Part shown: one piece after another, positions 1 through 51,806 of the stretch
Numbering within the stretch: the stretch's first letter is position 1
How the letters are laid out: each line of letters starts with the position of its first letter
Source: Polyangiaceae bacterium
GTDB taxonomy: Bacteria > Myxococcota_A > Polyangia > Polyangiales > Polyangiaceae
Assembly (NCBI GenBank): GCA_020848455.1
Contig: JADLAB010000386.1
Coordinates: 1 to 51,806, forward strand
Length of the DNA stretch: 51,806 nt
Direction of reading: 5' to 3'
The notes under the pieces: model-generated
The model's database searches: none
What the model saw: only the letters and a program-made list of their open reading frames with translations
What the model was told of the DNA's origin: nothing
Made by a program: the position numbers and the translations under genes

Positions 1-148
1 GCAGGGCCGCGCGCGCGAGGTGAGCCGGGGCACCGCCGCGGTCCGCGCTGTCTCGCCGACGTCGCATGTTTCGCCGTTCCGACAGAGGTGCACCCGCCCG
101 CCGCGCGTGGCAAGGGGCAAGGACCGGGCGGGCGCGCTCCGCGCGTAG

Positions 149-154
149 TAGGAT
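149..154 (+). promoter_or_regulatory. putative -10 element (TAGGAT) for the small lipoprotein gene at 183
   Basis: TAGGAT lies 28 nt before the ATG at 183. The identical hexamer precedes the M50 protease gene at 687-692. A GGAGG Shine-Dalgarno sequence at 171-175, 7 nt before the ATG, is compatible with transcription starting near 161. No convincing -35 box is visible. Confidence 0.4.
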
Positions 155-182
155 CCCGGTCACACGGGCCGGAGGCTGCGAC

Positions 183-443
183 ATGGGACGGCGCACCATC
201 GAACGGGCGACAGACGACGGGCAGCGGGCGCGGGGGCGGCGGGGAGCGGCCTCCGCCGTCACGGCTGCGCTCGCCGCGGCGCTCGTCGCGGGCGCGGGTG
301 CGTGCACGCACCCCGAGCCAAGGACCGGCTCGACCGCCGCGGCGCCGAGCGCTGGCGAAGAGTGCGCCGCGAGCACGCCCGCTCCGACCGCGCTCCCGAC
401 CCTGCCCATCGAGCCATGCAAGGCGACCCCGCGCAAGCCGTGA
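183..443 (+). CDS. small putative lipoprotein, unknown function
   Basis: This is an 86-residue protein that I do not recognise. It has an unusually long basic N-region, then a hydrophobic Ala/Val segment (about residues 24-40) ending at Cys41 (AGAC), which reads as a weak lipobox. The remaining ~45 residues are Thr/Ala/Pro-rich with two more cysteines and look unstructured. I chose the ATG at 183 because a strong GGAGG lies 7 nt upstream and a TAGGAT -10 element lies further up; an upstream in-frame ATG at 66 has neither. The first ~180 bases of the window show no other gene. If the lipobox is real, Lgt, LspA and Lnt encoded in this same window would process the protein. Confidence 0.5.
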   Translation: MGRRTIERATDDGQRARGRRGAASAVTAALAAALVAGAGACTHPEPRTGSTAAAPSAGEECAASTPAPTALPTLPIEPCKATPRKP

Positions 444-526
444 GCCGGTAGCGCCGGGCGTGCCGGCACGCGGGTCGACCGAAAGTTGACGCGCCCGCGC
501 CGCGCGGGCCTACTCGACGTCGAGCC

Positions 527-661
527 ATGCGGTGCCTCGTCCTCGGTCTCCTCGCCGCGCTCGCGCTCGGCGGCTGCGTCACCTGGGCCCCGAAGCAGGC
601 GGCCCCCGCTCCGCCGGCGCCCAAGGACTGCGGCTGTCCGCTCAAGGCTCCGAGCCGCTGA
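527..661 (+). CDS. 44-residue lipoprotein with a CGC motif
   Basis: This very short gene encodes a textbook lipoprotein precursor: Met-Arg, a Leu/Ala-rich hydrophobic segment (residues 4-14) and an LGGC lipobox with Cys17. The mature lipopeptide would be only 28 residues, Pro/Ala-rich, with a Cys-Gly-Cys near its C-terminus. A TTGACG at 486-491 and a TACTCG at 511-516 could form a weak promoter. There is no clear Shine-Dalgarno sequence. It lies immediately upstream of the M50 protease gene. I do not recognise a family. The clean signal peptide supports it as a real gene despite its size. Confidence 0.55.
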   Translation: MRCLVLGLLAALALGGCVTWAPKQAAPAPPAPKDCGCPLKAPSR

Positions 662-683
662 GCAAGCGCACCTACATGGCGGG

Positions 684-692
684 TGTTAGGAT
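684..692 (+). promoter_or_regulatory. extended -10 element TGTTAGGAT before the M50 protease gene
   Basis: TGTTAGGAT carries an extended-10 TGn and a TAGGAT hexamer, and ends 9 nt before the ATG at 702. The expected start of transcription would be within 1-3 nt of the start codon, so the mRNA may be leaderless. It matches the TGnTARSNT pattern seen before several other genes in this window. Confidence 0.45.
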
Positions 693-701
693 AGGCGCGA
701 C

Positions 702-2096
702 ATGCGGTTCCGGCTGTTCAGCGTGCCCGTCGAGGTCCATCCGGGCTTCTGGCTCATGTGCGTGTTCTTCGGGTTCCCGATGCTCACGGCGGGCAAGACC
801 CTCGAGTTCCTGCTCGGCATTCCGATCGTGTTCCTGTCGATCCTCGTGCACGAGTTCGGCCACGCCATCGCGGTCCGCCGCTACCGCATGGAGCCGACCG
901 TCACCCTGTACATGCTCGGTGGCCTGACCGCCTGGCGCCCCGGCGCCGTCCGCGTGAGCCGCCCCGGGCGCGTGCTGATCTCCTTCGCCGGCCCTGGCGC
1001 GGGCTTCGTCCTCGCCGGAATCCTGTTCGCAATCAAGTACCTGGCTCCCGAGGCGTGGGGCTCCATGCCCGGGCTCGCGCGCTTCGCGGCCGAGTACCTG
1101 CTGTGGATCAACTGGGTGTGGGGCCTCTTCAACCTGATCCCGGTCCTGCCCTTCGACGGGGGCCACATCCTCGAGCACGTCCTCGGGCCGAAGCGCATGC
1201 GCACGACGGCCGTCGTGTCGCTCGTGTGCGGGCTCGGCATCGCGGGCTACTTCCTCATCGCCGAGCAGAGCATGTGGATCCCCTTCCTGGTCGGCATGGG
1301 CGCCGTCCAGAGCTACCAGCGCTTCCGGGCCGAGGCCGACGGGGCCGCCCACGCCTCGCCCGCCCGCCGCGAGCCCACGGCGCCGCCGCTGCCGGCCGAG
1401 CTCGCGGGCCAGATCGCGGCCGCCAAGAAGGCGCTCGCCGACGACGAGCACGAGCACGCGATCGCGATCGCCGAGCTCCTGCTCTCGAGCGAGCTGCCGG
1501 ACCAGGCGCGGACCCAGGCGCTCGAGGTCGTGGCATGGGCGCAGCTCCTGCGCGATCGACTCCCCGAGGCGCGCCGCGCCGTCGCCGAGCTCGAGCGCAT
1601 CGGTCCCGTCGACGCCGCGCTCGCCGCGTCGCTGCTGCGCGCCCAGGGCGACGTCGACGCCGCGCGCAAGGTGCTCGAGGCAGCCCGGGCCAAGGGCGAC
1701 GAGCGCAAGGAGGTCGTGGGCCTGCTCATCCAGGTCCTCATCGCCCGCGGCGAGGTCGCCCGCGCCGCGGCCATCGCCTACGACATCGTCGACTCGCTGA
1801 GCGACGACGACACCCGGCACATGGCGCGCGTCGCCTTCGACGCCGGCGCCTACGAGTGGGCCTCGCGCCTGAACGAGGCGATGTTCACGCGCTCCGGCCG
1901 GCCGGACGACGCCTACGAGGCGGCTCGCTCCCGGGCGCTCGAGGGCGACGACACGGCGGCCCTCGCCCTCTTGCGGCGCGCCGTGGCGGCTGGCTTCACG
2001 GACACGGCACGGGCCTGGTCCGACGCAGCGCTCGAGGGCCTGCGCGCCGCGGGCGAGCTCGACGCACTCTTGCCGAGGGCCGATGCCGGGAGTTGA
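702..2096 (+). CDS. M50-family site-2-type membrane metalloprotease with C-terminal helical repeat domain
   Basis: The protein (464 aa) has the zinc-protease signature HEFGH at residues 50-54 inside a hydrophobic segment. The third-ligand motif [12 protein letters not shown] lies at 144-155, with Asp152. These are the hallmarks of the SREBP site-2 protease/SpoIVFB group of intramembrane proteases. About five hydrophobic segments occupy residues 1-215. From about 230 onward the protein is Ala/Glu/Arg-rich, with helix pairs resembling TPR repeats, and is presumably cytoplasmic. No PDZ or CBS domain is visible, so it differs from RseP and from CBS-type S2P. The substrate is unknown. Its last codons overlap the dut start by 14 bp, implying co-transcription. 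Confidence 0.88.
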
Positions 2097-2565
2097 CGAC
2101 CCGCGTGCCGGCACCGGTCCCGCCCCGGTCGCGCTCCTGTTCGCGCGCGTGGGCGAGTCCGAGGCCCCGCTGCCCCGCTACCACAGCGAGCTCGCGGCCG
2201 GGCTCGACCTCTGTGCCGATCTCGCCGCGCCCGTGACCTTGCCGCGCGGCGGCCGCCAGCTCGTCGGGACGGGGCTCGCGGTGGCGATCCCGCTCGGCTA
2301 CGAGGGGCAGGTTCGACCGCGCAGCGGGCTCGCCCTGCGCCACGGCGTCACGGTGCTCAACTCACCCGGCACCGTCGACGCCGACTACCGCGGCGAGGTG
2401 AAGGTGCTGCTCGTCAACCACGGCGACGAGCCCTTCGTGGTCGAGCCCGGCGCGCGCATCGCGCAGCTCGTCCTCGCCCCGGTGGCGCGCGCGCTGCCGG
2501 TGCTCGTGGCGGAGCTCGGTCCGACCGCGCGCGGCAGCGGCGGCTACGGCTCGACCGGGGGCTGA
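2083..2565 (+). CDS. dut: deoxyuridine 5'-triphosphate nucleotidohydrolase (dUTPase)
   Basis: The enzyme hydrolyses dUTP to dUMP and pyrophosphate, keeping uracil out of DNA and supplying thymidylate synthesis. All five trimeric-dUTPase motifs are present: AGLDLCAD (39-46), PRSGLA (79-84), [12 protein letters not shown] (93-104), ARIAQLVL (124-131) and the P-loop-like [10 protein letters not shown] (150-159) at the C-terminus. At 160 aa the length is normal, with a slightly long N-terminus. The ATG overlaps the 3' end of the M50 protease gene by 14 bp, so the two are probably translationally coupled. Confidence 0.97.
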
Positions 2566-2606
2566 GAGCGTGACCTGCGCGACGCGCTCCACGTCCCGGG
2601 GCGTCG

Positions 2607-2615
2607 TGCTAAGGT
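2607..2615 (+). promoter_or_regulatory. extended -10 element TGCTAAGGT immediately upstream of tRNA-Lys
   Basis: TGCTAAGGT ends 6 nt before the first base of the mature tRNA. If it is the -10 element, transcription would start at or next to the mature 5' end. No TTGACA-like -35 sequence lies at the proper distance, so recognition would rest on the extended TGn. Confidence 0.4.
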
Positions 2616-2621
2616 CGGCGC

Positions 2622-2694
2622 GGGTCCATAGCTCAGTCGGTAGAGCTGCGGGCTTTTAACCCGTAGGTCGAGGGTTCGAGTCCCTCTGGACCCA
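2622..2694 (+). tRNA. tRNA-Lys (anticodon TTT)
   Basis: The sequence folds into a full cloverleaf. The acceptor stem pairs GGGTCCA (2622-2628) with TGGACCC (2687-2693), with discriminator A at 2694. The D stem is GCTC/GAGC. The anticodon stem GCGGG/CCCGT (one G-U pair) carries the loop CTTTTAA with anticodon TTT at 2655-2657. The T arm is GAGGG-TTCGAGT-CCCTC. The 3' CCA is not encoded (the sequence continues CCC), so CCA must be added after transcription. Confidence 0.97.
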
Positions 2695-2719
2695 CCCTGC
2701 GACGACTCGCACCTCGGGG

Positions 2720-3151
2720 CTACTCACGGCCGGGCCCGCCCCCGAGCGAGCGGCGGATGGCCGCGAGCGGCACGAGCGCGCCCTGCCCGCTCCCCGGGCA
2801 GCCCTGCTCGACCTCGGCCCAGCGCTCCGGGCTCGAGACGTTCTCGGGCCAGAAGGGCCAGGTGCGGCACTGGGTCGGACGCGCGGGATACACCCGACAG
2901 CGCCGGGCGCTCTCGTCGAAGAACACGCACGCGCCGGTCGCGCGCTCGAGGAGCGAGCGCCGCGCTCCGACCCGCCGCACGTAGCGGCGCTCGAAGTCGA
3001 CGGGCTCGAGGTGCATGTGCTCGGCGAGGCGCGCGATCTCGGCGTCGTCGACCCACACGTAGCCGGGCGCACCGGTGCAACAGTCGCCGCAGGCCGTGCA
3101 GGCGAAGCGCAGGCCGTCCTTGTACCAGGGATCGGGCGGGGGAGCAGACAT
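2720..3151 (-). CDS. YkgJ/UPF0153-type Cys-cluster (zinc/iron-chelating) protein
   Basis: This small soluble protein (143 aa) has the diagnostic CTACGDCC cluster at residues 18-25, followed by Cys75, Cys85 and Cys95 and the RVYPARPTQCRTWPF segment typical of the YkgJ family. Members are annotated as putative zinc- or iron-chelate-binding proteins, but their biochemical role is not established. I chose the ATG at 3151 because upstream in-frame sequence has no family resemblance and overlaps the end of the channel gene at 3163. It lies 11 bp downstream of that gene on the same strand, so the two probably share a transcript. Confidence 0.85.
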   Translation of the reverse strand: MSAPPPDPWYKDGLRFACTACGDCCTGAPGYVWVDDAEIARLAEHMHLEPVDFERRYVRRVGARRSLLERATGACVFFDESARRCRVYPARPTQCRTWPFWPENVSSPERWAEVEQGCPGSGQGALVPLAAIRRSLGGGPGRE

Positions 3152-3162
3152 GGGGCAGAGCC

Positions 3163-4689
3163 TCAGCCGAGCAGGAAGAACTTCTTGATGCGCGCGAGCA
3201 GCTGGGTCTTGTGCTCGTCGAGCTCGCGCGCGCGCGACTCCGGCGAGACCGTCGCGTGGCGCTCGAGCTCGGCCTGACGCTCGGCGAGCACGCCGGAGAT
3301 GCGCTCGGCGAGCTCGGGCGAGCGCAGGAACAGCTGCTGGGCCGCGTCGTGACCGACGACGAGGATGCGGCAATCGCCCGCGGCCCGCACGTTCGCGTTG
3401 CGCTTCTCACCGGTCATGAACGCCATCTCGCCGAAGAACTTCCCGGCCCCGAGGCGCGCCACCTCGAGGTCCGCCTGCCCGGCGCGCTGCACCGACACGA
3501 CGACCTCGCCCGTCTCGATGATGTAGAACTCGCGGCTCTCGTCACCCTGGTGCACGATGGTCTCGCCCGTGCCGTAGAGCCGCAGCTCGGTCCGGTCGGA
3601 CAGCCACCGGTGGTCCTCGGCGGGCAGGACTGCGAGGAAGTCGACGCCGCGGAGGGCGGCCTCGCGCGCCGCGCTCTCGCGCTGGCGCTCGACCTCGCGC
3701 GACTCGCTCGTCACCTGGTGCATGTCGAGGGTGCGCCGCGGATACGGGATCGACAGGCCCTCGCGGCGCAGCGCGTACCAGATGCGGTCGCGCACCCCCG
3801 AGTCGATGAGATCGCGCCGGTGGAACTCGGTGATGAAGTACCGCACCCAGTACTCGACGCCGGACTCGCCGAAGTTGTTGGTCACCACCGTCGGCGCCGG
3901 CGCCGCGAGGACGCCGGGCGACTCGCGCACCGCGCCGAGCAGGATCTCCCGCACGCGGCCCGGCGGCGAGCTGTAGGCCACCTGCAGGAACACGCTGCGC
4001 CGCGTGGCGTCGGTCGGCTTCGAGTAGTTGCGGATGGGTGCCTTCGCGAGCGCCGAGTTGGGCACGATGATCTCGAGCTCGTCCAGGGTCACGACCTTGG
4101 TCGCGCGCCAGTTGATCTCGACCACGCGCCCGATGTTCTTCGACTCGGCGTCGAACTGGATCCAGTCGCCGACCTCGAAGGGGCGCTGCATCTGGACCGC
4201 GAGCCCGGCGAACACGTTGCCGAGCGTCTCCTGCAGCGACAGGCCGAGCACGGCGGTGAGCACGGCGCTGGTCGTGAGCAGCGAGCCCGGATCGGCCCCC
4301 GCCTGGCGCAGGCTGACGATGCCGATGCCCGCGAACACCACGACCTGCACGATGTCGCGGATGATGCGCGGTAGGGGACGGCCGAGCTTGCGCCCGAGCA
4401 GGACGTCGAGGCCGAGCAGCACGCCGCTCCGCCCGATCGAGGCGAGCACGAAGAACATGGCGAGCGGGGCGAGCACGCGCCCCACGCTCGACTCGGCCCC
4501 GGCGACCGGCAGGAGCGCGAGCGAAAGCACGTGCAGCACGAGCAGGCCGAGCGGCGCGCGCACGAGCTTCTTCTGCTCGCGCGGCAGGAGCAGCGCGAGC
4601 GCGACCGCGAGCACGAGCGCCACGAGCACGCCCACGAGCTCGGCGAGCAGATCCTCGCCCGCGAGCAGCTTCTGCAGAAGACCGTCCAT
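3163..4689 (-). CDS. MscS-type channel with C-terminal cyclic nucleotide-binding domain (bCNG-like)
   Basis: The protein (508 aa) has about four N-terminal membrane segments (roughly 15-35, 47-63, 70-88 and 113-127). They are followed by the MscS pore helix and beta-domain entry (residues 138-180, with ETLGNVFAG and RPFEVGDWI). A cNMP/CRP-type sensor domain occupies about 350-465, including GDESREFYIIETGEV and FFGEMAF. MscS channels gate ions in response to membrane tension. The fused sensor resembles the bCNG subfamily, some members of which are gated by cyclic nucleotide rather than tension. Whether a nucleotide binds here cannot be told: the phosphate-cassette arginine region reads EKRNANV rather than the usual PRSATV. 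A TGCTAACGT element lies upstream at 4720-4728. Confidence 0.9.
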   Translation of the reverse strand: MDGLLQKLLAGEDLLAELVGVLVALVLAVALALLLPREQKKLVRAPLGLLVLHVLSLALLPVAGAESSVGRVLAPLAMFFVLASIGRSGVLLGLDVLLGRKLGRPLPRIIRDIVQVVVFAGIGIVSLRQAGADPGSLLTTSAVLTAVLGLSLQETLGNVFAGLAVQMQRPFEVGDWIQFDAESKNIGRVVEINWRATKVVTLDELEIIVPNSALAKAPIRNYSKPTDATRRSVFLQVAYSSPPGRVREILLGAVRESPGVLAAPAPTVVTNNFGESGVEYWVRYFITEFHRRDLIDSGVRDRIWYALRREGLSIPYPRRTLDMHQVTSESREVERQRESAAREAALRGVDFLAVLPAEDHRWLSDRTELRLYGTGETIVHQGDESREFYIIETGEVVVSVQRAGQADLEVARLGAGKFFGEMAFMTGEKRNANVRAAGDCRILVVGHDAAQQLFLRSPELAERISGVLAERQAELERHATVSPESRARELDEHKTQLLARIKKFFLLG

Positions 4690-4719
4690 GCCGTCAGCCC
4701 GCCGGCCGCGGGCCGGGTG

Positions 4720-4728
4720 ACGTTAGCA
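4720..4728 (-). promoter_or_regulatory. extended -10 element TGCTAACGT for the MscS-like channel gene
   Basis: Read on the minus strand, TGCTAACGT fills the short gap between the hydrolase stop (4729) and the channel ATG (4689). It predicts a leader of about 24 nt. The same nonamer precedes folD at 20151-20159. Confidence 0.4.
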
Positions 4729-5568
4729 TCATTCGCGCGCGGTCGTGGCCCCTCCGAGGTGGCGCGCGATGGTCGCGAGCAGCCCGGGGCCGCCACGCGC
4801 GAACACGTCGTTGTGGCCCGCGCCTGGCACCGTCACGAGGCTCGCGCCCGGGATGGCGCCCGCGACCGCCGCGCCCATGGCGTACGGCACGACCCCGTCG
4901 CGATCGCCGTGCACGACCAGGGTGGGAATGGCGACGCGCGGTGCCTTGCCGAGGTTGTCGAAGGTGTCGTCGAGGAGCCAGCCGAGGGGCAAGATCGGCA
5001 GGTAGCGCGCCGCGACGGCGGGGATCGAGGTGAAGGGGGCGCTCAGCACGAGCCGCTCGCCGTGACCGCGCAGCGCCATCTCGACCGCCACGCCGGTGCC
5101 GAGCGAGCGCCCCCACAGCGCGAGCGGCCCCTGCCCTTCGCGCCGCAGCTCGGACAGGACGGCCTCGGCGTCGCGGTAGAGGACGGGCTCGCTCGGCGCG
5201 CCCGCGGACGCACCGTAGCCCCGGTACTCGACCGCGACGAAGCCGAGGCCGTGGGCGCGTAGCTCCGCCCCGAGGCCCACGAAGTCCGAGATGGTCTCGC
5301 CGTTGCCGTGGAAGAAGACGACCGTCGCGCCGCCCGGAGGCGCGCGGTACCAGAGCGTCGCGACCTCGGTGCCGTCCTCCGACGCGAAGCGCCGGAGGCT
5401 CGCCCCGGCGGGCGCCGCATCGAGGGCTCGCCGCGGCGCCGGATAGAGGACGGCCCGGTAGCCGAGGCGCGTCGCGGCCGCGAGCGCCGTGTAGCCGCCG
5501 GCCACGACCGCCATGCCGCGCCACAAGAGCCGCCGCGAGCCACGCTGGTCGGGTCGTCGCCGCTGCAT
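4729..5568 (-). CDS. membrane-anchored alpha/beta-hydrolase (BEM46/FrsA-like serine hydrolase)
   Basis: The 279-residue protein begins with a basic N-terminus and one hydrophobic segment (about 16-33), probably a signal anchor. An alpha/beta-hydrolase fold follows. Oxyanion motif HGNG is at 87-90, the nucleophile elbow GRSLG at 153-157 (Ser155), the acid in HGDRDG around 224 and the catalytic His in GAGHND at 252. The substrate cannot be predicted; the family includes esterases, thioesterases and lipases. I prefer the ATG at 5568 over an in-frame GTG at 5586. The gene sits upstream of the channel gene on the same strand but is separated from it by a probable promoter. Confidence 0.88.
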   Translation of the reverse strand: MQRRRPDQRGSRRLLWRGMAVVAGGYTALAAATRLGYRAVLYPAPRRALDAAPAGASLRRFASEDGTEVATLWYRAPPGGATVVFFHGNGETISDFVGLGAELRAHGLGFVAVEYRGYGASAGAPSEPVLYRDAEAVLSELRREGQGPLALWGRSLGTGVAVEMALRGHGERLVLSAPFTSIPAVAARYLPILPLGWLLDDTFDNLGKAPRVAIPTLVVHGDRDGVVPYAMGAAVAGAIPGASLVTVPGAGHNDVFARGGPGLLATIARHLGGATTARE

Positions 5569-5671
5569 GCCGCCGTCGTGTAGCACGGGGTGCCCGCGGC
5601 TTGCGCCACTCGCCGCTCGACGCTCCTCTGCGGCGCGCGTGCCGGAAAAGCGCGCGAGGCGCTGCGACGCC

Positions 5672-5680
5672 TGTTAGGCT
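5672..5680 (+). promoter_or_regulatory. extended -10 element TGTTAGGCT for the Mla permease operon
   Basis: TGTTAGGCT lies in the divergent gap between the hydrolase and the first permease gene, 34 nt before the ATG at 5715. It predicts a leader of about 28 nt. No -35 match is obvious. Confidence 0.4.
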
Positions 5681-5714
5681 TGGCGCCCGGCGAGCGGGCC
5701 GTCCCCGGCGATCC

Positions 5715-6533
5715 ATGGCGAAGAGCAAAGAGGTGGCTGCGCCGTCGGCGCGCGCGATCGAGACGAAGGGCGTCTTGCACGCGGCCGGCGAGGCCCTGCT
5801 CTCCATCGCACAGACGACCGGAAGCATGGGCCTGGTCGCGGGCCGGCTCCTGTCGCGCCTGGTCCGGCTGCGCATCGATCGCGACGAGCTCTTCCGCAGC
5901 CTCTACCGCATGGGCGTGAAATCGATGCCCATCGTGGTCGTCACGGCGCTCTTCACCGGCGCCATCGTCGTCATCCAGGCCGCGCCCCTGGTGCAGCGCC
6001 TGCAGGCCCACGCTCTCGTCGGCTGGGCCGCCGGCTTCAGCACCTTCCGCGAGATCGCGCCGCTCCTCACGGCGCTCATGATCAACGGCCGCGTCGGCGC
6101 CAACAACACGGCCGAGCTCGGGACGATGGTCGTGACCGAGCAGATCGACGCCATGCGCGTCCTGGCCATCGACCCCATCTCGTTCCTCGTCGCCCCGCGC
6201 TTCCTCGCCATCGTGTGCACGCTGTTCCTCGCGACCGTGCTCGCCGACGCCCTCGCCATCCTCGGCGCGTGCGGCGCCGGCATGGTCCTCATCGGCGTCA
6301 GCCCCGCCACCTTCTACAACAGCCTGACGGGCGGCCTCATCGGCGTCGGCGACATCATGAGCGGCCTCGTGAAGAGCGCGCTCTTCGGGGTCGTCATCGG
6401 CCTGTCGAGCTGCCACTTCGGTCTCGCCGTCACCGGCGGCGCGCCGGGCGTCGGCCGCGCCGTGAACGCCACGGTGGTCGCCTCCGCCGCGGGCATCTTC
6501 GTGCTCGACTACTTCGTGTCCTTCACGCTCTGA
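5715..6533 (+). CDS. mlaE: MlaE/YrbE-family ABC transporter permease, paralogue 1
   Basis: This polytopic inner-membrane protein (272 aa) belongs to the MlaE/YrbE permease family, which with an MlaF-type ATPase and MCE (MlaD) proteins moves phospholipids or other lipids between the envelope membranes. Family landmarks include FREIAPLLTALMINGRVGA and TEQIDAMRVLAIDP, followed by hydrophobic helices to the C-terminus. The ATG at 5715 is chosen because upstream sequence is Arg-rich and overlaps the promoter. The second permease begins 5 bp after the stop. Confidence 0.93.
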   Translation: MAKSKEVAAPSARAIETKGVLHAAGEALLSIAQTTGSMGLVAGRLLSRLVRLRIDRDELFRSLYRMGVKSMPIVVVTALFTGAIVVIQAAPLVQRLQAHALVGWAAGFSTFREIAPLLTALMINGRVGANNTAELGTMVVTEQIDAMRVLAIDPISFLVAPRFLAIVCTLFLATVLADALAILGACGAGMVLIGVSPATFYNSLTGGLIGVGDIMSGLVKSALFGVVIGLSSCHFGLAVTGGAPGVGRAVNATVVASAAGIFVLDYFVSFTL

Positions 6534-6538
6534 GCCCG

Positions 6539-7414
6539 ATGTCGACCTCCCACGGCTCCGCTGTGCCGACCCAGGCCACCCCGGCCGGTGCGCGCGCGGG
6601 CGGCAGCCACGAGCCCGTGCCGGTGACGCCGCCGGCGCCGGGCTTCGTCGCCAAGCTCGGCGGCGGCGTGCTCGAGCTGTTCCGGACGGCGCGGGAGCTC
6701 TACTCGCTGTTCGTACGCACGCTCTACTACGTGGTGCGGGGCCGCCGCGAGAAGGGCGCGGTCGCGTACTACATGTACGAGATCGGCAACCGCTCGCTGT
6801 TCTTCCTCACCGTGGTGATGGGCTTCATCGGCATGATCCTCGTCTACCAGGCGGGCGTGCAGAACAAGCGCATCCTGCCGGATCTCTCGATGCTCGGGGC
6901 CACCTACCTCGAGTACCTGGTGCGCGACCTCGCCGCGTCGATCGGCGCGCTGATGCTCGCGACGCGCGTCGGGGCCGGCATCGCCGCCGAGGTCGGCTCG
7001 ATGGTGGTGACCGAGCAGGTCGACGCGCTGCGCATGTGCGCCGCCGACCCCATCGACTACCTCATCAAGCCGCGCTTCATCGCGAGCATCATCATGGTCA
7101 CCTGCCTCATCATCTGGAGCGGGCTCGTGGCCTACGTGATGGGCCTTCTGACGGCCTGGGTCATGTTCGACCTGAACCCCCAGACGTTCATGAACCTGCA
7201 GATGGTCAAGTACCCGGCCCTGCTCACCGGGCTCGTGAAGTGCCTGGCCTACGGCGCGGCGATCCCCATCGTGTCGGGCCACGCGGGGCTCTCGACCTTC
7301 GGCGGCTCGGAGGGCGTCGGCTCGGCCACGACGCGCGCGGTCGTCAACACCTCGCTCGCCGTCATCATCCTGAACCTCATCATCTCGGCGACCAGCTTCC
7401 TCGTGTTCGGCTGA
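6539..7414 (+). CDS. MlaE/YrbE-family ABC transporter permease, paralogue 2
   Basis: A second, clearly diverged MlaE-type permease (291 aa) follows the first after 5 bp. It keeps the family features ATRVGAGIAAEVGSMVVTEQ and VDALRMCAADPIDYLIKPR, but has a 35-residue Pro/Ala-rich N-terminal extension and a longer amphipathic helix (residues ~38-70) before the first membrane segment. A pair of unlike permeases recalls the YrbEA/YrbEB pairs of actinobacterial Mce systems more than the single MlaE of enterobacteria, so a heterodimeric core is plausible. The ATG at 6539 is the first in-frame start after the upstream stop. The gene converges with the ATPase gene 33 bp downstream. Confidence 0.93.
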   Translation: MSTSHGSAVPTQATPAGARAGGSHEPVPVTPPAPGFVAKLGGGVLELFRTARELYSLFVRTLYYVVRGRREKGAVAYYMYEIGNRSLFFLTVVMGFIGMILVYQAGVQNKRILPDLSMLGATYLEYLVRDLAASIGALMLATRVGAGIAAEVGSMVVTEQVDALRMCAADPIDYLIKPRFIASIIMVTCLIIWSGLVAYVMGLLTAWVMFDLNPQTFMNLQMVKYPALLTGLVKCLAYGAAIPIVSGHAGLSTFGGSEGVGSATTRAVVNTSLAVIILNLIISATSFLVFG

Positions 7415-7447
7415 GCGGCGCGCGCGGCCGGGCGGCGCGGGCCCTCG

Positions 7448-8200
7448 TCACTCGATGGGCCCCTCGGCCGCGCCGGTGATGAACTGCTGCACGACGGGAT
7501 CGGGCGAGCCCCGGAAGTCGGCCGGCGAGCCCGTGAGCTTCACCAGCCCCTGGTAGAGGAACACGATGCGGTCGGCGATGCCGAAGATCGACACGAGGTC
7601 GTGGCTCACCACGACGCTCGTGACCCCGAGCGTGTCCGACAGCTCGCGGATGAGCTTGTCCACGCGCCGTGCGCTCACCGGGTCGAGGCTCGTGGTCGGC
7701 TCGTCGAACAGCACGTAGCGGGGCTCGAGCGTCAGGGCCCGCGCGATGGCGACGCGCTTGCGCATCCCGTCGCCGAGCTCGGCCGGGAACTTCTCGGCGA
7801 ATTCGAGCATGTGCACCTGCTCCAGGCGGCGCTTCGCCTCGCGCCGCGCCTCCGGCACGGCGAGCTTCTTGTGCTTGCGGAGCGGCAGGGCGACGTTGTC
7901 GAGACAGCTCATCGAGTCGAACAGCGTGGAGTGCTGGAACACCATCGCGCACTTCATGCGCACCCGGTACATCTGCGTCTCGGTGAACCGGCTCACCTCC
8001 TCGCCGTCGAGCCAGATCTCGCCCGAGTCGGGCGCCAGCAGGCCCACGAGGTGCTTGATGAGCACGCTCTTGCCCGCCCCGCTCTGGCCGATGATGAAGA
8101 ACACCTCGCCGTCCGCCACGTCGAAGGACACGCCCTTCAGGATGGTCTTGGGGCCGAAGGACTTCTTCAGTTCGCGGTAGGAGATCACGCTCGCCTGCAT
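7448..8200 (-). CDS. mlaF: MlaF-type ABC transporter ATPase with an unusual signature motif
   Basis: This 250-residue ATPase would energise the two permeases and the MlaD protein that flank it. Walker A is GQSGAGKS (38-45), the Q-loop region is MVFQHSTLFDSM, Walker B is VLFDE (163-167) with SLDP after it, and the switch His lies in VSHDLV. The C-loop, LSGGM or LSGGQ in almost all ABC ATPases, reads L-G-D-G-M (142-146; bases 7763-7777), losing the conserved serine and one glycine. The downstream RKRVAIARAL is normal. The gene is on the opposite strand to both permeases and to mlaD. An in-frame GTG at 8233 would add 11 residues; I prefer the ATG. Confidence 0.93.
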   Translation of the reverse strand: MQASVISYRELKKSFGPKTILKGVSFDVADGEVFFIIGQSGAGKSVLIKHLVGLLAPDSGEIWLDGEEVSRFTETQMYRVRMKCAMVFQHSTLFDSMSCLDNVALPLRKHKKLAVPEARREAKRRLEQVHMLEFAEKFPAELGDGMRKRVAIARALTLEPRYVLFDEPTTSLDPVSARRVDKLIRELSDTLGVTSVVVSHDLVSIFGIADRIVFLYQGLVKLTGSPADFRGSPDPVVQQFITGAAEGPIE

Positions 8201-8334
8201 CGTGCCGGCCGGCTCGCGGCGGCGCAAGCCCACACGCTCCCCGGCTCCGTCGCGCCGGCCCGAAGGCGACGAACGACGCCCCGGCCGTCGAAGTGCTTGT
8301 GAGCCAGCCGAGCGATGAAGGATGATGGCAGGCC

Positions 8335-9369
8335 ATGGCGAGCCCCCGCTCGATCGAGGTCAAGGTCGGCCTGCTCATGCTCGTGGCCCTGGCCATCCTG
8401 GCCGGCTTCATCCTGATCATGGGCGGCATCAACTTCCAGCCCACCTACGACGTGCTCGTGGGCTTCGACGACCCGGGCGGGCTGCAGCAAGGCGCGCCGG
8501 TGCGCATCGCCGGCCAGAAGGTCGGCAAGGTCGCGGACATCGTGTTCCGGGGCAAGTGCACCGCCCCGGAGAGCACGGCGCAGCCGCTCGTGTGCGTGCG
8601 GGCCAACCTCGAGAAGCGCTTCCAGGCCGACATCCACGCGAACGCGACCTTCTACATCACGACCGCCGGCCTGCTCGGCGAGCAGTACCTGGCGATCGAG
8701 CCCGGCAGCGACGACGCCGCCCCGCTCGCATCCGGCGCTGCCATCCGCGGCCTCGACCCGCCGCGCCTCGATCGCCTGCTCGCCGAGAGCTACGATCTAC
8801 TCACCACCACGGTGAGCGCGCTGCGCGAGCACCGCAAGACGATCCGCGAGGCGTTCCTCGGCCTGACGGCCACCCTCAAGGGCACCGGGGCGTTCATGGA
8901 GCACAACCAGGACCGCCTCGACCGCATCGCCGCCAACCTCGAGGACCTCAGCATCGAGAGCAAGGGCGCGATCACCGACGCGCGCGAGAAGCTCATCAAC
9001 AACCCGCGCATCGAGCGCATCCTCGAGCGCACCGAGGCGCTCACCACCCAGGCGGCCAACCTCAGCGCACGGGACGTGCCGGCGCTGCTCACGGACGCGC
9101 GCGCGGCGCTCGCCTCGGCCCGTCGCGTCGTCGACGTCCTCGGCTCGGAGGAGCAGATCGCGCTCATCAAGAAGACGCTCACGGACGTGAGCAGCACGGT
9201 CGAGACCGCCAAGGGCATCGCGGGGGACGCGGCCGCGATCACGGCTCACATCCGGCGTGGGCGCGGCACCGTGGGCGCCCTCGTCATGGACGAGCAGCTC
9301 TTCGACGATCTGCAGGAGATGGCCCGCGACCTGAAGCACAACCCCTGGAAGTTCTTCTGGAAGGAATGA
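8335..9369 (+). CDS. mlaD: MlaD/MCE-family lipid-transport protein
   Basis: The protein (344 aa) has one N-terminal membrane anchor (residues ~11-31). It is followed by a single MCE domain (about 38-125), recognisable from the FDDPGGLQQGAPVRIAGQKVGKV stretch. A long helical, periplasmic C-terminal region carries Thr/Ala/Leu heptads. MCE domains form hexameric rings that carry lipid from the permease/ATPase core towards the outer membrane. The helical tail is much longer than in E. coli MlaD and closer to the tails of Mce/PqiB-like tunnels. It is transcribed divergently from mlaF with 134 bp between start codons. No MlaB, MlaC or MlaA partner is encoded nearby. Confidence 0.92.
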   Translation: MASPRSIEVKVGLLMLVALAILAGFILIMGGINFQPTYDVLVGFDDPGGLQQGAPVRIAGQKVGKVADIVFRGKCTAPESTAQPLVCVRANLEKRFQADIHANATFYITTAGLLGEQYLAIEPGSDDAAPLASGAAIRGLDPPRLDRLLAESYDLLTTTVSALREHRKTIREAFLGLTATLKGTGAFMEHNQDRLDRIAANLEDLSIESKGAITDAREKLINNPRIERILERTEALTTQAANLSARDVPALLTDARAALASARRVVDVLGSEEQIALIKKTLTDVSSTVETAKGIAGDAAAITAHIRRGRGTVGALVMDEQLFDDLQEMARDLKHNPWKFFWKE

Positions 9370-9455
9370 GCTTGCGGGCGGGGGCCGGTCGCGCACGCGG
9401 CCCGCGGGGCGCGGCGCCTCGCGGGGCGGACCATCCCCCCGGGCGGGGCGGTCGC

Positions 9456-9674
9456 TCAGCCGTCCAGCGTGACGAGCGGCTCGCCTTCCTTGACGGGCGC
9501 GCCCTCGCTGGTGTGGATCGCGGTGACGACGCCGGCGTCCTCGGCCTCCACGGGCATCTCCATCTTCATCGACTCGAGGATCGCGACGACGGTGCCCTCC
9601 TCCACCCGGTCGCCGGTCTTGACCTCGATCTTCCACACGGTCCCGGTGATGTGCGCCTTGATGACGACGGCCAT
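9456..9674 (-). CDS. stand-alone biotinyl/lipoyl-attachment domain protein (BCCP-like)
   Basis: The protein is only 72 residues and is essentially one biotinyl domain. The attachment motif ESMKMEMP contains Lys37, surrounded by the usual beta-strands (IKAHITGTVWKI near the N-terminus and GEPLVTLDG at the end). Such free carrier subunits serve acyl-CoA carboxylases or decarboxylases assembled from separate subunits; no carboxylase subunit is in this window. The MKM motif favours biotin over lipoate. I chose the ATG at 9674 because the domain starts directly there; the in-frame upstream stretch is not conserved-looking. It converges with mlaD (86-bp gap). Confidence 0.9.
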   Translation of the reverse strand: MAVVIKAHITGTVWKIEVKTGDRVEEGTVVAILESMKMEMPVEAEDAGVVTAIHTSEGAPVKEGEPLVTLDG

Positions 9675-9725
9675 GGCGCGCAAACTACCATGGAACGGCT
9701 GCGATGGAAGTGGGCGTTCCGGCCC

Positions 9726-9748
9726 GCTCTCGGTCACAATCCGAGAGC
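9726..9748. repeat. perfect 8-bp inverted repeat in a divergent intergenic region
   Basis: GCTCTCGG (9726-9733) and CCGAGAGC (9741-9748) form a perfect dyad with a 7-nt AT-rich spacer (TCACAAT). It lies between the biotinyl-protein start (9674) and the coiled-coil protein start (9827), about 30 bp before a probable -10 element. It is followed by AGTTTT, so it could be an operator or a weak terminator-like hairpin. Confidence 0.45.
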
Positions 9749-9776
9749 AGTTTTCCCGCGTGCGCCGATTTGGTAC

Positions 9777-9782
9777 TAAAAT
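9777..9782 (+). promoter_or_regulatory. putative -10 element (TAAAAT) and Shine-Dalgarno for the coiled-coil protein gene
   Basis: TAAAAT matches the -10 consensus at five of six positions. It sits in an AT-rich pocket 44 nt before the ATG at 9827. AAAGGAG at 9808-9814 is one of the strongest Shine-Dalgarno sequences in the window, with a 12-nt spacing. The -35 region is poor. Confidence 0.4.
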
Positions 9783-9826
9783 GGTCGAACGCGGTCGGCG
9801 TACGTTGAAAGGAGCTCGACGGGATC

Positions 9827-10594
9827 ATGGCTGAGGAACAGGAAAGCTCGGTTCTCTTCTCTCTCAAGGAGCTGATGACGATCGAGGAAGATCGCATCAA
9901 GTCCGAAGAGGAAACGCGCCAGCAGGCCGCCGCTCGCGCGGAGCAAGAGCGCCTCGAGCAGGAGCGCCGCGCGCGCGAGACCGAGGAAGCACGCATCCGC
10001 GAAGAGCAGCGTCGCCGCGAAGAGGACGAGCGCCGCGCCCGCGAGGAGCAGGCTCGCCTCGAGGCCATGCAGCGGGCCGAGGTCGAGAAGGCCCGCGCCG
10101 AGGCCGAGCACAAGGCGCGCCTCGAGGCCATGACGGCTCAGCAGCACCACGAGCGCCAGCTCGTCGCGCTGAAGGAAGACAAGTCGAAGAAGACCCTGCG
10201 CAACGCCCTCATCGGCGGCATCGCGGCGGTGCTCATCGGCGGCGGCCTGACGACCTACTTCGTGGTCAAGGCGTCCAACGAGGCGGAGGCCGAGCGCATC
10301 GCGGCGAACGCCAAGGCGGCGGCCGAGAAGGCCGATCTGCAGCGTCAGCTCGACGAGCTCAACGCCAAGATCGCGCAGAACGAGAAGGACAAGGAAGAGC
10401 TCGCGGCGCAGATCAAGGCCAACGAGGGCAACCCCGAGAAGATCGCCGAGCTCAAGGCCATGCTGCAGGCGAAGGAGAAGGAGGGGTCGGCGCTGAAGAC
10501 CCAGGCGAGCCGGACCGGCACCGGTCCAGCAGCCGCGGGGCCAGGCCCGGCGAAGGCCTGCCGCAAGGGCGATCCGCTCTGCAGCGACATCTGA
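9827..10594 (+). CDS. coiled-coil protein with a central membrane segment, unknown function
   Basis: This 255-residue protein has four parts. A short acidic head (1-28) comes first, then a long Glu/Arg/Ala-rich coiled coil (about 29-118). One membrane segment follows (about 125-147), preceded by a KSKK stop signal. A second coiled coil (about 150-225) carries a short tail that includes two Cys (CRKGDPLC). It has no recognisable enzymatic domain. The strong Shine-Dalgarno and AT-richer promoter suggest good expression. Similar charged coiled-coil membrane proteins are common hypotheticals in myxobacteria-like genomes; that is an impression, not a search result. pyrF begins 28 bp downstream. 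Confidence 0.8.
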   Translation: MAEEQESSVLFSLKELMTIEEDRIKSEEETRQQAAARAEQERLEQERRARETEEARIREEQRRREEDERRAREEQARLEAMQRAEVEKARAEAEHKARLEAMTAQQHHERQLVALKEDKSKKTLRNALIGGIAAVLIGGGLTTYFVVKASNEAEAERIAANAKAAAEKADLQRQLDELNAKIAQNEKDKEELAAQIKANEGNPEKIAELKAMLQAKEKEGSALKTQASRTGTGPAAAGPGPAKACRKGDPLCSDI

Positions 10595-10622
10595 CGGCCG
10601 CGACGCGGGTGTCGGGAACGAC

Positions 10623-11357
10623 GTGACGACCGAGCTCGAGCGCGCAAGGGCGCGGGCGCGCCTGTGTTTCGCGCTGGATTTCCCCACTTCTGACGAGGCA
10701 GCCGCGGTCGCCCGCGAGCTCCAGGGGGCCGTGGGCCTCGTCAAGGTGGGGCTCGAGCTCTACGTCGCACACGGGCCCGAGGTCGTGGCGCGCATGCGCG
10801 CACTCGGCTTCGAGGTCTTCCTCGACCTCAAGCTCTGCGACATCCCGGCGACGGTGGAGCGCGCCACGGCGCAGGCCGCCCGGCTCGGCGCGCGCCTGCT
10901 CACGGTGCACGCGCTCGGCGGTGCGGCGATGCTCGCCGCCGCCGTTCGCGCCGCAGGCACGAGCGGCACGCAGATCGTGGCCGTGACCGTGCTCACCTCG
11001 CTCGACGCGGGCGATCTCGAGGCGCTCGGGCTGTCGCGCTCACCGGGCGAGCAGGTCGAGCGCCTGGCCGCCGTCGCGTGGGGCGCCGGCGTGCGCGCCT
11101 TCGTGTGCTCGCCCCAGGAGCTCGGCCGGCTCCGGGCTCGCTTCCCCGAGGCGACCCTGATCGCGCCCGGCATCCGCCTGCCCGGTGACGCCACCGGGGC
11201 CGGCGATCAGAAGCGCGTGGCGAGCCCCGCCGAGGCCCTCGCGGCGGGTGCCGACGTGCTCGTGGTCGGGCGCCCGATCCGCGACGCCCGCGACCGCCGC
11301 GCCGCGGCCGACGCGGTGGTGGACGACATGGCCCTCGGCCCGCGCAGGCTCACGTGA
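10623..11357 (+). CDS. pyrF: orotidine 5'-phosphate decarboxylase
   Basis: PyrF decarboxylates OMP to UMP, the last step of pyrimidine synthesis. The 244-residue protein has the N-terminal FALDF substrate motif, the catalytic DxKxxD array in FLDLKLCDIP, and the C-terminal phosphate-binding segments APGIR and VVGRPIRDA. The start is GTG (10623), with no clear Shine-Dalgarno. Its TGA overlaps the GTG of the next gene (GTGA), so the rRNA methyltransferase is translationally coupled. Confidence 0.97.
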   Translation: MTTELERARARARLCFALDFPTSDEAAAVARELQGAVGLVKVGLELYVAHGPEVVARMRALGFEVFLDLKLCDIPATVERATAQAARLGARLLTVHALGGAAMLAAAVRAAGTSGTQIVAVTVLTSLDAGDLEALGLSRSPGEQVERLAAVAWGAGVRAFVCSPQELGRLRARFPEATLIAPGIRLPGDATGAGDQKRVASPAEALAAGADVLVVGRPIRDARDRRAAADAVVDDMALGPRRLT

Positions 11358-12139
11358 GCCGGCTCGTGTTCGGGCTCCAGCCGGTGCGCGAGACCCTGCG
11401 CGCCCACGGTGCCCGTGTCGCCAAGATCTACCTGCAGGCCGACGGCGGCCCCGCGCTCGAGGCGCTCGGCCGCTTCGCCGTGAGCTCCGGGTCCGTGGTC
11501 GAGCGCGTGAGCCGCGCCGCCCTCGATCGGCTGAGCGAGGGCGGCCGCCACCAGGGAGCTGCCGCCGAGGCGCCGGAGCTGCGGCTGTGGCAGGTCGACG
11601 ACCTCGAGCTCGGCCCGGACGCCGCCGTCACCCTGCTCGACGGCGTGACCGACCCCCAGAACTTCGGCGCGACGATCCGGAGCGCCGTGGCGCTCGGCAC
11701 GGGCGAGGTCGTGTTCGGAGAGCACGGGGCAGCGCCCCTCACCCCGGCGACGTTCCGCGCCTCGGCCGGCGCCGTCGAGCATGCCCGCCTCGTGCGGGCG
11801 CGCTCGCTGCACGGCGCCGTGGCCGCGCTGGTCGAGTGCGGGCTCACCGTCGTGGCCCTCGACCCCACGGCAGCGGCCCTGCTCTCCGATCTCGATCTCT
11901 CGGGCCCCGCCGCGGTCGTGGTCGGCGCCGAGGACCGCGGCGTGTCGCGCTCGGTGAAGCGCGCCTGCTCGGCCCTCGCCCGCCTGCCGATGAGCGACCG
12001 CGTGGGGTCGCTCAACGCCTCGGTCGCGGCCGCCGTCGCGCTCTACGAGGTGCGGCGCCAGCGCGGGCGCGACGAGGCGCCGGCCGACGTCCCTGAACGT
12101 GCAGACAGTACCGCGGACGCGTGCGAATCCACTGAGTAG
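11354..12139 (+). CDS. rlmB: SpoU/TrmH-family RNA 2'-O-methyltransferase (RlmB-like)
   Basis: This 261-residue SPOUT methyltransferase has an N-terminal L30e-like substrate-binding domain beginning VFGLQPVRETL. The trefoil-knot motifs follow: motif 1 DPQNFGATIRSA, motif 2 VVGAEDRGVS with LPM, and motif 3 SLNASVAAAVALYE. In E. coli RlmB methylates G2251 of 23S rRNA. The order of motifs and the start support RlmB, but another TrmH-family target is possible. The last ~25 residues are a polar tail. The start is a GTG overlapping the pyrF stop. Confidence 0.92.
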   Translation: MSRLVFGLQPVRETLRAHGARVAKIYLQADGGPALEALGRFAVSSGSVVERVSRAALDRLSEGGRHQGAAAEAPELRLWQVDDLELGPDAAVTLLDGVTDPQNFGATIRSAVALGTGEVVFGEHGAAPLTPATFRASAGAVEHARLVRARSLHGAVAALVECGLTVVALDPTAAALLSDLDLSGPAAVVVGAEDRGVSRSVKRACSALARLPMSDRVGSLNASVAAAVALYEVRRQRGRDEAPADVPERADSTADACESTE

Positions 12140-12149
12140 ATTGCGTCGA

Positions 12150-12202
12150 GTGCCGCGCGCGGCCGTCCATGCGGCCTTTGCATTCGAAGCTTTGCGCGGC
12201 AC
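12150..12202. terminator. long inverted repeat between convergent genes, possible bidirectional terminator
   Basis: GTGCCGCGC (12150-12158) pairs perfectly with GCGCGGCAC (12194-12202). A nested GGCCG/CGGCC hairpin (12161-12176) lies inside, and CTTT runs follow it. The element is in the 134-bp gap between the ends of the methyltransferase and cysteine desulfurase genes, where a shared terminator would be expected. There is no classical U-tract, so the assignment is tentative. Confidence 0.4.
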
Positions 12203-12273
12203 ACCTGGAGGCGACACGCGAGAGGGCGGCGCCCTTGCTGAGGTCGTTTCGACGAGTGAACGCTCGCGCAGCC

Positions 12274-13443
12274 TCAGGGCTCCCGCGCGGGCCCACGCGC
12301 GAGCACACGACGGAAGGCCTCGAGCGCCACCTCGACGTCGCGGGCCGTGGTGGTCTCGCCGAGCGACAGTCGCACCGTGGCCTCGGCGCGCGCCCGACCG
12401 GCCACGGCGGCGACGACCGCGGACGCCTCGGGCGTGCCCGCGCTGCACGCGGCGCCGCTCGAGACCGCGACGCCCTCGAGAGCGAGCGCCGCGCAGAGCT
12501 CGGCGCCCCGCCAGCCGACGAACGCCAGGCTCGAGACATGCGCCACGCGCTCGGACGTCCCGTTGCGGAGGACCTCGATGCCGAGTCGCGCACCCGCAGC
12601 CACGAGCTCTCGCTCGAGCTGGTCGCGGAGCGGACCGACTGCCGCCGTCGCGGCGCGGTGCTCGGGGGCGCGCCGGCACGCGACGGCGAGCCCGGCGGCC
12701 GCCGCCGCGTCCTGCGTCCCGGGCCGCAGGCCGCGCTCCTGGGCGCCGCCCGCGAGGAGCGGCACGAGCCGTACCCCGCGGCGCCACGCGACGGCACCCG
12801 TGCCCTTGGGGCCCCGGAGCTTGTGGCCGGCCATGGTGACGAGGTCGGCCCCCTGCCAGGCCGATCGGTCGAGCTTGCCCGCGCCCTGGACCGCGTCCAC
12901 GTGGAGCAGCGCCCCGGAGCGATGCGCCAGCGCGGCCACCTCGGCGACGGGCTGCAGCACCCCGAGCTCGTGGTTCACGCTCTGCAGCGACACGACCCGC
13001 GGCCCCGCCACGGTCGGCAGCGCCGCGAGGGCCCGCGCCACCGCGGCGGGCTCGACGCGCCCGCTCGGTGCGGGCGGCGCCACCTCGACCGCGACGCCGC
13101 GCGCGGCGAGGCCCGCCGCCGCGCGCGCCACCGAGGGGTGCTCCACGCCACCCACCACGAGCGCCCCGGTCGCGCCCGGCGGGACGAGGCCGACGAGCGC
13201 CAGGTTGTTGGCCTCGGTGCCCCCGGAGGTGAGCGCCACGTCGGCGGGCTCGAAGCCGAGCAGCACGGCGACCGCCTCGCGCGCCTCGTCGAGCAGGGCA
13301 CGGGCGCGCTGACCGGCTCGGTGCACGCTCGAGGCGTTCGCCCAGCCGGACGAGACCGCGGCGCGCCACGCCTCGACGACGCTCGGATGGGGTGGCGTCG
13401 TCGCGTTCCAGTCGAGGTAGACGCCGCCGCCGGGCGCCGTCAC
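12274..13443 (-). CDS. cysteine desulfurase (NifS/IscS family)
   Basis: This PLP enzyme (389 aa) takes sulfur from L-cysteine as a persulfide for Fe-S clusters or thiolation. It has VYLDWNATTP at the N-terminus, SGGTEANN, the EHPSV segment (His102), GALLHVDAVQ, the PLP lysine in AGHKLRGPKG (Lys208), RPGTQ, and the active Cys333 in SSGAACSAGTPEA. It starts with a GTG that overlaps the TGA of the kinase gene upstream. No iscU, iscA or iscR is adjacent, so it is not a classical isc operon and its acceptor is unknown. Confidence 0.95.
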   Translation of the reverse strand: MTAPGGGVYLDWNATTPPHPSVVEAWRAAVSSGWANASSVHRAGQRARALLDEAREAVAVLLGFEPADVALTSGGTEANNLALVGLVPPGATGALVVGGVEHPSVARAAAGLAARGVAVEVAPPAPSGRVEPAAVARALAALPTVAGPRVVSLQSVNHELGVLQPVAEVAALAHRSGALLHVDAVQGAGKLDRSAWQGADLVTMAGHKLRGPKGTGAVAWRRGVRLVPLLAGGAQERGLRPGTQDAAAAAGLAVACRRAPEHRAATAAVGPLRDQLERELVAAGARLGIEVLRNGTSERVAHVSSLAFVGWRGAELCAALALEGVAVSSGAACSAGTPEASAVVAAVAGRARAEATVRLSLGETTTARDVEVALEAFRRVLARGPAREP

Positions 13444-14684
13444 GAGGACGCCTCCGAGGTCTGGCGCGCGAGCGCCGCCTCGACCTCGTCCGGCGCGCGC
13501 TCCGCGATCGTCATGACGAAGGCGGCGCCACCGAAGCGCACACCGCCGAAGGCCTCGCTCGAGGGCGGCCGCACCCGCAGCTCGCCGCCGTGTCCGCGGG
13601 CGGTGCGGCGCGCGATGGCGAGCCCGACCCCCACCCCGCCGTGCTCGCGCGTGACGGAAGCGTCGACCTGGTAGAAGGCCTCGAAGATCCGGTCGCCCTT
13701 GTCCGCCGGGACGCCCGGGCCGGTGTCGGCCACGCACACCTCGTAGCTCTGCGTCGGGAGGCGCGTCACGCGCACGCCGATGACCCCGCCGCCGGGCGTG
13801 AACTTGAGCGCGTTGTCGAGCAGCTGCGCGATGGCGCGCTGCACGCGCACCCCGTCGCCGAGGGCGGGCATGGGACCGCGCGGCAGCTCCTCGACGAGGC
13901 GCAGGTTCTTCTCGGCGGCGCGATCGGCCACCGACGCGATCGAGCGGCGCGTGGCGTCGAGCAGATCGTACTCGACGCGCGCAAAGCGCAGCCGCCCGGT
14001 CTCGAGCCCCGTGACGTCGAGCAGGTTGTCGACCGTGCGCCGCAGCCGCGCCGTGCACTCCTCCATCGCGCCGAGCGCCCGGCGCTGTGCCGGCTCGAGC
14101 GGCCCGAGCTCCTCGTCGAGCAGGAGCTTCAGGTAGCCCACGATGGGCGTCATCGGGGTCGCGAGCTCGTGGGAGATGTTGCGGTAGAAGGCGCTTCGCG
14201 CCGCGTCCACCTCGCGCAGCCGCTCGTTGGCGCCGGACAGCTCCGCGACCTTCTGCTCGAGGTGCGCCACGATGCGCTGGCTCTGCTGTCGCAGGCGCGC
14301 GCTGCGCATGGGAGGCTGGCTGTCGCGCGCTCCGCCGAGGTAGCGGTCGATGGTGCTCGCGAACGTGCGCGCGTCGATCGGCTTCTGCAGGAAGCCGTCG
14401 CAGCCGACCGCGAGGCTCGTGTCGCGATCTCCCTCGGCCGTGATGGCGATGATGGGCACCCCCCGCAGGGCCGGCTCCCCGCGCAGGCGCAGCGTCACCT
14501 CGTAGCCGTCGAGGCCGGGGATGTTGAGGTCCACGAGCACGAGCTCCGGGCGCGCGCCGAGGGCCGCGCGCACGCCCTCGATGCCGTCGGCGGCGTCGAG
14601 CACCTCGTGGCCGGCGCGCTCGAGGAGCTTGCGCACGAGCAGGCGGTTGGCGGGGTCGTCTTCGATGTGAACGATTCGCGCCAA
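13440..14684 (-). CDS. hybrid response regulator-sensor histidine kinase
   Basis: The protein (414 aa) has an N-terminal receiver domain (2-118; phosphoacceptor Asp52 in LVLVDLNIP, conserved Lys101 in LQKPID). It continues with a short coiled coil, a HisKA domain with FYRNISHELATPMTP (His172) and a HATPase_c domain with LLDNALKFTPG, DTGPGVP and GVGVGLAIARR. There is no membrane segment or PAS domain, so it is a cytosolic relay element that presumably receives phosphate from another kinase. The start codon is TTG at 14684, with GAGG 9 nt upstream. It overlaps cysteine desulfurase by 4 bp. No cognate output regulator is nearby. Confidence 0.92.
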   Translation of the reverse strand: MARIVHIEDDPANRLLVRKLLERAGHEVLDAADGIEGVRAALGARPELVLVDLNIPGLDGYEVTLRLRGEPALRGVPIIAITAEGDRDTSLAVGCDGFLQKPIDARTFASTIDRYLGGARDSQPPMRSARLRQQSQRIVAHLEQKVAELSGANERLREVDAARSAFYRNISHELATPMTPIVGYLKLLLDEELGPLEPAQRRALGAMEECTARLRRTVDNLLDVTGLETGRLRFARVEYDLLDATRRSIASVADRAAEKNLRLVEELPRGPMPALGDGVRVQRAIAQLLDNALKFTPGGGVIGVRVTRLPTQSYEVCVADTGPGVPADKGDRIFEAFYQVDASVTREHGGVGVGLAIARRTARGHGGELRVRPPSSEAFGGVRFGGAAFVMTIAERAPDEVEAALARQTSEASS

Positions 14685-14789
14685 ATTCGCTCGCCTCGGG
14701 GCAGCGTACCACGCCGGGCGGGATGCGGCAGCCGCTCACGGGGCGCGTACCGGCGCCTCCAACTGTGGTAGAGGCCCCACCGAGCGCCC

Positions 14790-16442
14790 ATGAGCGACCG
14801 AGAGCACACGACGGCACCCGCAGCGCGGCTCCGCGCCGCCCCGGCCTACGCCCTCGCCGCGCTGTCGGCGGCGCTCTACTTCCTCGCCTTCCCCGGCGTC
14901 GGCCTGTGGCCGCTCGCGCTCGTCGCGCACGTGCCGCTCCTCGTCGCCGTGCGCGACCAGCCGGTGAGGCGCGCCTTCGCGCTCGGCTGGGTGAGCGGCA
15001 TCGTGGGGACGCTCGCGGGCTTCTACTGGCTCTACGAGATGCTCCGCACCTACAGCGGCTTCGGCTGGCCGTTGTGCCTGCTCTTCATGTTCCTGCTGGC
15101 CTGCTACCAGGGCGGCCGCATGGGCTTCGCCACCTGGCTCTACGCGCGCGGCGCGGTGCGCGGCTGGCCCCATGCGCCGGTGTTCGCCGCGGCGTTCGTG
15201 GCGAGCGAGCTCGTCTACCCGCTGCTCTTCCCGTGGTACTTCGGCGCCACGCTGCACGCGGTGCCGCTCCTCATCCAGCTCGCCGAGCTCGGCGGCCCCA
15301 TCGCCGTGAGCCTCGCCCTCGTCGCTCCGAACCTGGCGCTCGCCGAGCTCGTCGTGGCACGGCGCGCCCGGCGGCGCCCGGGCCGAGGCGTCCTCGTCGC
15401 CGGGCTCGCGGCGCCGGTCGTGGCGCTCGGCTACGGGGCGCTGCGCCTCGCGGCGGTGGAGCGCGACATGGAGGCGGCCGACAAGGTGCGGATCGGCATC
15501 GTGCAGCCGAACCTGCCGCTCACGCGGCGCGTGCCGCGTGTGGCCGAGCGCCACATCGCGCACACCCTCGAGCTCAAGGCTGCCGGCGCGGAGCTCGTGC
15601 TGTGGAGCGAGGGTGCCGTCCAGAACCACTACGGCGAGGGCGACTACCGCGAGCGCGTGCCGCGCGAGCTCACCCAGGGGCTCGGGGTGCCGACCATCGT
15701 CGGCACGGTGGTGTCGCGGCCGCGCCCGGACGCCGACCCAGAGGACCCGCGGCGCCGCCTGCAGGCCTTCAACACGGCGCTCGTGACCGACGCGACGGGC
15801 GCCGTCGAAGGGCGCTACGACAAGCAGTTCCTGCTCATGTTCGGCGAGTACCTGCCGCTCGGCGAGACCTTCCCGTTCCTCTACGACATCTCGCCCAACT
15901 CGGGCCGCTTCTCCCCGGGCACCTCGCTCGCCCCCCTGCCCCTCGGCGCGCACCGGCTCTCGGCGATGATCTGCTACGAGGACATCCTGCCGAGCTTCGT
16001 GAACGAGCTCGTGCGCGTTGGCGACCCCGATCTGTTCGTCAACCTCACGAACGACACCTGGTTCGGCGACACGGCCGAGCCGTGGGTGCACCTCGCGCTC
16101 GCCAAGTTCCGGTCGGTCGAGCACCGGCGCTACCTCGTGCGTGCGGCCAACAGCGGCGTCAGCGCCATCGTGGAGCCGACCGGACGGCTGGCGCTCGCGA
16201 GCGACACCTATCGCGAGGAGACGCTGCTCGGGACGGCGGGCTACATGCGCGCCACGACGCCTTTTGCCGTGCTCGGCCAGGCGCCGTGGTGGCTCGTGAC
16301 GGCCGCGAGCGTGTTCTGCGCCGTGTGGCGCCGCCCGCGCCGCGGTGAGAGCTGGCGCGACGTGGCGTGGCCGTTCCGCCGCAAGAAGCCCCGGTCGGCC
16401 GCGCCGGCCGAGCCGCCCGTCAGCCCTTCAGCGCCTTCTTGA
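14790..16442 (+). CDS. lnt: apolipoprotein N-acyltransferase
   Basis: Lnt transfers the third acyl chain to the N-terminal Cys of lipoproteins, the final maturation step at the inner membrane. The 550-residue protein has about seven hydrophobic segments (residues 17-225) and a periplasmic nitrilase-like domain. The catalytic triad is visible: Glu274 in LWSEGA, Lys345 in YDKQFLL and Cys395 in MICYEDIL. GEYLPLGE and NLTNDTWFGDTAEP are also family landmarks. A polar 45-residue tail ends the protein. Its last 23 bp overlap, tail to tail, the DUF72 gene on the other strand. Confidence 0.97.
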   Translation: MSDREHTTAPAARLRAAPAYALAALSAALYFLAFPGVGLWPLALVAHVPLLVAVRDQPVRRAFALGWVSGIVGTLAGFYWLYEMLRTYSGFGWPLCLLFMFLLACYQGGRMGFATWLYARGAVRGWPHAPVFAAAFVASELVYPLLFPWYFGATLHAVPLLIQLAELGGPIAVSLALVAPNLALAELVVARRARRRPGRGVLVAGLAAPVVALGYGALRLAAVERDMEAADKVRIGIVQPNLPLTRRVPRVAERHIAHTLELKAAGAELVLWSEGAVQNHYGEGDYRERVPRELTQGLGVPTIVGTVVSRPRPDADPEDPRRRLQAFNTALVTDATGAVEGRYDKQFLLMFGEYLPLGETFPFLYDISPNSGRFSPGTSLAPLPLGAHRLSAMICYEDILPSFVNELVRVGDPDLFVNLTNDTWFGDTAEPWVHLALAKFRSVEHRRYLVRAANSGVSAIVEPTGRLALASDTYREETLLGTAGYMRATTPFAVLGQAPWWLVTAASVFCAVWRRPRRGESWRDVAWPFRRKKPRSAAPAEPPVSPSAPS

Positions 16443-17070
16443 AGCGCTTCGCGTCCGCGAACATGTCGACGTTCGTGAACACGTACGTCGCCTTGTCGTG
16501 CGGCGCCGCGCTGGCGATCTCGGCCAGCTTCTCGATGGCGGGGTCCTCGTAGCGCGACTTGTGGCCGGCGGGCCCGTGCAGGCGGTAGTACGCGACCTTG
16601 CGCTTCGACAGCCCGTGGGTGAGCGGGTCTCGCGCCACGAGCGCGTCCACCTGCTCGGCGAGCCCGTCGCACTCGTCGAGGTCCCAGCCCTCGCACGGCT
16701 CGAACACCACGACGTCGAAGCGCTTGCGGACGTCCGCGAGGAACTCCTTCAGCACCGCCTTGTTCGCCCGGCCGGGCGTGAACTCGACCGGCGCCACGAA
16801 CACGGCGATGGTCGCCTGCAGGGCGTCGGCCACGCTCACGATGCTGTCGAGCGCGGTCTCGGTGACCTTGCCCACCCGGAAGCCTTCCTGGCCGACGTTG
16901 CGCGGACCGAGGAGCGCGAACCGAAAGCCGCTCGGCGCCTCGCGCCGCCAGCGCCGGATGGTCCCGCGCCCCGGCATCGACAAATGCGTCTCCTGCACTT
17001 CCACGAACGAAAACTCGCGGAAGTACCGGGTCGCCGGCACTGGAAATCCCGCGCACCCGACGGTGATCAT
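16420..17070 (-). CDS. DUF72 (YecE-like) TIM-barrel protein
   Basis: The 216-residue protein begins ITVGCAGFPVP, as DUF72 proteins do (IxIGTSGW in most). It contains FVEVQETHLSMPG, FEPCEGWDLDECDG near the middle, and YYRLHGPAGHKSRYED followed by VFTNVDMFADAKRF. The pattern matches the DUF72 family, whose biochemical function is unknown. The length is slightly below the usual ~240. A TAGAGT -10-like element ends 7 nt before the ATG, so the mRNA may be leaderless. The 3' end overlaps lnt by 23 bp. Confidence 0.85.
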   Translation of the reverse strand: MITVGCAGFPVPATRYFREFSFVEVQETHLSMPGRGTIRRWRREAPSGFRFALLGPRNVGQEGFRVGKVTETALDSIVSVADALQATIAVFVAPVEFTPGRANKAVLKEFLADVRKRFDVVVFEPCEGWDLDECDGLAEQVDALVARDPLTHGLSKRKVAYYRLHGPAGHKSRYEDPAIEKLAEIASAAPHDKATYVFTNVDMFADAKRFKKALKG

Positions 17071-17077
17071 CGCGGCG

Positions 17078-17083
17078 ACTCTA
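17078..17083 (-). promoter_or_regulatory. putative -10 element (TAGAGT) for the DUF72 gene
   Basis: On the minus strand the sequence reads TAGGCTAGAGT and ends 7 nt before the ATG at 17070. Either overlapping hexamer (TAGGCT or TAGAGT) would start transcription within about 5 nt of the start codon. No Shine-Dalgarno is present. Confidence 0.35.
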
Positions 17084-17149
17084 GCCTAGTGCCGCGCGGG
17101 AATCGAGCGCCGCCGCCGAACGAGGTGCGATGGTCGCCGCGGGCGGGCC

Positions 17150-18382
17150 TCAGCGCGTGCGCAGCTTCCGCACCAGGCGCTGGCGCCGCCGTTCGCGCGC
17201 GGGCTCCGGCTCGGCCGTGCCCTGCTCCACGAGCTCGAGGGCACGCGCCGGCGCACGCACGTGGTGCTCGTAGAGCTTCGCGAGCTCGAGGCGCGCCGCC
17301 GGGTCGTCGACGCCCGCGAGCAGGATCTCGAGGTCCGCGAGCGCCGCCGCGACGTCGCCGCGCGCCTTCTGGACCTCCGCTCGCACCCGCAGAGCGCCGG
17401 CCGAGCGCTCGCGCCCGACCGCGAGCTCGGCCGCGTCGAGCGCCCGGTCGAGCGCCCCGGCGCGCCGGAAGACCCGCGCCACGTCGGCGAGCTCGTCGGC
17501 GGCGAGCCGCTCGAAGGGCTCGCCGTAGAAGCCGACCAGGCCCAGCATGGCGAGCACGTCGGCGGCGTTGTGGTCCACGACCGGCCACAGCGGCTCGAAG
17601 TCGCCGCTGCGCAGGTAGTGGTGGTAGCGCGCCGCGATCTCCTCGCCGGCGACGTCGGGGCCACGGCCGAGCCCGAGCACCTCGACCTCGACCGTGCGCA
17701 GCGTCTTGCGGAAGGCGCGCGAGCGATGGACCCGGCGCGCCAGGTGGAGCAGGTCGAGCATCGGGCGCGGGGGCAAGGGCTCGGCGCGGTGCAGCGCCAG
17801 CCGGCCGCGCAGGAGCGGCAGATCGAAGCTCTTGCCGTTGTAGCTGACGACCACCTCGCTCGCGGCGATGCGTGCGGCGACGCGCAGGATGAGCTCGGGC
17901 TCGTCGTCGGGCTCGGTCAGCAGCAGCTGCTCGAGCACGAAGCGCCCGCCCTCGAACCAGCACATGCCCGCGAGGAAGGCGAAGCACCCCGTGCCCCCGA
18001 GGCCCGTCGTCTCGAAGTCGAGGTAGAGGGCGCGCTCGAGGTCGACGCCGGCGAGCTCGGGCGACAGGGCGAGCAAGGACAGCACGGCGCGATCGGCGGT
18101 GAGCGCCGAGCCGAGCGCCAGCGTGCCCGTGACGACGTCGCGGTCGAGCTCGGCGCGGCGCACCGCGACGCCGGTGCCCGCACCGAACGCGCGCACGGCG
18201 CGGACGACCTGCAGGGCGTCACGCGGCACGTAGGGCCAGCCCGGAGCGGGCCGCGGGGTCGTCGTCGGTCCGCACGGAGGCGAAAGCCCCGCCTCCGCGT
18301 CGCGCGGCAGGGCGAAGTCGGGCACCGCCACGCGGGGCGTCCGCGCTGCGAGCTGCCCCAGTCTGTCGCGAAAGGACCGCAC
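17150..18382 (-). CDS. mrfB: MrfB/YprB-like RNase H-fold 3'-5' exonuclease with TPR-like tail
   Basis: The protein (410 aa from the GTG at 18382) contains a DEDD exonuclease domain. Exo I is YLDFETTGLGG (Asp122, Glu124), Exo II is SYNGKSFDLPLL (Asp187) followed by PMLDLLHLARR, and Exo III is VDHNAADVLAML (His271, Asp275). The C-terminal third is helical and TPR-like. This architecture and length match the YprB family; the Bacillus subtilis member, MrfB, is a metal-dependent exonuclease acting with helicase MrfA in mitomycin C repair. An MrfA-like helicase is encoded 4.8 kb away at 23180. A longer GTG start at 18439 would add 19 unlikely residues. Confidence 0.85.
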   Translation of the reverse strand: MRSFRDRLGQLAARTPRVAVPDFALPRDAEAGLSPPCGPTTTPRPAPGWPYVPRDALQVVRAVRAFGAGTGVAVRRAELDRDVVTGTLALGSALTADRAVLSLLALSPELAGVDLERALYLDFETTGLGGTGCFAFLAGMCWFEGGRFVLEQLLLTEPDDEPELILRVAARIAASEVVVSYNGKSFDLPLLRGRLALHRAEPLPPRPMLDLLHLARRVHRSRAFRKTLRTVEVEVLGLGRGPDVAGEEIAARYHHYLRSGDFEPLWPVVDHNAADVLAMLGLVGFYGEPFERLAADELADVARVFRRAGALDRALDAAELAVGRERSAGALRVRAEVQKARGDVAAALADLEILLAGVDDPAARLELAKLYEHHVRAPARALELVEQGTAEPEPARERRRQRLVRKLRTR

Positions 18383-18479
18383 GGATGTACAGTGTCGCCT
18401 TTCGGGGCGCGCCGTCAAGGCGACCCGACCGCACCGCACCGGCCCGTCGAGGGCCGCGGCCGAGCGAGATCGCGCGCCC

Positions 18480-19124
18480 TCAGGCCGCCCGGTCGGGCGC
18501 GGGCCCGGCCGGCGGCCGCGGATCGAAACGCGCCCGGATCTCCCCGAGCACCCGCGCCGCCTCGGCCTCGAGCTCGGCCGGGGTTCCCGAGTTGTCGATC
18601 ACGTAGTCGGCGGCGGCGACCTTGTCGGCGAGCGGTCGCTGGGCGGCGATGCGACGGCGCGCCTCGGCCTCGCCGAGACCGCTGCGCGCCATCAGCCGAG
18701 CGAGCTGCAACGGCTCGGGCAGGGCCACGACGACGAGCGGACGGAAGGCGTCGGCCAGGCCGTTCTCGACGATGAGCGCCGCCTCGTAGCACGCGAGCCG
18801 CTTGCCGCGCGCCTCGAGGGCGGCCGCGCGGCGCACGGTCTCGAGCCCGATGCGCGGGTGCAGGATGGCGTTCAGACGACGGCGCTTGTCGGCGTCCGCG
18901 AACGTGAGGGTACCGACCCTCGCCCGATCGAGCTCACCCGTGGGCCCGAGCACCTCGGCGCCGAACAGCGCGACGATCTCGGCGAGCGCCTCGGAGCCGG
19001 GCACCACGAGCTCGCGCGCCAGGGCGTCGGCGTCGATGACGTCGAGGCCGTGACGCCGGAAGCACGCGGCGACGCTGCTCTTGCCCGAGGCGACGCCGCC
19101 CGTCAGACCGAAGAGACGAAACAC
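18480..19124 (-). CDS. coaE: dephospho-CoA kinase
   Basis: CoaE phosphorylates dephospho-CoA to coenzyme A. The 214-residue protein starts VFRLFGLTGGVASGKSSVA, placing the P-loop (GGVASGKS) at the expected N-terminal position. It contains the CoaE features DVIDADALAREL, ILHPRI and the VVVVALPEPLQLARL strand-helix. The start is the GTG at 19124; an upstream in-frame Met would add a 25-residue Arg-rich tail with no family match. The last residues are Pro-rich. It is upstream of the MrfB-like gene on the same strand, with a ~97-bp gap. Confidence 0.95.
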   Translation of the reverse strand: MFRLFGLTGGVASGKSSVAACFRRHGLDVIDADALARELVVPGSEALAEIVALFGAEVLGPTGELDRARVGTLTFADADKRRRLNAILHPRIGLETVRRAAALEARGKRLACYEAALIVENGLADAFRPLVVVALPEPLQLARLMARSGLGEAEARRRIAAQRPLADKVAAADYVIDNSGTPAELEAEAARVLGEIRARFDPRPPAGPAPDRAA

Positions 19125-19182
19125 CGAGGCCCGGCATACACGGGCACGACGGGGACGGAAACATGCGAATCCCGCGGCGTGC

Positions 19183-19191
19183 TGGTAGGCT
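19183..19191 (+). promoter_or_regulatory. extended -10 element TGGTAGGCT for the class II amidotransferase gene
   Basis: TGGTAGGCT lies in the divergent coaE/amidotransferase gap. The TAGGCT hexamer is shared with the Mla permease promoter. The predicted leader to the ATG at 19235 is about 37 nt. Confidence 0.38.
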
Positions 19192-19234
19192 CGTCGCACC
19201 CCGCGTGTCGTGTGCGCGGCGCGCCGACCCCGCC

Positions 19235-20131
19235 ATGTGCCGCCTCTTTGCGTTTCGCAGCATCATCCCGAGCCAGGTCCACCGCTCGCTCGTCGCCGCC
19301 GACAACGCGCTCTGCGAGCAGAGCAACCGCCACCCGGACGGCTGGGGCGTCGCGTACTACGTGGACGGGGCGCCGCACGTGACGCGCAGCCCCGGGGCGG
19401 CGCACAACGACCAGCTCTTCCACCGCCTGAGCGGTGTCGTCTCGAGCGACACCGTGCTCGCCCACGTGCGGCGCGCGACGGTCGGCTCGAAGACCGTGCT
19501 CAACTGCCACCCCTTCCAGTACGGCAAATGGGTGTTCGCGCACAACGGCGACGTGGTGCGCTTCGCCGAGCACCGCGAGGCCCTCGTGCAGGAGATCGCG
19601 CCCCGCCTGCGCCGCTTCATCCTCGGCGAGACCGACAGCGAGGTCGTGTTCTTCATGTTCCTCACCGAGCTCGAGGGCTACGGCCCGCTCGCCAGCCGCC
19701 ACGGCGTCGAGGACGTCATGCAGGCGCTGCGCACCGCCACCCTGCGCGTGCGCGCCATCTGCGACCGCCCGGGCGAGGTCTCGGTGCTCACCGTCATCAC
19801 GACGGACGGGGCCACGCTCGTCGCGAGCCGTGGCGGGCGCGAGCTCTACTGGTCGACCCACAAGGTGCGCTGTTCGGACCGCGACAACTGCGCCCACCTG
19901 GCGCCGCACTGCGAGGCGCCGAGCGAGAGCGGCTTCGTGAACCACCTGCTCTTCTCGAGCGAGCAAATCGCCAGCGAGAACGTGTGGCAGCCGCTCGAGG
20001 ACGGCGACCTCATGGGCGTCGACTGGCGCATGCGCCTCTGCCACAGCCGCCACGAGCGGCGCGCACTGCCGCTCGCCGACGCCCGCGACGGCGCGAGCGC
20101 TCCCGCGCCCACCCCGGGCCCGGGCAGCTGA
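19235..20131 (+). CDS. class II glutamine amidotransferase (YafJ-like Ntn hydrolase)
   Basis: The protein (298 aa) begins Met-Cys-Arg-Leu-Phe. Removal of Met would expose Cys as the N-terminal nucleophile, which fixes the start at 19235 rather than at upstream in-frame Mets. Class II features are HPDGWGVAYY, LAHVRRATVG, NCHPFQYGKWVFAHNGDV and a later GGRELYW segment. There is no synthetase domain, so it belongs to the stand-alone YafJ-type group whose acceptor is unknown. The C-terminal 30 residues are Pro/Ala-rich. Confidence 0.9.
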   Translation: MCRLFAFRSIIPSQVHRSLVAADNALCEQSNRHPDGWGVAYYVDGAPHVTRSPGAAHNDQLFHRLSGVVSSDTVLAHVRRATVGSKTVLNCHPFQYGKWVFAHNGDVVRFAEHREALVQEIAPRLRRFILGETDSEVVFFMFLTELEGYGPLASRHGVEDVMQALRTATLRVRAICDRPGEVSVLTVITTDGATLVASRGGRELYWSTHKVRCSDRDNCAHLAPHCEAPSESGFVNHLLFSSEQIASENVWQPLEDGDLMGVDWRMRLCHSRHERRALPLADARDGASAPAPTPGPGS

Positions 20132-20150
20132 CGAGCCCCGCCACCGCGTG

Positions 20151-20159
20151 TGCTAACGT
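20151..20159 (+). promoter_or_regulatory. extended -10 element TGCTAACGT before folD
   Basis: TGCTAACGT ends 9 nt before the folD ATG at 20169, predicting transcription from about 20166. That would give an effectively leaderless mRNA; no Shine-Dalgarno precedes the ATG. The same nonamer is found upstream of the MscS-like gene. Confidence 0.45.
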
Positions 20160-20168
20160 CCCGCGGCG

Positions 20169-21032
20169 ATGACAGCGCGAATCCTCGACGGCAAGGCGGC
20201 AGCAGAGGCGTACCGGGCCAAGGTGGCCGAGGGCGTGGCCACGTTCGTGCGCGAGCACGGTCGGGCGCCCGGGCTCGAGGTCGTCATGGTCGGCGACGAC
20301 CCGGCCAGCGACGTCTACACGCGCAACAAGAAGAAGGCCGCCGAGGCGGCGGGCATCCGCGGCGTGCTGCACCGGCTGCCAGCCGAGACGAGCCAGGCCG
20401 AGCTCCTCGAACGCGTCGCGGGCCTCAACGCCGACCCGGCCGTCGACGGCATCCTCGTGCAGCTCCCCCTGCCCCGCCACATCGACCCCGACCGCGTCAT
20501 CGACGCCATCGACGCCGACAAGGACGTCGACGGCTTCACGCCGAAGAACGCCGGGCTGCTGGCGAGCGGCCGCCCCAACCTCGTCGCCTGCACGCCGAAG
20601 GGCTGCATGCACCTGCTCGATCTCGCGGGCATCGATCTCCTCGGCGCGCGGGCTCTCGTCATCGGCCGCAGCAACATCGTCGGCAAGCCGATGGCGCAGC
20701 TCCTGCTCGCCCGGCACGCCACGGTCACGATCGCGCACTCCCGCAGCCGCGACCTCGCGGGCCTGTGTCGCGAGGCGGACGTGCTCGTCGCGGCCGTGGG
20801 TCGCGCGCGCATGGTGAAGGGCGACTGGGTGAAGCCCGGGGCCGTCGTCATCGACGTCGGCATGAACCGCGACGCGGACGGCAAGCTGTGCGGCGACGTC
20901 GACACCGCCGCGGCCGCCGAGCGCGCCCTGGCCATCACCCCGGTCCCGGGCGGCGTCGGGCCGATGACCATCGCCTGCCTGCTCGACAACACCCTGCTCG
21001 CGGCGCGCCACCGCGCCGGCGCCGCGCGCTGA
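20169..21032 (+). CDS. folD: bifunctional methylenetetrahydrofolate dehydrogenase/methenyltetrahydrofolate cyclohydrolase
   Basis: FolD interconverts 5,10-methylene-, 5,10-methenyl- and 10-formyl-tetrahydrofolate, feeding purine (PurH, also in this window) and formyl-Met synthesis. The 287-residue protein shows the family blocks [22 protein letters not shown] (with the catalytic Lys), [63 protein letters not shown] and [16 protein letters not shown]. The length is normal. Confidence 0.98.
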
Positions 21033-21045
21033 CGAGCGCCCGCGG

Positions 21046-21987
21046 TCAGGCGGCGGCGGGCCGCCGGCTCCGGCGCTGATGGATGAGGGCCGCCACCACG
21101 ACGAGCCCGACCCCCAGCAGCTGCGAGCTCGACAGGCCGAGCAAGGCGCCGCGCTCGTCGTCGCGCAGGTACTCGAGCAGGAAGCGACCGATGGCGTAGA
21201 GCGCGAGGAAGGCCACGAACACCTGGCCGTCGTAGCGCTTGCGCGGCGCGACGATCAGCATGCACGCCGCGGCGATGCCGAGGCACATGGCCGACTCGTA
21301 GACCTGGGTCGGGTGCACGTCGAGCGAGGGCAGGTCCGAGCGCTCGAGCTGCCCGGCGAGGTGCTGCGCCTCGCTCGCGGGGCTTCCCGCCGGGAACGAC
21401 AGCGCCAGCGGGCCGTCGGAAGTGCTGCCGAAGCAGCAGCCCGCGAGGAGACAGCCCATGCGCCCGAACGCGAGCCCGACGGCGATGGCGACGGAGGTGA
21501 TGTCGGCCGCCTTCCAGAACGGAAACCGGTCGCGCCGCAAGAGCCACACCGCGCCGAGCGATGCGGCGATGAGGCCGCCGTAGTAGGCGAGCCCGCCCTG
21601 CCAGAACTTCGCCCATGCGAAGCAGTCGGCGGTGGCCGGGTGGCAGACGCCCGCCGCCGCGTCCCACACGCCCTGCTCGGTGGCGCAGCGCGCCTCCGAG
21701 ATCTTCCAGTCGACCTTGCCCGGGTCGGTGCAGGCGTGGACGTAGTCCCAGAAGTGGCCGTCCGCGACCACGTGCATCAGGCGGCCGCCGATGACGCCGA
21801 GCAGGAGCGAGGCGAGCGCGAGGTCGACGATCACGTCCGGGTTCAGGCCCATGCGCCGCGCGTGCACCACCGCGATCGCGGTCGCGAAGCAGAAGCCCAC
21901 GAGCAGCATCACGAAGTACGCCGGAAACGAGACGTCGAGCGTGCTGCAGCCCTCGCCCAGGCACACGCGGAACAGGGTCGGCTTCAC
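21046..21987 (-). CDS. lgt: prolipoprotein diacylglyceryl transferase, copy 1
   Basis: Lgt attaches diacylglycerol from phosphatidylglycerol to the lipobox Cys, the first step of lipoprotein maturation. The 313-residue polytopic protein has GVIGGRLMHVV, GGLAYYGGLIAA, AFGRMGCLLAGCCFG and VHPTQVYES near the C-terminus, all family landmarks. The usual HGGLIG motif reads YGGLIA, with Tyr in place of His. A ~40-residue insertion with four Cys lies between the second and third membrane segments. The start is GTG at 21987. It lies 61 bp downstream of lspA on the same strand. A second, diverged lgt occurs at 32071-33363. Confidence 0.93.
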   Translation of the reverse strand: MKPTLFRVCLGEGCSTLDVSFPAYFVMLLVGFCFATAIAVVHARRMGLNPDVIVDLALASLLLGVIGGRLMHVVADGHFWDYVHACTDPGKVDWKISEARCATEQGVWDAAAGVCHPATADCFAWAKFWQGGLAYYGGLIAASLGAVWLLRRDRFPFWKAADITSVAIAVGLAFGRMGCLLAGCCFGSTSDGPLALSFPAGSPASEAQHLAGQLERSDLPSLDVHPTQVYESAMCLGIAAACMLIVAPRKRYDGQVFVAFLALYAIGRFLLEYLRDDERGALLGLSSSQLLGVGLVVVAALIHQRRSRRPAAA

Positions 21988-22048
21988 GCGGTTGAGCCTC
22001 GCAAGCGCGCGCGCCCGTGCCCAGCGAAAACCACCGGCCCCGCGCGCT

Positions 22049-23062
22049 TCACGCGGCCGGCGGTGCGGTCGGCGGGGTCGCGCCGTCCACCGACGGGTCC
22101 GAGGTCACCGGCGCCTCGGCCTTCTTCTTCTTCTTGGGGCGCGAGGTGAACATGTCGATGGCCATGAGGGCGACGCCCATCACGATCGCGATGTCCGCCA
22201 CGTTGAAGGTGGGCCAGTGCCACGCCGGCCGGCCCTCGCGGGCCACGAAGAAGTCGATGAAGTCGACCACGAAGCCGTAGCGGATGCGGTCGATGAGGTT
22301 GCCGAGCGCGCCGCCGAGCACGAGCGGCAGGCCCCACCGGAGCGCACGCTGCGCGGGCGTGAGCTTGCGGTAGAGCGACACGATGAAGACGATCGCGGCG
22401 ACCGAGACGACGAGGAAGAACGGGCGGCGCACGGCCTCGCTCTGGTCCTGCAGCAGGCCCCAGGCGCCGCCCCGGTTCTTCGCGTAGATGAACGAGAGGC
22501 TGAGCTTCGAGAACAGCTCGTCGATGAGCACGACCGAGGTCGGTCCGCCCTCGTTGTTCTCGAAGTGGGCCTTGGCCCACCCCTTCGACGCGAGATCGAG
22601 CCCGAGGCTCACGCCGGTCGTGACGGCGAGGAACACGTAGCTCGGGCGCGGCGGCTTGGCGGCCACCGACCCCGGCTCGGACGTGGCGCTCGGCGGCGCC
22701 GCAGCCGGATCGGCCCCGGGGGCGGCCTCGCTCGCGGCGTCCGGTGCGGGGAGCCCCGCGTCCGCGGCCGCGCCTTGCTCGGTCACGCCCGCCAGCGGCG
22801 CGCCCGCGCTCGCGTCGTCCACGACCGACACGGTCGCCCGCGAGGCCGCCTCGGCGGCGAGGCGCGCCCGCCGGATGCTGCCCTCCGGCACGGTGTCGAA
22901 CAGCGCGCCACCGGTTCCCGGCTCGGCGGCGACCGGCTCGAAGGCCTCGGCCTCGTCGCGCTCGTCGTCGTCGAGGCGCGCCTGTTCCGCGCCACCCGGC
23001 ACCGGCTGCTCCGTGGCCTGGACCTCTTCGGGCTCGGCCGGCCGATCTGCGTCGCTGCTCAT
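22049..23062 (-). CDS. lspA: lipoprotein signal peptidase (signal peptidase II) with long acidic N-terminal extension
   Basis: LspA removes the signal peptide from diacylglyceryl-prolipoproteins. The catalytic part (residues ~141-325) has the first membrane segment with DLASK (Asp156), AKNRGGAWG, LGGALGNLIDRIRYGFVVDFIDF with one catalytic Asp, and FNVADIAIVMG with the second. The protein is 337 aa, about twice the usual ~165, because residues 1-140 form an acidic, Ala/Pro-rich, apparently disordered cytoplasmic extension. The C-terminus carries KKKKK followed by a polar tail. The ATG at 23062 is the first plausible start; upstream in-frame sequence is antisense to the helicase gene. Lgt follows in the same operon. 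Confidence 0.92.
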   Translation of the reverse strand: MSSDADRPAEPEEVQATEQPVPGGAEQARLDDDERDEAEAFEPVAAEPGTGGALFDTVPEGSIRRARLAAEAASRATVSVVDDASAGAPLAGVTEQGAAADAGLPAPDAASEAAPGADPAAAPPSATSEPGSVAAKPPRPSYVFLAVTTGVSLGLDLASKGWAKAHFENNEGGPTSVVLIDELFSKLSLSFIYAKNRGGAWGLLQDQSEAVRRPFFLVVSVAAIVFIVSLYRKLTPAQRALRWGLPLVLGGALGNLIDRIRYGFVVDFIDFFVAREGRPAWHWPTFNVADIAIVMGVALMAIDMFTSRPKKKKKAEAPVTSDPSVDGATPPTAPPAA

Positions 23063-23143
23063 CGAGGTCCCGCTCTTTACGCCATCGTCGCGAGGCCGGC
23101 AAACGCGCCGACACCGGCCGACACTGCGCATCCGGTCAGAAGC

Positions 23144-23173
23144 TTGGCCTCGAGGGGCACATCCGTTTAGTAT
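23144..23173 (+). promoter_or_regulatory. putative promoter of the MrfA-like helicase gene, predicting a leaderless mRNA
   Basis: TTGGCC (23144-23149) and TAGTAT (23168-23173) are separated by 18 nt, and the -10 hexamer ends 6 nt before the ATG at 23180. Transcription would therefore start at the A of the start codon. The bases just before the ATG (ATTCGAAC) contain no Shine-Dalgarno. Confidence 0.45.
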
Positions 23174-23179
23174 TCGAAC

Positions 23180-25738
23180 ATGCCTGCTCCACCCTGGTCC
23201 CGACCCCGCGGCCTCGACGCGGTCGTCGCGCACTGGCTCGGCGCCCCCGCCACGCGCGCGTGCGTGGCCGCCCACCGCGTGCTTCCCGAGGTGCTGGGGC
23301 GCCACGGGTGCTGGCCGCAAGATCTCGCCCCGAGCGTGCTCTCCGCCCTCGGCGCGCGCGGCGCCGCTCGACCGTACCTGCATCAGCGCCAGGCGGTCGA
23401 TCTCGCGCGCGCCGGTCGCGACGTCGTCATCGCGACCCCCACCGCGAGCGGCAAGAGCCTGTGCTTCCACGTGCCGGTGTTCGAGGCCCTGGCGCGCGAG
23501 CCGGGTGCGCGCGCGCTCTACCTCTACCCGACCAAGGCCCTGTCGCGCGATCAGGAGGCGAGCGTGCGCGCGCTCCTCACCGAGGCCGGCCTCTGCGGCG
23601 GCGCCAGCGTGTACGACGGCGACACGCCCGGGGACGCGCGGCGCACGGCACGCGACAGCGCCACCATCATCATGACCAACCCGGACATGCTGCACAGCGG
23701 CATCCTGCCGCAGCACACGAGCTGGGCGCGCCTCTTCGAGAACCTGCGCTACGTCGTCGTGGACGAGCTCCACACCTACCGCGGCGTCTTCGGCTCGCAC
23801 GTCGCGCACGTCCTCGCACGCCTGCGGCGCGTGGCGGCCTTCCACGGCGCCCGGCCCACGTTCATCGCCGCGACCGCGACCATCGGCAACGCGCGCGAGC
23901 ACGCCGCGCGCCTGTTCGGCACGAGCGAGGACGAGGTCGAGGTCGTCAGCGAGTCGAGCGCGCCCCGCGGCGCGCGCCAGCTGCTGGTGTACAACCCGCC
24001 GGTCGTGAACGCCGAGCTCGGGCTGCGCTCGAGCACGCTGAAGAGCGCGGTGCGGCTGACGACCGACCTCGTGCGCGCCGGGGTGCGCACGCTCGTGTTC
24101 GGCCCGTCGCGCAACGCGGTCGAGATCATGCTGAAGTACCTGCGCGACGCCTTCGTCGACGAGCCCAGCGTGAGCGAGCGCATCTTCGCGTACCGCAGCG
24201 GCTACCTGCCCGAGAGCCGCCGCCGCATCGAGCGGGGGCTGCGCCAGGGTGAGGTGGCGGCCGTCGTCGCCACGAGCGCGCTCGAGCTCGGCATCGACAT
24301 CGGCGAGCTCGACGCCGTGGTCTGCGCCGGCTACCCGGGCTCGCTCGCCGACACCTGGCAGCGCTTCGGGCGCGCCGGCCGACGCGCGGGCACGAGCCTC
24401 TCGGTGCTGGTGTGCTCGAGCGACCCGCTCGACCAGTACCTGGCGCGCCACCCCGAGTACCTGCTCGACGGCAGCGTCGAGCACGCGCGCGTCGACCCCG
24501 GCAACACCGAGGTCGCCATCCAGCACCTCAAGTGCGCGGCCTTCGAGCTCGCGTTCCGCTTCGGCGAGGCGTACCGCACGCTCGGCGACGACACGGCGCC
24601 CGCGCTCGACTACCTCGCCGAGCACGGCGTGGTCCACGCGGGGCGCGAGCGCTACCACTGGGCGAGCGACGCCTTTCCCGCGAACCACGTGAGCCTGCGC
24701 CGCGTGGGCTGGGACAACTTCGTCATCATCGACGAGCCGACGGGCATCGCGCTCGGCGAGCTCGACTGGCACGCCGCGCCCGGCATGCTGCACGAGCAGG
24801 CCATCTACCAGCACGACGGCGCGCAGTACCAGGTCGAGCGGCTCGACTACGAGAACCACAAGGCCTTCGTGCGGCTCGTCGAGCCCGACTACTTCACGAC
24901 CGCGCTCCGCCACCGCAAGGTGAGCGTGCTCGACGAGAGCGCGCGCGCGTCGCTCGGGTGCGCGCTCGCCGCGTGGGGCGAGGTGAGCGTCACCGAGAAG
25001 GTCGTGGGCTACAAGAAGGTGAAGTTCCACACCCACGAGAACGCGGGCTACGGCGACGTGCGCCTGCCCGACATCGACATGCACACGACGAGCTTCTGGC
25101 TCACGCTCCCCGCGCACGCACGACGCGACGCCGAGCTCGGCCGGAGCGCGCTCGTCGAGGGGCTCACCGGGCTCGGGCGCGCGCTCGAGCTCGCCGCCAC
25201 GCTGGCGCTCATGTGCGACGGCCGCGACATCGGCTCGGCGCTGTGCGACGCCGCGCCGCCCGCCGAGACCCACCCCCGCAACGGCGAGGGCGACGCGGAG
25301 CCCGCCGAGCGCTCCGGGTCGCGACCCGTGCACCGCTTGCCGGGCGGCGAGCCGAGCAGCGAAGACGCCGACGGCGACAAGCGCTTCGAGCCGACCCTGT
25401 ACCTGTTCGACAACGTGCCGGGCGGGGTCGGTCTCGCCGAGCGCATCTTCGAGCGCGCCGCCGAGCTGCTCGCCCAGGCCGGCGCGCTCATCCTGAGCTG
25501 CCCCTGCCGGGCGGGCTGTCCGGCCTGCGTCGGCGCGACCGCGACCGGCCTCGAGCTCGACGCGCTCCACGAGGCGGTGGCCGGGGCCGCGGCACCCGCG
25601 ACCGTGGCTGCCCTGCCGGCCCGCAAGCAGGCCGCCCTCGCCGTGCTGGCCCTGCTCCGCCCTGCCGCCGACGCCCCGCTGCCGCTACTCGACGCCGACC
25701 AGCTGCCGCGCGCGCTACCGCGCTCGCGCACGGCCTGA
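23180..25738 (+). CDS. mrfA: MrfA/YprA-like DEAD/DEAH-box helicase with C-terminal four-Cys zinc site (DUF1998)
   Basis: The protein (852 aa) is a superfamily 2 helicase. Motif I is ATPTASGKS (85-93), motif Ia is YLYPTKALSRDQ, motif II is VVVDELHTYRG (about 190-200) and motif III is AATATIGN. The second RecA domain has YRSGYLPESRRRIE and TSALELGIDIG, followed by RFGRAGRR (motif VI). The C-terminal region contains CPCRAGCPACVG (CxCx3Cx2C), a putative zinc site, next to NVPGGVGLAE. This is the YprA/MrfA architecture; in B. subtilis MrfA works with exonuclease MrfB to remove mitomycin C adducts. An MrfB-like gene is at 17150-18382. The gene is divergent from lspA. Confidence 0.93.
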   Translation: MPAPPWSRPRGLDAVVAHWLGAPATRACVAAHRVLPEVLGRHGCWPQDLAPSVLSALGARGAARPYLHQRQAVDLARAGRDVVIATPTASGKSLCFHVPVFEALAREPGARALYLYPTKALSRDQEASVRALLTEAGLCGGASVYDGDTPGDARRTARDSATIIMTNPDMLHSGILPQHTSWARLFENLRYVVVDELHTYRGVFGSHVAHVLARLRRVAAFHGARPTFIAATATIGNAREHAARLFGTSEDEVEVVSESSAPRGARQLLVYNPPVVNAELGLRSSTLKSAVRLTTDLVRAGVRTLVFGPSRNAVEIMLKYLRDAFVDEPSVSERIFAYRSGYLPESRRRIERGLRQGEVAAVVATSALELGIDIGELDAVVCAGYPGSLADTWQRFGRAGRRAGTSLSVLVCSSDPLDQYLARHPEYLLDGSVEHARVDPGNTEVAIQHLKCAAFELAFRFGEAYRTLGDDTAPALDYLAEHGVVHAGRERYHWASDAFPANHVSLRRVGWDNFVIIDEPTGIALGELDWHAAPGMLHEQAIYQHDGAQYQVERLDYENHKAFVRLVEPDYFTTALRHRKVSVLDESARASLGCALAAWGEVSVTEKVVGYKKVKFHTHENAGYGDVRLPDIDMHTTSFWLTLPAHARRDAELGRSALVEGLTGLGRALELAATLALMCDGRDIGSALCDAAPPAETHPRNGEGDAEPAERSGSRPVHRLPGGEPSSEDADGDKRFEPTLYLFDNVPGGVGLAERIFERAAELLAQAGALILSCPCRAGCPACVGATATGLELDALHEAVAGAAAPATVAALPARKQAALAVLALLRPAADAPLPLLDADQLPRALPRSRTA

Positions 25739-25742
25739 CGAC

Positions 25743-25760
25743 CGAGCCGCGACGGGCTCG
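25743..25760 (+). terminator. small hairpin just after the helicase stop codon
   Basis: CGAGCC (25743-25748) and GGCTCG (25755-25760) form a perfect 6-bp stem with a 6-nt loop, starting 5 nt after the helicase stop. The convergent rodA stop is 53 bp further on. There is no U-tract, so this could be a weak or Rho-assisted terminator. Confidence 0.3.
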
Positions 25761-25812
25761 TAGAAGCCCCTCGCCGAGGCGGCCCCAGGGCCCCGGCGAC
25801 CGCCGACCGCGC

Positions 25813-26955
25813 CTACAGCCGCTCGACCGGCGAGAAGGTCGCGTTGCGGCGCATCGACACGTTCATGAGCAGCGCGACGGCGAGGAGCACCGTGGTGACG
25901 CTGGACCCGCCGTAGGAGAACAGCGGCAGCGTGATCCCGACGACCGGCAAGACGCCCGCCGCCATGCCGAGGTTGAAGATGGCGTGCCAGAAGATGACCG
26001 CGCCGCAGCCGACGGCGAGCACGGCCCCGAATCGATCGCGTGCCCGCGCCGCGATGCGCACCGACCAGAGCACGAGAAAGGCGTAGAGCCCGATGAGCAC
26101 CATGCTGCCGACGAAGCCCCACTCCTCGGCGAACACCGGGAACGGGAAGTCCGAGTACTGGTCCGGCAGAAAGCGGTACTGGTTCTGCATCCCCTGCGTG
26201 AAGCCCTGGCCGAGCAGACCGCCGTTGCCGATCGCCACGCGCGCGTGGTGGGCGTGGTAGCCGATGCCGCTGAGATCCGCCGTCGGGTTCAGGAAGGACG
26301 TGAGGCGTGCGCGCTGGTACGGCAGCGCGTACTGCCACGCGACCGGCAGGATGACGGCCATCGAGACCACGAAGATGAGCACGCTGCTGCGGCGCATGCG
26401 CGTCAGGACCACGATGGCCCCGAACACCAGCGTCATGATGATCGCGGTGCCGAGGTCGGGCTGCCGCACCACGAGGGCCGCCGGCACCGCGACCAGCACC
26501 GCCGGGATCGCCATGTCTTTCAAGGTGCGCGGCTCGCTGCGCGGGTCGTCGTGCAGGTACTTGGCCACGGCGATGACGAGGCAGAGCTTCATGAACTCGC
26601 TCGGCTGGAAGCTGAACGAGCCGATGTTGATCCAGCGCGCCGCGCCGCGAACGTCGCGCGCCAGCACGGCCACCACGATGAGGCTGAAGACCCCGAGCGT
26701 GTAGATGACGTAGGCGAAGCGCTCGATGTGCCGGTAGTCGATCGCCGCCACGACGGCGCCCGCCACGCCGCCGATCGCGAGCCAGTAGACCTGGTTGATG
26801 TAGATCTCGGCGAGCGCCGCGCGCGACGTCCCGATGTAGACGCTGGTCGCGCTGTACAGGTTCACGACCCCGAGCACCGCGATGAGCGCCGCGGCGATGA
26901 AGAGCGGCCAGTCGAAATGGTCGCGCGGCCGGCCGGCGAGCCCGCCGCGCATCAT
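25813..26955 (-). CDS. rodA: rod-shape-determining SEDS glycosyltransferase RodA
   Basis: RodA polymerises lipid II glycan strands for side-wall elongation, paired with PBP2. The 380-residue protein has about ten membrane segments and the SEDS landmarks ARWINIGSFSFQPSEFMKL, VVRQPDLGTAIIM, FLPDQYSDFPFPVFAEEWG with the conserved Glu pair, and GITLPLFSYGGSS. Its ATG (26955) overlaps the PBP2 stop as ATGA. It is the last gene of the mreBCD-mrdA-rodA operon. Confidence 0.97.
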   Translation of the reverse strand: MMRGGLAGRPRDHFDWPLFIAAALIAVLGVVNLYSATSVYIGTSRAALAEIYINQVYWLAIGGVAGAVVAAIDYRHIERFAYVIYTLGVFSLIVVAVLARDVRGAARWINIGSFSFQPSEFMKLCLVIAVAKYLHDDPRSEPRTLKDMAIPAVLVAVPAALVVRQPDLGTAIIMTLVFGAIVVLTRMRRSSVLIFVVSMAVILPVAWQYALPYQRARLTSFLNPTADLSGIGYHAHHARVAIGNGGLLGQGFTQGMQNQYRFLPDQYSDFPFPVFAEEWGFVGSMVLIGLYAFLVLWSVRIAARARDRFGAVLAVGCGAVIFWHAIFNLGMAAGVLPVVGITLPLFSYGGSSVTTVLLAVALLMNVSMRRNATFSPVERL

Positions 26956-28898
26956 GGCGTGACCTCGAGCTCGCGCGGCCGCTCGCCCGCGCGCTTGCGC
27001 TTCAGATCCTCCCAGGCGCGCACGATGTTGAGCGCCACGGGAGCCGCGTGCTTGCTGCCGCCCCCGCCGTGCTCGATGAGGACCACCACCGCAACCTCGG
27101 GCTTGGTCGTGGGCGCGTAGCCCGCGAACCACGCGTGGTCGCGGTTGAAGTAGTAAACGCGCTCGAGGTCGGCACTGCCCGTGGCCTTGTGCGACACCTG
27201 CGCCGTGCCCGTCTTGCCGGCGACGTCGACGCCGAGCTGACGCCACGTCTGGTAGGCCGTGCCGCCGATCTCGGTCACGCCCGACAGCAGCGCCTGGTGC
27301 ACCAGCGTGCGGAACTTCGGGTCGAGGTTGGTCTTGCGCCGCACGCGCGGCTGGAACTCCTGCACCACGTCGCCGCCAGCCGTCTCGACCGCCTGCACGA
27401 TCTGCGGCTGGTAGAGCGTGCCGCCGTTCGCCAGCGCGGCGTAGGCGAGCGCCAGCTGCAGCACCGTGACGGTGGTCGCGCCCTGGCCGATGGCGGCGTT
27501 GACGGTGTAGCCCTGGCGGAACTGCCCCTTGTTGCGCAGCGTCATCCACGCCTTGGTCGGCATGCGCCCGCTCGCCTCGGCGTTGATGCCGATGCCGGTG
27601 CGGCGCCCGAAGCCGTAGCGCCCGCCCACCTCGGCGATCATGTCCATGGTGACGCCGTAGCTGGCGACGAGCTGGTAGAAGTACACGTTGCACGAGGCCG
27701 CGATGGCGCGGTGCAGGTCGCAGCTGCCGTGCGCCTGGGTGCACTTGAACACGCGCTTGCCGAAGGTGAGGTAGCCGCGACACACGGTGCGGACGTTCTT
27801 GTCGATGAGCCCCTTCTCGAGCGCGGCCAGGGCCGTGAACGGCTTCCACGTGGAGCCGGGCGGGTAGGCGCCCGACACGGTCTTGTCGAGCGCCGGCTTG
27901 AGCTGGTCCGAGAACATGCGCTGGAAGGCGTCGCGCACCACGCCCTTGCCCGAGCCGCCGGAGAGCTGGTTCGGGTCGTAGCCGGGCTTGCTCACGAGCC
28001 CGAGGATCTGCCCGCTCTCGACGTCCACGAGCGCCGCGCCACCCGCGAGCTCGCCGCGCATGGCGCGCTCGATCGCCGCCTGCACGTCGGCGTCGAGGCT
28101 GAGGCGCAGGTCGCGGCCGGGGATGGGATCGACGCGCGAGGGCCCGTCGATGATGCCGGGCCGCATGGGGCGGCGGGCACCGCGCGCGTCGACGATGACC
28201 TTCTCCCAGCCGCGCGTGCCACGGAGGTAGCTCTCCCAGCTGCGCTCGATGCCCGAGGCGCCGACGTGGTCGCCCTCGACGTAGCCCTGGCGCCGCATCT
28301 CGGCGAGCATCTCGGGGTCGACCTCGCGCATGTAGCCGAGGGCGTGCGCACCCACGCTCTTCTGCGGGTAGAAGCGCACGCTGACGTCGACCACGTCGAC
28401 GCCAGGCAGCTCGTGGGCGTGCGTCGACAGGACGGCGACGTCGTCGAAGGAGATGTCCTCCTTCAGGAGGATCTGCTGATCCTTGCGCTTGCCGCCCTCG
28501 GCCACGATGGCGACGAGCTTCTGCTGCAGGCGTCCGACCTCCTCGTCGCCGAGGTTCAGGTAGGAGACGAGCCTGGCCCACACCGGCGTCATGACCGGCG
28601 GCTGCCCCTCCTTGTCGACCTTGGTCACGCGCTTGGGCGTGACGTAGAGGTTGTAGGCCGGGCGGCTGGCCGAAAGCGGTCGCCCGAAGCGGTCGCGGAT
28701 GATGCCGCGCGTGGTCGCGAGGGTGACGCGCCGGACGATGTTCTCGCGCGCGATGGCCTGGTAGTCCTCGGCCTGCAGGAGCTGCAGCTGGAACAAGCGC
28801 CCCACGAGCACGCCGAAGCAGAGCAGCTGGAACAGGGCCAGCCACTTGAAGCGTCGGCGGAACTCGCTGACGTCCGGCCGCTGCTGGAGCACGCTCAT
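26952..28898 (-). CDS. mrdA: penicillin-binding protein 2, elongation-specific transpeptidase
   Basis: PBP2 cross-links peptidoglycan during lateral growth. The 648-residue class B PBP has one N-terminal membrane anchor (about 17-37) and a dimerisation/pedestal region containing RGIIRDRFGRPLS. The transpeptidase domain carries the active-site motif STWK (in YPPGSTWKPF), SCN (in AASCNVYFY) and KTG (in VAGKTGTAQV). The ATG at 28898 overlaps the mreD stop (ATGA), and its own stop overlaps rodA. Confidence 0.97.
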   Translation of the reverse strand: MSVLQQRPDVSEFRRRFKWLALFQLLCFGVLVGRLFQLQLLQAEDYQAIARENIVRRVTLATTRGIIRDRFGRPLSASRPAYNLYVTPKRVTKVDKEGQPPVMTPVWARLVSYLNLGDEEVGRLQQKLVAIVAEGGKRKDQQILLKEDISFDDVAVLSTHAHELPGVDVVDVSVRFYPQKSVGAHALGYMREVDPEMLAEMRRQGYVEGDHVGASGIERSWESYLRGTRGWEKVIVDARGARRPMRPGIIDGPSRVDPIPGRDLRLSLDADVQAAIERAMRGELAGGAALVDVESGQILGLVSKPGYDPNQLSGGSGKGVVRDAFQRMFSDQLKPALDKTVSGAYPPGSTWKPFTALAALEKGLIDKNVRTVCRGYLTFGKRVFKCTQAHGSCDLHRAIAASCNVYFYQLVASYGVTMDMIAEVGGRYGFGRRTGIGINAEASGRMPTKAWMTLRNKGQFRQGYTVNAAIGQGATTVTVLQLALAYAALANGGTLYQPQIVQAVETAGGDVVQEFQPRVRRKTNLDPKFRTLVHQALLSGVTEIGGTAYQTWRQLGVDVAGKTGTAQVSHKATGSADLERVYYFNRDHAWFAGYAPTTKPEVAVVVLIEHGGGGSKHAAPVALNIVRAWEDLKRKRAGERPRELEVTP

Positions 28899-29422
28899 CG
28901 GTTCGGGGTCTCGCCGGGTCGCGGGACGGTAATTGTGGCCTGATGCACGCGCTCCGCCAGCCGGAACACGAGCGGGGCGAACAGGGCAGTCGAGATCGCG
29001 TGCGGCAGGACCAGCGTGGCGAGCGCGCGCGAGCGCGCGGCGTTGCCGCCGAAGATGGCCGTGAGGATGACCACCACCAGGCCCTCGAGCAGGCAGAACG
29101 CGAAGGCGAGCGCGATCTTCGTGATGAAGGTCTGCGCGGCCAGGCGCACGCCCGCGGCACGCGCCACCACGAAGACCGCCACCACGTTGAAGGTGTAGAG
29201 ACCGACCGGCGCCGCGCTCACCACGTCGAGCAGGTAGCCGAGCACGAAGCACAGGATGGCCCCGCGCCCGAGCGAGTACTCGTGGACGCCCATGAACACG
29301 ATGAGCGGCAAGAGCAGGCTCGGCGTCGCGCCGGCGATGTGCAGCCGCCCGATCAGCCGGAACAGGTTCGACTGAGCCAGGATGAGGGCGAGCCCCAGGG
29401 CGACGAAGGCGGTGTTGCGCAT
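28895..29422 (-). CDS. mreD: rod shape-determining membrane protein MreD
   Basis: The small polytopic protein (175 aa) has five to six hydrophobic segments and the MreD-like GYLLDVVSAAPVGLYTFNVV stretch. MreD links MreC to the RodA/PBP2 synthases in the elongasome. It lies between mreC (7-bp gap) and mrdA (ATGA overlap), which supports the identification of this poorly conserved protein. Confidence 0.93.
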   Translation of the reverse strand: MRNTAFVALGLALILAQSNLFRLIGRLHIAGATPSLLLPLIVFMGVHEYSLGRGAILCFVLGYLLDVVSAAPVGLYTFNVVAVFVVARAAGVRLAAQTFITKIALAFAFCLLEGLVVVILTAIFGGNAARSRALATLVLPHAISTALFAPLVFRLAERVHQATITVPRPGETPNR

Positions 29423-29429
29423 GGCCCGC

Positions 29430-30338
29430 TCACGGAGACGGAGGCGCGCCGGAGGCCGCGCCCCGCGCCGGCGCCGCCGAGCCCTCGGGCGCCGCGGCCC
29501 CCACCTCGGGGGCGTTGACCACGATGAGCACCTCTTCGAGGCGCGAGAAGTCGACCGTCGGCTCGGCCTGTACCGTCTGGTAGAGCCCGAACTCGCGCCG
29601 GTCCACGCTGACCACGCGCGCCACCATCAGGCCCTTGGGGAAGCGCCGCCCGACGCCGCTCGTCACGAGCAGATCGCCGACCAGCACCTCGTCGGTGCGC
29701 TTGACGTACTGCACCTTGCAGAGGTAGCGCCGGTCGTCGCCGGTGCCCATGAGGATGCCGCGCGCGCCCGAGCGCTGCACCAGCACGTCGACGCCGCTGT
29801 CCGCGTCGACCACGAGCTGCACCTCGACCGTGTCGCCGGCCACCTTGCCGGTCGTGCCCACCACCCCCTCGTGGGTGATGACGGGCAACATGCCGTTGTT
29901 CGGGATCTCGCGGTCCGGCCGGTCGAGCACCACGTGTGCCACGCGGAAGAACTGGTTCGCGTCCTTCGCCACGACCTGCGCGCTCACGAGGTCGGCCCGG
30001 AGCTCGGTCTTCAGACCGAGCTGCTTGCGCAGGCGGCGGTTCTCCTCCTCGAGCTGCTCGAGCTCGCGCACGCGCTCGCGCAGCCGCGCGTTCTCGGCGC
30101 CGAGGCGCGCGTTGTCCTCCTTCACGTCGACCAGGTAGATGTAGTCCGTCCAGATGCTCGACAGACCGCGCGCCAGCGTCGTCGCCGCGAACTGGATCGG
30201 GGTGATGGCGCGCAGGATGAGCTTGTCGGGCCCGCTCAGGGTGCGCGGGTCCTTGGGGATCGAGTAGCGCAGGAACCAGAACGGCACCGCCAGCGCGACG
30301 ATCACGATGGCAGCATCGCGGTAGCGCTTGACGTTCAC
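29430..30338 (-). CDS. mreC: rod shape-determining protein MreC
   Basis: MreC (302 aa) has one N-terminal membrane anchor (about 9-24) and a periplasmic coiled coil (about 72-112, ENARLRERVRELEQLEEEN). Two beta-barrel domains follow with the family pieces VVGTTGKV, SGVDVLVQRSGARGIL, VLVGDLLVTSG and FPKGLMVARV. It binds PBP2 and activates wall synthesis. The C-terminal ~35 residues are Ala/Pro-rich. The start is GTG (30338), 76 bp after the mreB stop. Confidence 0.96.
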   Translation of the reverse strand: MNVKRYRDAAIVIVALAVPFWFLRYSIPKDPRTLSGPDKLILRAITPIQFAATTLARGLSSIWTDYIYLVDVKEDNARLGAENARLRERVRELEQLEEENRRLRKQLGLKTELRADLVSAQVVAKDANQFFRVAHVVLDRPDREIPNNGMLPVITHEGVVGTTGKVAGDTVEVQLVVDADSGVDVLVQRSGARGILMGTGDDRRYLCKVQYVKRTDEVLVGDLLVTSGVGRRFPKGLMVARVVSVDRREFGLYQTVQAEPTVDFSRLEEVLIVVNAPEVGAAAPEGSAAPARGAASGAPPSP

Positions 30339-30414
30339 GGCGCGCTCCCCTCCTCGATCCCGTCACCCGGCCGCCACCCGCGCGCCCGACGCGCCTGTCG
30401 GTAGCGGCCCATCC

Positions 30415-31774
<1,360 letters not shown>

Positions 31775-31936
31775 TCAGCCCTTCGAGATCTTGCTTTCCT
31801 TGTGCGGGTGGTGAGCCCGACACCCCGGACAGTACTTCTTGATCTCGAACTTCTGGGTCATCGTGCGCTTGTTCTTGTTGCGCACGTAGTTGTGGCGGCC
31901 GCAGTTCCCGCACTTGAGCATCAGGTTGTCGCGCAT
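31775..31936 (-). CDS. rpmG: 50S ribosomal protein L33 (zinc-binding form)
   Basis: The 53-residue gene encodes L33. The sequence starts MRDNLMLKCGNCG and continues with NYVRNKNKRT and KKYCPGCRAHHPHKESK. Two CxxC pairs (Cys9/Cys12 and Cys36/Cys39) make this the zinc-ribbon (C+) form, not the C- paralogue used in zinc starvation. No secE, nusG or tRNA-Trp is adjacent, unlike many genomes. Confidence 0.96.
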   Translation of the reverse strand: MRDNLMLKCGNCGRHNYVRNKNKRTMTQKFEIKKYCPGCRAHHPHKESKISKG

Positions 31937-32070
31937 GGCCTACGTCCGGGCGCGCTCGGGCCCGGCCTCGAAGGCGCGCTCGTCGAGTCGCGGCGCGCCG
32001 GCTGGTACGGAATCGCCCGCTCCGAAGGCGGACGGTGGGGTTGCGCACTCTACGGATTTTCGGGCGCTTG

Positions 32071-33363
32071 TCAACCTGCGCCCCGCCCGGGGCTCGAGTC
32101 GGGCGTTCCGTCCGCTTCGTCGCTCGCCTCGCGCTTGGCCGCCTCGGCGCTCTCGTCGCCGCGCTTCTGCGGCGCTTCGGCTTTCGAGGCATCGGGCTCG
32201 GCGGGCGGCTCGGGCTCGCCGGACGCCTCGGCCGGCTCGTCGCTCGGAGCGCGCTTCGCGTCCGCCCCGGCCGCCTTCTTCTTCGCGCGCTTTCCGGCCT
32301 GCTGGCGGCGGGCCCGCGCCCGGTCGCGCGCCGTGCCCTCGTCCGCCGCGCCGTCGGCCGGCTCCTCGTCGGCGACCTTGACCGCCCGCGGCGCCTTCGT
32401 CGCCTGGGCCGGGGCGGCCGCGGCGCGCTTCTCGTCCTCTTCGGCGAGGCGCGCTTCCTCGGCGCGAGCGGTCGCGCTCGCGGCCGCAGCCGCGACTGCC
32501 GCCGGGCTCGTCGACCGCTTGAGCATGTAGATGCCGAGCGCGAGCGCCACGAAGCACGCCCACTGCGCGGGCGTGAGCCCGAGGTAGCGCGGGTCGCCGG
32601 CGCCGCCCATCTCCTCGGGACCGACGCGCAGGAAGTCGAGCCCGAAGCGGATCGGCGCGTAGTAGGCCGTCGTGAGGCCGACGTAGAACCCGGGGGCCCG
32701 GAACGGGCGCCGGCGCCACAGCCACCAGCACGCGAGCGCCAGCGGGATGGTGAGGACCATCTCGTAGAGCCCGAGGTCGTAGCGCCCGTGGTAGACGCCG
32801 TCGATGATCGCGCCGCCGTGATCGACCGGGTACTTGACCCCGATCCAGCTCGTGGTGAGCGCGCCCGGGTGGTCGTGCACCGTCGAGCAGCCGAGCCGCC
32901 CGAACACCCACGCGAGCGGAAACGCGCTCACGCACACGTCGACCGGCTCGAGGATCGGACGGCGGCGCACCTTCGACCAGAGGAAGGCACCGATCACGGC
33001 GCCGATGAGCCCGCCGTAGCTCGACAGGCCGTCCCAGATCTTGAGAAGGTAGAGCGGGTTCTTCGCGACCGTGTCCGGGTGGTAGAAGATCGCGTCGAGG
33101 ACGTGGCTCAGCACGAAGCCCGTCGCGACCACCCAGAAGATGAAGTCGGTCATGCGCTTCGGGTCGATGAAGCGCTGGCGCGCGCGCCGGATCGACACCA
33201 TCACGCCGACGTAGACCCCGATCGCCACCAGGATCCCGAAGATCTTGATGGACAGCGAGAGACCGAGAAACTCGAGCGGCTTCTCGGGGATCTGGACCGG
33301 GAGATCGATGTAGGGAATGAGGGGTGCGGACACGAGGGCAAGGCTGTAGCGCACCGCGTGCAC
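32071..33363 (-). CDS. Lgt-like prolipoprotein diacylglyceryl transferase, copy 2, with charged C-terminal extension
   Basis: This second Lgt-family protein (430 aa from the GTG at 33363) has the expected hydrophobic segments, LSSYGGLIGAVIGAFLW, AWVFGRLGCSTVHDHPG, VYHGRYDLGLYEMVL and FYVGLTTAYYAPIRFGLDFLR. As in copy 1, the HGGLIG His is replaced by Tyr. After the last membrane segment (about residue 290) comes a ~140-residue Ala/Glu/Lys-rich, apparently disordered cytoplasmic tail that normal Lgts lack. A TACGAT -10-like element ends 8 nt before the GTG at 33363; a TTG at 33372 and a GTG at 33333 are alternatives. It is diverged from copy 1 and may act on a different substrate set. Confidence 0.85.
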   Translation of the reverse strand: MHAVRYSLALVSAPLIPYIDLPVQIPEKPLEFLGLSLSIKIFGILVAIGVYVGVMVSIRRARQRFIDPKRMTDFIFWVVATGFVLSHVLDAIFYHPDTVAKNPLYLLKIWDGLSSYGGLIGAVIGAFLWSKVRRRPILEPVDVCVSAFPLAWVFGRLGCSTVHDHPGALTTSWIGVKYPVDHGGAIIDGVYHGRYDLGLYEMVLTIPLALACWWLWRRRPFRAPGFYVGLTTAYYAPIRFGLDFLRVGPEEMGGAGDPRYLGLTPAQWACFVALALGIYMLKRSTSPAAVAAAAASATARAEEARLAEEDEKRAAAAPAQATKAPRAVKVADEEPADGAADEGTARDRARARRQQAGKRAKKKAAGADAKRAPSDEPAEASGEPEPPAEPDASKAEAPQKRGDESAEAAKREASDEADGTPDSSPGRGAG

Positions 33364-33404
33364 GGGCGGCAATCGTAGTTTTCAGTTTTCGGTCGTGAGT
33401 GGGC

Positions 33405-33423
33405 CGCACGCTTGCGGCGTGCG
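33405..33423. repeat. 7-bp inverted repeat in the divergent lgt-2/moaB region
   Basis: CGCACGC (33405-33411) and GCGTGCG (33417-33423) form a perfect dyad around TTGCG. It lies between the divergently transcribed lgt-2 and moaB, where a shared operator would sit. It is close to an unusually AT-rich stretch with a repeated TTTTC (33379-33390). Confidence 0.35.
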
Positions 33424-33446
33424 CGCGACCCACGTAAGCCGCCGTC

Positions 33447-33995
33447 GTGGAGCGCGTGGCCACCCTCACCTTCAGCGACACCCGGACCTCGGCGGACGAC
33501 GAGGGCGGCCGGCTGCTCGGCGCGCTCCTCGGCGACGCCGGCTTCGCGGTCCTGTCCCACGCCATCGTGCGCGAGGAGCGCGAGGCCCTGACGGCGAGCG
33601 TGCTCGGCCTGTGCCGCGACCCGTCCGTCGACGCCGTCGTGTGCACCGGTGGCACGGGCGTCGCCCCGCGCGACATCGCGATCGAGGCCATCGCGCCGCT
33701 GTTCGACAAGACGCTCGAGGGCTTCGGCGAGGCCTTCCGGCGCCTCTCCTGGGATCAGATCGGCCCGCGCGCCATCCTGTCGCGCGCGACGGCCGGCTTC
33801 GTCGCCGCCGGTGAGCCGCCGCGTCCCGTGCTCGTCGTGCTCCTGCCGGGCAGCCCCAAGGCCGTACGCCTCGGCGTGGAGTCGCTCCTCGCCCCGACGC
33901 TCGGCCACGCCGTCGCGCTCGCCCGCGGCGTCGGGGGCCACCACCACGGGCACGACCACGGCCCGCGCGGCGGCGCCGGAGGGCACGGCACGTGA
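33447..33995 (+). CDS. moaB: MoaB/Mog-family molybdopterin adenylyltransferase-like protein with His-rich tail
   Basis: The protein (182 aa) has the MoaB/MogA fold. It shows LTFSDTR at the N-terminus, the signature CTGGTGVAPRDIAIEAI (66-82), LSRATAGFV and the nucleotide/metal-loop LLPGSPKAVRLG. The family activates molybdopterin as MPT-AMP before molybdate insertion by MoeA, encoded next. The last 18 residues include HHHGHDHG (His165, 166, 167, 169, 171), an extension that could bind metal. The start is a GTG; the stop overlaps moeA by 4 bp. Confidence 0.93.
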   Translation: MERVATLTFSDTRTSADDEGGRLLGALLGDAGFAVLSHAIVREEREALTASVLGLCRDPSVDAVVCTGGTGVAPRDIAIEAIAPLFDKTLEGFGEAFRRLSWDQIGPRAILSRATAGFVAAGEPPRPVLVVLLPGSPKAVRLGVESLLAPTLGHAVALARGVGGHHHGHDHGPRGGAGGHGT

Positions 33996-35218
33996 TCTCG
34001 TTCGAGGAGGCGCTCGAGCGGACGCTCGCCGGGGCGGCGCGCCTCGGTGTGGAGCGAGTCCCCACGGCGGAGGCCGCGGGCCGCGTGCTCGCGCGCGACC
34101 TCACGAGCCCGCGGCCGATGCCGGCCTTCACCTACTCGGCGGTGGACGGCTACGCCCTGTGCGCGGCCGAGCTCGCGGGCGCAGCGCCGCACACGCTGCG
34201 GGTCGCGGGCGAGAGCCGGGCGGGCGGTGCGCTGCCGGCCCACGCGCCCGGCTGTGCCACGCGCATCTTCACCGGTGCCGAGCTGCCCCCCGGTGCCGAC
34301 ACGGTCGTCATGCAAGAGGTCGTCGAGCGCGCCGGCGAGCTCGTGACGCTCGCAAAGACGCCGAAGGCGGGAGCGAACGTGCGCCACGCCGGTGAAGACG
34401 TGGCCGAGGGGGCGCTCGCCCTCGCCGCGGGCACGCGCCTCCACCCCGGCGCCGTCGCGCTCGCCGCGGCGCTCGATCACGCGCACCTCTACGTGGGCCG
34501 GCGACCCGTCGTCGCCATCCTGCCGACGGGCGACGAGCTGCGGGCACCCGGCGACCCGGCGCGTGCGGGCGACACGCGCTCGATCCCCGACTCGAACTCC
34601 TTCGCGCTCGCCGCCATCGCGCGCGCCGCGGGGGCGATCGTCCGCTGCCTGCCCCCGCTCTGTGACGAGGACGCGGCCACGGAGGCCGCGCTCCGCGAGG
34701 CGCTCGTCGCCGCCGACCTCTGCGTGACCATCGGCGGCGTGAGCGTCGGCGACCACGACCGGGTGCGGCCGGCCCTCGACGCCTGCGGGATCGAGCTCGC
34801 GTACTGGGGCGTCGCGGTCAAGCCCGGCAAGCCGACCGCCTTCGGGCGCAGGGCCGACGGCACGGGTGCGCGCGTCCTCTCGGTGCCGGGCAACCCGGCC
34901 GCCGCGACCGTCATGTTCACGCTCCTCGGCGTACCGCTCCTGCGCGCCCTGCAGGGCGACGCGCACCCGGTGCCCGTGCCCACGCGCCTGCCGGTGCGGG
35001 GCGCGCTCCGGCACACGCCGGGACGGATGGAGCTCCTGCGGGCTCGGCTCGTGCTCGAGGCCGGCACCGAGGTCGCGGTGCTCGCGCCGAACCAGGCGTC
35101 CGGGGCGGTCGTCGGCTTCGCCCACGCCGACGCGCTCGTGGTCGTGCCCCGCGAGGCGGAGGCGGTCCGCGACGGCGAGCCGCTCCTCGTCTACCGGCTC
35201 CTCGGGCTCTGGAGCTGA
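33992..35218 (+). CDS. moeA: molybdopterin molybdenumtransferase
   Basis: MoeA inserts molybdate into adenylylated molybdopterin. The 408-residue protein has SAVDGYAL, ADTVVMQEVVE, GGNVR-like GANVRHAGEDV, VAILPTGDEL, TIGGVSVGDHD, VKPGKPTAFGR and VPGNPAAATVMF, all in the standard order, and a C-terminal domain IV. Its GTG start overlaps the moaB stop (GTGA), so the two proteins are made together. Confidence 0.97.
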   Translation: MISFEEALERTLAGAARLGVERVPTAEAAGRVLARDLTSPRPMPAFTYSAVDGYALCAAELAGAAPHTLRVAGESRAGGALPAHAPGCATRIFTGAELPPGADTVVMQEVVERAGELVTLAKTPKAGANVRHAGEDVAEGALALAAGTRLHPGAVALAAALDHAHLYVGRRPVVAILPTGDELRAPGDPARAGDTRSIPDSNSFALAAIARAAGAIVRCLPPLCDEDAATEAALREALVAADLCVTIGGVSVGDHDRVRPALDACGIELAYWGVAVKPGKPTAFGRRADGTGARVLSVPGNPAAATVMFTLLGVPLLRALQGDAHPVPVPTRLPVRGALRHTPGRMELLRARLVLEAGTEVAVLAPNQASGAVVGFAHADALVVVPREAEAVRDGEPLLVYRLLGLWS

Positions 35219-35300
35219 AAGCGCAGCCGGAGCGCCGAGCCGGTATCCGCGCACACGGTAGTTCTGCTATGGGTGCCTAGCCCTTGCGCACCGCGAGATC

Positions 35301-37403
35301 ATGAAGCTTTCTGTCACCCAGACGGTTCTGCTGGTCCTCGGCACGGTCGCTTACCTCGCGCTCGTCTACTTCGTGGACCTGGCGCTACGCGAGCGCGCGC
35401 GCGCCGTGTTCCGCTGGGTCGCGGCTGCGATCACGGGCCTGTTGTTCTTCGTGGCCATGGAGGCGGTCGTCCCGGACCAGGAGCGCGCCGTCGCCATCTC
35501 GAAGGCGGGCATCGCGATCCTCGCCGCGGCGGGCGTGTTCTACGAGCAGCACCGGCGCGGGATCGGGCAGCCGGTGAGCGAGCGCTGGAAGCGTTTCGCG
35601 GCGTTCGCGCTCGCGCTAGCGGCCGTCGTCGCCTACTTCAACTCGTTCAAGTTCGGCTACCCGAAGTACTACCACCGGTGGGATCAGTACCACTATTACA
35701 TGGGGGCCAAGTACTTCAAGGAGCTCGGGTACACCGACCTCTACCGCTGCGCCGTGGTCGCCCAGGACGAGATGGGCGAGGTCCTCGTGCAGAGCGACGG
35801 CGCTCCGACGGCGCGCCGCGAGGACTGGCAGAAGGAGATGCGGCACCCGGACAAGAAGGTGCGCAAGCTCGGCACGCCCCTGCCTAGCGACGAGGCGCGC
35901 CGCGCCGTCGACGAGGTGCTCGGCGATCTGCGGCTCATGGTGACCGACGACGCGGCCCGCCAGAAGCTCGAAGATCTGGCGCTCGGCAAGGGCGCGCCCC
36001 TCGACGCGGACACGCGCGCCGAGGTCGAGGCGCTGGCTCGCGAGGTCGGCGAGCCCGCCCTGGGCGGCCCCCCGCCGAAGGACGCCCTCGTCGACGCGAA
36101 CCTCCTCATCCCGGTCAAGGAGATCCTCGCCACGCGCGACTACTGCACCGACCGCTTCAGCCCCGAGCGCTGGGAGGAGTACAAGCAGGACGTCAAGTTC
36201 TTCCGCATCGTGTCCGGCCCCGGACCGGGCTGGTGGGCCCAGATGCAGCAGGACCACGGGTACAACCCGCCGCCGGTGTGGACCATCGCGGGCAAGGTCT
36301 TGGGCGAGCTCCACTTCGCGAGCGTGCGCTACCTGCAGCTGCTGGCGACGCTCGATCTCTTGTACCTCGCGGGCATGTTCGCCGCCCTGTACTGGGGCTT
36401 CGGCTGGCGCGTGATGGCGGTGGCCGCGATCTTCTGGGGCACGCAGTCCTCCGCGCCGTTCCTCTGGACGGGCGGCGCGCTCTTGCGCCAGGACTGGATC
36501 TTCTTCCTCGTCTTCAGCGTCGCGTGCATCCGCAAGCGCTGCTTCAAGCTCGCCGGCGCGGCCGTCGTCTACGCGGGCCTGCTGCGCGTGTTCCCGGGCC
36601 TGGTCGTCATCGGCACGCTCCTGCCCTTCGTGGCGCACATCGTCCGCAAGCGGCGCATCCACCCGGACCACGGGCGCATGCTGCTCGGCGGCGTCATCGC
36701 GGCGGCGCTGCTCATCCCCGCGAGCCTGTGGGCCTCGGGGAAATCGAGCTACAAGGACTTCTACGAGCACACGCTCAAGGTCCACGACCAGACGCCGCTC
36801 ACGAACCACATGGGTCTGCGCGTGCTCGTGTCGCACAACCCGACGCCCTGTTCGGTCGACACGAAGAAGGACCCGCCCGACCCGCCCGACAAGTGCCAGG
36901 CGACGGGCCGCATGCAGTTCACGCGCGACAACCGCCTCACGGACCCCTTCGAGGTCTGGAAGCGCATGCGCAACGAGCGCTACGACAAGTGGAAGCTCGT
37001 CGCCTACGCCATCACGGGGCTCACGCTGCTCGGCTTCGGGCTCGTCACCTGGCGCATCAAGAGCCTGTGGGTCGCCCAGTGCCTGGGACAGGTGTTCATC
37101 ATCCTCCTGTCGCAGCTCACCTGTTACTACTACTCGTTCCTCATCCTCTCGGCGCCGCTCATCAAGCTGCGCGCCTCGATCGAGCTCCTGCTCTACGGCC
37201 TGGCCGCCGTCACGCAGATCATCTGGCTCAACACCGAGTACAACGACTCGCGCTACTACGCCCTCACGGCCGTGTCGCTCGTCGCTTGCTGGGTGATGAT
37301 CGGGCTCTTCTTCCGCAAGGAGTGGTTCCTGCGCCTGCTCGGGCGCGGTGCCAAGGAGGCGCCGGCGAAGCCCGCGCCGAAGGCCGCCGCCGCGGCGCGG
37401 TGA
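35301..37403 (+). CDS. large polytopic membrane protein, possible GT-C-type glycosyltransferase
   Basis: The protein (700 aa) has about ten hydrophobic segments: two to three in the first 125 residues, and the rest from about 340 onward. A large hydrophilic loop (about 120-335) contains HRWDQYHYYMGAKYFKELGY and TDLYRC. A D-x-x-x at the first long extracytoplasmic loop after the N-terminal segments and a multi-helix C-terminal half recall the GT-C fold of polyprenyl-sugar-dependent glycosyltransferases. I recognise no family signature, so this remains speculative. A 55-residue soluble loop (about 500-555) with two Cys lies between later segments. No obvious partner is adjacent. Confidence 0.72.
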   Translation: MKLSVTQTVLLVLGTVAYLALVYFVDLALRERARAVFRWVAAAITGLLFFVAMEAVVPDQERAVAISKAGIAILAAAGVFYEQHRRGIGQPVSERWKRFAAFALALAAVVAYFNSFKFGYPKYYHRWDQYHYYMGAKYFKELGYTDLYRCAVVAQDEMGEVLVQSDGAPTARREDWQKEMRHPDKKVRKLGTPLPSDEARRAVDEVLGDLRLMVTDDAARQKLEDLALGKGAPLDADTRAEVEALAREVGEPALGGPPPKDALVDANLLIPVKEILATRDYCTDRFSPERWEEYKQDVKFFRIVSGPGPGWWAQMQQDHGYNPPPVWTIAGKVLGELHFASVRYLQLLATLDLLYLAGMFAALYWGFGWRVMAVAAIFWGTQSSAPFLWTGGALLRQDWIFFLVFSVACIRKRCFKLAGAAVVYAGLLRVFPGLVVIGTLLPFVAHIVRKRRIHPDHGRMLLGGVIAAALLIPASLWASGKSSYKDFYEHTLKVHDQTPLTNHMGLRVLVSHNPTPCSVDTKKDPPDPPDKCQATGRMQFTRDNRLTDPFEVWKRMRNERYDKWKLVAYAITGLTLLGFGLVTWRIKSLWVAQCLGQVFIILLSQLTCYYYSFLILSAPLIKLRASIELLLYGLAAVTQIIWLNTEYNDSRYYALTAVSLVACWVMIGLFFRKEWFLRLLGRGAKEAPAKPAPKAAAAAR

Positions 37404-37425
37404 CGCTCGCTCGGGGCCCGCGCCC

Positions 37426-38982
37426 TCAGCCCCCCGGCGCGGGGGCGCCGGGCTCGCCCGCAGGCGGAGCCGCGGGTGCCGCCGGCATGCCGAGCTCGCT
37501 CACGAAGCGCTTGGCGCGCTTGCGGATGTCGACGTGCAGGCTGTCGTCCATGTTGAGCGCCGTGAGGCAGGCCCGCGCCTCCATCAGCTTGCCCGCGCCG
37601 CGGTAGGCCTCGGCCTCGTTCCAGCGGAGCTTCCAGCTGCGGCGCGAGAGGTCGCCGAGCTTCTTGGCGTCGTCGAGGATCGCCTGGTAGTGCGTCCCGC
37701 GCGCCAGCTCCTGCCACCACTCGCTCCTGAGCTCGTCGTCGTCGGGCGTGAGCTCGACGGCCTTCTTGAAGAGCTCGAGCGCCGCCTCCTCGTTGCCGCA
37801 CACGAGCTCCGCCCGCGCGAGCGAGCGCCAGGCGCCGGGCGCGTCGGGGTGGTGCTTCGCGTAGTCGCGCAGGTGCGGTACGGCCTCGGCGACCTGGGCC
37901 AGGGCCTCGCGGTCCTTGGGCCAGTAGCGGATGTAGATCGCCTCGAGGTCGCTCGCGTTCGCGGCGAGCGCCTTCTCGGCGGCGGCCCGCGCCTCGTCGC
38001 TCCTGCCGAGCGCCTCGAGGCACAGCGACAGCTCGACGTGTGCGCTCGAGTCGTCCGGGTGCTCCGACGCGCAGGCCTCGGCGGCCGCGAGCGCCGCGTC
38101 CTTCTGGCCGAGCGCGCGCAGGGCCGCCACCCGCCCGAGCTTGGCCCGCGCAGCGGCCGCGCCCGCGGCGAGCGCGAGGGCCCGCTCCGCCGCCTCGAGC
38201 GCCGCCGCGTGGCGGCTCTCGCTCGCGTGGTAGCCGAGCTGCTCGAGGTAGTAGTCGGCGCTCCGCGCCTCCTTGTCCCAGAGCTCCTTCAGGTAGTCGA
38301 GGACCGAGTCCGAGCGCACGAAGGTGACCGTCTTGGCGTCGCGCGGGTTGTCGTAGATCTGCGTCAGCACGCCGAGCTTCACGAGCAGCTCCATCGCGCC
38401 GCGGTGATCGGGCTTCGCCTCGAGCGCGAGCACGAGCGAGTTGGTCGCGCCTTCGATGTCCTGGCGGCTCACGTGGAGCTGCGCGACCGTCATGTGGTAG
38501 TCCGGATCGTCGGCGAAGGTCTTCTCGACCTGCTTCAGGAGCTTCAGCGCCTTGTCGTGCTCGCCCTTGTTCGCGTGCGCGGAGGCGAGGTTCAGCTTCG
38601 CCGAGTCGTCGCGATCGTCGAGGATGGTGATCTTCTTCAGGGCCTTGATCGCCCCCTCGTAGTCGTTCTTGGCGAACGCCTCCTGCGCCTTCTTGTAGAG
38701 CGGCTGCTTGTCGACGTAGGCCTCGGCCGCGTTGACGAAGTTCACCTGCCGCCGCCGCCACTCGCCGCTCTGGCCCATCGGCGAGTTGGTGAGAAAGTCC
38801 TTGATCCACGCGACGACGATCTCGGGGTTCAGCCCCTTGTCCGCCATCTTCTCGAACTCGTCCTTCGGTACCGGCAGCTCCTTCGGCATCCCCTGCCGGC
38901 GGGCGACCTTCTCGTCGAGCGCGATCATGACCCACTCGCGCTCCCCCGGTACCTTCTCCCCTTTGTCGCGGCGTGCACTCAT
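37426..38982 (-). CDS. TPR-repeat protein, unknown function
   Basis: The protein (518 aa) is soluble and mostly helical. Several degenerate tetratricopeptide repeats are visible: around 90-160 (AQEAFAKNDYEGAIKALKK and the next unit), around 240-330 and around 340-440. A conserved-looking N-terminal segment (residues 10-75) precedes the repeats and matches nothing I know. The C-terminal 20 residues are Pro/Ala-rich. There is no signal peptide. TPR arrays bind partner proteins, so it is probably a scaffold. It converges with the polytopic membrane protein gene with only 22 bp between stops. Confidence 0.8.
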   Translation of the reverse strand: MSARRDKGEKVPGEREWVMIALDEKVARRQGMPKELPVPKDEFEKMADKGLNPEIVVAWIKDFLTNSPMGQSGEWRRRQVNFVNAAEAYVDKQPLYKKAQEAFAKNDYEGAIKALKKITILDDRDDSAKLNLASAHANKGEHDKALKLLKQVEKTFADDPDYHMTVAQLHVSRQDIEGATNSLVLALEAKPDHRGAMELLVKLGVLTQIYDNPRDAKTVTFVRSDSVLDYLKELWDKEARSADYYLEQLGYHASESRHAAALEAAERALALAAGAAAARAKLGRVAALRALGQKDAALAAAEACASEHPDDSSAHVELSLCLEALGRSDEARAAAEKALAANASDLEAIYIRYWPKDREALAQVAEAVPHLRDYAKHHPDAPGAWRSLARAELVCGNEEAALELFKKAVELTPDDDELRSEWWQELARGTHYQAILDDAKKLGDLSRRSWKLRWNEAEAYRGAGKLMEARACLTALNMDDSLHVDIRKRAKRFVSELGMPAAPAAPPAGEPGAPAPGG

Positions 38983-39083
38983 GCCGGGGACGGTAGCGGC
39001 ACGGGATGGCGCGCTGCAAGCCCAACGTGGGCGGGCGCAGGGCACGCCCGCGGGCGGGCGCCCTTCCCGGATGCCGCGCGGAC

Positions 39084-39092
39084 TGCTAGCAC
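39084..39092 (+). promoter_or_regulatory. extended -10-like element TGCTAGCAC before the EpmA-like gene
   Basis: TGCTAGCAC ends 6 nt before the ATG at 39099, which would put the transcription start on the start codon. The hexamer TAGCAC is a weaker match than in the other promoters listed. Confidence 0.33.
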
Positions 39093-39098
39093 GGCGGC

Positions 39099-40424
39099 AT
39101 GGCGTCCCGCACGCGAGCCGACGTTCCGAGGCCGATCCACGCGCCGAGCGACGTCGTCGCCCCCGGCGGGCCTCGCGGCCGCGTGCGCGTGGGCGGGCGC
39201 GTCGCGGCGGGGCGCGGGCAGGAGCTCGCGCTCGCCGACGCCCTCGGGCGGCTGCCGCTCGGAACACCGGTCGACGGGCCGTCCGCGGCGGCGCGCCGCG
39301 GCGCTTCCCACGTCCCGGGCGAGCTCGTCGTCGTCGAGGCCGATGTGGCGGTGGCGGCCGCCGGCGCCAGCGCCCGCACCGCGATCGCGCTCGAGGGCTG
39401 GCGCGTCGTCGAGCGGCCCGGCGGGCGCGCGCGCCCGGGCGGCGAGGCGCACCGGCTCGGAGCGGGCGGGCTCGGGAGCGCGCTCGCGCTCCGGGCCGAG
39501 CTCGTGCGGGCGACGCGCGCGTTCCTCGAGGCGCGCGGCTTCCTCGAGGTCGAGACGCCGCTCGTCGTGCCGTCGCCGGGCCTCGACGTGCACCTCGACG
39601 CGTTCGAGCTCGCGCGCTCGCCCGGGGACGCCGCACGCCCCGCCGCGTTCCTCTCGACCTCGCCCGAGTACCAGATGAAGCGCCTGCTCGCCGGCGGTCT
39701 GCCCCGTATTTTCCAGCTCGGTCGCGCATTCCGGCGGGACGAGCAGGGGCGCTGGCACAACCCGGAGTTCACGATGCTCGAGTGGTACCGGGCCTTCGCG
39801 ACGGTCGAGGAGGTCATGACCGATACCGAGGAGCTGGTGCGCGCGCTCGGCACGCACGGCGCGCGCGGCGGCGACCGCGCAGCCGTCCGGGTCGGCGAGC
39901 GTGAGATCCGCCTCGACCGCCCCTTCGCGCGCCTCGGCGTGGCGGAGGCCTTCGCGCGCTTCGCCGGCGTCGGGCGCGCGGAGGTGCTCGAGCTCGCGGC
40001 CCGCGACGAGGAGCGCTACTTCCGGCTGCTCGTCGAGCGGGTCGAGCCCGGGCTCGCGGCGTTCGACGTGCCGGTCTTCCTCTGCGACTACCCGGCGAGC
40101 CAGGCCTCGCTCGCGCGCCGCAAGCCCGACGATCCGGAGCTCTGCGAGCGCTTCGAGCTCTACCTCGCGGGCGTCGAGCTCTGCAACGGCTTCGGCGAGC
40201 TCACGGACGCGACGGAGCAACGCGCGCGCCTCGAGCGCGACCAGGCCGAGCGGCTGCGCAGCGGCAAGCCCGCCTACCCCATCGACGAGCGCTTCCTCGC
40301 GGCGCTCGAGGAGGGCATGCCCCCCGCCGCCGGCAACGCCCTCGGGCTCGATCGCCTGGTCGCGCTCGTGGCCGGCGCCGCGGGCATCGACGCCGTGATG
40401 GCCTTCCCGGCCGACGTCCTGTGA
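39099..40424 (+). CDS. epmA: EpmA/GenX-like class II lysyl-tRNA synthetase paralogue with N-terminal extension
   Basis: The catalytic part (residues ~125-441) is a class II LysRS core. It shows FLEARGFLEVETPLVV, STSPEYQMKRLL, motif 2 IFQLGRAFRRDEQGRWHNPEF followed by TMLEWYR, and motif 3 GNALGLDRLVAL. It lacks a bona fide anticodon-binding domain, matching EpmA (PoxA/GenX), which attaches beta-lysine to elongation factor P. E. coli EpmA is ~325 aa; here an extra ~115 N-terminal residues (about 25-115, VRVGGRVAAGRG and ELVVVEADVAV) look like a degenerate OB fold. EF-P and EpmB are not in the window, so the substrate is uncertain. Confidence 0.88.
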   Translation: MASRTRADVPRPIHAPSDVVAPGGPRGRVRVGGRVAAGRGQELALADALGRLPLGTPVDGPSAAARRGASHVPGELVVVEADVAVAAAGASARTAIALEGWRVVERPGGRARPGGEAHRLGAGGLGSALALRAELVRATRAFLEARGFLEVETPLVVPSPGLDVHLDAFELARSPGDAARPAAFLSTSPEYQMKRLLAGGLPRIFQLGRAFRRDEQGRWHNPEFTMLEWYRAFATVEEVMTDTEELVRALGTHGARGGDRAAVRVGEREIRLDRPFARLGVAEAFARFAGVGRAEVLELAARDEERYFRLLVERVEPGLAAFDVPVFLCDYPASQASLARRKPDDPELCERFELYLAGVELCNGFGELTDATEQRARLERDQAERLRSGKPAYPIDERFLAALEEGMPPAAGNALGLDRLVALVAGAAGIDAVMAFPADVL

Positions 40425-40521
40425 CGTCCGACCGTTTCGCGTCCCGACTCGGACCGCGTCCCTGGCGCTGGCGGTTTTCTCCGGGCCCCGCCGTCAGCCG
40501 GGATCCCACCCTGGTCCACCC

Positions 40522-40550
40522 TTGACCTAGCGCCGCAGTCGGCCGATACG
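40522..40550 (+). promoter_or_regulatory. putative promoter of the aldehyde dehydrogenase gene
   Basis: TTGACC (40522-40527), one mismatch from the -35 consensus, is followed by a 17-nt spacer and GATACG (40545-40550). The start of transcription would fall at or next to the ATG at 40558. The -10 match is poor. Confidence 0.35.
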
Positions 40551-40557
40551 AAGGGCG

Positions 40558-42123
40558 ATGCAACAGGCGGAAGAAGGGGTCGCGGCCAGCTCGAAGGACG
40601 AGGCGGACGGCGCGGACGAGGCGGGCGCACCGGCTGGCGGCGAGGCTCTACCGAGCGTCACGCCGGAGCTCGACGAGCTCGTGGCGCGCGCGCGCCGGGC
40701 GCAGAAGGACTGGGGCGCGACCGCCCTGCCCGAGCGCATCGAGGCCCTCTTCGGTCTCAAGCGCCGCCTGCTCGAGCGCGCGCGGGAGATCGGCGCGCTC
40801 CTCCACGAGGAATGCGGCAAGCCCGTCGAGGAGGCCGTGCTCTCCGAGGTGCTGCCGAACGCCGACCTCGTCGACTACTGGTGCAACCACGTCGAGGAGC
40901 TGCTCGAGGGCAGCCCGGTCGACCTCGATCCGCTGTCCTACCCCGGCAAGAGCGGCCGCATCTCGAAGGAGGCGCGCGGCCTCGTCGCGCTCATCACGCC
41001 CTGGAACTTCCCGATCGCGATCCCGCTGCGCACGCTCGTGCCGGCCCTGCTCGCCGGCAACGCCGTGCTCTTCAAGCCGAGCGAGATCACGCCTCGCGCG
41101 GGCGCGCTCGTCGCGGCCCTGTTCGCGGGGCTCCTGCCCGAGGGCGTCTTGACGCTCGTCGAGGGGGGTCGCGAGGTGGGCGCGGCCCTGGTGCACGCCG
41201 GCGTCGATCTCGTCGTGTTCACGGGCAGCGTCGCCACGGGCCGCAAGGTCGCGGTGGCGTGCGCGGAGCAGCTCATCCCGGTCTCGCTCGAGCTCGGGGG
41301 CAAGGACGCCGCCATCGTGCTCGCCGACGCCCGGCTCGATCGGACGGCCAACGGCATCGTCTGGGGCGCCTTCACGAACGCGGGCCAGAACTGCGCGGCC
41401 ATCGAGCGCGTGTACGTGGTCGAAGCGATCGAGAAGGAGCTCATCCCGCGCATCGTCGCCGCGACGAAGGCCCTGCGCCCCGGCGTGGACACGACCCGCA
41501 TGACGACCGAGGCGCAGCGCGACCTCGTCCTCGGCCACCTGCGCGCGGCGCTCGAGGGCGGCGCCGAGCTCCTCGCGGGCGGCGAGCCCGACGACCCAAC
41601 CTCGCTCGACTTCCCGCCGACGGTCGTCCGGCTCACCGACGAGGACACGCCGCTCATGTGCGACGAGACCTTCGGGCCCATCCTGCCGATCGTCGTCGTC
41701 AAGGACGAGGCCGAGGCCGTGGCGCGCGCCAACGCGTCGCGCTTCGGGCTCACGACCAGCATCTGGACGCGCAAGATCCGCCACGGCCGCGAGCTCGCCC
41801 GCCAGCTCCGGAGCGGCGTCGTCACCATCAACAACCACGCCTTCACCGCGGCCCTGCCGGCCGCGCCGTGGACCGGCACCGGCGAGACCGGCTACGGCGT
41901 CACCAACAGCCCGCACTGCCTGTCGGCGCTGACGCGCGTGCGCTTCGTGCTCGAGGACCGGAACCGCGGCGCGCGCGAGCTGTGGTGGTATCCGTACACG
42001 CCGGCCCTGCGCACGGTCGCGTTCTCGATGGCCGAGGTGCGCGGCGGAGCGCGCTTCTTCGGTCGCATCGCCGCGTTCTTCCGCCTGCTCGGCGCGCTGC
42101 CCAAGCGCCTCTTCGGGGGCTGA
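40558..42123 (+). CDS. NAD(P)-dependent aldehyde dehydrogenase family protein with amphipathic C-terminal tail
   Basis: The protein (521 aa) is an ALDH-superfamily enzyme oxidising aldehydes to acids. It has ALITPWNFPIAIPLR and LLAGNAVLFKPSE in the coenzyme-binding fold, FTGSVATGRKV, the general-base Glu in SLELGGKD, and the catalytic Cys in NAGQNCAAIERV. It also has ETFGPILPI and the GTGETGYGVTNS C-terminal block. About 30 residues follow the ordinary end, and the last ~27 (ARFFGRIAAFFRLLGALPKRL) form a strongly amphipathic, basic helix suited to membrane attachment. That resembles membrane-associated fatty-aldehyde dehydrogenases, but the substrate is unknown. The stop overlaps the surE start by 1 nt (TGATG). 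Confidence 0.92.
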   Translation: MQQAEEGVAASSKDEADGADEAGAPAGGEALPSVTPELDELVARARRAQKDWGATALPERIEALFGLKRRLLERAREIGALLHEECGKPVEEAVLSEVLPNADLVDYWCNHVEELLEGSPVDLDPLSYPGKSGRISKEARGLVALITPWNFPIAIPLRTLVPALLAGNAVLFKPSEITPRAGALVAALFAGLLPEGVLTLVEGGREVGAALVHAGVDLVVFTGSVATGRKVAVACAEQLIPVSLELGGKDAAIVLADARLDRTANGIVWGAFTNAGQNCAAIERVYVVEAIEKELIPRIVAATKALRPGVDTTRMTTEAQRDLVLGHLRAALEGGAELLAGGEPDDPTSLDFPPTVVRLTDEDTPLMCDETFGPILPIVVVKDEAEAVARANASRFGLTTSIWTRKIRHGRELARQLRSGVVTINNHAFTAALPAAPWTGTGETGYGVTNSPHCLSALTRVRFVLEDRNRGARELWWYPYTPALRTVAFSMAEVRGGARFFGRIAAFFRLLGALPKRLFGG

Positions 42124-42941
42124 TGGCGCGCCCGCTCATCCTGCTCTCGAACGACGACGGCTGGAACGCCCACGGGCTGCGTCTGCTCGCGGTCGAGCTC
42201 GAGCGCTTCGCGGACGTCGTCGTGTGTGCACCCGAGCGCGATCAGAGCGCCACGAGCCACGCGCTCACGCTGACGACGCCGCTCCGGCTGCGGCGCGTGT
42301 CCGAGCGCGTCTTCGCGCTCGACGGAACGCCCGCCGACTGTGTGTACGTGGCGCTCCACTCCGGCACCAAGATCCTGCCCGGCGCACCCACGGCCGTCGT
42401 GAGCGGCATGAACCACGGGCCGAACCTCGGCGTGGACGTCATGTACTCGGGCACGGTCGCGGCGGCGCGCGAGGCCGCCCACCGCGGCATCCCGGCCGTC
42501 GCCGTCTCGGCGGACGCGCGCGCCGACGCCCCGGCCGCGGCGGCGCTCGGCGCGCGGGTCGTCGCGGCGTTGCTGGCCGAGCTCGGCACGAGCAAGACCG
42601 AGTTCTCGTCCGCCCTCGGCACGCGCGCGGCCGACGGCGCGCCGCCCCCGCCGCTCCTCAACGTCAACGTGCCGCCCGGCGAGCGCTGGGAGCTCGCGGC
42701 GACGCGGCTCGGACGGCGGCGCTACGAGGACGACGTCGTCTACCGCAAGGACCCCCGCGATCGCGAGTACCTGTGGATCGGCGGCTCGCGCGTGCGTCAC
42801 GACACCGAGAGCGGCACCGACACCGCCGCCTACGAGGCGGGCATCGCGAGCGTCACGCCCCTCGGGCTCGACGTGTTCTGCCTGGCCCACCAGCCGCTCG
42901 CCGAGGCCGTGACGCGCCTGCCCGGGCAGTCCGGGCCCTGA
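42123..42941 (+). CDS. surE: 5'-nucleotidase SurE (survival protein)
   Basis: SurE dephosphorylates nucleoside 5'- and 3'-monophosphates with a divalent metal. The 272-residue protein begins PLILLSNDDGWNAHGLR, contains the conserved PERDQSATSHALT, FALDGTPADCVYVAL, SGMNHGPNLGVDVMYSGTV and LLNVNVP blocks, and ends with the C-terminal swap arm. It is co-transcribed with the ALDH gene through a TGATG overlap. Only 4 bp separate its stop from the convergent ribbon-helix-helix gene. Confidence 0.96.
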   Translation: MARPLILLSNDDGWNAHGLRLLAVELERFADVVVCAPERDQSATSHALTLTTPLRLRRVSERVFALDGTPADCVYVALHSGTKILPGAPTAVVSGMNHGPNLGVDVMYSGTVAAAREAAHRGIPAVAVSADARADAPAAAALGARVVAALLAELGTSKTEFSSALGTRAADGAPPPPLLNVNVPPGERWELAATRLGRRRYEDDVVYRKDPRDREYLWIGGSRVRHDTESGTDTAAYEAGIASVTPLGLDVFCLAHQPLAEAVTRLPGQSGP

Positions 42942-42945
42942 GACG

Positions 42946-43374
42946 TCACAGCCCGCGCGGGACCTTGTCGAGGTCGACCATGCTGAGCGCGTGCCGGATG
43001 AGCGCGCTCCGGTTCGCCTTGGTGAAGCCACGCCGCTTGAGCTCGGTCACCATGCGGTCGAGCTCGGCCAGGGCGTCCAGGTACATGGAGATGCAGATCA
43101 CCTTGTAGTGCTCCGGGCGGTCCTTCGGACCGAGCGCGCGCCCCGCGCCGTCGCCCCGCCTTGCGGCGTAGAACGCGCCGTGCAGCACGCCCTCCACCTC
43201 GTCTCGGTCGAAGAGCGCGTCGGCGGCAGCGCGCGTGCTGCGCGCCGCGCTCCCCGTCCCAGCGAGGTCGCGGGCGCTGCCCTCGACGGTCGCGTAGTGC
43301 CTGGTGTCCCCGTCCGAGGTCCGGTCGGCGCCGTCGGTTCCGAGCTGTCCACTTCTCGTCATGCGCGTCTCCAT
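42946..43374 (-). CDS. ribbon-helix-helix (CopG-like) DNA-binding protein, candidate partner of the zinc-finger ParA
   Basis: The protein (142 aa) has a polar, probably flexible N-terminal half and a C-terminal ribbon-helix-helix motif (about 92-133). The motif comprises a short beta strand KVICISMYLD, then helix ALAELDRMVTELKRR and helix NRSALIRHALSMV, in the CopG/Arc/ParG arrangement. Such proteins bind operators or centromere-like sites as dimers. The ATG is 9 nt after the stop of the ParA gene, and GAGG lies 7 nt before it, so the pair is one operon. In plasmid systems small RHH proteins (ParG-like, Omega) are ParA partners; that role here is inferred from position and fold. Confidence 0.8.
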   Translation of the reverse strand: METRMTRSGQLGTDGADRTSDGDTRHYATVEGSARDLAGTGSAARSTRAAADALFDRDEVEGVLHGAFYAARRGDGAGRALGPKDRPEHYKVICISMYLDALAELDRMVTELKRRGFTKANRSALIRHALSMVDLDKVPRGL

Positions 43375-43383
43375 TTGCTCGCC

Positions 43384-44784
43384 TCAGCCCGTCGCCAGGA
43401 GCTCCGCCCCGCGCTGGGATCGCTCGCTCGCCGCCGCTTCGCTCGCAGGCGCCACGTCGGCGCCGAGGCCGACGAGCACGCGCTCCACGAGCGCGCGGTA
43501 GTCCTCCGAGCCGTAGGTCCCCGGCGCGTGCTCGAAGATCGAGCGCGCCTGCGCCGGGGCCTCCTTCAGCTTGATGGTGGCACGCACCGGCGCGAGGCAG
43601 CGATCGCCGAAGTGCGAGCGCAGCGTGCCGAGCGCCTCGACGCAGATGTTGGCGCGCGCGTCGAAGAAGGTCGGCAGCACGCCCCAGATCGAGAGCCGGT
43701 GGTGGAGCAGCGCGTTGACGTTCTTGACGGTCTTCAGGACCTGACGCACGCCGACGAGCGACAGGTAGTCGCACGCCACCGGCACGAGCACGCCCTCGGC
43801 CAGGCAGAGGGCGTTCTGGTTCATGAGCGACAGGCTCGGCGAGCAGTCGACGATGACGTAGTCGTAGGCCGCGAGCGCCGGGGCGAGCCGCTGCGCGAGC
43901 ACGCGATCGCGGCTCTGGCGGCCGGCGAGGTAGAGCTCCGCGGCGGCGAGCGTCTCGTTCGACGGCAACAGATCGAGGTTCGGGCGCACGTTCTGGACGG
44001 CGTCGGCCGGGCGCAGACCCATCACGAGCACGTGGTAGAGCGAGCGCTCGGCCGAGGCGCCGAGCGACACCGCCACGTTGCCCTGCGAGTCCGTGTCGAC
44101 GAGCAGCACGCGCTTGCCCCGGTCCGCGAGGCCCGCCGCGAGGTTCACCGAGGTGGTGGTCTTGCCCGTGCCGCCCTTGTGGTTGAAGACCGCGATGCAG
44201 CGCGGCGCCGGCTCGCGCCCCTCGGCGTGAGCGGTCGGAGCCGGCGACACGGGCGCGCGCGGCGCGCGCGGCGCTGCCGCCGCCGCGGCGCTACGCGTCG
44301 GGCTCGAGGCCCGCGCGGCCGGGGCCACCGCCTGAGCGTGCGGCGCCACCGGCACCGCGGCGACACCCGCCACCCCGACGGCCGCGGGGATCGCGCTCGC
44401 GCGCAGCGTCGCGGGCGCGGCCTCGGGCGCCGCCGGGACGCGCTCGCTCCCCTGCTCCGCGGCGGGCCCTGCAGCCTCGCTCGAGCCGCGCGCCACGTCG
44501 CCGAGGCGCGCGCCGGCCGCCTCGCGCACGATGAGCGAGCGGCACGCCATGCTGCAGGCGTGCTTGCGAGCGCCCGCCACGTAGAGCACCTGCGACACGA
44601 GGCTCACGGCGAAGCGCTTGGCGCAGCCGTCGCACGCGACGCTGCCCGCCCCGGCGTGGCTGTGATCGAGGCACGTCTGGCTGCAGAAGAACAGGAAGCC
44701 CCCGTCCCGCTCCTCCATCTGGTAGCGGAACGTGACGTCGAAGTCGTTTCCACAGACGCTGCAGGCTTCGCGCAAGGTGGCCAC
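43384..44784 (-). CDS. ParA-family ATPase with duplicated N-terminal zinc fingers
   Basis: The protein (466 aa) starts at a GTG (44784) with GAGGAG 8 nt upstream. Two adjacent zinc-finger-like units have the same spacing: Cys8/11 with Cys34/38, and Cys51/54 with Cys77/81, each CX2C-X22-CX3C. They resemble TRASH/MYM-type fingers. An Ala/Pro-rich linker (about 90-192) leads to a ParA domain: deviant Walker A KGGTGKTT (203-210), then LLVDTDSQGN (Walker A') and DYVIVDCSPSL (Walker B). ParA ATPases position DNA or protein cargo by cycling on the nucleoid. No parB is nearby; an RHH protein follows instead. An in-frame GTG at 44835 is less likely. Confidence 0.88.
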   Translation of the reverse strand: MATLREACSVCGNDFDVTFRYQMEERDGGFLFFCSQTCLDHSHAGAGSVACDGCAKRFAVSLVSQVLYVAGARKHACSMACRSLIVREAAGARLGDVARGSSEAAGPAAEQGSERVPAAPEAAPATLRASAIPAAVGVAGVAAVPVAPHAQAVAPAARASSPTRSAAAAAAPRAPRAPVSPAPTAHAEGREPAPRCIAVFNHKGGTGKTTTSVNLAAGLADRGKRVLLVDTDSQGNVAVSLGASAERSLYHVLVMGLRPADAVQNVRPNLDLLPSNETLAAAELYLAGRQSRDRVLAQRLAPALAAYDYVIVDCSPSLSLMNQNALCLAEGVLVPVACDYLSLVGVRQVLKTVKNVNALLHHRLSIWGVLPTFFDARANICVEALGTLRSHFGDRCLAPVRATIKLKEAPAQARSIFEHAPGTYGSEDYRALVERVLVGLGADVAPASEAAASERSQRGAELLATG

Positions 44785-44910
44785 GGCGGTCGCTCCTCGC
44801 GCGCCACGACGGGGCGCGCACGCCACCTCGACCACGGCTGCGAGCGCGGGGCCAAGTTCGCGACGCGCACGCGGCGCCGCTCCGCGGGGGCGCCGTCGCG
44901 ACGGGAACGC

Positions 44911-46455
44911 TCAGTGCCGGAAGTGCCGCACGCCGGTGAAGACCATGGCGACCCCCGCGGCGTCGGCCGCCGCGATGACGTCGGCGTCCTTCTTGCTGCC
45001 CCCCGGCTGCGCGACCGCCGTCACGCCGTGACGCACGGCGAGCTCGAGCCCATCGGGGAACGGGAAGAAGGCGTCCGAGGCGAGGACGCTCCCCTTGGCG
45101 CGCTCGGCCGCCTTCGCACAGGCGATGTCGACGCTCTGGACGCGCGACATCTGCCCCGCTCCGACCCCGACCACCTGGGTCCCGCGCGCCAGCACGATGG
45201 CGTTCGACTTGACGTGCTTGCACACGCTCCAGGCGAAGGCGAGGCTCGCGAGCTCCTCGGGCGTGGGCGCCCGCTTCGTCACCACCTTGCCCGCGGCCAC
45301 CTCGCCCGTCCCCGTGGCATCCGCGTCCTGGACGGCGAAGCCGCCACCCACGCGTCGGAAGTCGAGCCCCGACGCCGCCGGAAACACGACGGTCTCGAGC
45401 AGCCGCAGCGCGGCCTTGGCGTGGAGCCTCTCGCGGGCCTCCGGCGTGAACGACGGAGCGATGATGCACTCGAGGAACGTCTCGGCGAGGATCTCCGCGG
45501 TCGCCGGATCGACCGTGCGGTTCAGCGCCACGACACCGCCGAACGCGCTCACCGGATCGCCCTCGCGCGCGAGCCGATAGGCCTCCGCGAGCGAGCGCGC
45601 GCTGGCGAGGCCGCACGGATTGCCGTGCTTGATGACCGCAGCCGCCGGGCTCTCGTGCTCGCGCAACACTTCAATTGCCGCGTGCAAATCAAGGTAATTG
45701 TTGAACGAAAGCTCCTTGCCGCCGAACTGCTCCGCGGCGCACAGGCTGGTCGGCGGCGCGGTCCGCTCGCGGTACAGGGCCGCCGACTGATGGGGGTTCT
45801 CGCCGTAGCGGAGCGCGGCGACGCGCTCGAGCGCCACCGTGAGGTAGCGCGGCAACGGATGGTGCCCAGGCGCCGGTACCGTATCGGTCGAGAGGTAGCT
45901 CGAGATGGCGCCGTCGTACGCGGCGGTGTGCGCGAAGACCTTGGCCGCGAGCCAGCTCCGGGTCTCGGCGCCGAGGCCACCCGTGCGCTCGAGCTCCTCG
46001 ACGAGCAGCGCGTAGTCGGTCGGGTCACAGACGGCGGCCACGCGCGCGTGGTTCTTGGCGGCGCTGCGCAGCATCGACGGGCCGCCGATGTCGATGTTCT
46101 CGATGATGTCCTCGCGGCTGGCACCGGCGCGCGCCGCGGTGCGCTCGAAGGGGTAGAGGTTCACGACCACGACGTCGATCGGGGCCGCCCCGAGGCGCAC
46201 GAGGTCGGCGTCGTCGCGACCGAGGCGCGCGAGCAGGCCGCCGTGGACGCGCGGGTGCAGCGTCTTGACCCGGCCGTCCATGACCTCGGGCGAGCCCGTG
46301 AAGTCCTCGACCGAGCGTGCCGGCACCTCGGCGTCGCGGAGCGCCTTCAGCGTGCCGCCCGTCGAGAGCAGCTCGAAGCCGTGGCGCACGAGCGCCCGAG
46401 CGAAGTCGACGATGCCGGTCTTGTCGGAGACGGAGAGGAGCGCGCGGCGTTGCAT
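44911..46455 (-). CDS. purH: bifunctional AICAR transformylase/IMP cyclohydrolase
   Basis: PurH catalyses the last two steps of IMP synthesis, using 10-formyl-THF (made by FolD). The 514-residue protein begins RRALLSVSDKTGIVDFARAL (IMP cyclohydrolase domain, ~1-195, with STGGTLKAL and KTLHPRVHGGLLA). It continues into the AICARFT domain with LRYGENPHQSAA, KELSFNNYLDL, VIKHGNPCG and C-terminal SDAFFPFPDGLE. The ATG at 46455 is the conserved start. Confidence 0.98.
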   Translation of the reverse strand: MQRRALLSVSDKTGIVDFARALVRHGFELLSTGGTLKALRDAEVPARSVEDFTGSPEVMDGRVKTLHPRVHGGLLARLGRDDADLVRLGAAPIDVVVVNLYPFERTAARAGASREDIIENIDIGGPSMLRSAAKNHARVAAVCDPTDYALLVEELERTGGLGAETRSWLAAKVFAHTAAYDGAISSYLSTDTVPAPGHHPLPRYLTVALERVAALRYGENPHQSAALYRERTAPPTSLCAAEQFGGKELSFNNYLDLHAAIEVLREHESPAAAVIKHGNPCGLASARSLAEAYRLAREGDPVSAFGGVVALNRTVDPATAEILAETFLECIIAPSFTPEARERLHAKAALRLLETVVFPAASGLDFRRVGGGFAVQDADATGTGEVAAGKVVTKRAPTPEELASLAFAWSVCKHVKSNAIVLARGTQVVGVGAGQMSRVQSVDIACAKAAERAKGSVLASDAFFPFPDGLELAVRHGVTAVAQPGGSKKDADVIAAADAAGVAMVFTGVRHFRH

Positions 46456-46540
46456 GGCGCGCGTCTACGCCGGCCGGGCGGGGGCGACAAGCACTGGTGC
46501 CACACCCCGCCACGGCCCCGCCCTCGCGGGCCGAAAGCGC

Positions 46541-49027
46541 CTACGACAGCGCCGGCGCGGGCTCGGGCGACGTCGGGCTCTTCGGGGGCAGCTCGCCGGC
46601 GTTCGGCGCGCCCTGCCGCACGAAGAGCTCGCCGTCGCGGAACTCGATCGTCGTCCGGGGCGGTCCGAGCATCGCCTCCGGATCCGGCAGCCGCAGCGCC
46701 TCGCGCAGCACCTCGTCCACGTGATCGACGAGCACGAGGCGCAGGTGCCGGAGCACGCGGCGCGGGATGTCGCGCAGGTCCTTGCGGTTGTCGAGCGGCA
46801 GCACGACCGTGCCGATGCCGGCGCGGTGGGCCGCGAGCAGCTTCTCCTTCAGGCCGCCGATCGGCTGCACGCGCCCGCGCAGCGTGATCTCACCCGTCAT
46901 CGCGACGTCGCACTTGACCGGCACCTTGAGCACGGCGCTCGCGATCGCCGTCACCATGGTGACGCCGGCGCTCGGCCCGTCCTTCGGCACGAAGTCGGGG
47001 AAGTGCACGTGGATGTCGATGCGGTCGAAGAGGTCGGCCGGCAGCCCGAAGCGCTCGAGCCGCCCGCGCACGTAGCTCACGGCCGCGCGCCCGCTCTCCT
47101 CCATGCCCTTCTTCAAGAGGCCCGTGATGACGAGCTTGCCCTTGCCCGGCACGACGCTCGCCTCGGTGTCGAGCAGATCGCCGCCGGTCGACATGTACAC
47201 GAGGCCCTTCACGAGGCCGATCTCGTCCTTCGCCTCCTTGCGCCCGAGCTGGTACTTCGGCACACCGAGGAGCTTCGGGATCGCCTTGCCGTTCACCTCG
47301 ATGGGCTTGTCCTTGCCCTCGGCGACGACGCGCCGCGCCACCTTGCGGCACACGCTCGCGAGCTCGCGCTCGAGGCTGCGCACGCCGCTCTCCTTCGTGT
47401 AGTGGTGGATGATGGTGCGGACGGCCGTCTCGGTGATGCTGAGCTTGAGCTCCTCGAGGCCGCACTCCTTGCGCTGGCGCGGGATGAGGTACTTGACGGC
47501 GATGTTGAGCTTCTCGAACTCGGTGTAGCCACCGAGCGAGAGGATCTCGAGCCGGTCCTGGAGCGGGATCGGAATGCCGCCGAGCGTGTTGGCGGTGGTG
47601 ATGAACATCACGTCCGAGAGGTCGTAGTCGAGGTCGAGGTAGTGATCGTTGAAGGAGTTGTTCTGCTCCCGATCCAGCACCTCGAGCAGCGCCGCGGCCG
47701 GGTCGCCGCGGAAGTCGCTCGACATCTTGTCGACCTCGTCGAGCAGGAACACCGGGTTGTTGGTGCCGGCCTTCTTCAGGCTCTGGATGATCTTGCCGGG
47801 CAAGGCGCCGATGTACGTGCGCCGGTGTCCGCGGATCTCCGCCTCGTCGCGCACGCCGCCTAGGCTCAGGCGCACGAAGCGCCGGCCCGTCGCGCGGGCG
47901 ATGCTCTTGGCGAGGCTCGTCTTGCCCACGCCCGGCGGCCCCACGAGGCACAGGACCGGACCGCGGAGCTGCTTCGTGAGCGCCTGGACGGCCAGGTACT
48001 CGAGGATGCGCTCCTTGATCTTCTTCATGCCGTAGTGGTCCTCTTCGAGGATCCGCTCGGCCTCCTCGATGTCGAAGCGCTCCTCGCTCTTCTCGAACCA
48101 GGGCAAATCGAGGACCCAGTCGATGTAGTTGCGCACCACGGTCGCCTCGGCGCTCGTGGGGTGCATCATCTTGAGCTTCTTCAGCTCCTTCTTGATCTTC
48201 TCGGTCGCCTCCTTGCTCATCCGCTTGCGCTTGACCGCCTCGGTGAGCTCCTGGATCTCGTTCTTGAACTCGTCGCGCTCCCCGCCGCCGAGCTCCTTCT
48301 GGATCGCCTGCATCTGCTCGTTGAGGTAGTACTCCTTCTGCGTGCGCTCCATCTGGCGCTTCACGCGCGAGCGGATCTTCTTCTCGACCTGCAGGATCTC
48401 GATCTCGCTCTGCATGATCTCCATGAGCCGCTCGAGGCGCTGGCGCGGGTCGGCCATCTCGAGCAAGCCCTGGCGGTCGGCGAGCTTCACCGTGGGCAGG
48501 TGAGCGATGATGGTGTCGGCGAGGCGGCTCGGCTCGTCGATGGCCTGCACGCTCATCAGCACCTCGGGCTGCACCTTCTTGTTGAGCTTCACGTAGGTCT
48601 CGAAGGTGGCCTGCACGCTGCGCATGAGCGCCTCGCTCGTCACGTCGCGCGCGTCGGGCTCGAGGATCGGCTCGGCCTCGACCATGAAGCACGGCGTCTG
48701 CTCGGCGTAGCGCAGGATGCGCGCGCGCCGCTTGCCCTCGACCAGCACCTTCACGGTGCCGTCGGGCAGGCGCAGGAGCTGCCGGATGTCGCCCACCGTC
48801 CCCACCGTGAAGATGTCCTCGGCCGTGGGGTCGTTCGTCTTCGCGTGGCGCTGCGCGGCGAGGAAGATCTCCTTGTCGCGGCCCATCGCCTCCTCGAGCG
48901 CCGCGATGGAGCGCTCGCGCCCCACGAAGAGCTGCGAGATCATGTGCGGGAACACGATGATGTCGCGCAGCGGCAGCAGCGGAAGCGCGACCACCGCGGC
49001 CGCCTTGTCGTCGTTCTTGAAGAACAT
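46541..49027 (-). CDS. lon: ATP-dependent protease La (Lon)
   Basis: The 828-residue protein has an N-terminal substrate-recognition (LAN) domain (about 12-205, [15 protein letters not shown]) and a helical region. The AAA+ module has Walker [14 protein letters not shown] and arginine-bearing [16 protein letters not shown], with a Walker B segment VFLLDEVDK. The Ser-Lys protease domain has catalytic Ser in [10 protein letters not shown] and Lys in [14 protein letters not shown]. Lon degrades damaged and regulatory proteins. The start is the ATG at 49027 with AGGTAGG just upstream. It is the gene after clpX on the same strand (186-bp gap). Confidence 0.98.
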
Positions 49028-49213
49028 CGTCCTACCTATCGCTCTCACCCGGCCGGGCGGCGCGGTACGGGCGCACGGGCACACCGACCGGCGTGAGCCC
49101 GCGACGAAGAATTGTCCGCCGCCGGGGCGCGCGCAAGCACGACCGCTCGCACGCCACCCGACCGGGACGCGCGCTCGCGCCGTCCCACCGCCCCCGAGCC
49201 GCCGGGCCGCGCC

Positions 49214-50509
49214 TCACGCCGGCGTGGCTTCCTCCATGTACACGACCAGCGGCTGCTCGTGGCGCGAGATGACTTCCTCGTTCACCACGAGCTCCTTCAC
49301 GCCCTTCTGGCCGGGGATCTCGTACATGATGTCGAGCATCGCGTCCTCGAGGATGGCGCGCAGACCGCGCGCGCCGCTGTTGCGCTCGAGCGCACGCTTG
49401 GCCACGGCCTCGAGGGCCTGGCGCGTGAACTTGAGGCGCACGTCGTCCATCTCGAAGAGCTTCTGGTACTGCTTGACCAGGCTGTTCTTGGGCCGCGTGA
49501 GGATGTCGACGAGCGCGGCCTCGTTGAGCTCGGTCAAGGTGGCGATGACCGGCAGGCGCCCGATGAACTCGGGGATGAGCCCGAACTTCAAGAGATCCTC
49601 GGGCTGCACCTGGCTCAGCACCTCGCCGAGCGGCAGGTCCTTGCGGCTCTTGATGTCGGCGCCGAAGCCGATGGTCGACTGACCGATGCGGCGCTTGATG
49701 ATCTGATCGAGACCGACGAAGGCGCCACCGCAGATGAACAGGATGTTGGTGGTGTCGACCTGCAGGAAGTCCTGCTGCGGGTGCTTGCGGCCGCCCTTGG
49801 GCGGCACGTTGGCCACCGTGCCCTCGATGATCTTGAGCAGGGCCTGCTGCACGCCCTCGCCCGAGACGTCGCGCGTGATGCTCGGGTTGTCGCTCTTGCG
49901 GCTGATCTTGTCGATCTCGTCGATGTAGACGATGCCGCGCTGCGCCGCCTCGACGTCGTGGTCGGCGTTCTGGAGCAGCTGGACGATGATGTTCTCGACG
50001 TCCTCGCCCACGTAGCCCGCCTCGGTGAGCGTGGTCGCGTCGGCGATGGCGAAGGGGACGTTGATGATCTTCGCCAGGGTCTGGGCGAGCAGCGTCTTGC
50101 CGCAGCCGGTCGGTCCGAGCAGCAGAATGTTCGACTTCGACAGCTCGACGTCGTCGTTCGCGACGCGGCTGTCGATGCGCTTGTAGTGGTTGTGCACGGC
50201 GACCGAGAGCACCTTCTTGGCGCGCTCCTGGCCGATCACGTACTCGTCGAGGATGGCCTTGATCTCGCGAGGCTTGGGCACCGGGGCCGAGCCCGCGGCC
50301 GGCTCCTCCTTCTCGACTTCCTCGGCGATGATGTCGTTGCACAGGCCGATGCATTCATCGCAGATGTACACCGTCGGTCCTGCGATGAGCTTCTTCACCT
50401 CTTTCTGCGATTTCCCGCAGAAGGAGCAGCTCAAGCTTCCGTTCGCATCGTCGCGCCGCCGATCCACTTCACCCTCGGAGTTGCTTGAACGCCGCGTCGC
50501 CCTGGGCAC
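49214..50509 (-). CDS. clpX: ClpX, ATP-binding unfoldase of the ClpXP protease
   Basis: The protein (431 aa, GTG start) has the N-terminal four-Cys zinc domain (CSFCGKSQ and [10 protein letters not shown]). Its AAA+ domain has Walker [16 protein letters not shown], the [10 protein letters not shown] pore loop, Walker [12 protein letters not shown], the RKHPQQDFL segment and FIGRLPV. It unfolds proteins for ClpP. clpP and tig, which usually precede clpX, are absent: the upstream gene is a Fic-like protein. A promoter candidate is at 50545-50573. Confidence 0.98.
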
Positions 50510-50544
50510 GGGTGCCGGAGCACACCGTGGAGGTTGGAACGGCC

Positions 50545-50573
50545 AATGTAGATACGCCCATTGCCCCTAGCAA
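50545..50573 (-). promoter_or_regulatory. putative promoter of clpX
   Basis: On the minus strand TTGCTA (50573-50568) and TACATT (50550-50545), each four of six matches to consensus, are separated by 17 nt. Transcription would begin about 29 nt upstream of the GTG. The -35 box overlaps the inverted repeat at 50562-50583. Confidence 0.45.
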
Positions 50574-50583
50574 GCCAGGGGCA
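50562..50583. repeat. 7-bp inverted repeat overlapping the clpX -35 box
   Basis: TGCCCCT (50562-50568) and AGGGGCA (50577-50583) form a perfect dyad with an 8-nt spacer. The overlap with the putative -35 box suggests an operator. It could alternatively be a terminator hairpin for the upstream Fic-like gene, although no U-tract follows. Confidence 0.42.
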
Positions 50584-50674
50584 GGCGCGCAAGTTCAGTG
50601 CTTCTGCGCGCGTACGTGGCCGGCGCCGGCTGCCCGGCCCGGCGCGCGCCCGGGCGCAGCTCCCGGCCGGCGGC

Positions 50675-51806
50675 TCAAGTGACGAAACCGCGCGTGTTCG
50701 TCTCGTGCTCGTCGAGCAGCTTCTCGATGCTCGCGAGCGAGTTCTCGACGGCGTCGCGGAGCATCTGCACGATGGCGCTCGGGGCTGGGGCCTTCAAGGC
50801 CTCGTAGTAGCGCTGCCGCTCCGTCGCATGGATGATCGCCGCCGGCAGGCCGGCGCGCAGCAGGATGACGTTCATGAACAGGCGCGCGACCTTGCCGCTG
50901 TCGACCGGGAACGGATACGCGCGGCACAGGTCGTAGTGCACCTTGGCGCCGATGCGCAGGATGTTCACCGTGCGCCGCGTCTCGGGGTCGAGCGCCCAGT
51001 CGATCGCCTGGCGCACCTTGTAGGCGATCTTGTCGGGCGCGGCGTACTCGTGGAAGTACAGCCGATGCTGCGGGATGTCCTTGCGGTACTTGACCGTCTT
51101 CACGTCCCCCTCCTCGGGGTGGAGGATCGTGTAGATGCGCCGCACCGTGTCGACGGTGAACGGCTGGCGCTTCTTCTGCGCCAGGTCCTTGACGAACTCG
51201 ATCGCTTCCTTGTTGCGCCGGATGGCCTCGTAGGTCGGCAAGGCGCTCGAGTCGCCCGCCGCGGGCACGACGCCCCGCAGCGCGCTGGCGAGCTCCTCGA
51301 AGGTGTAGACGACGCCCTCGAGCGCCGTGTCGTGGTAGATCCACGACATGTCGAGGTTCTGATCGTAGCGCAGCCGGAACTCCGGATCCTGCCGCCCGAG
51401 GCGCTGCTCGATGCGCCGGCTTCGCTGCTCGATGGTGGGCTTGCGGGCGACCGCCTTGACCGGGATGGGGATGCTCGGCACCACCGACTGGTGTGTGCGC
51501 GGCGCCATCTCGAGGCGCGCCCTGGGCGGGGGGCTCGACTTGCCGGTGGCCGTGCGAGCAGGCCGCGAGCGGCGGGGCTCGGGACCTGCCGGCGCCGTGG
51601 CGGCGCCCGGCCGGGTGGCCTTCGCGGCGCTCGGCCGATCGGCGACCCTGGCGGCGCTCGGACGATCGACCGCCTTCGCGGCGCTCGGACGATCGGCGAT
51701 CCTGGCGGCGCTCGGCCGATCGGCGACCCTGGCGGCGCTCGGACGATCGACCGCCTTCGCGGCGCTCGGACGGGCCTTGGCCGCGCTGGCGCGGTCGGGC
51801 GGGACC
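50675..51806 (-). CDS. degenerate Fic-domain protein with repetitive N-terminus (5' end outside the window)
   Basis: The reading frame stays open to the window edge, so the start is missing; about 377 codons are visible. The N-terminal ~110 residues are a basic Ala/Pro/Arg/Lys region with 9-residue repeats of the type DRPSAARVA. A Fic-like fold follows: DTALEGVVYTFEEL resembles the regulatory N-terminal helix region, and VHYDLCRAYPFPVDSGKVARLFMN aligns with the Fic core HPFxDGNGRxxR. The catalytic His is Tyr (codon 50915-50917), Gly-Asn is Asp-Ser and Arg is Lys, while Phe, one Gly and the last Arg remain. Fic enzymes transfer AMP or other groups from nucleotides; this one is probably not an ordinary AMP transferase. 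The ATG at 51508 is internal. Confidence 0.82.
   Translation of the reverse strand, partial: VPPDRASAAKARPSAAKAVDRPSAARVADRPSAARIADRPSAAKAVDRPSAARVADRPSAAKATRPGAATAPAGPEPRRSRPARTATGKSSPPPRARLEMAPRTHQSVVPSIPIPVKAVARKPTIEQRSRRIEQRLGRQDPEFRLRYDQNLDMSWIYHDTALEGVVYTFEELASALRGVVPAAGDSSALPTYEAIRRNKEAIEFVKDLAQKKRQPFTVDTVRRIYTILHPEEGDVKTVKYRKDIPQHRLYFHEYAAPDKIAYKVRQAIDWALDPETRRTVNILRIGAKVHYDLCRAYPFPVDSGKVARLFMNVILLRAGLPAAIIHATERQRYYEALKAPAPSAIVQMLRDAVENSLASIEKLLDEHETNTRGFVT
51614..51796 (-). repeat. 27-bp tandem repeat encoding DRPSAA(K/R)xx units
   Basis: Five in-frame units of 27 bp (51614-51748) are nearly identical. Each encodes Asp-Arg-Pro-Ser-Ala-Ala-Lys/Arg plus two variable residues (VA, IA, AV or AT). 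Two further 24-bp units (51749-51796) have lost one codon. The array probably continues no further upstream, because the last visible codons are VPP, but the window ends there. The Ser-Pro-rich, basic motif resembles disordered nucleic-acid-binding tails. Confidence 0.85.

Follow-up and report, generated by a model that had tools for sequence, protein, structure and literature searches.

The 51,806-nucleotide window that we analyzed (the whole stretch of DNA from a Polyangiaceae bacterium) encodes a ParA-type ATPase with two predicted zinc fingers at its N terminus, followed by a gene for a putative ribbon-helix-helix (RHH) protein (Table 1). The pair is chromosomal, present in single copy, and largely vertically inherited in Myxococcota. 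We propose, with about even confidence for and against, that it constitutes a chromosomal ParA/RHH positioning module apart from canonical ParABS, in which the RHH protein would serve as the DNA adaptor and the fingers would provide an extra contact. That the pair positions cargo on the nucleoid, as the first-pass annotation of this DNA had suggested, is a good inference, and the underlying binding of DNA, contact between ParA and RHH, and cargo are predicted. The new elements are the zinc fingers, the single-copy chromosomal conservation, and partners that are separable in some lineages.

Table 1. Features of the fingered ParA-RHH locus in the window
Feature	Position	Strand	Remarks
RHH partner gene	42946..43374	-	142 aa, 9 nt past the ParA stop
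RHH domain	42949..43113	-	HYKVICISMY strand plus two helices
Conserved N-terminal acidic/aromatic motif of partner, FDRDEVEGVLHGAFY	43168..43212	-	Candidate ParA contact
Zinc-finger ParA gene	43384..44784	-	GTG start, 466 aa
Soj-type ParA ATPase domain	43465..44205	-	KGGTGKTTT, D232-x-QGN, DCSPSL
Ala/Pro-rich disordered linker	44206..44502	-	Long only in Polyangiaceae
Finger 2, Cys51/54/77/81	44542..44634	-	Finger retained in one-finger relatives
Finger 1, Cys8/11/34/38	44671..44763	-	zf-FCS/TRASH-like treble clef
Conserved promoter/operator-like element, AACTTGGCCC-N13-GTGGTC	44830..44858	-	Upstream of ParA
purH	44911..46455	-	Conserved upstream neighbor in Polyangiaceae; context, outside the module

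The ParA and RHH genes form a conserved chromosomal pair

In all 123 loci containing both genes, the RHH gene followed ParA on the same strand, at a median of 23 nucleotides, the distance being counted from the conserved segment of RHH, and all 80 loci from named genomes were among those with this gene order. None of the refuting outcomes named in the first-pass annotation was observed. The lack of an adjacent parB that it noted is confirmed: the RHH gene is found beside the window ParA instead, and the sole parB match of the genome sits on contig C274, apart from the fingered ParA. A separate canonical ParAB is present elsewhere in the same genome. The position of the pair near dnaA or parB was not consistent across five complete genomes, and neither a cluster of centromere-like sites nor an RNA element was identified. 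Genes upstream of ParA on the same strand included purH (56 loci) and lon (19 loci); in Polyangiaceae, purH usually precedes the pair.

Of 75 loci, 67 had an A/T-rich stretch with TTGGCC ahead of the ParA start, at a density about thirty times that in whole loci, and the window version, AACTTGGCCC-N13-GTGGTC, is unique in its genome. TTGGCC-like words occurred in relatives more than did reversed controls and were often located ahead of other open reading frames, suggesting that the element is more likely a promoter element than a dedicated RHH operator. The word CTTCGATAA, possibly a -10 element, also recurred upstream of ParA (L091, L102, L103, L114, L116, L117, L120, L123, and L126-L129), with an upstream density about forty times that in whole loci.

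The finger region was found in 35 of 39 genomes of the order Polyangiales and the RHH protein in 37 of 39, with one RHH copy in each, and with Sorangium cellulosum, Minicystis rosea, Polyangium, and Labilithrix among the named carriers. In samples of 191 genomes of the class and 286 of the phylum, two-finger proteins occurred in Polyangiales and in several further families belonging to the phylum, whereas one-finger proteins were seen in other families within the class; these tallies are upper bounds because weak hits below E 0.01 to proteins other than ParA are counted in them. The patterns used to scan genome contigs were biased to the Polyangia-type P-loop. Three causes of apparent absence were observed: a contig edge (G001), loss of ParA with retention of RHH (G003), and loss of both genes. 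In G003 (locus L180), ParA is cleanly gone between purH and RHH, leaving behind the TTGGCC element together with an intact RHH gene. A lineage that we take to be Bradymonadia-like (family f37) and some others kept the fingered ParA, with RHH detectable nowhere in the genomes examined. The two genes are therefore separable, and neither strictly needs the other.

A tree of the ATPase domain (63 rows) broadly tracked taxonomy, which is consistent with vertical descent, with weak deep forks. RHH was missing from several two-finger branches of this tree, and finger number changed more than once. The resemblance to plasmid partition initially pointed out for the pair holds for the combination of ParA with an RHH partner but not for its setting, which is chromosomal and single copy. 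A plasmid origin was rejected after plasmid searches with the whole protein matched only the ATPase part, and neither the fingers nor the RHH domain had a match in any plasmid record. Also rejected were a defense system (PADLOC matches at the P-loop level only) and a phage origin (PHROGs matches to the ATPase only and one IMG/VR contig with an RHH relative and no ParA).

Two treble-clef fingers precede the ParA ATPase

Both finger units at the ParA N terminus have the spacing CX2C-X22-CX3C, confirming in the 466-residue open reading frame what had been read from the window. All eight cysteines were invariant in 29 orthologues, indicating that the pattern is more than chance. The zf-FCS (MYM-type) profile scored 27.6 bits against the finger region scanned alone and 20.4 bits in the full-length ParA scan, relative to a cutoff of 22.4, and was matched by 21 of the 29 members (E up to 1). 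Ribosomal L24e was among the PDB profile matches, and the hairpin-hairpin-helix order of a treble clef occurs twice in the ParA structure model. By profile and model, the fingers, originally called TRASH/MYM-like, belong to the zf-FCS/TRASH/L24e treble-clef group. We infer zinc binding from the cysteine conservation, profile matches, and model. The further suggestion of a metal-responsive cargo found no support: no metal-handling gene or metal riboswitch adjoins the pair and the role of the fingers appears structural. We found no description of a zinc-finger ParA in the open-licence papers searched, in agreement with the first-pass annotation.

Fingers 1 and 2 of the window protein are identical at 10 of 38 positions, a modest similarity, and their finger-to-finger score was reached by 73 of 2000 cysteine-preserving shuffles. 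In several relatives, this score was 65 to 84 versus about 20 for shuffles, and such unmistakable similarity supports the proposed origin of the two fingers by internal duplication. The finger of one-finger relatives aligns with finger 2 of the window protein. For most of the linker that follows (about residues 95 to 190), pLDDT values were below 50, in line with the disorder first ascribed to it, but in the comparison of 29 orthologues it was mostly missing outside Polyangiaceae. Judged by these sequences, the long linker is a Polyangiaceae trait and not a defining feature of zinc-finger ParA.

Ten loci, drawn from three other families, carry a gene for a conserved, receptor-like membrane protein of 480 to 510 residues that follows the module on the same strand, either after ParA (L139-L143 and L158) or after ParA-RHH (L154-L156 and L176). 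Two transmembrane stretches are likely in this protein, which has no clear match in Pfam and is a candidate cargo or receptor. In L145, L147, and L150, a gene for a TrmL-like RNA methyltransferase follows the fingered ParA instead of RHH.

The strongest rival to a positioning module with an RHH adaptor is that the fingers carry the cargo, such that ParA would position a finger-bound protein, possibly a membrane receptor, and RHH would be mainly an operon autoregulator. The persistence of fingers in lineages without RHH, the receptor-like gene in three families, and the association of RHH with the promoter-like element after ParA loss are all in keeping with this arrangement. We nonetheless consider it unlikely, since the near-universal pairing of the genes and the N-terminal motif shared by almost all partners (see below) suggest more than autoregulation, and the receptor-like gene was not found beside the pair in Polyangia loci.

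The ATPase domain is of the Soj type

The window ParA has a GGAG-type ribosome site ahead of its start codon. Its KGGTGKTTT motif forms a deviant Walker A with signature Lys203 and P-loop Lys208, and this motif, D232, and DCSPSL were invariant or nearly so in the 29 orthologues. The best PDB sequence match of the domain was Thermus thermophilus Soj (E 1.4e-48), and Soj/ParA proteins were the closest solved structures both by sequence and by predicted fold, bearing out the earlier reading of a complete ParA ATPase. The ParA fold and conserved basic residues are present in sequence and model, and the fingered ParA is predicted to bind DNA nonspecifically in an ATP-dependent manner.

FleN was a distant fold neighbor of the predicted structure, raising the alternative that ParA regulates an RHH transcription factor by FleN/FleQ-like antiactivation and has no positioning role. 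The small partner of DNA-binding type and the shared conserved promoter-like element upstream would suit such regulation. However, the closest relatives are Soj/ParA rather than FleN or MinD, FleQ is not an RHH protein, and the neighborhood of the pair showed no conserved gene of a flagellar or other regulon, all of which make this alternative improbable relative to a positioning module.

The partner is a putative RHH protein with a conserved N-terminal motif

The partner has the expected RHH sequence pattern, and its model contains two confident helices, the rest being poor. No Pfam match was obtained for the window protein, and 11 of 27 orthologues gave weak PF01402 matches (best E 0.012). 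Thus, the RHH identity first given to this neighbor is retained by pattern and helices and has weak profile matches in relatives, making it a weaker assignment than the others made here. The strand pattern HYKxxxISxY is invariant in the family and the helix pair is conserved; the positions predicted to face DNA hold V/I, C/S, and S, none of them basic. Foldseek and VIA searches with the RHH model, a poor monomer model, gave no matches.

Of the 103 partners linked to ParA that we checked, 100 had the N-terminal motif by a loose pattern, and two ParA-carrying lineages were without it by this pattern. The motif was degenerate in the RHH gene of ParA-less G003 and missing from a ParA-less RHH relative on an IMG/VR contig. 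Although drawn from very few cases, this degradation or loss without ParA suggests that the motif is a ParA contact. The IMG/VR relative lies at positions 5001-5195 of L202 (IMGVR_UViG_3300025073_000054), a contig that is viral by catalogue listing, with no ParA within 5 kb.

Least probable is a CdbA-like role in nucleoid organization, in which the partner would be a nucleoid-associated protein modulated by ParA. CdbA of Myxococcus xanthus is described in excerpts of PMC7156744 as a Myxococcales RHH protein affecting chromosome organization and segregation; its strand has K8, S10, and Y12, and the partner family has an invariant S and Y similarly placed. Against this, the partner matched none of the RHH structures in the PDB set by sequence, and CdbA as described in those excerpts has 67 residues, no N-terminal motif, and no mentioned ParA neighbor.

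A proposed model for chromosomal positioning by ParA and RHH

In the positioning module that we favor, ATP-bound ParA dimers would coat the nucleoid, and an RHH dimer would bind chromosomal sites, including the promoter of its own operon, via its C-terminal domain and meet ParA via the N-terminal acidic/aromatic motif. RHH may then stimulate ATP hydrolysis by ParA, as SegB acts on SegA and ParG on ParF, to move or tether whatever RHH is bound to. The fingers may form a zinc-stabilized protein- or DNA-contact site on the ParA N terminus, supplying one more cargo, landmark, or dimer contact. This model is supported by the invariant ATPase residues and Soj/ParA-like structure, the constant order of the two genes and the prevalence of the partner motif, the ParG-like layout of the partner, the precedent of chromosomal ParA with RHH in SegAB, and the separate ParAB in the same genome. 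Furthermore, ParA-type ATPases are usually encoded near their partner or cargo genes (PMC10241942). Against the model are the weak RHH profile, the nonbasic DNA-facing residues, the lack of an identified centromere-like cluster, the lineages without RHH or without ParA, and the absence of a fixed dnaA or parB position.

The structures placed by ParA-type ATPases include chromosomes and plasmids as well as carboxysomes, chemotaxis clusters, and flagella. The fingered ParA subfamily with an RHH partner has been kept in one copy by most of an order and through much of a phylum whose genomes are very large, which suggests an unnamed cargo or chromosomal locus needing placement in these cells. A broader possibility, which we hold tentatively and with clearly less confidence than the module itself, is a second, phylum-wide system for chromosome or cargo positioning in Myxococcota, a bacterial counterpart of SegAB in which a finger receptor would allow one ParA to link two partners. 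If so, treble-clef fingers on ParA itself would be a receptor for cargo or a landmark.

Comparison with known systems

SegAB of Sulfolobales combines a chromosomal ParA orthologue with a site-specific RHH partner and no ParB (PMC12284271 and PMC9178275). The Myxococcota pair is alike in joining a chromosomal ParA to an RHH partner and differs in the predicted zinc fingers, zinc being a term found in neither of those papers; homology of its partner to SegB is not demonstrated. Type Ib partition systems such as ParF/ParG and delta/omega pair a small ParA with a partner that has a flexible N terminus and C-terminal RHH domain (PMC11229316 and PMC4498918), and the layout of ParG (PMC11229316), a disordered N terminus and C-terminal RHH, is matched here. 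In contrast to these plasmid systems, the Myxococcota pair sits on the chromosome in one copy, is largely inherited vertically, and has predicted zinc fingers. As in type Ib and SegAB-like partition, an RHH gene lies beside ParA, with the RHH call made by pattern and weak profiles; in those systems, the centromere-like sites bound by the partner often lie ahead of the operon. The Soj-type ATPase domain is common to canonical ParABS (Soj/Spo0J), whereas no ParB is encoded beside the fingered ParA. According to excerpts of PMC7156744, CdbA resembles the partner in being RHH-type, chromosome-related, and of the same phylum, but it has no detectable sequence match to the partner and no ParA partner reported in those excerpts; orthology to CdbA was rejected, with no match among the PDB sequences searched. 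Finally, the fingers share the CX2C...CX3C arrangement of MYM/FCS, TRASH, and L24e fingers, with the zf-FCS profile over its cutoff in the domain scan, but they differ in being joined to a ParA ATPase and, in many lineages, in being duplicated.
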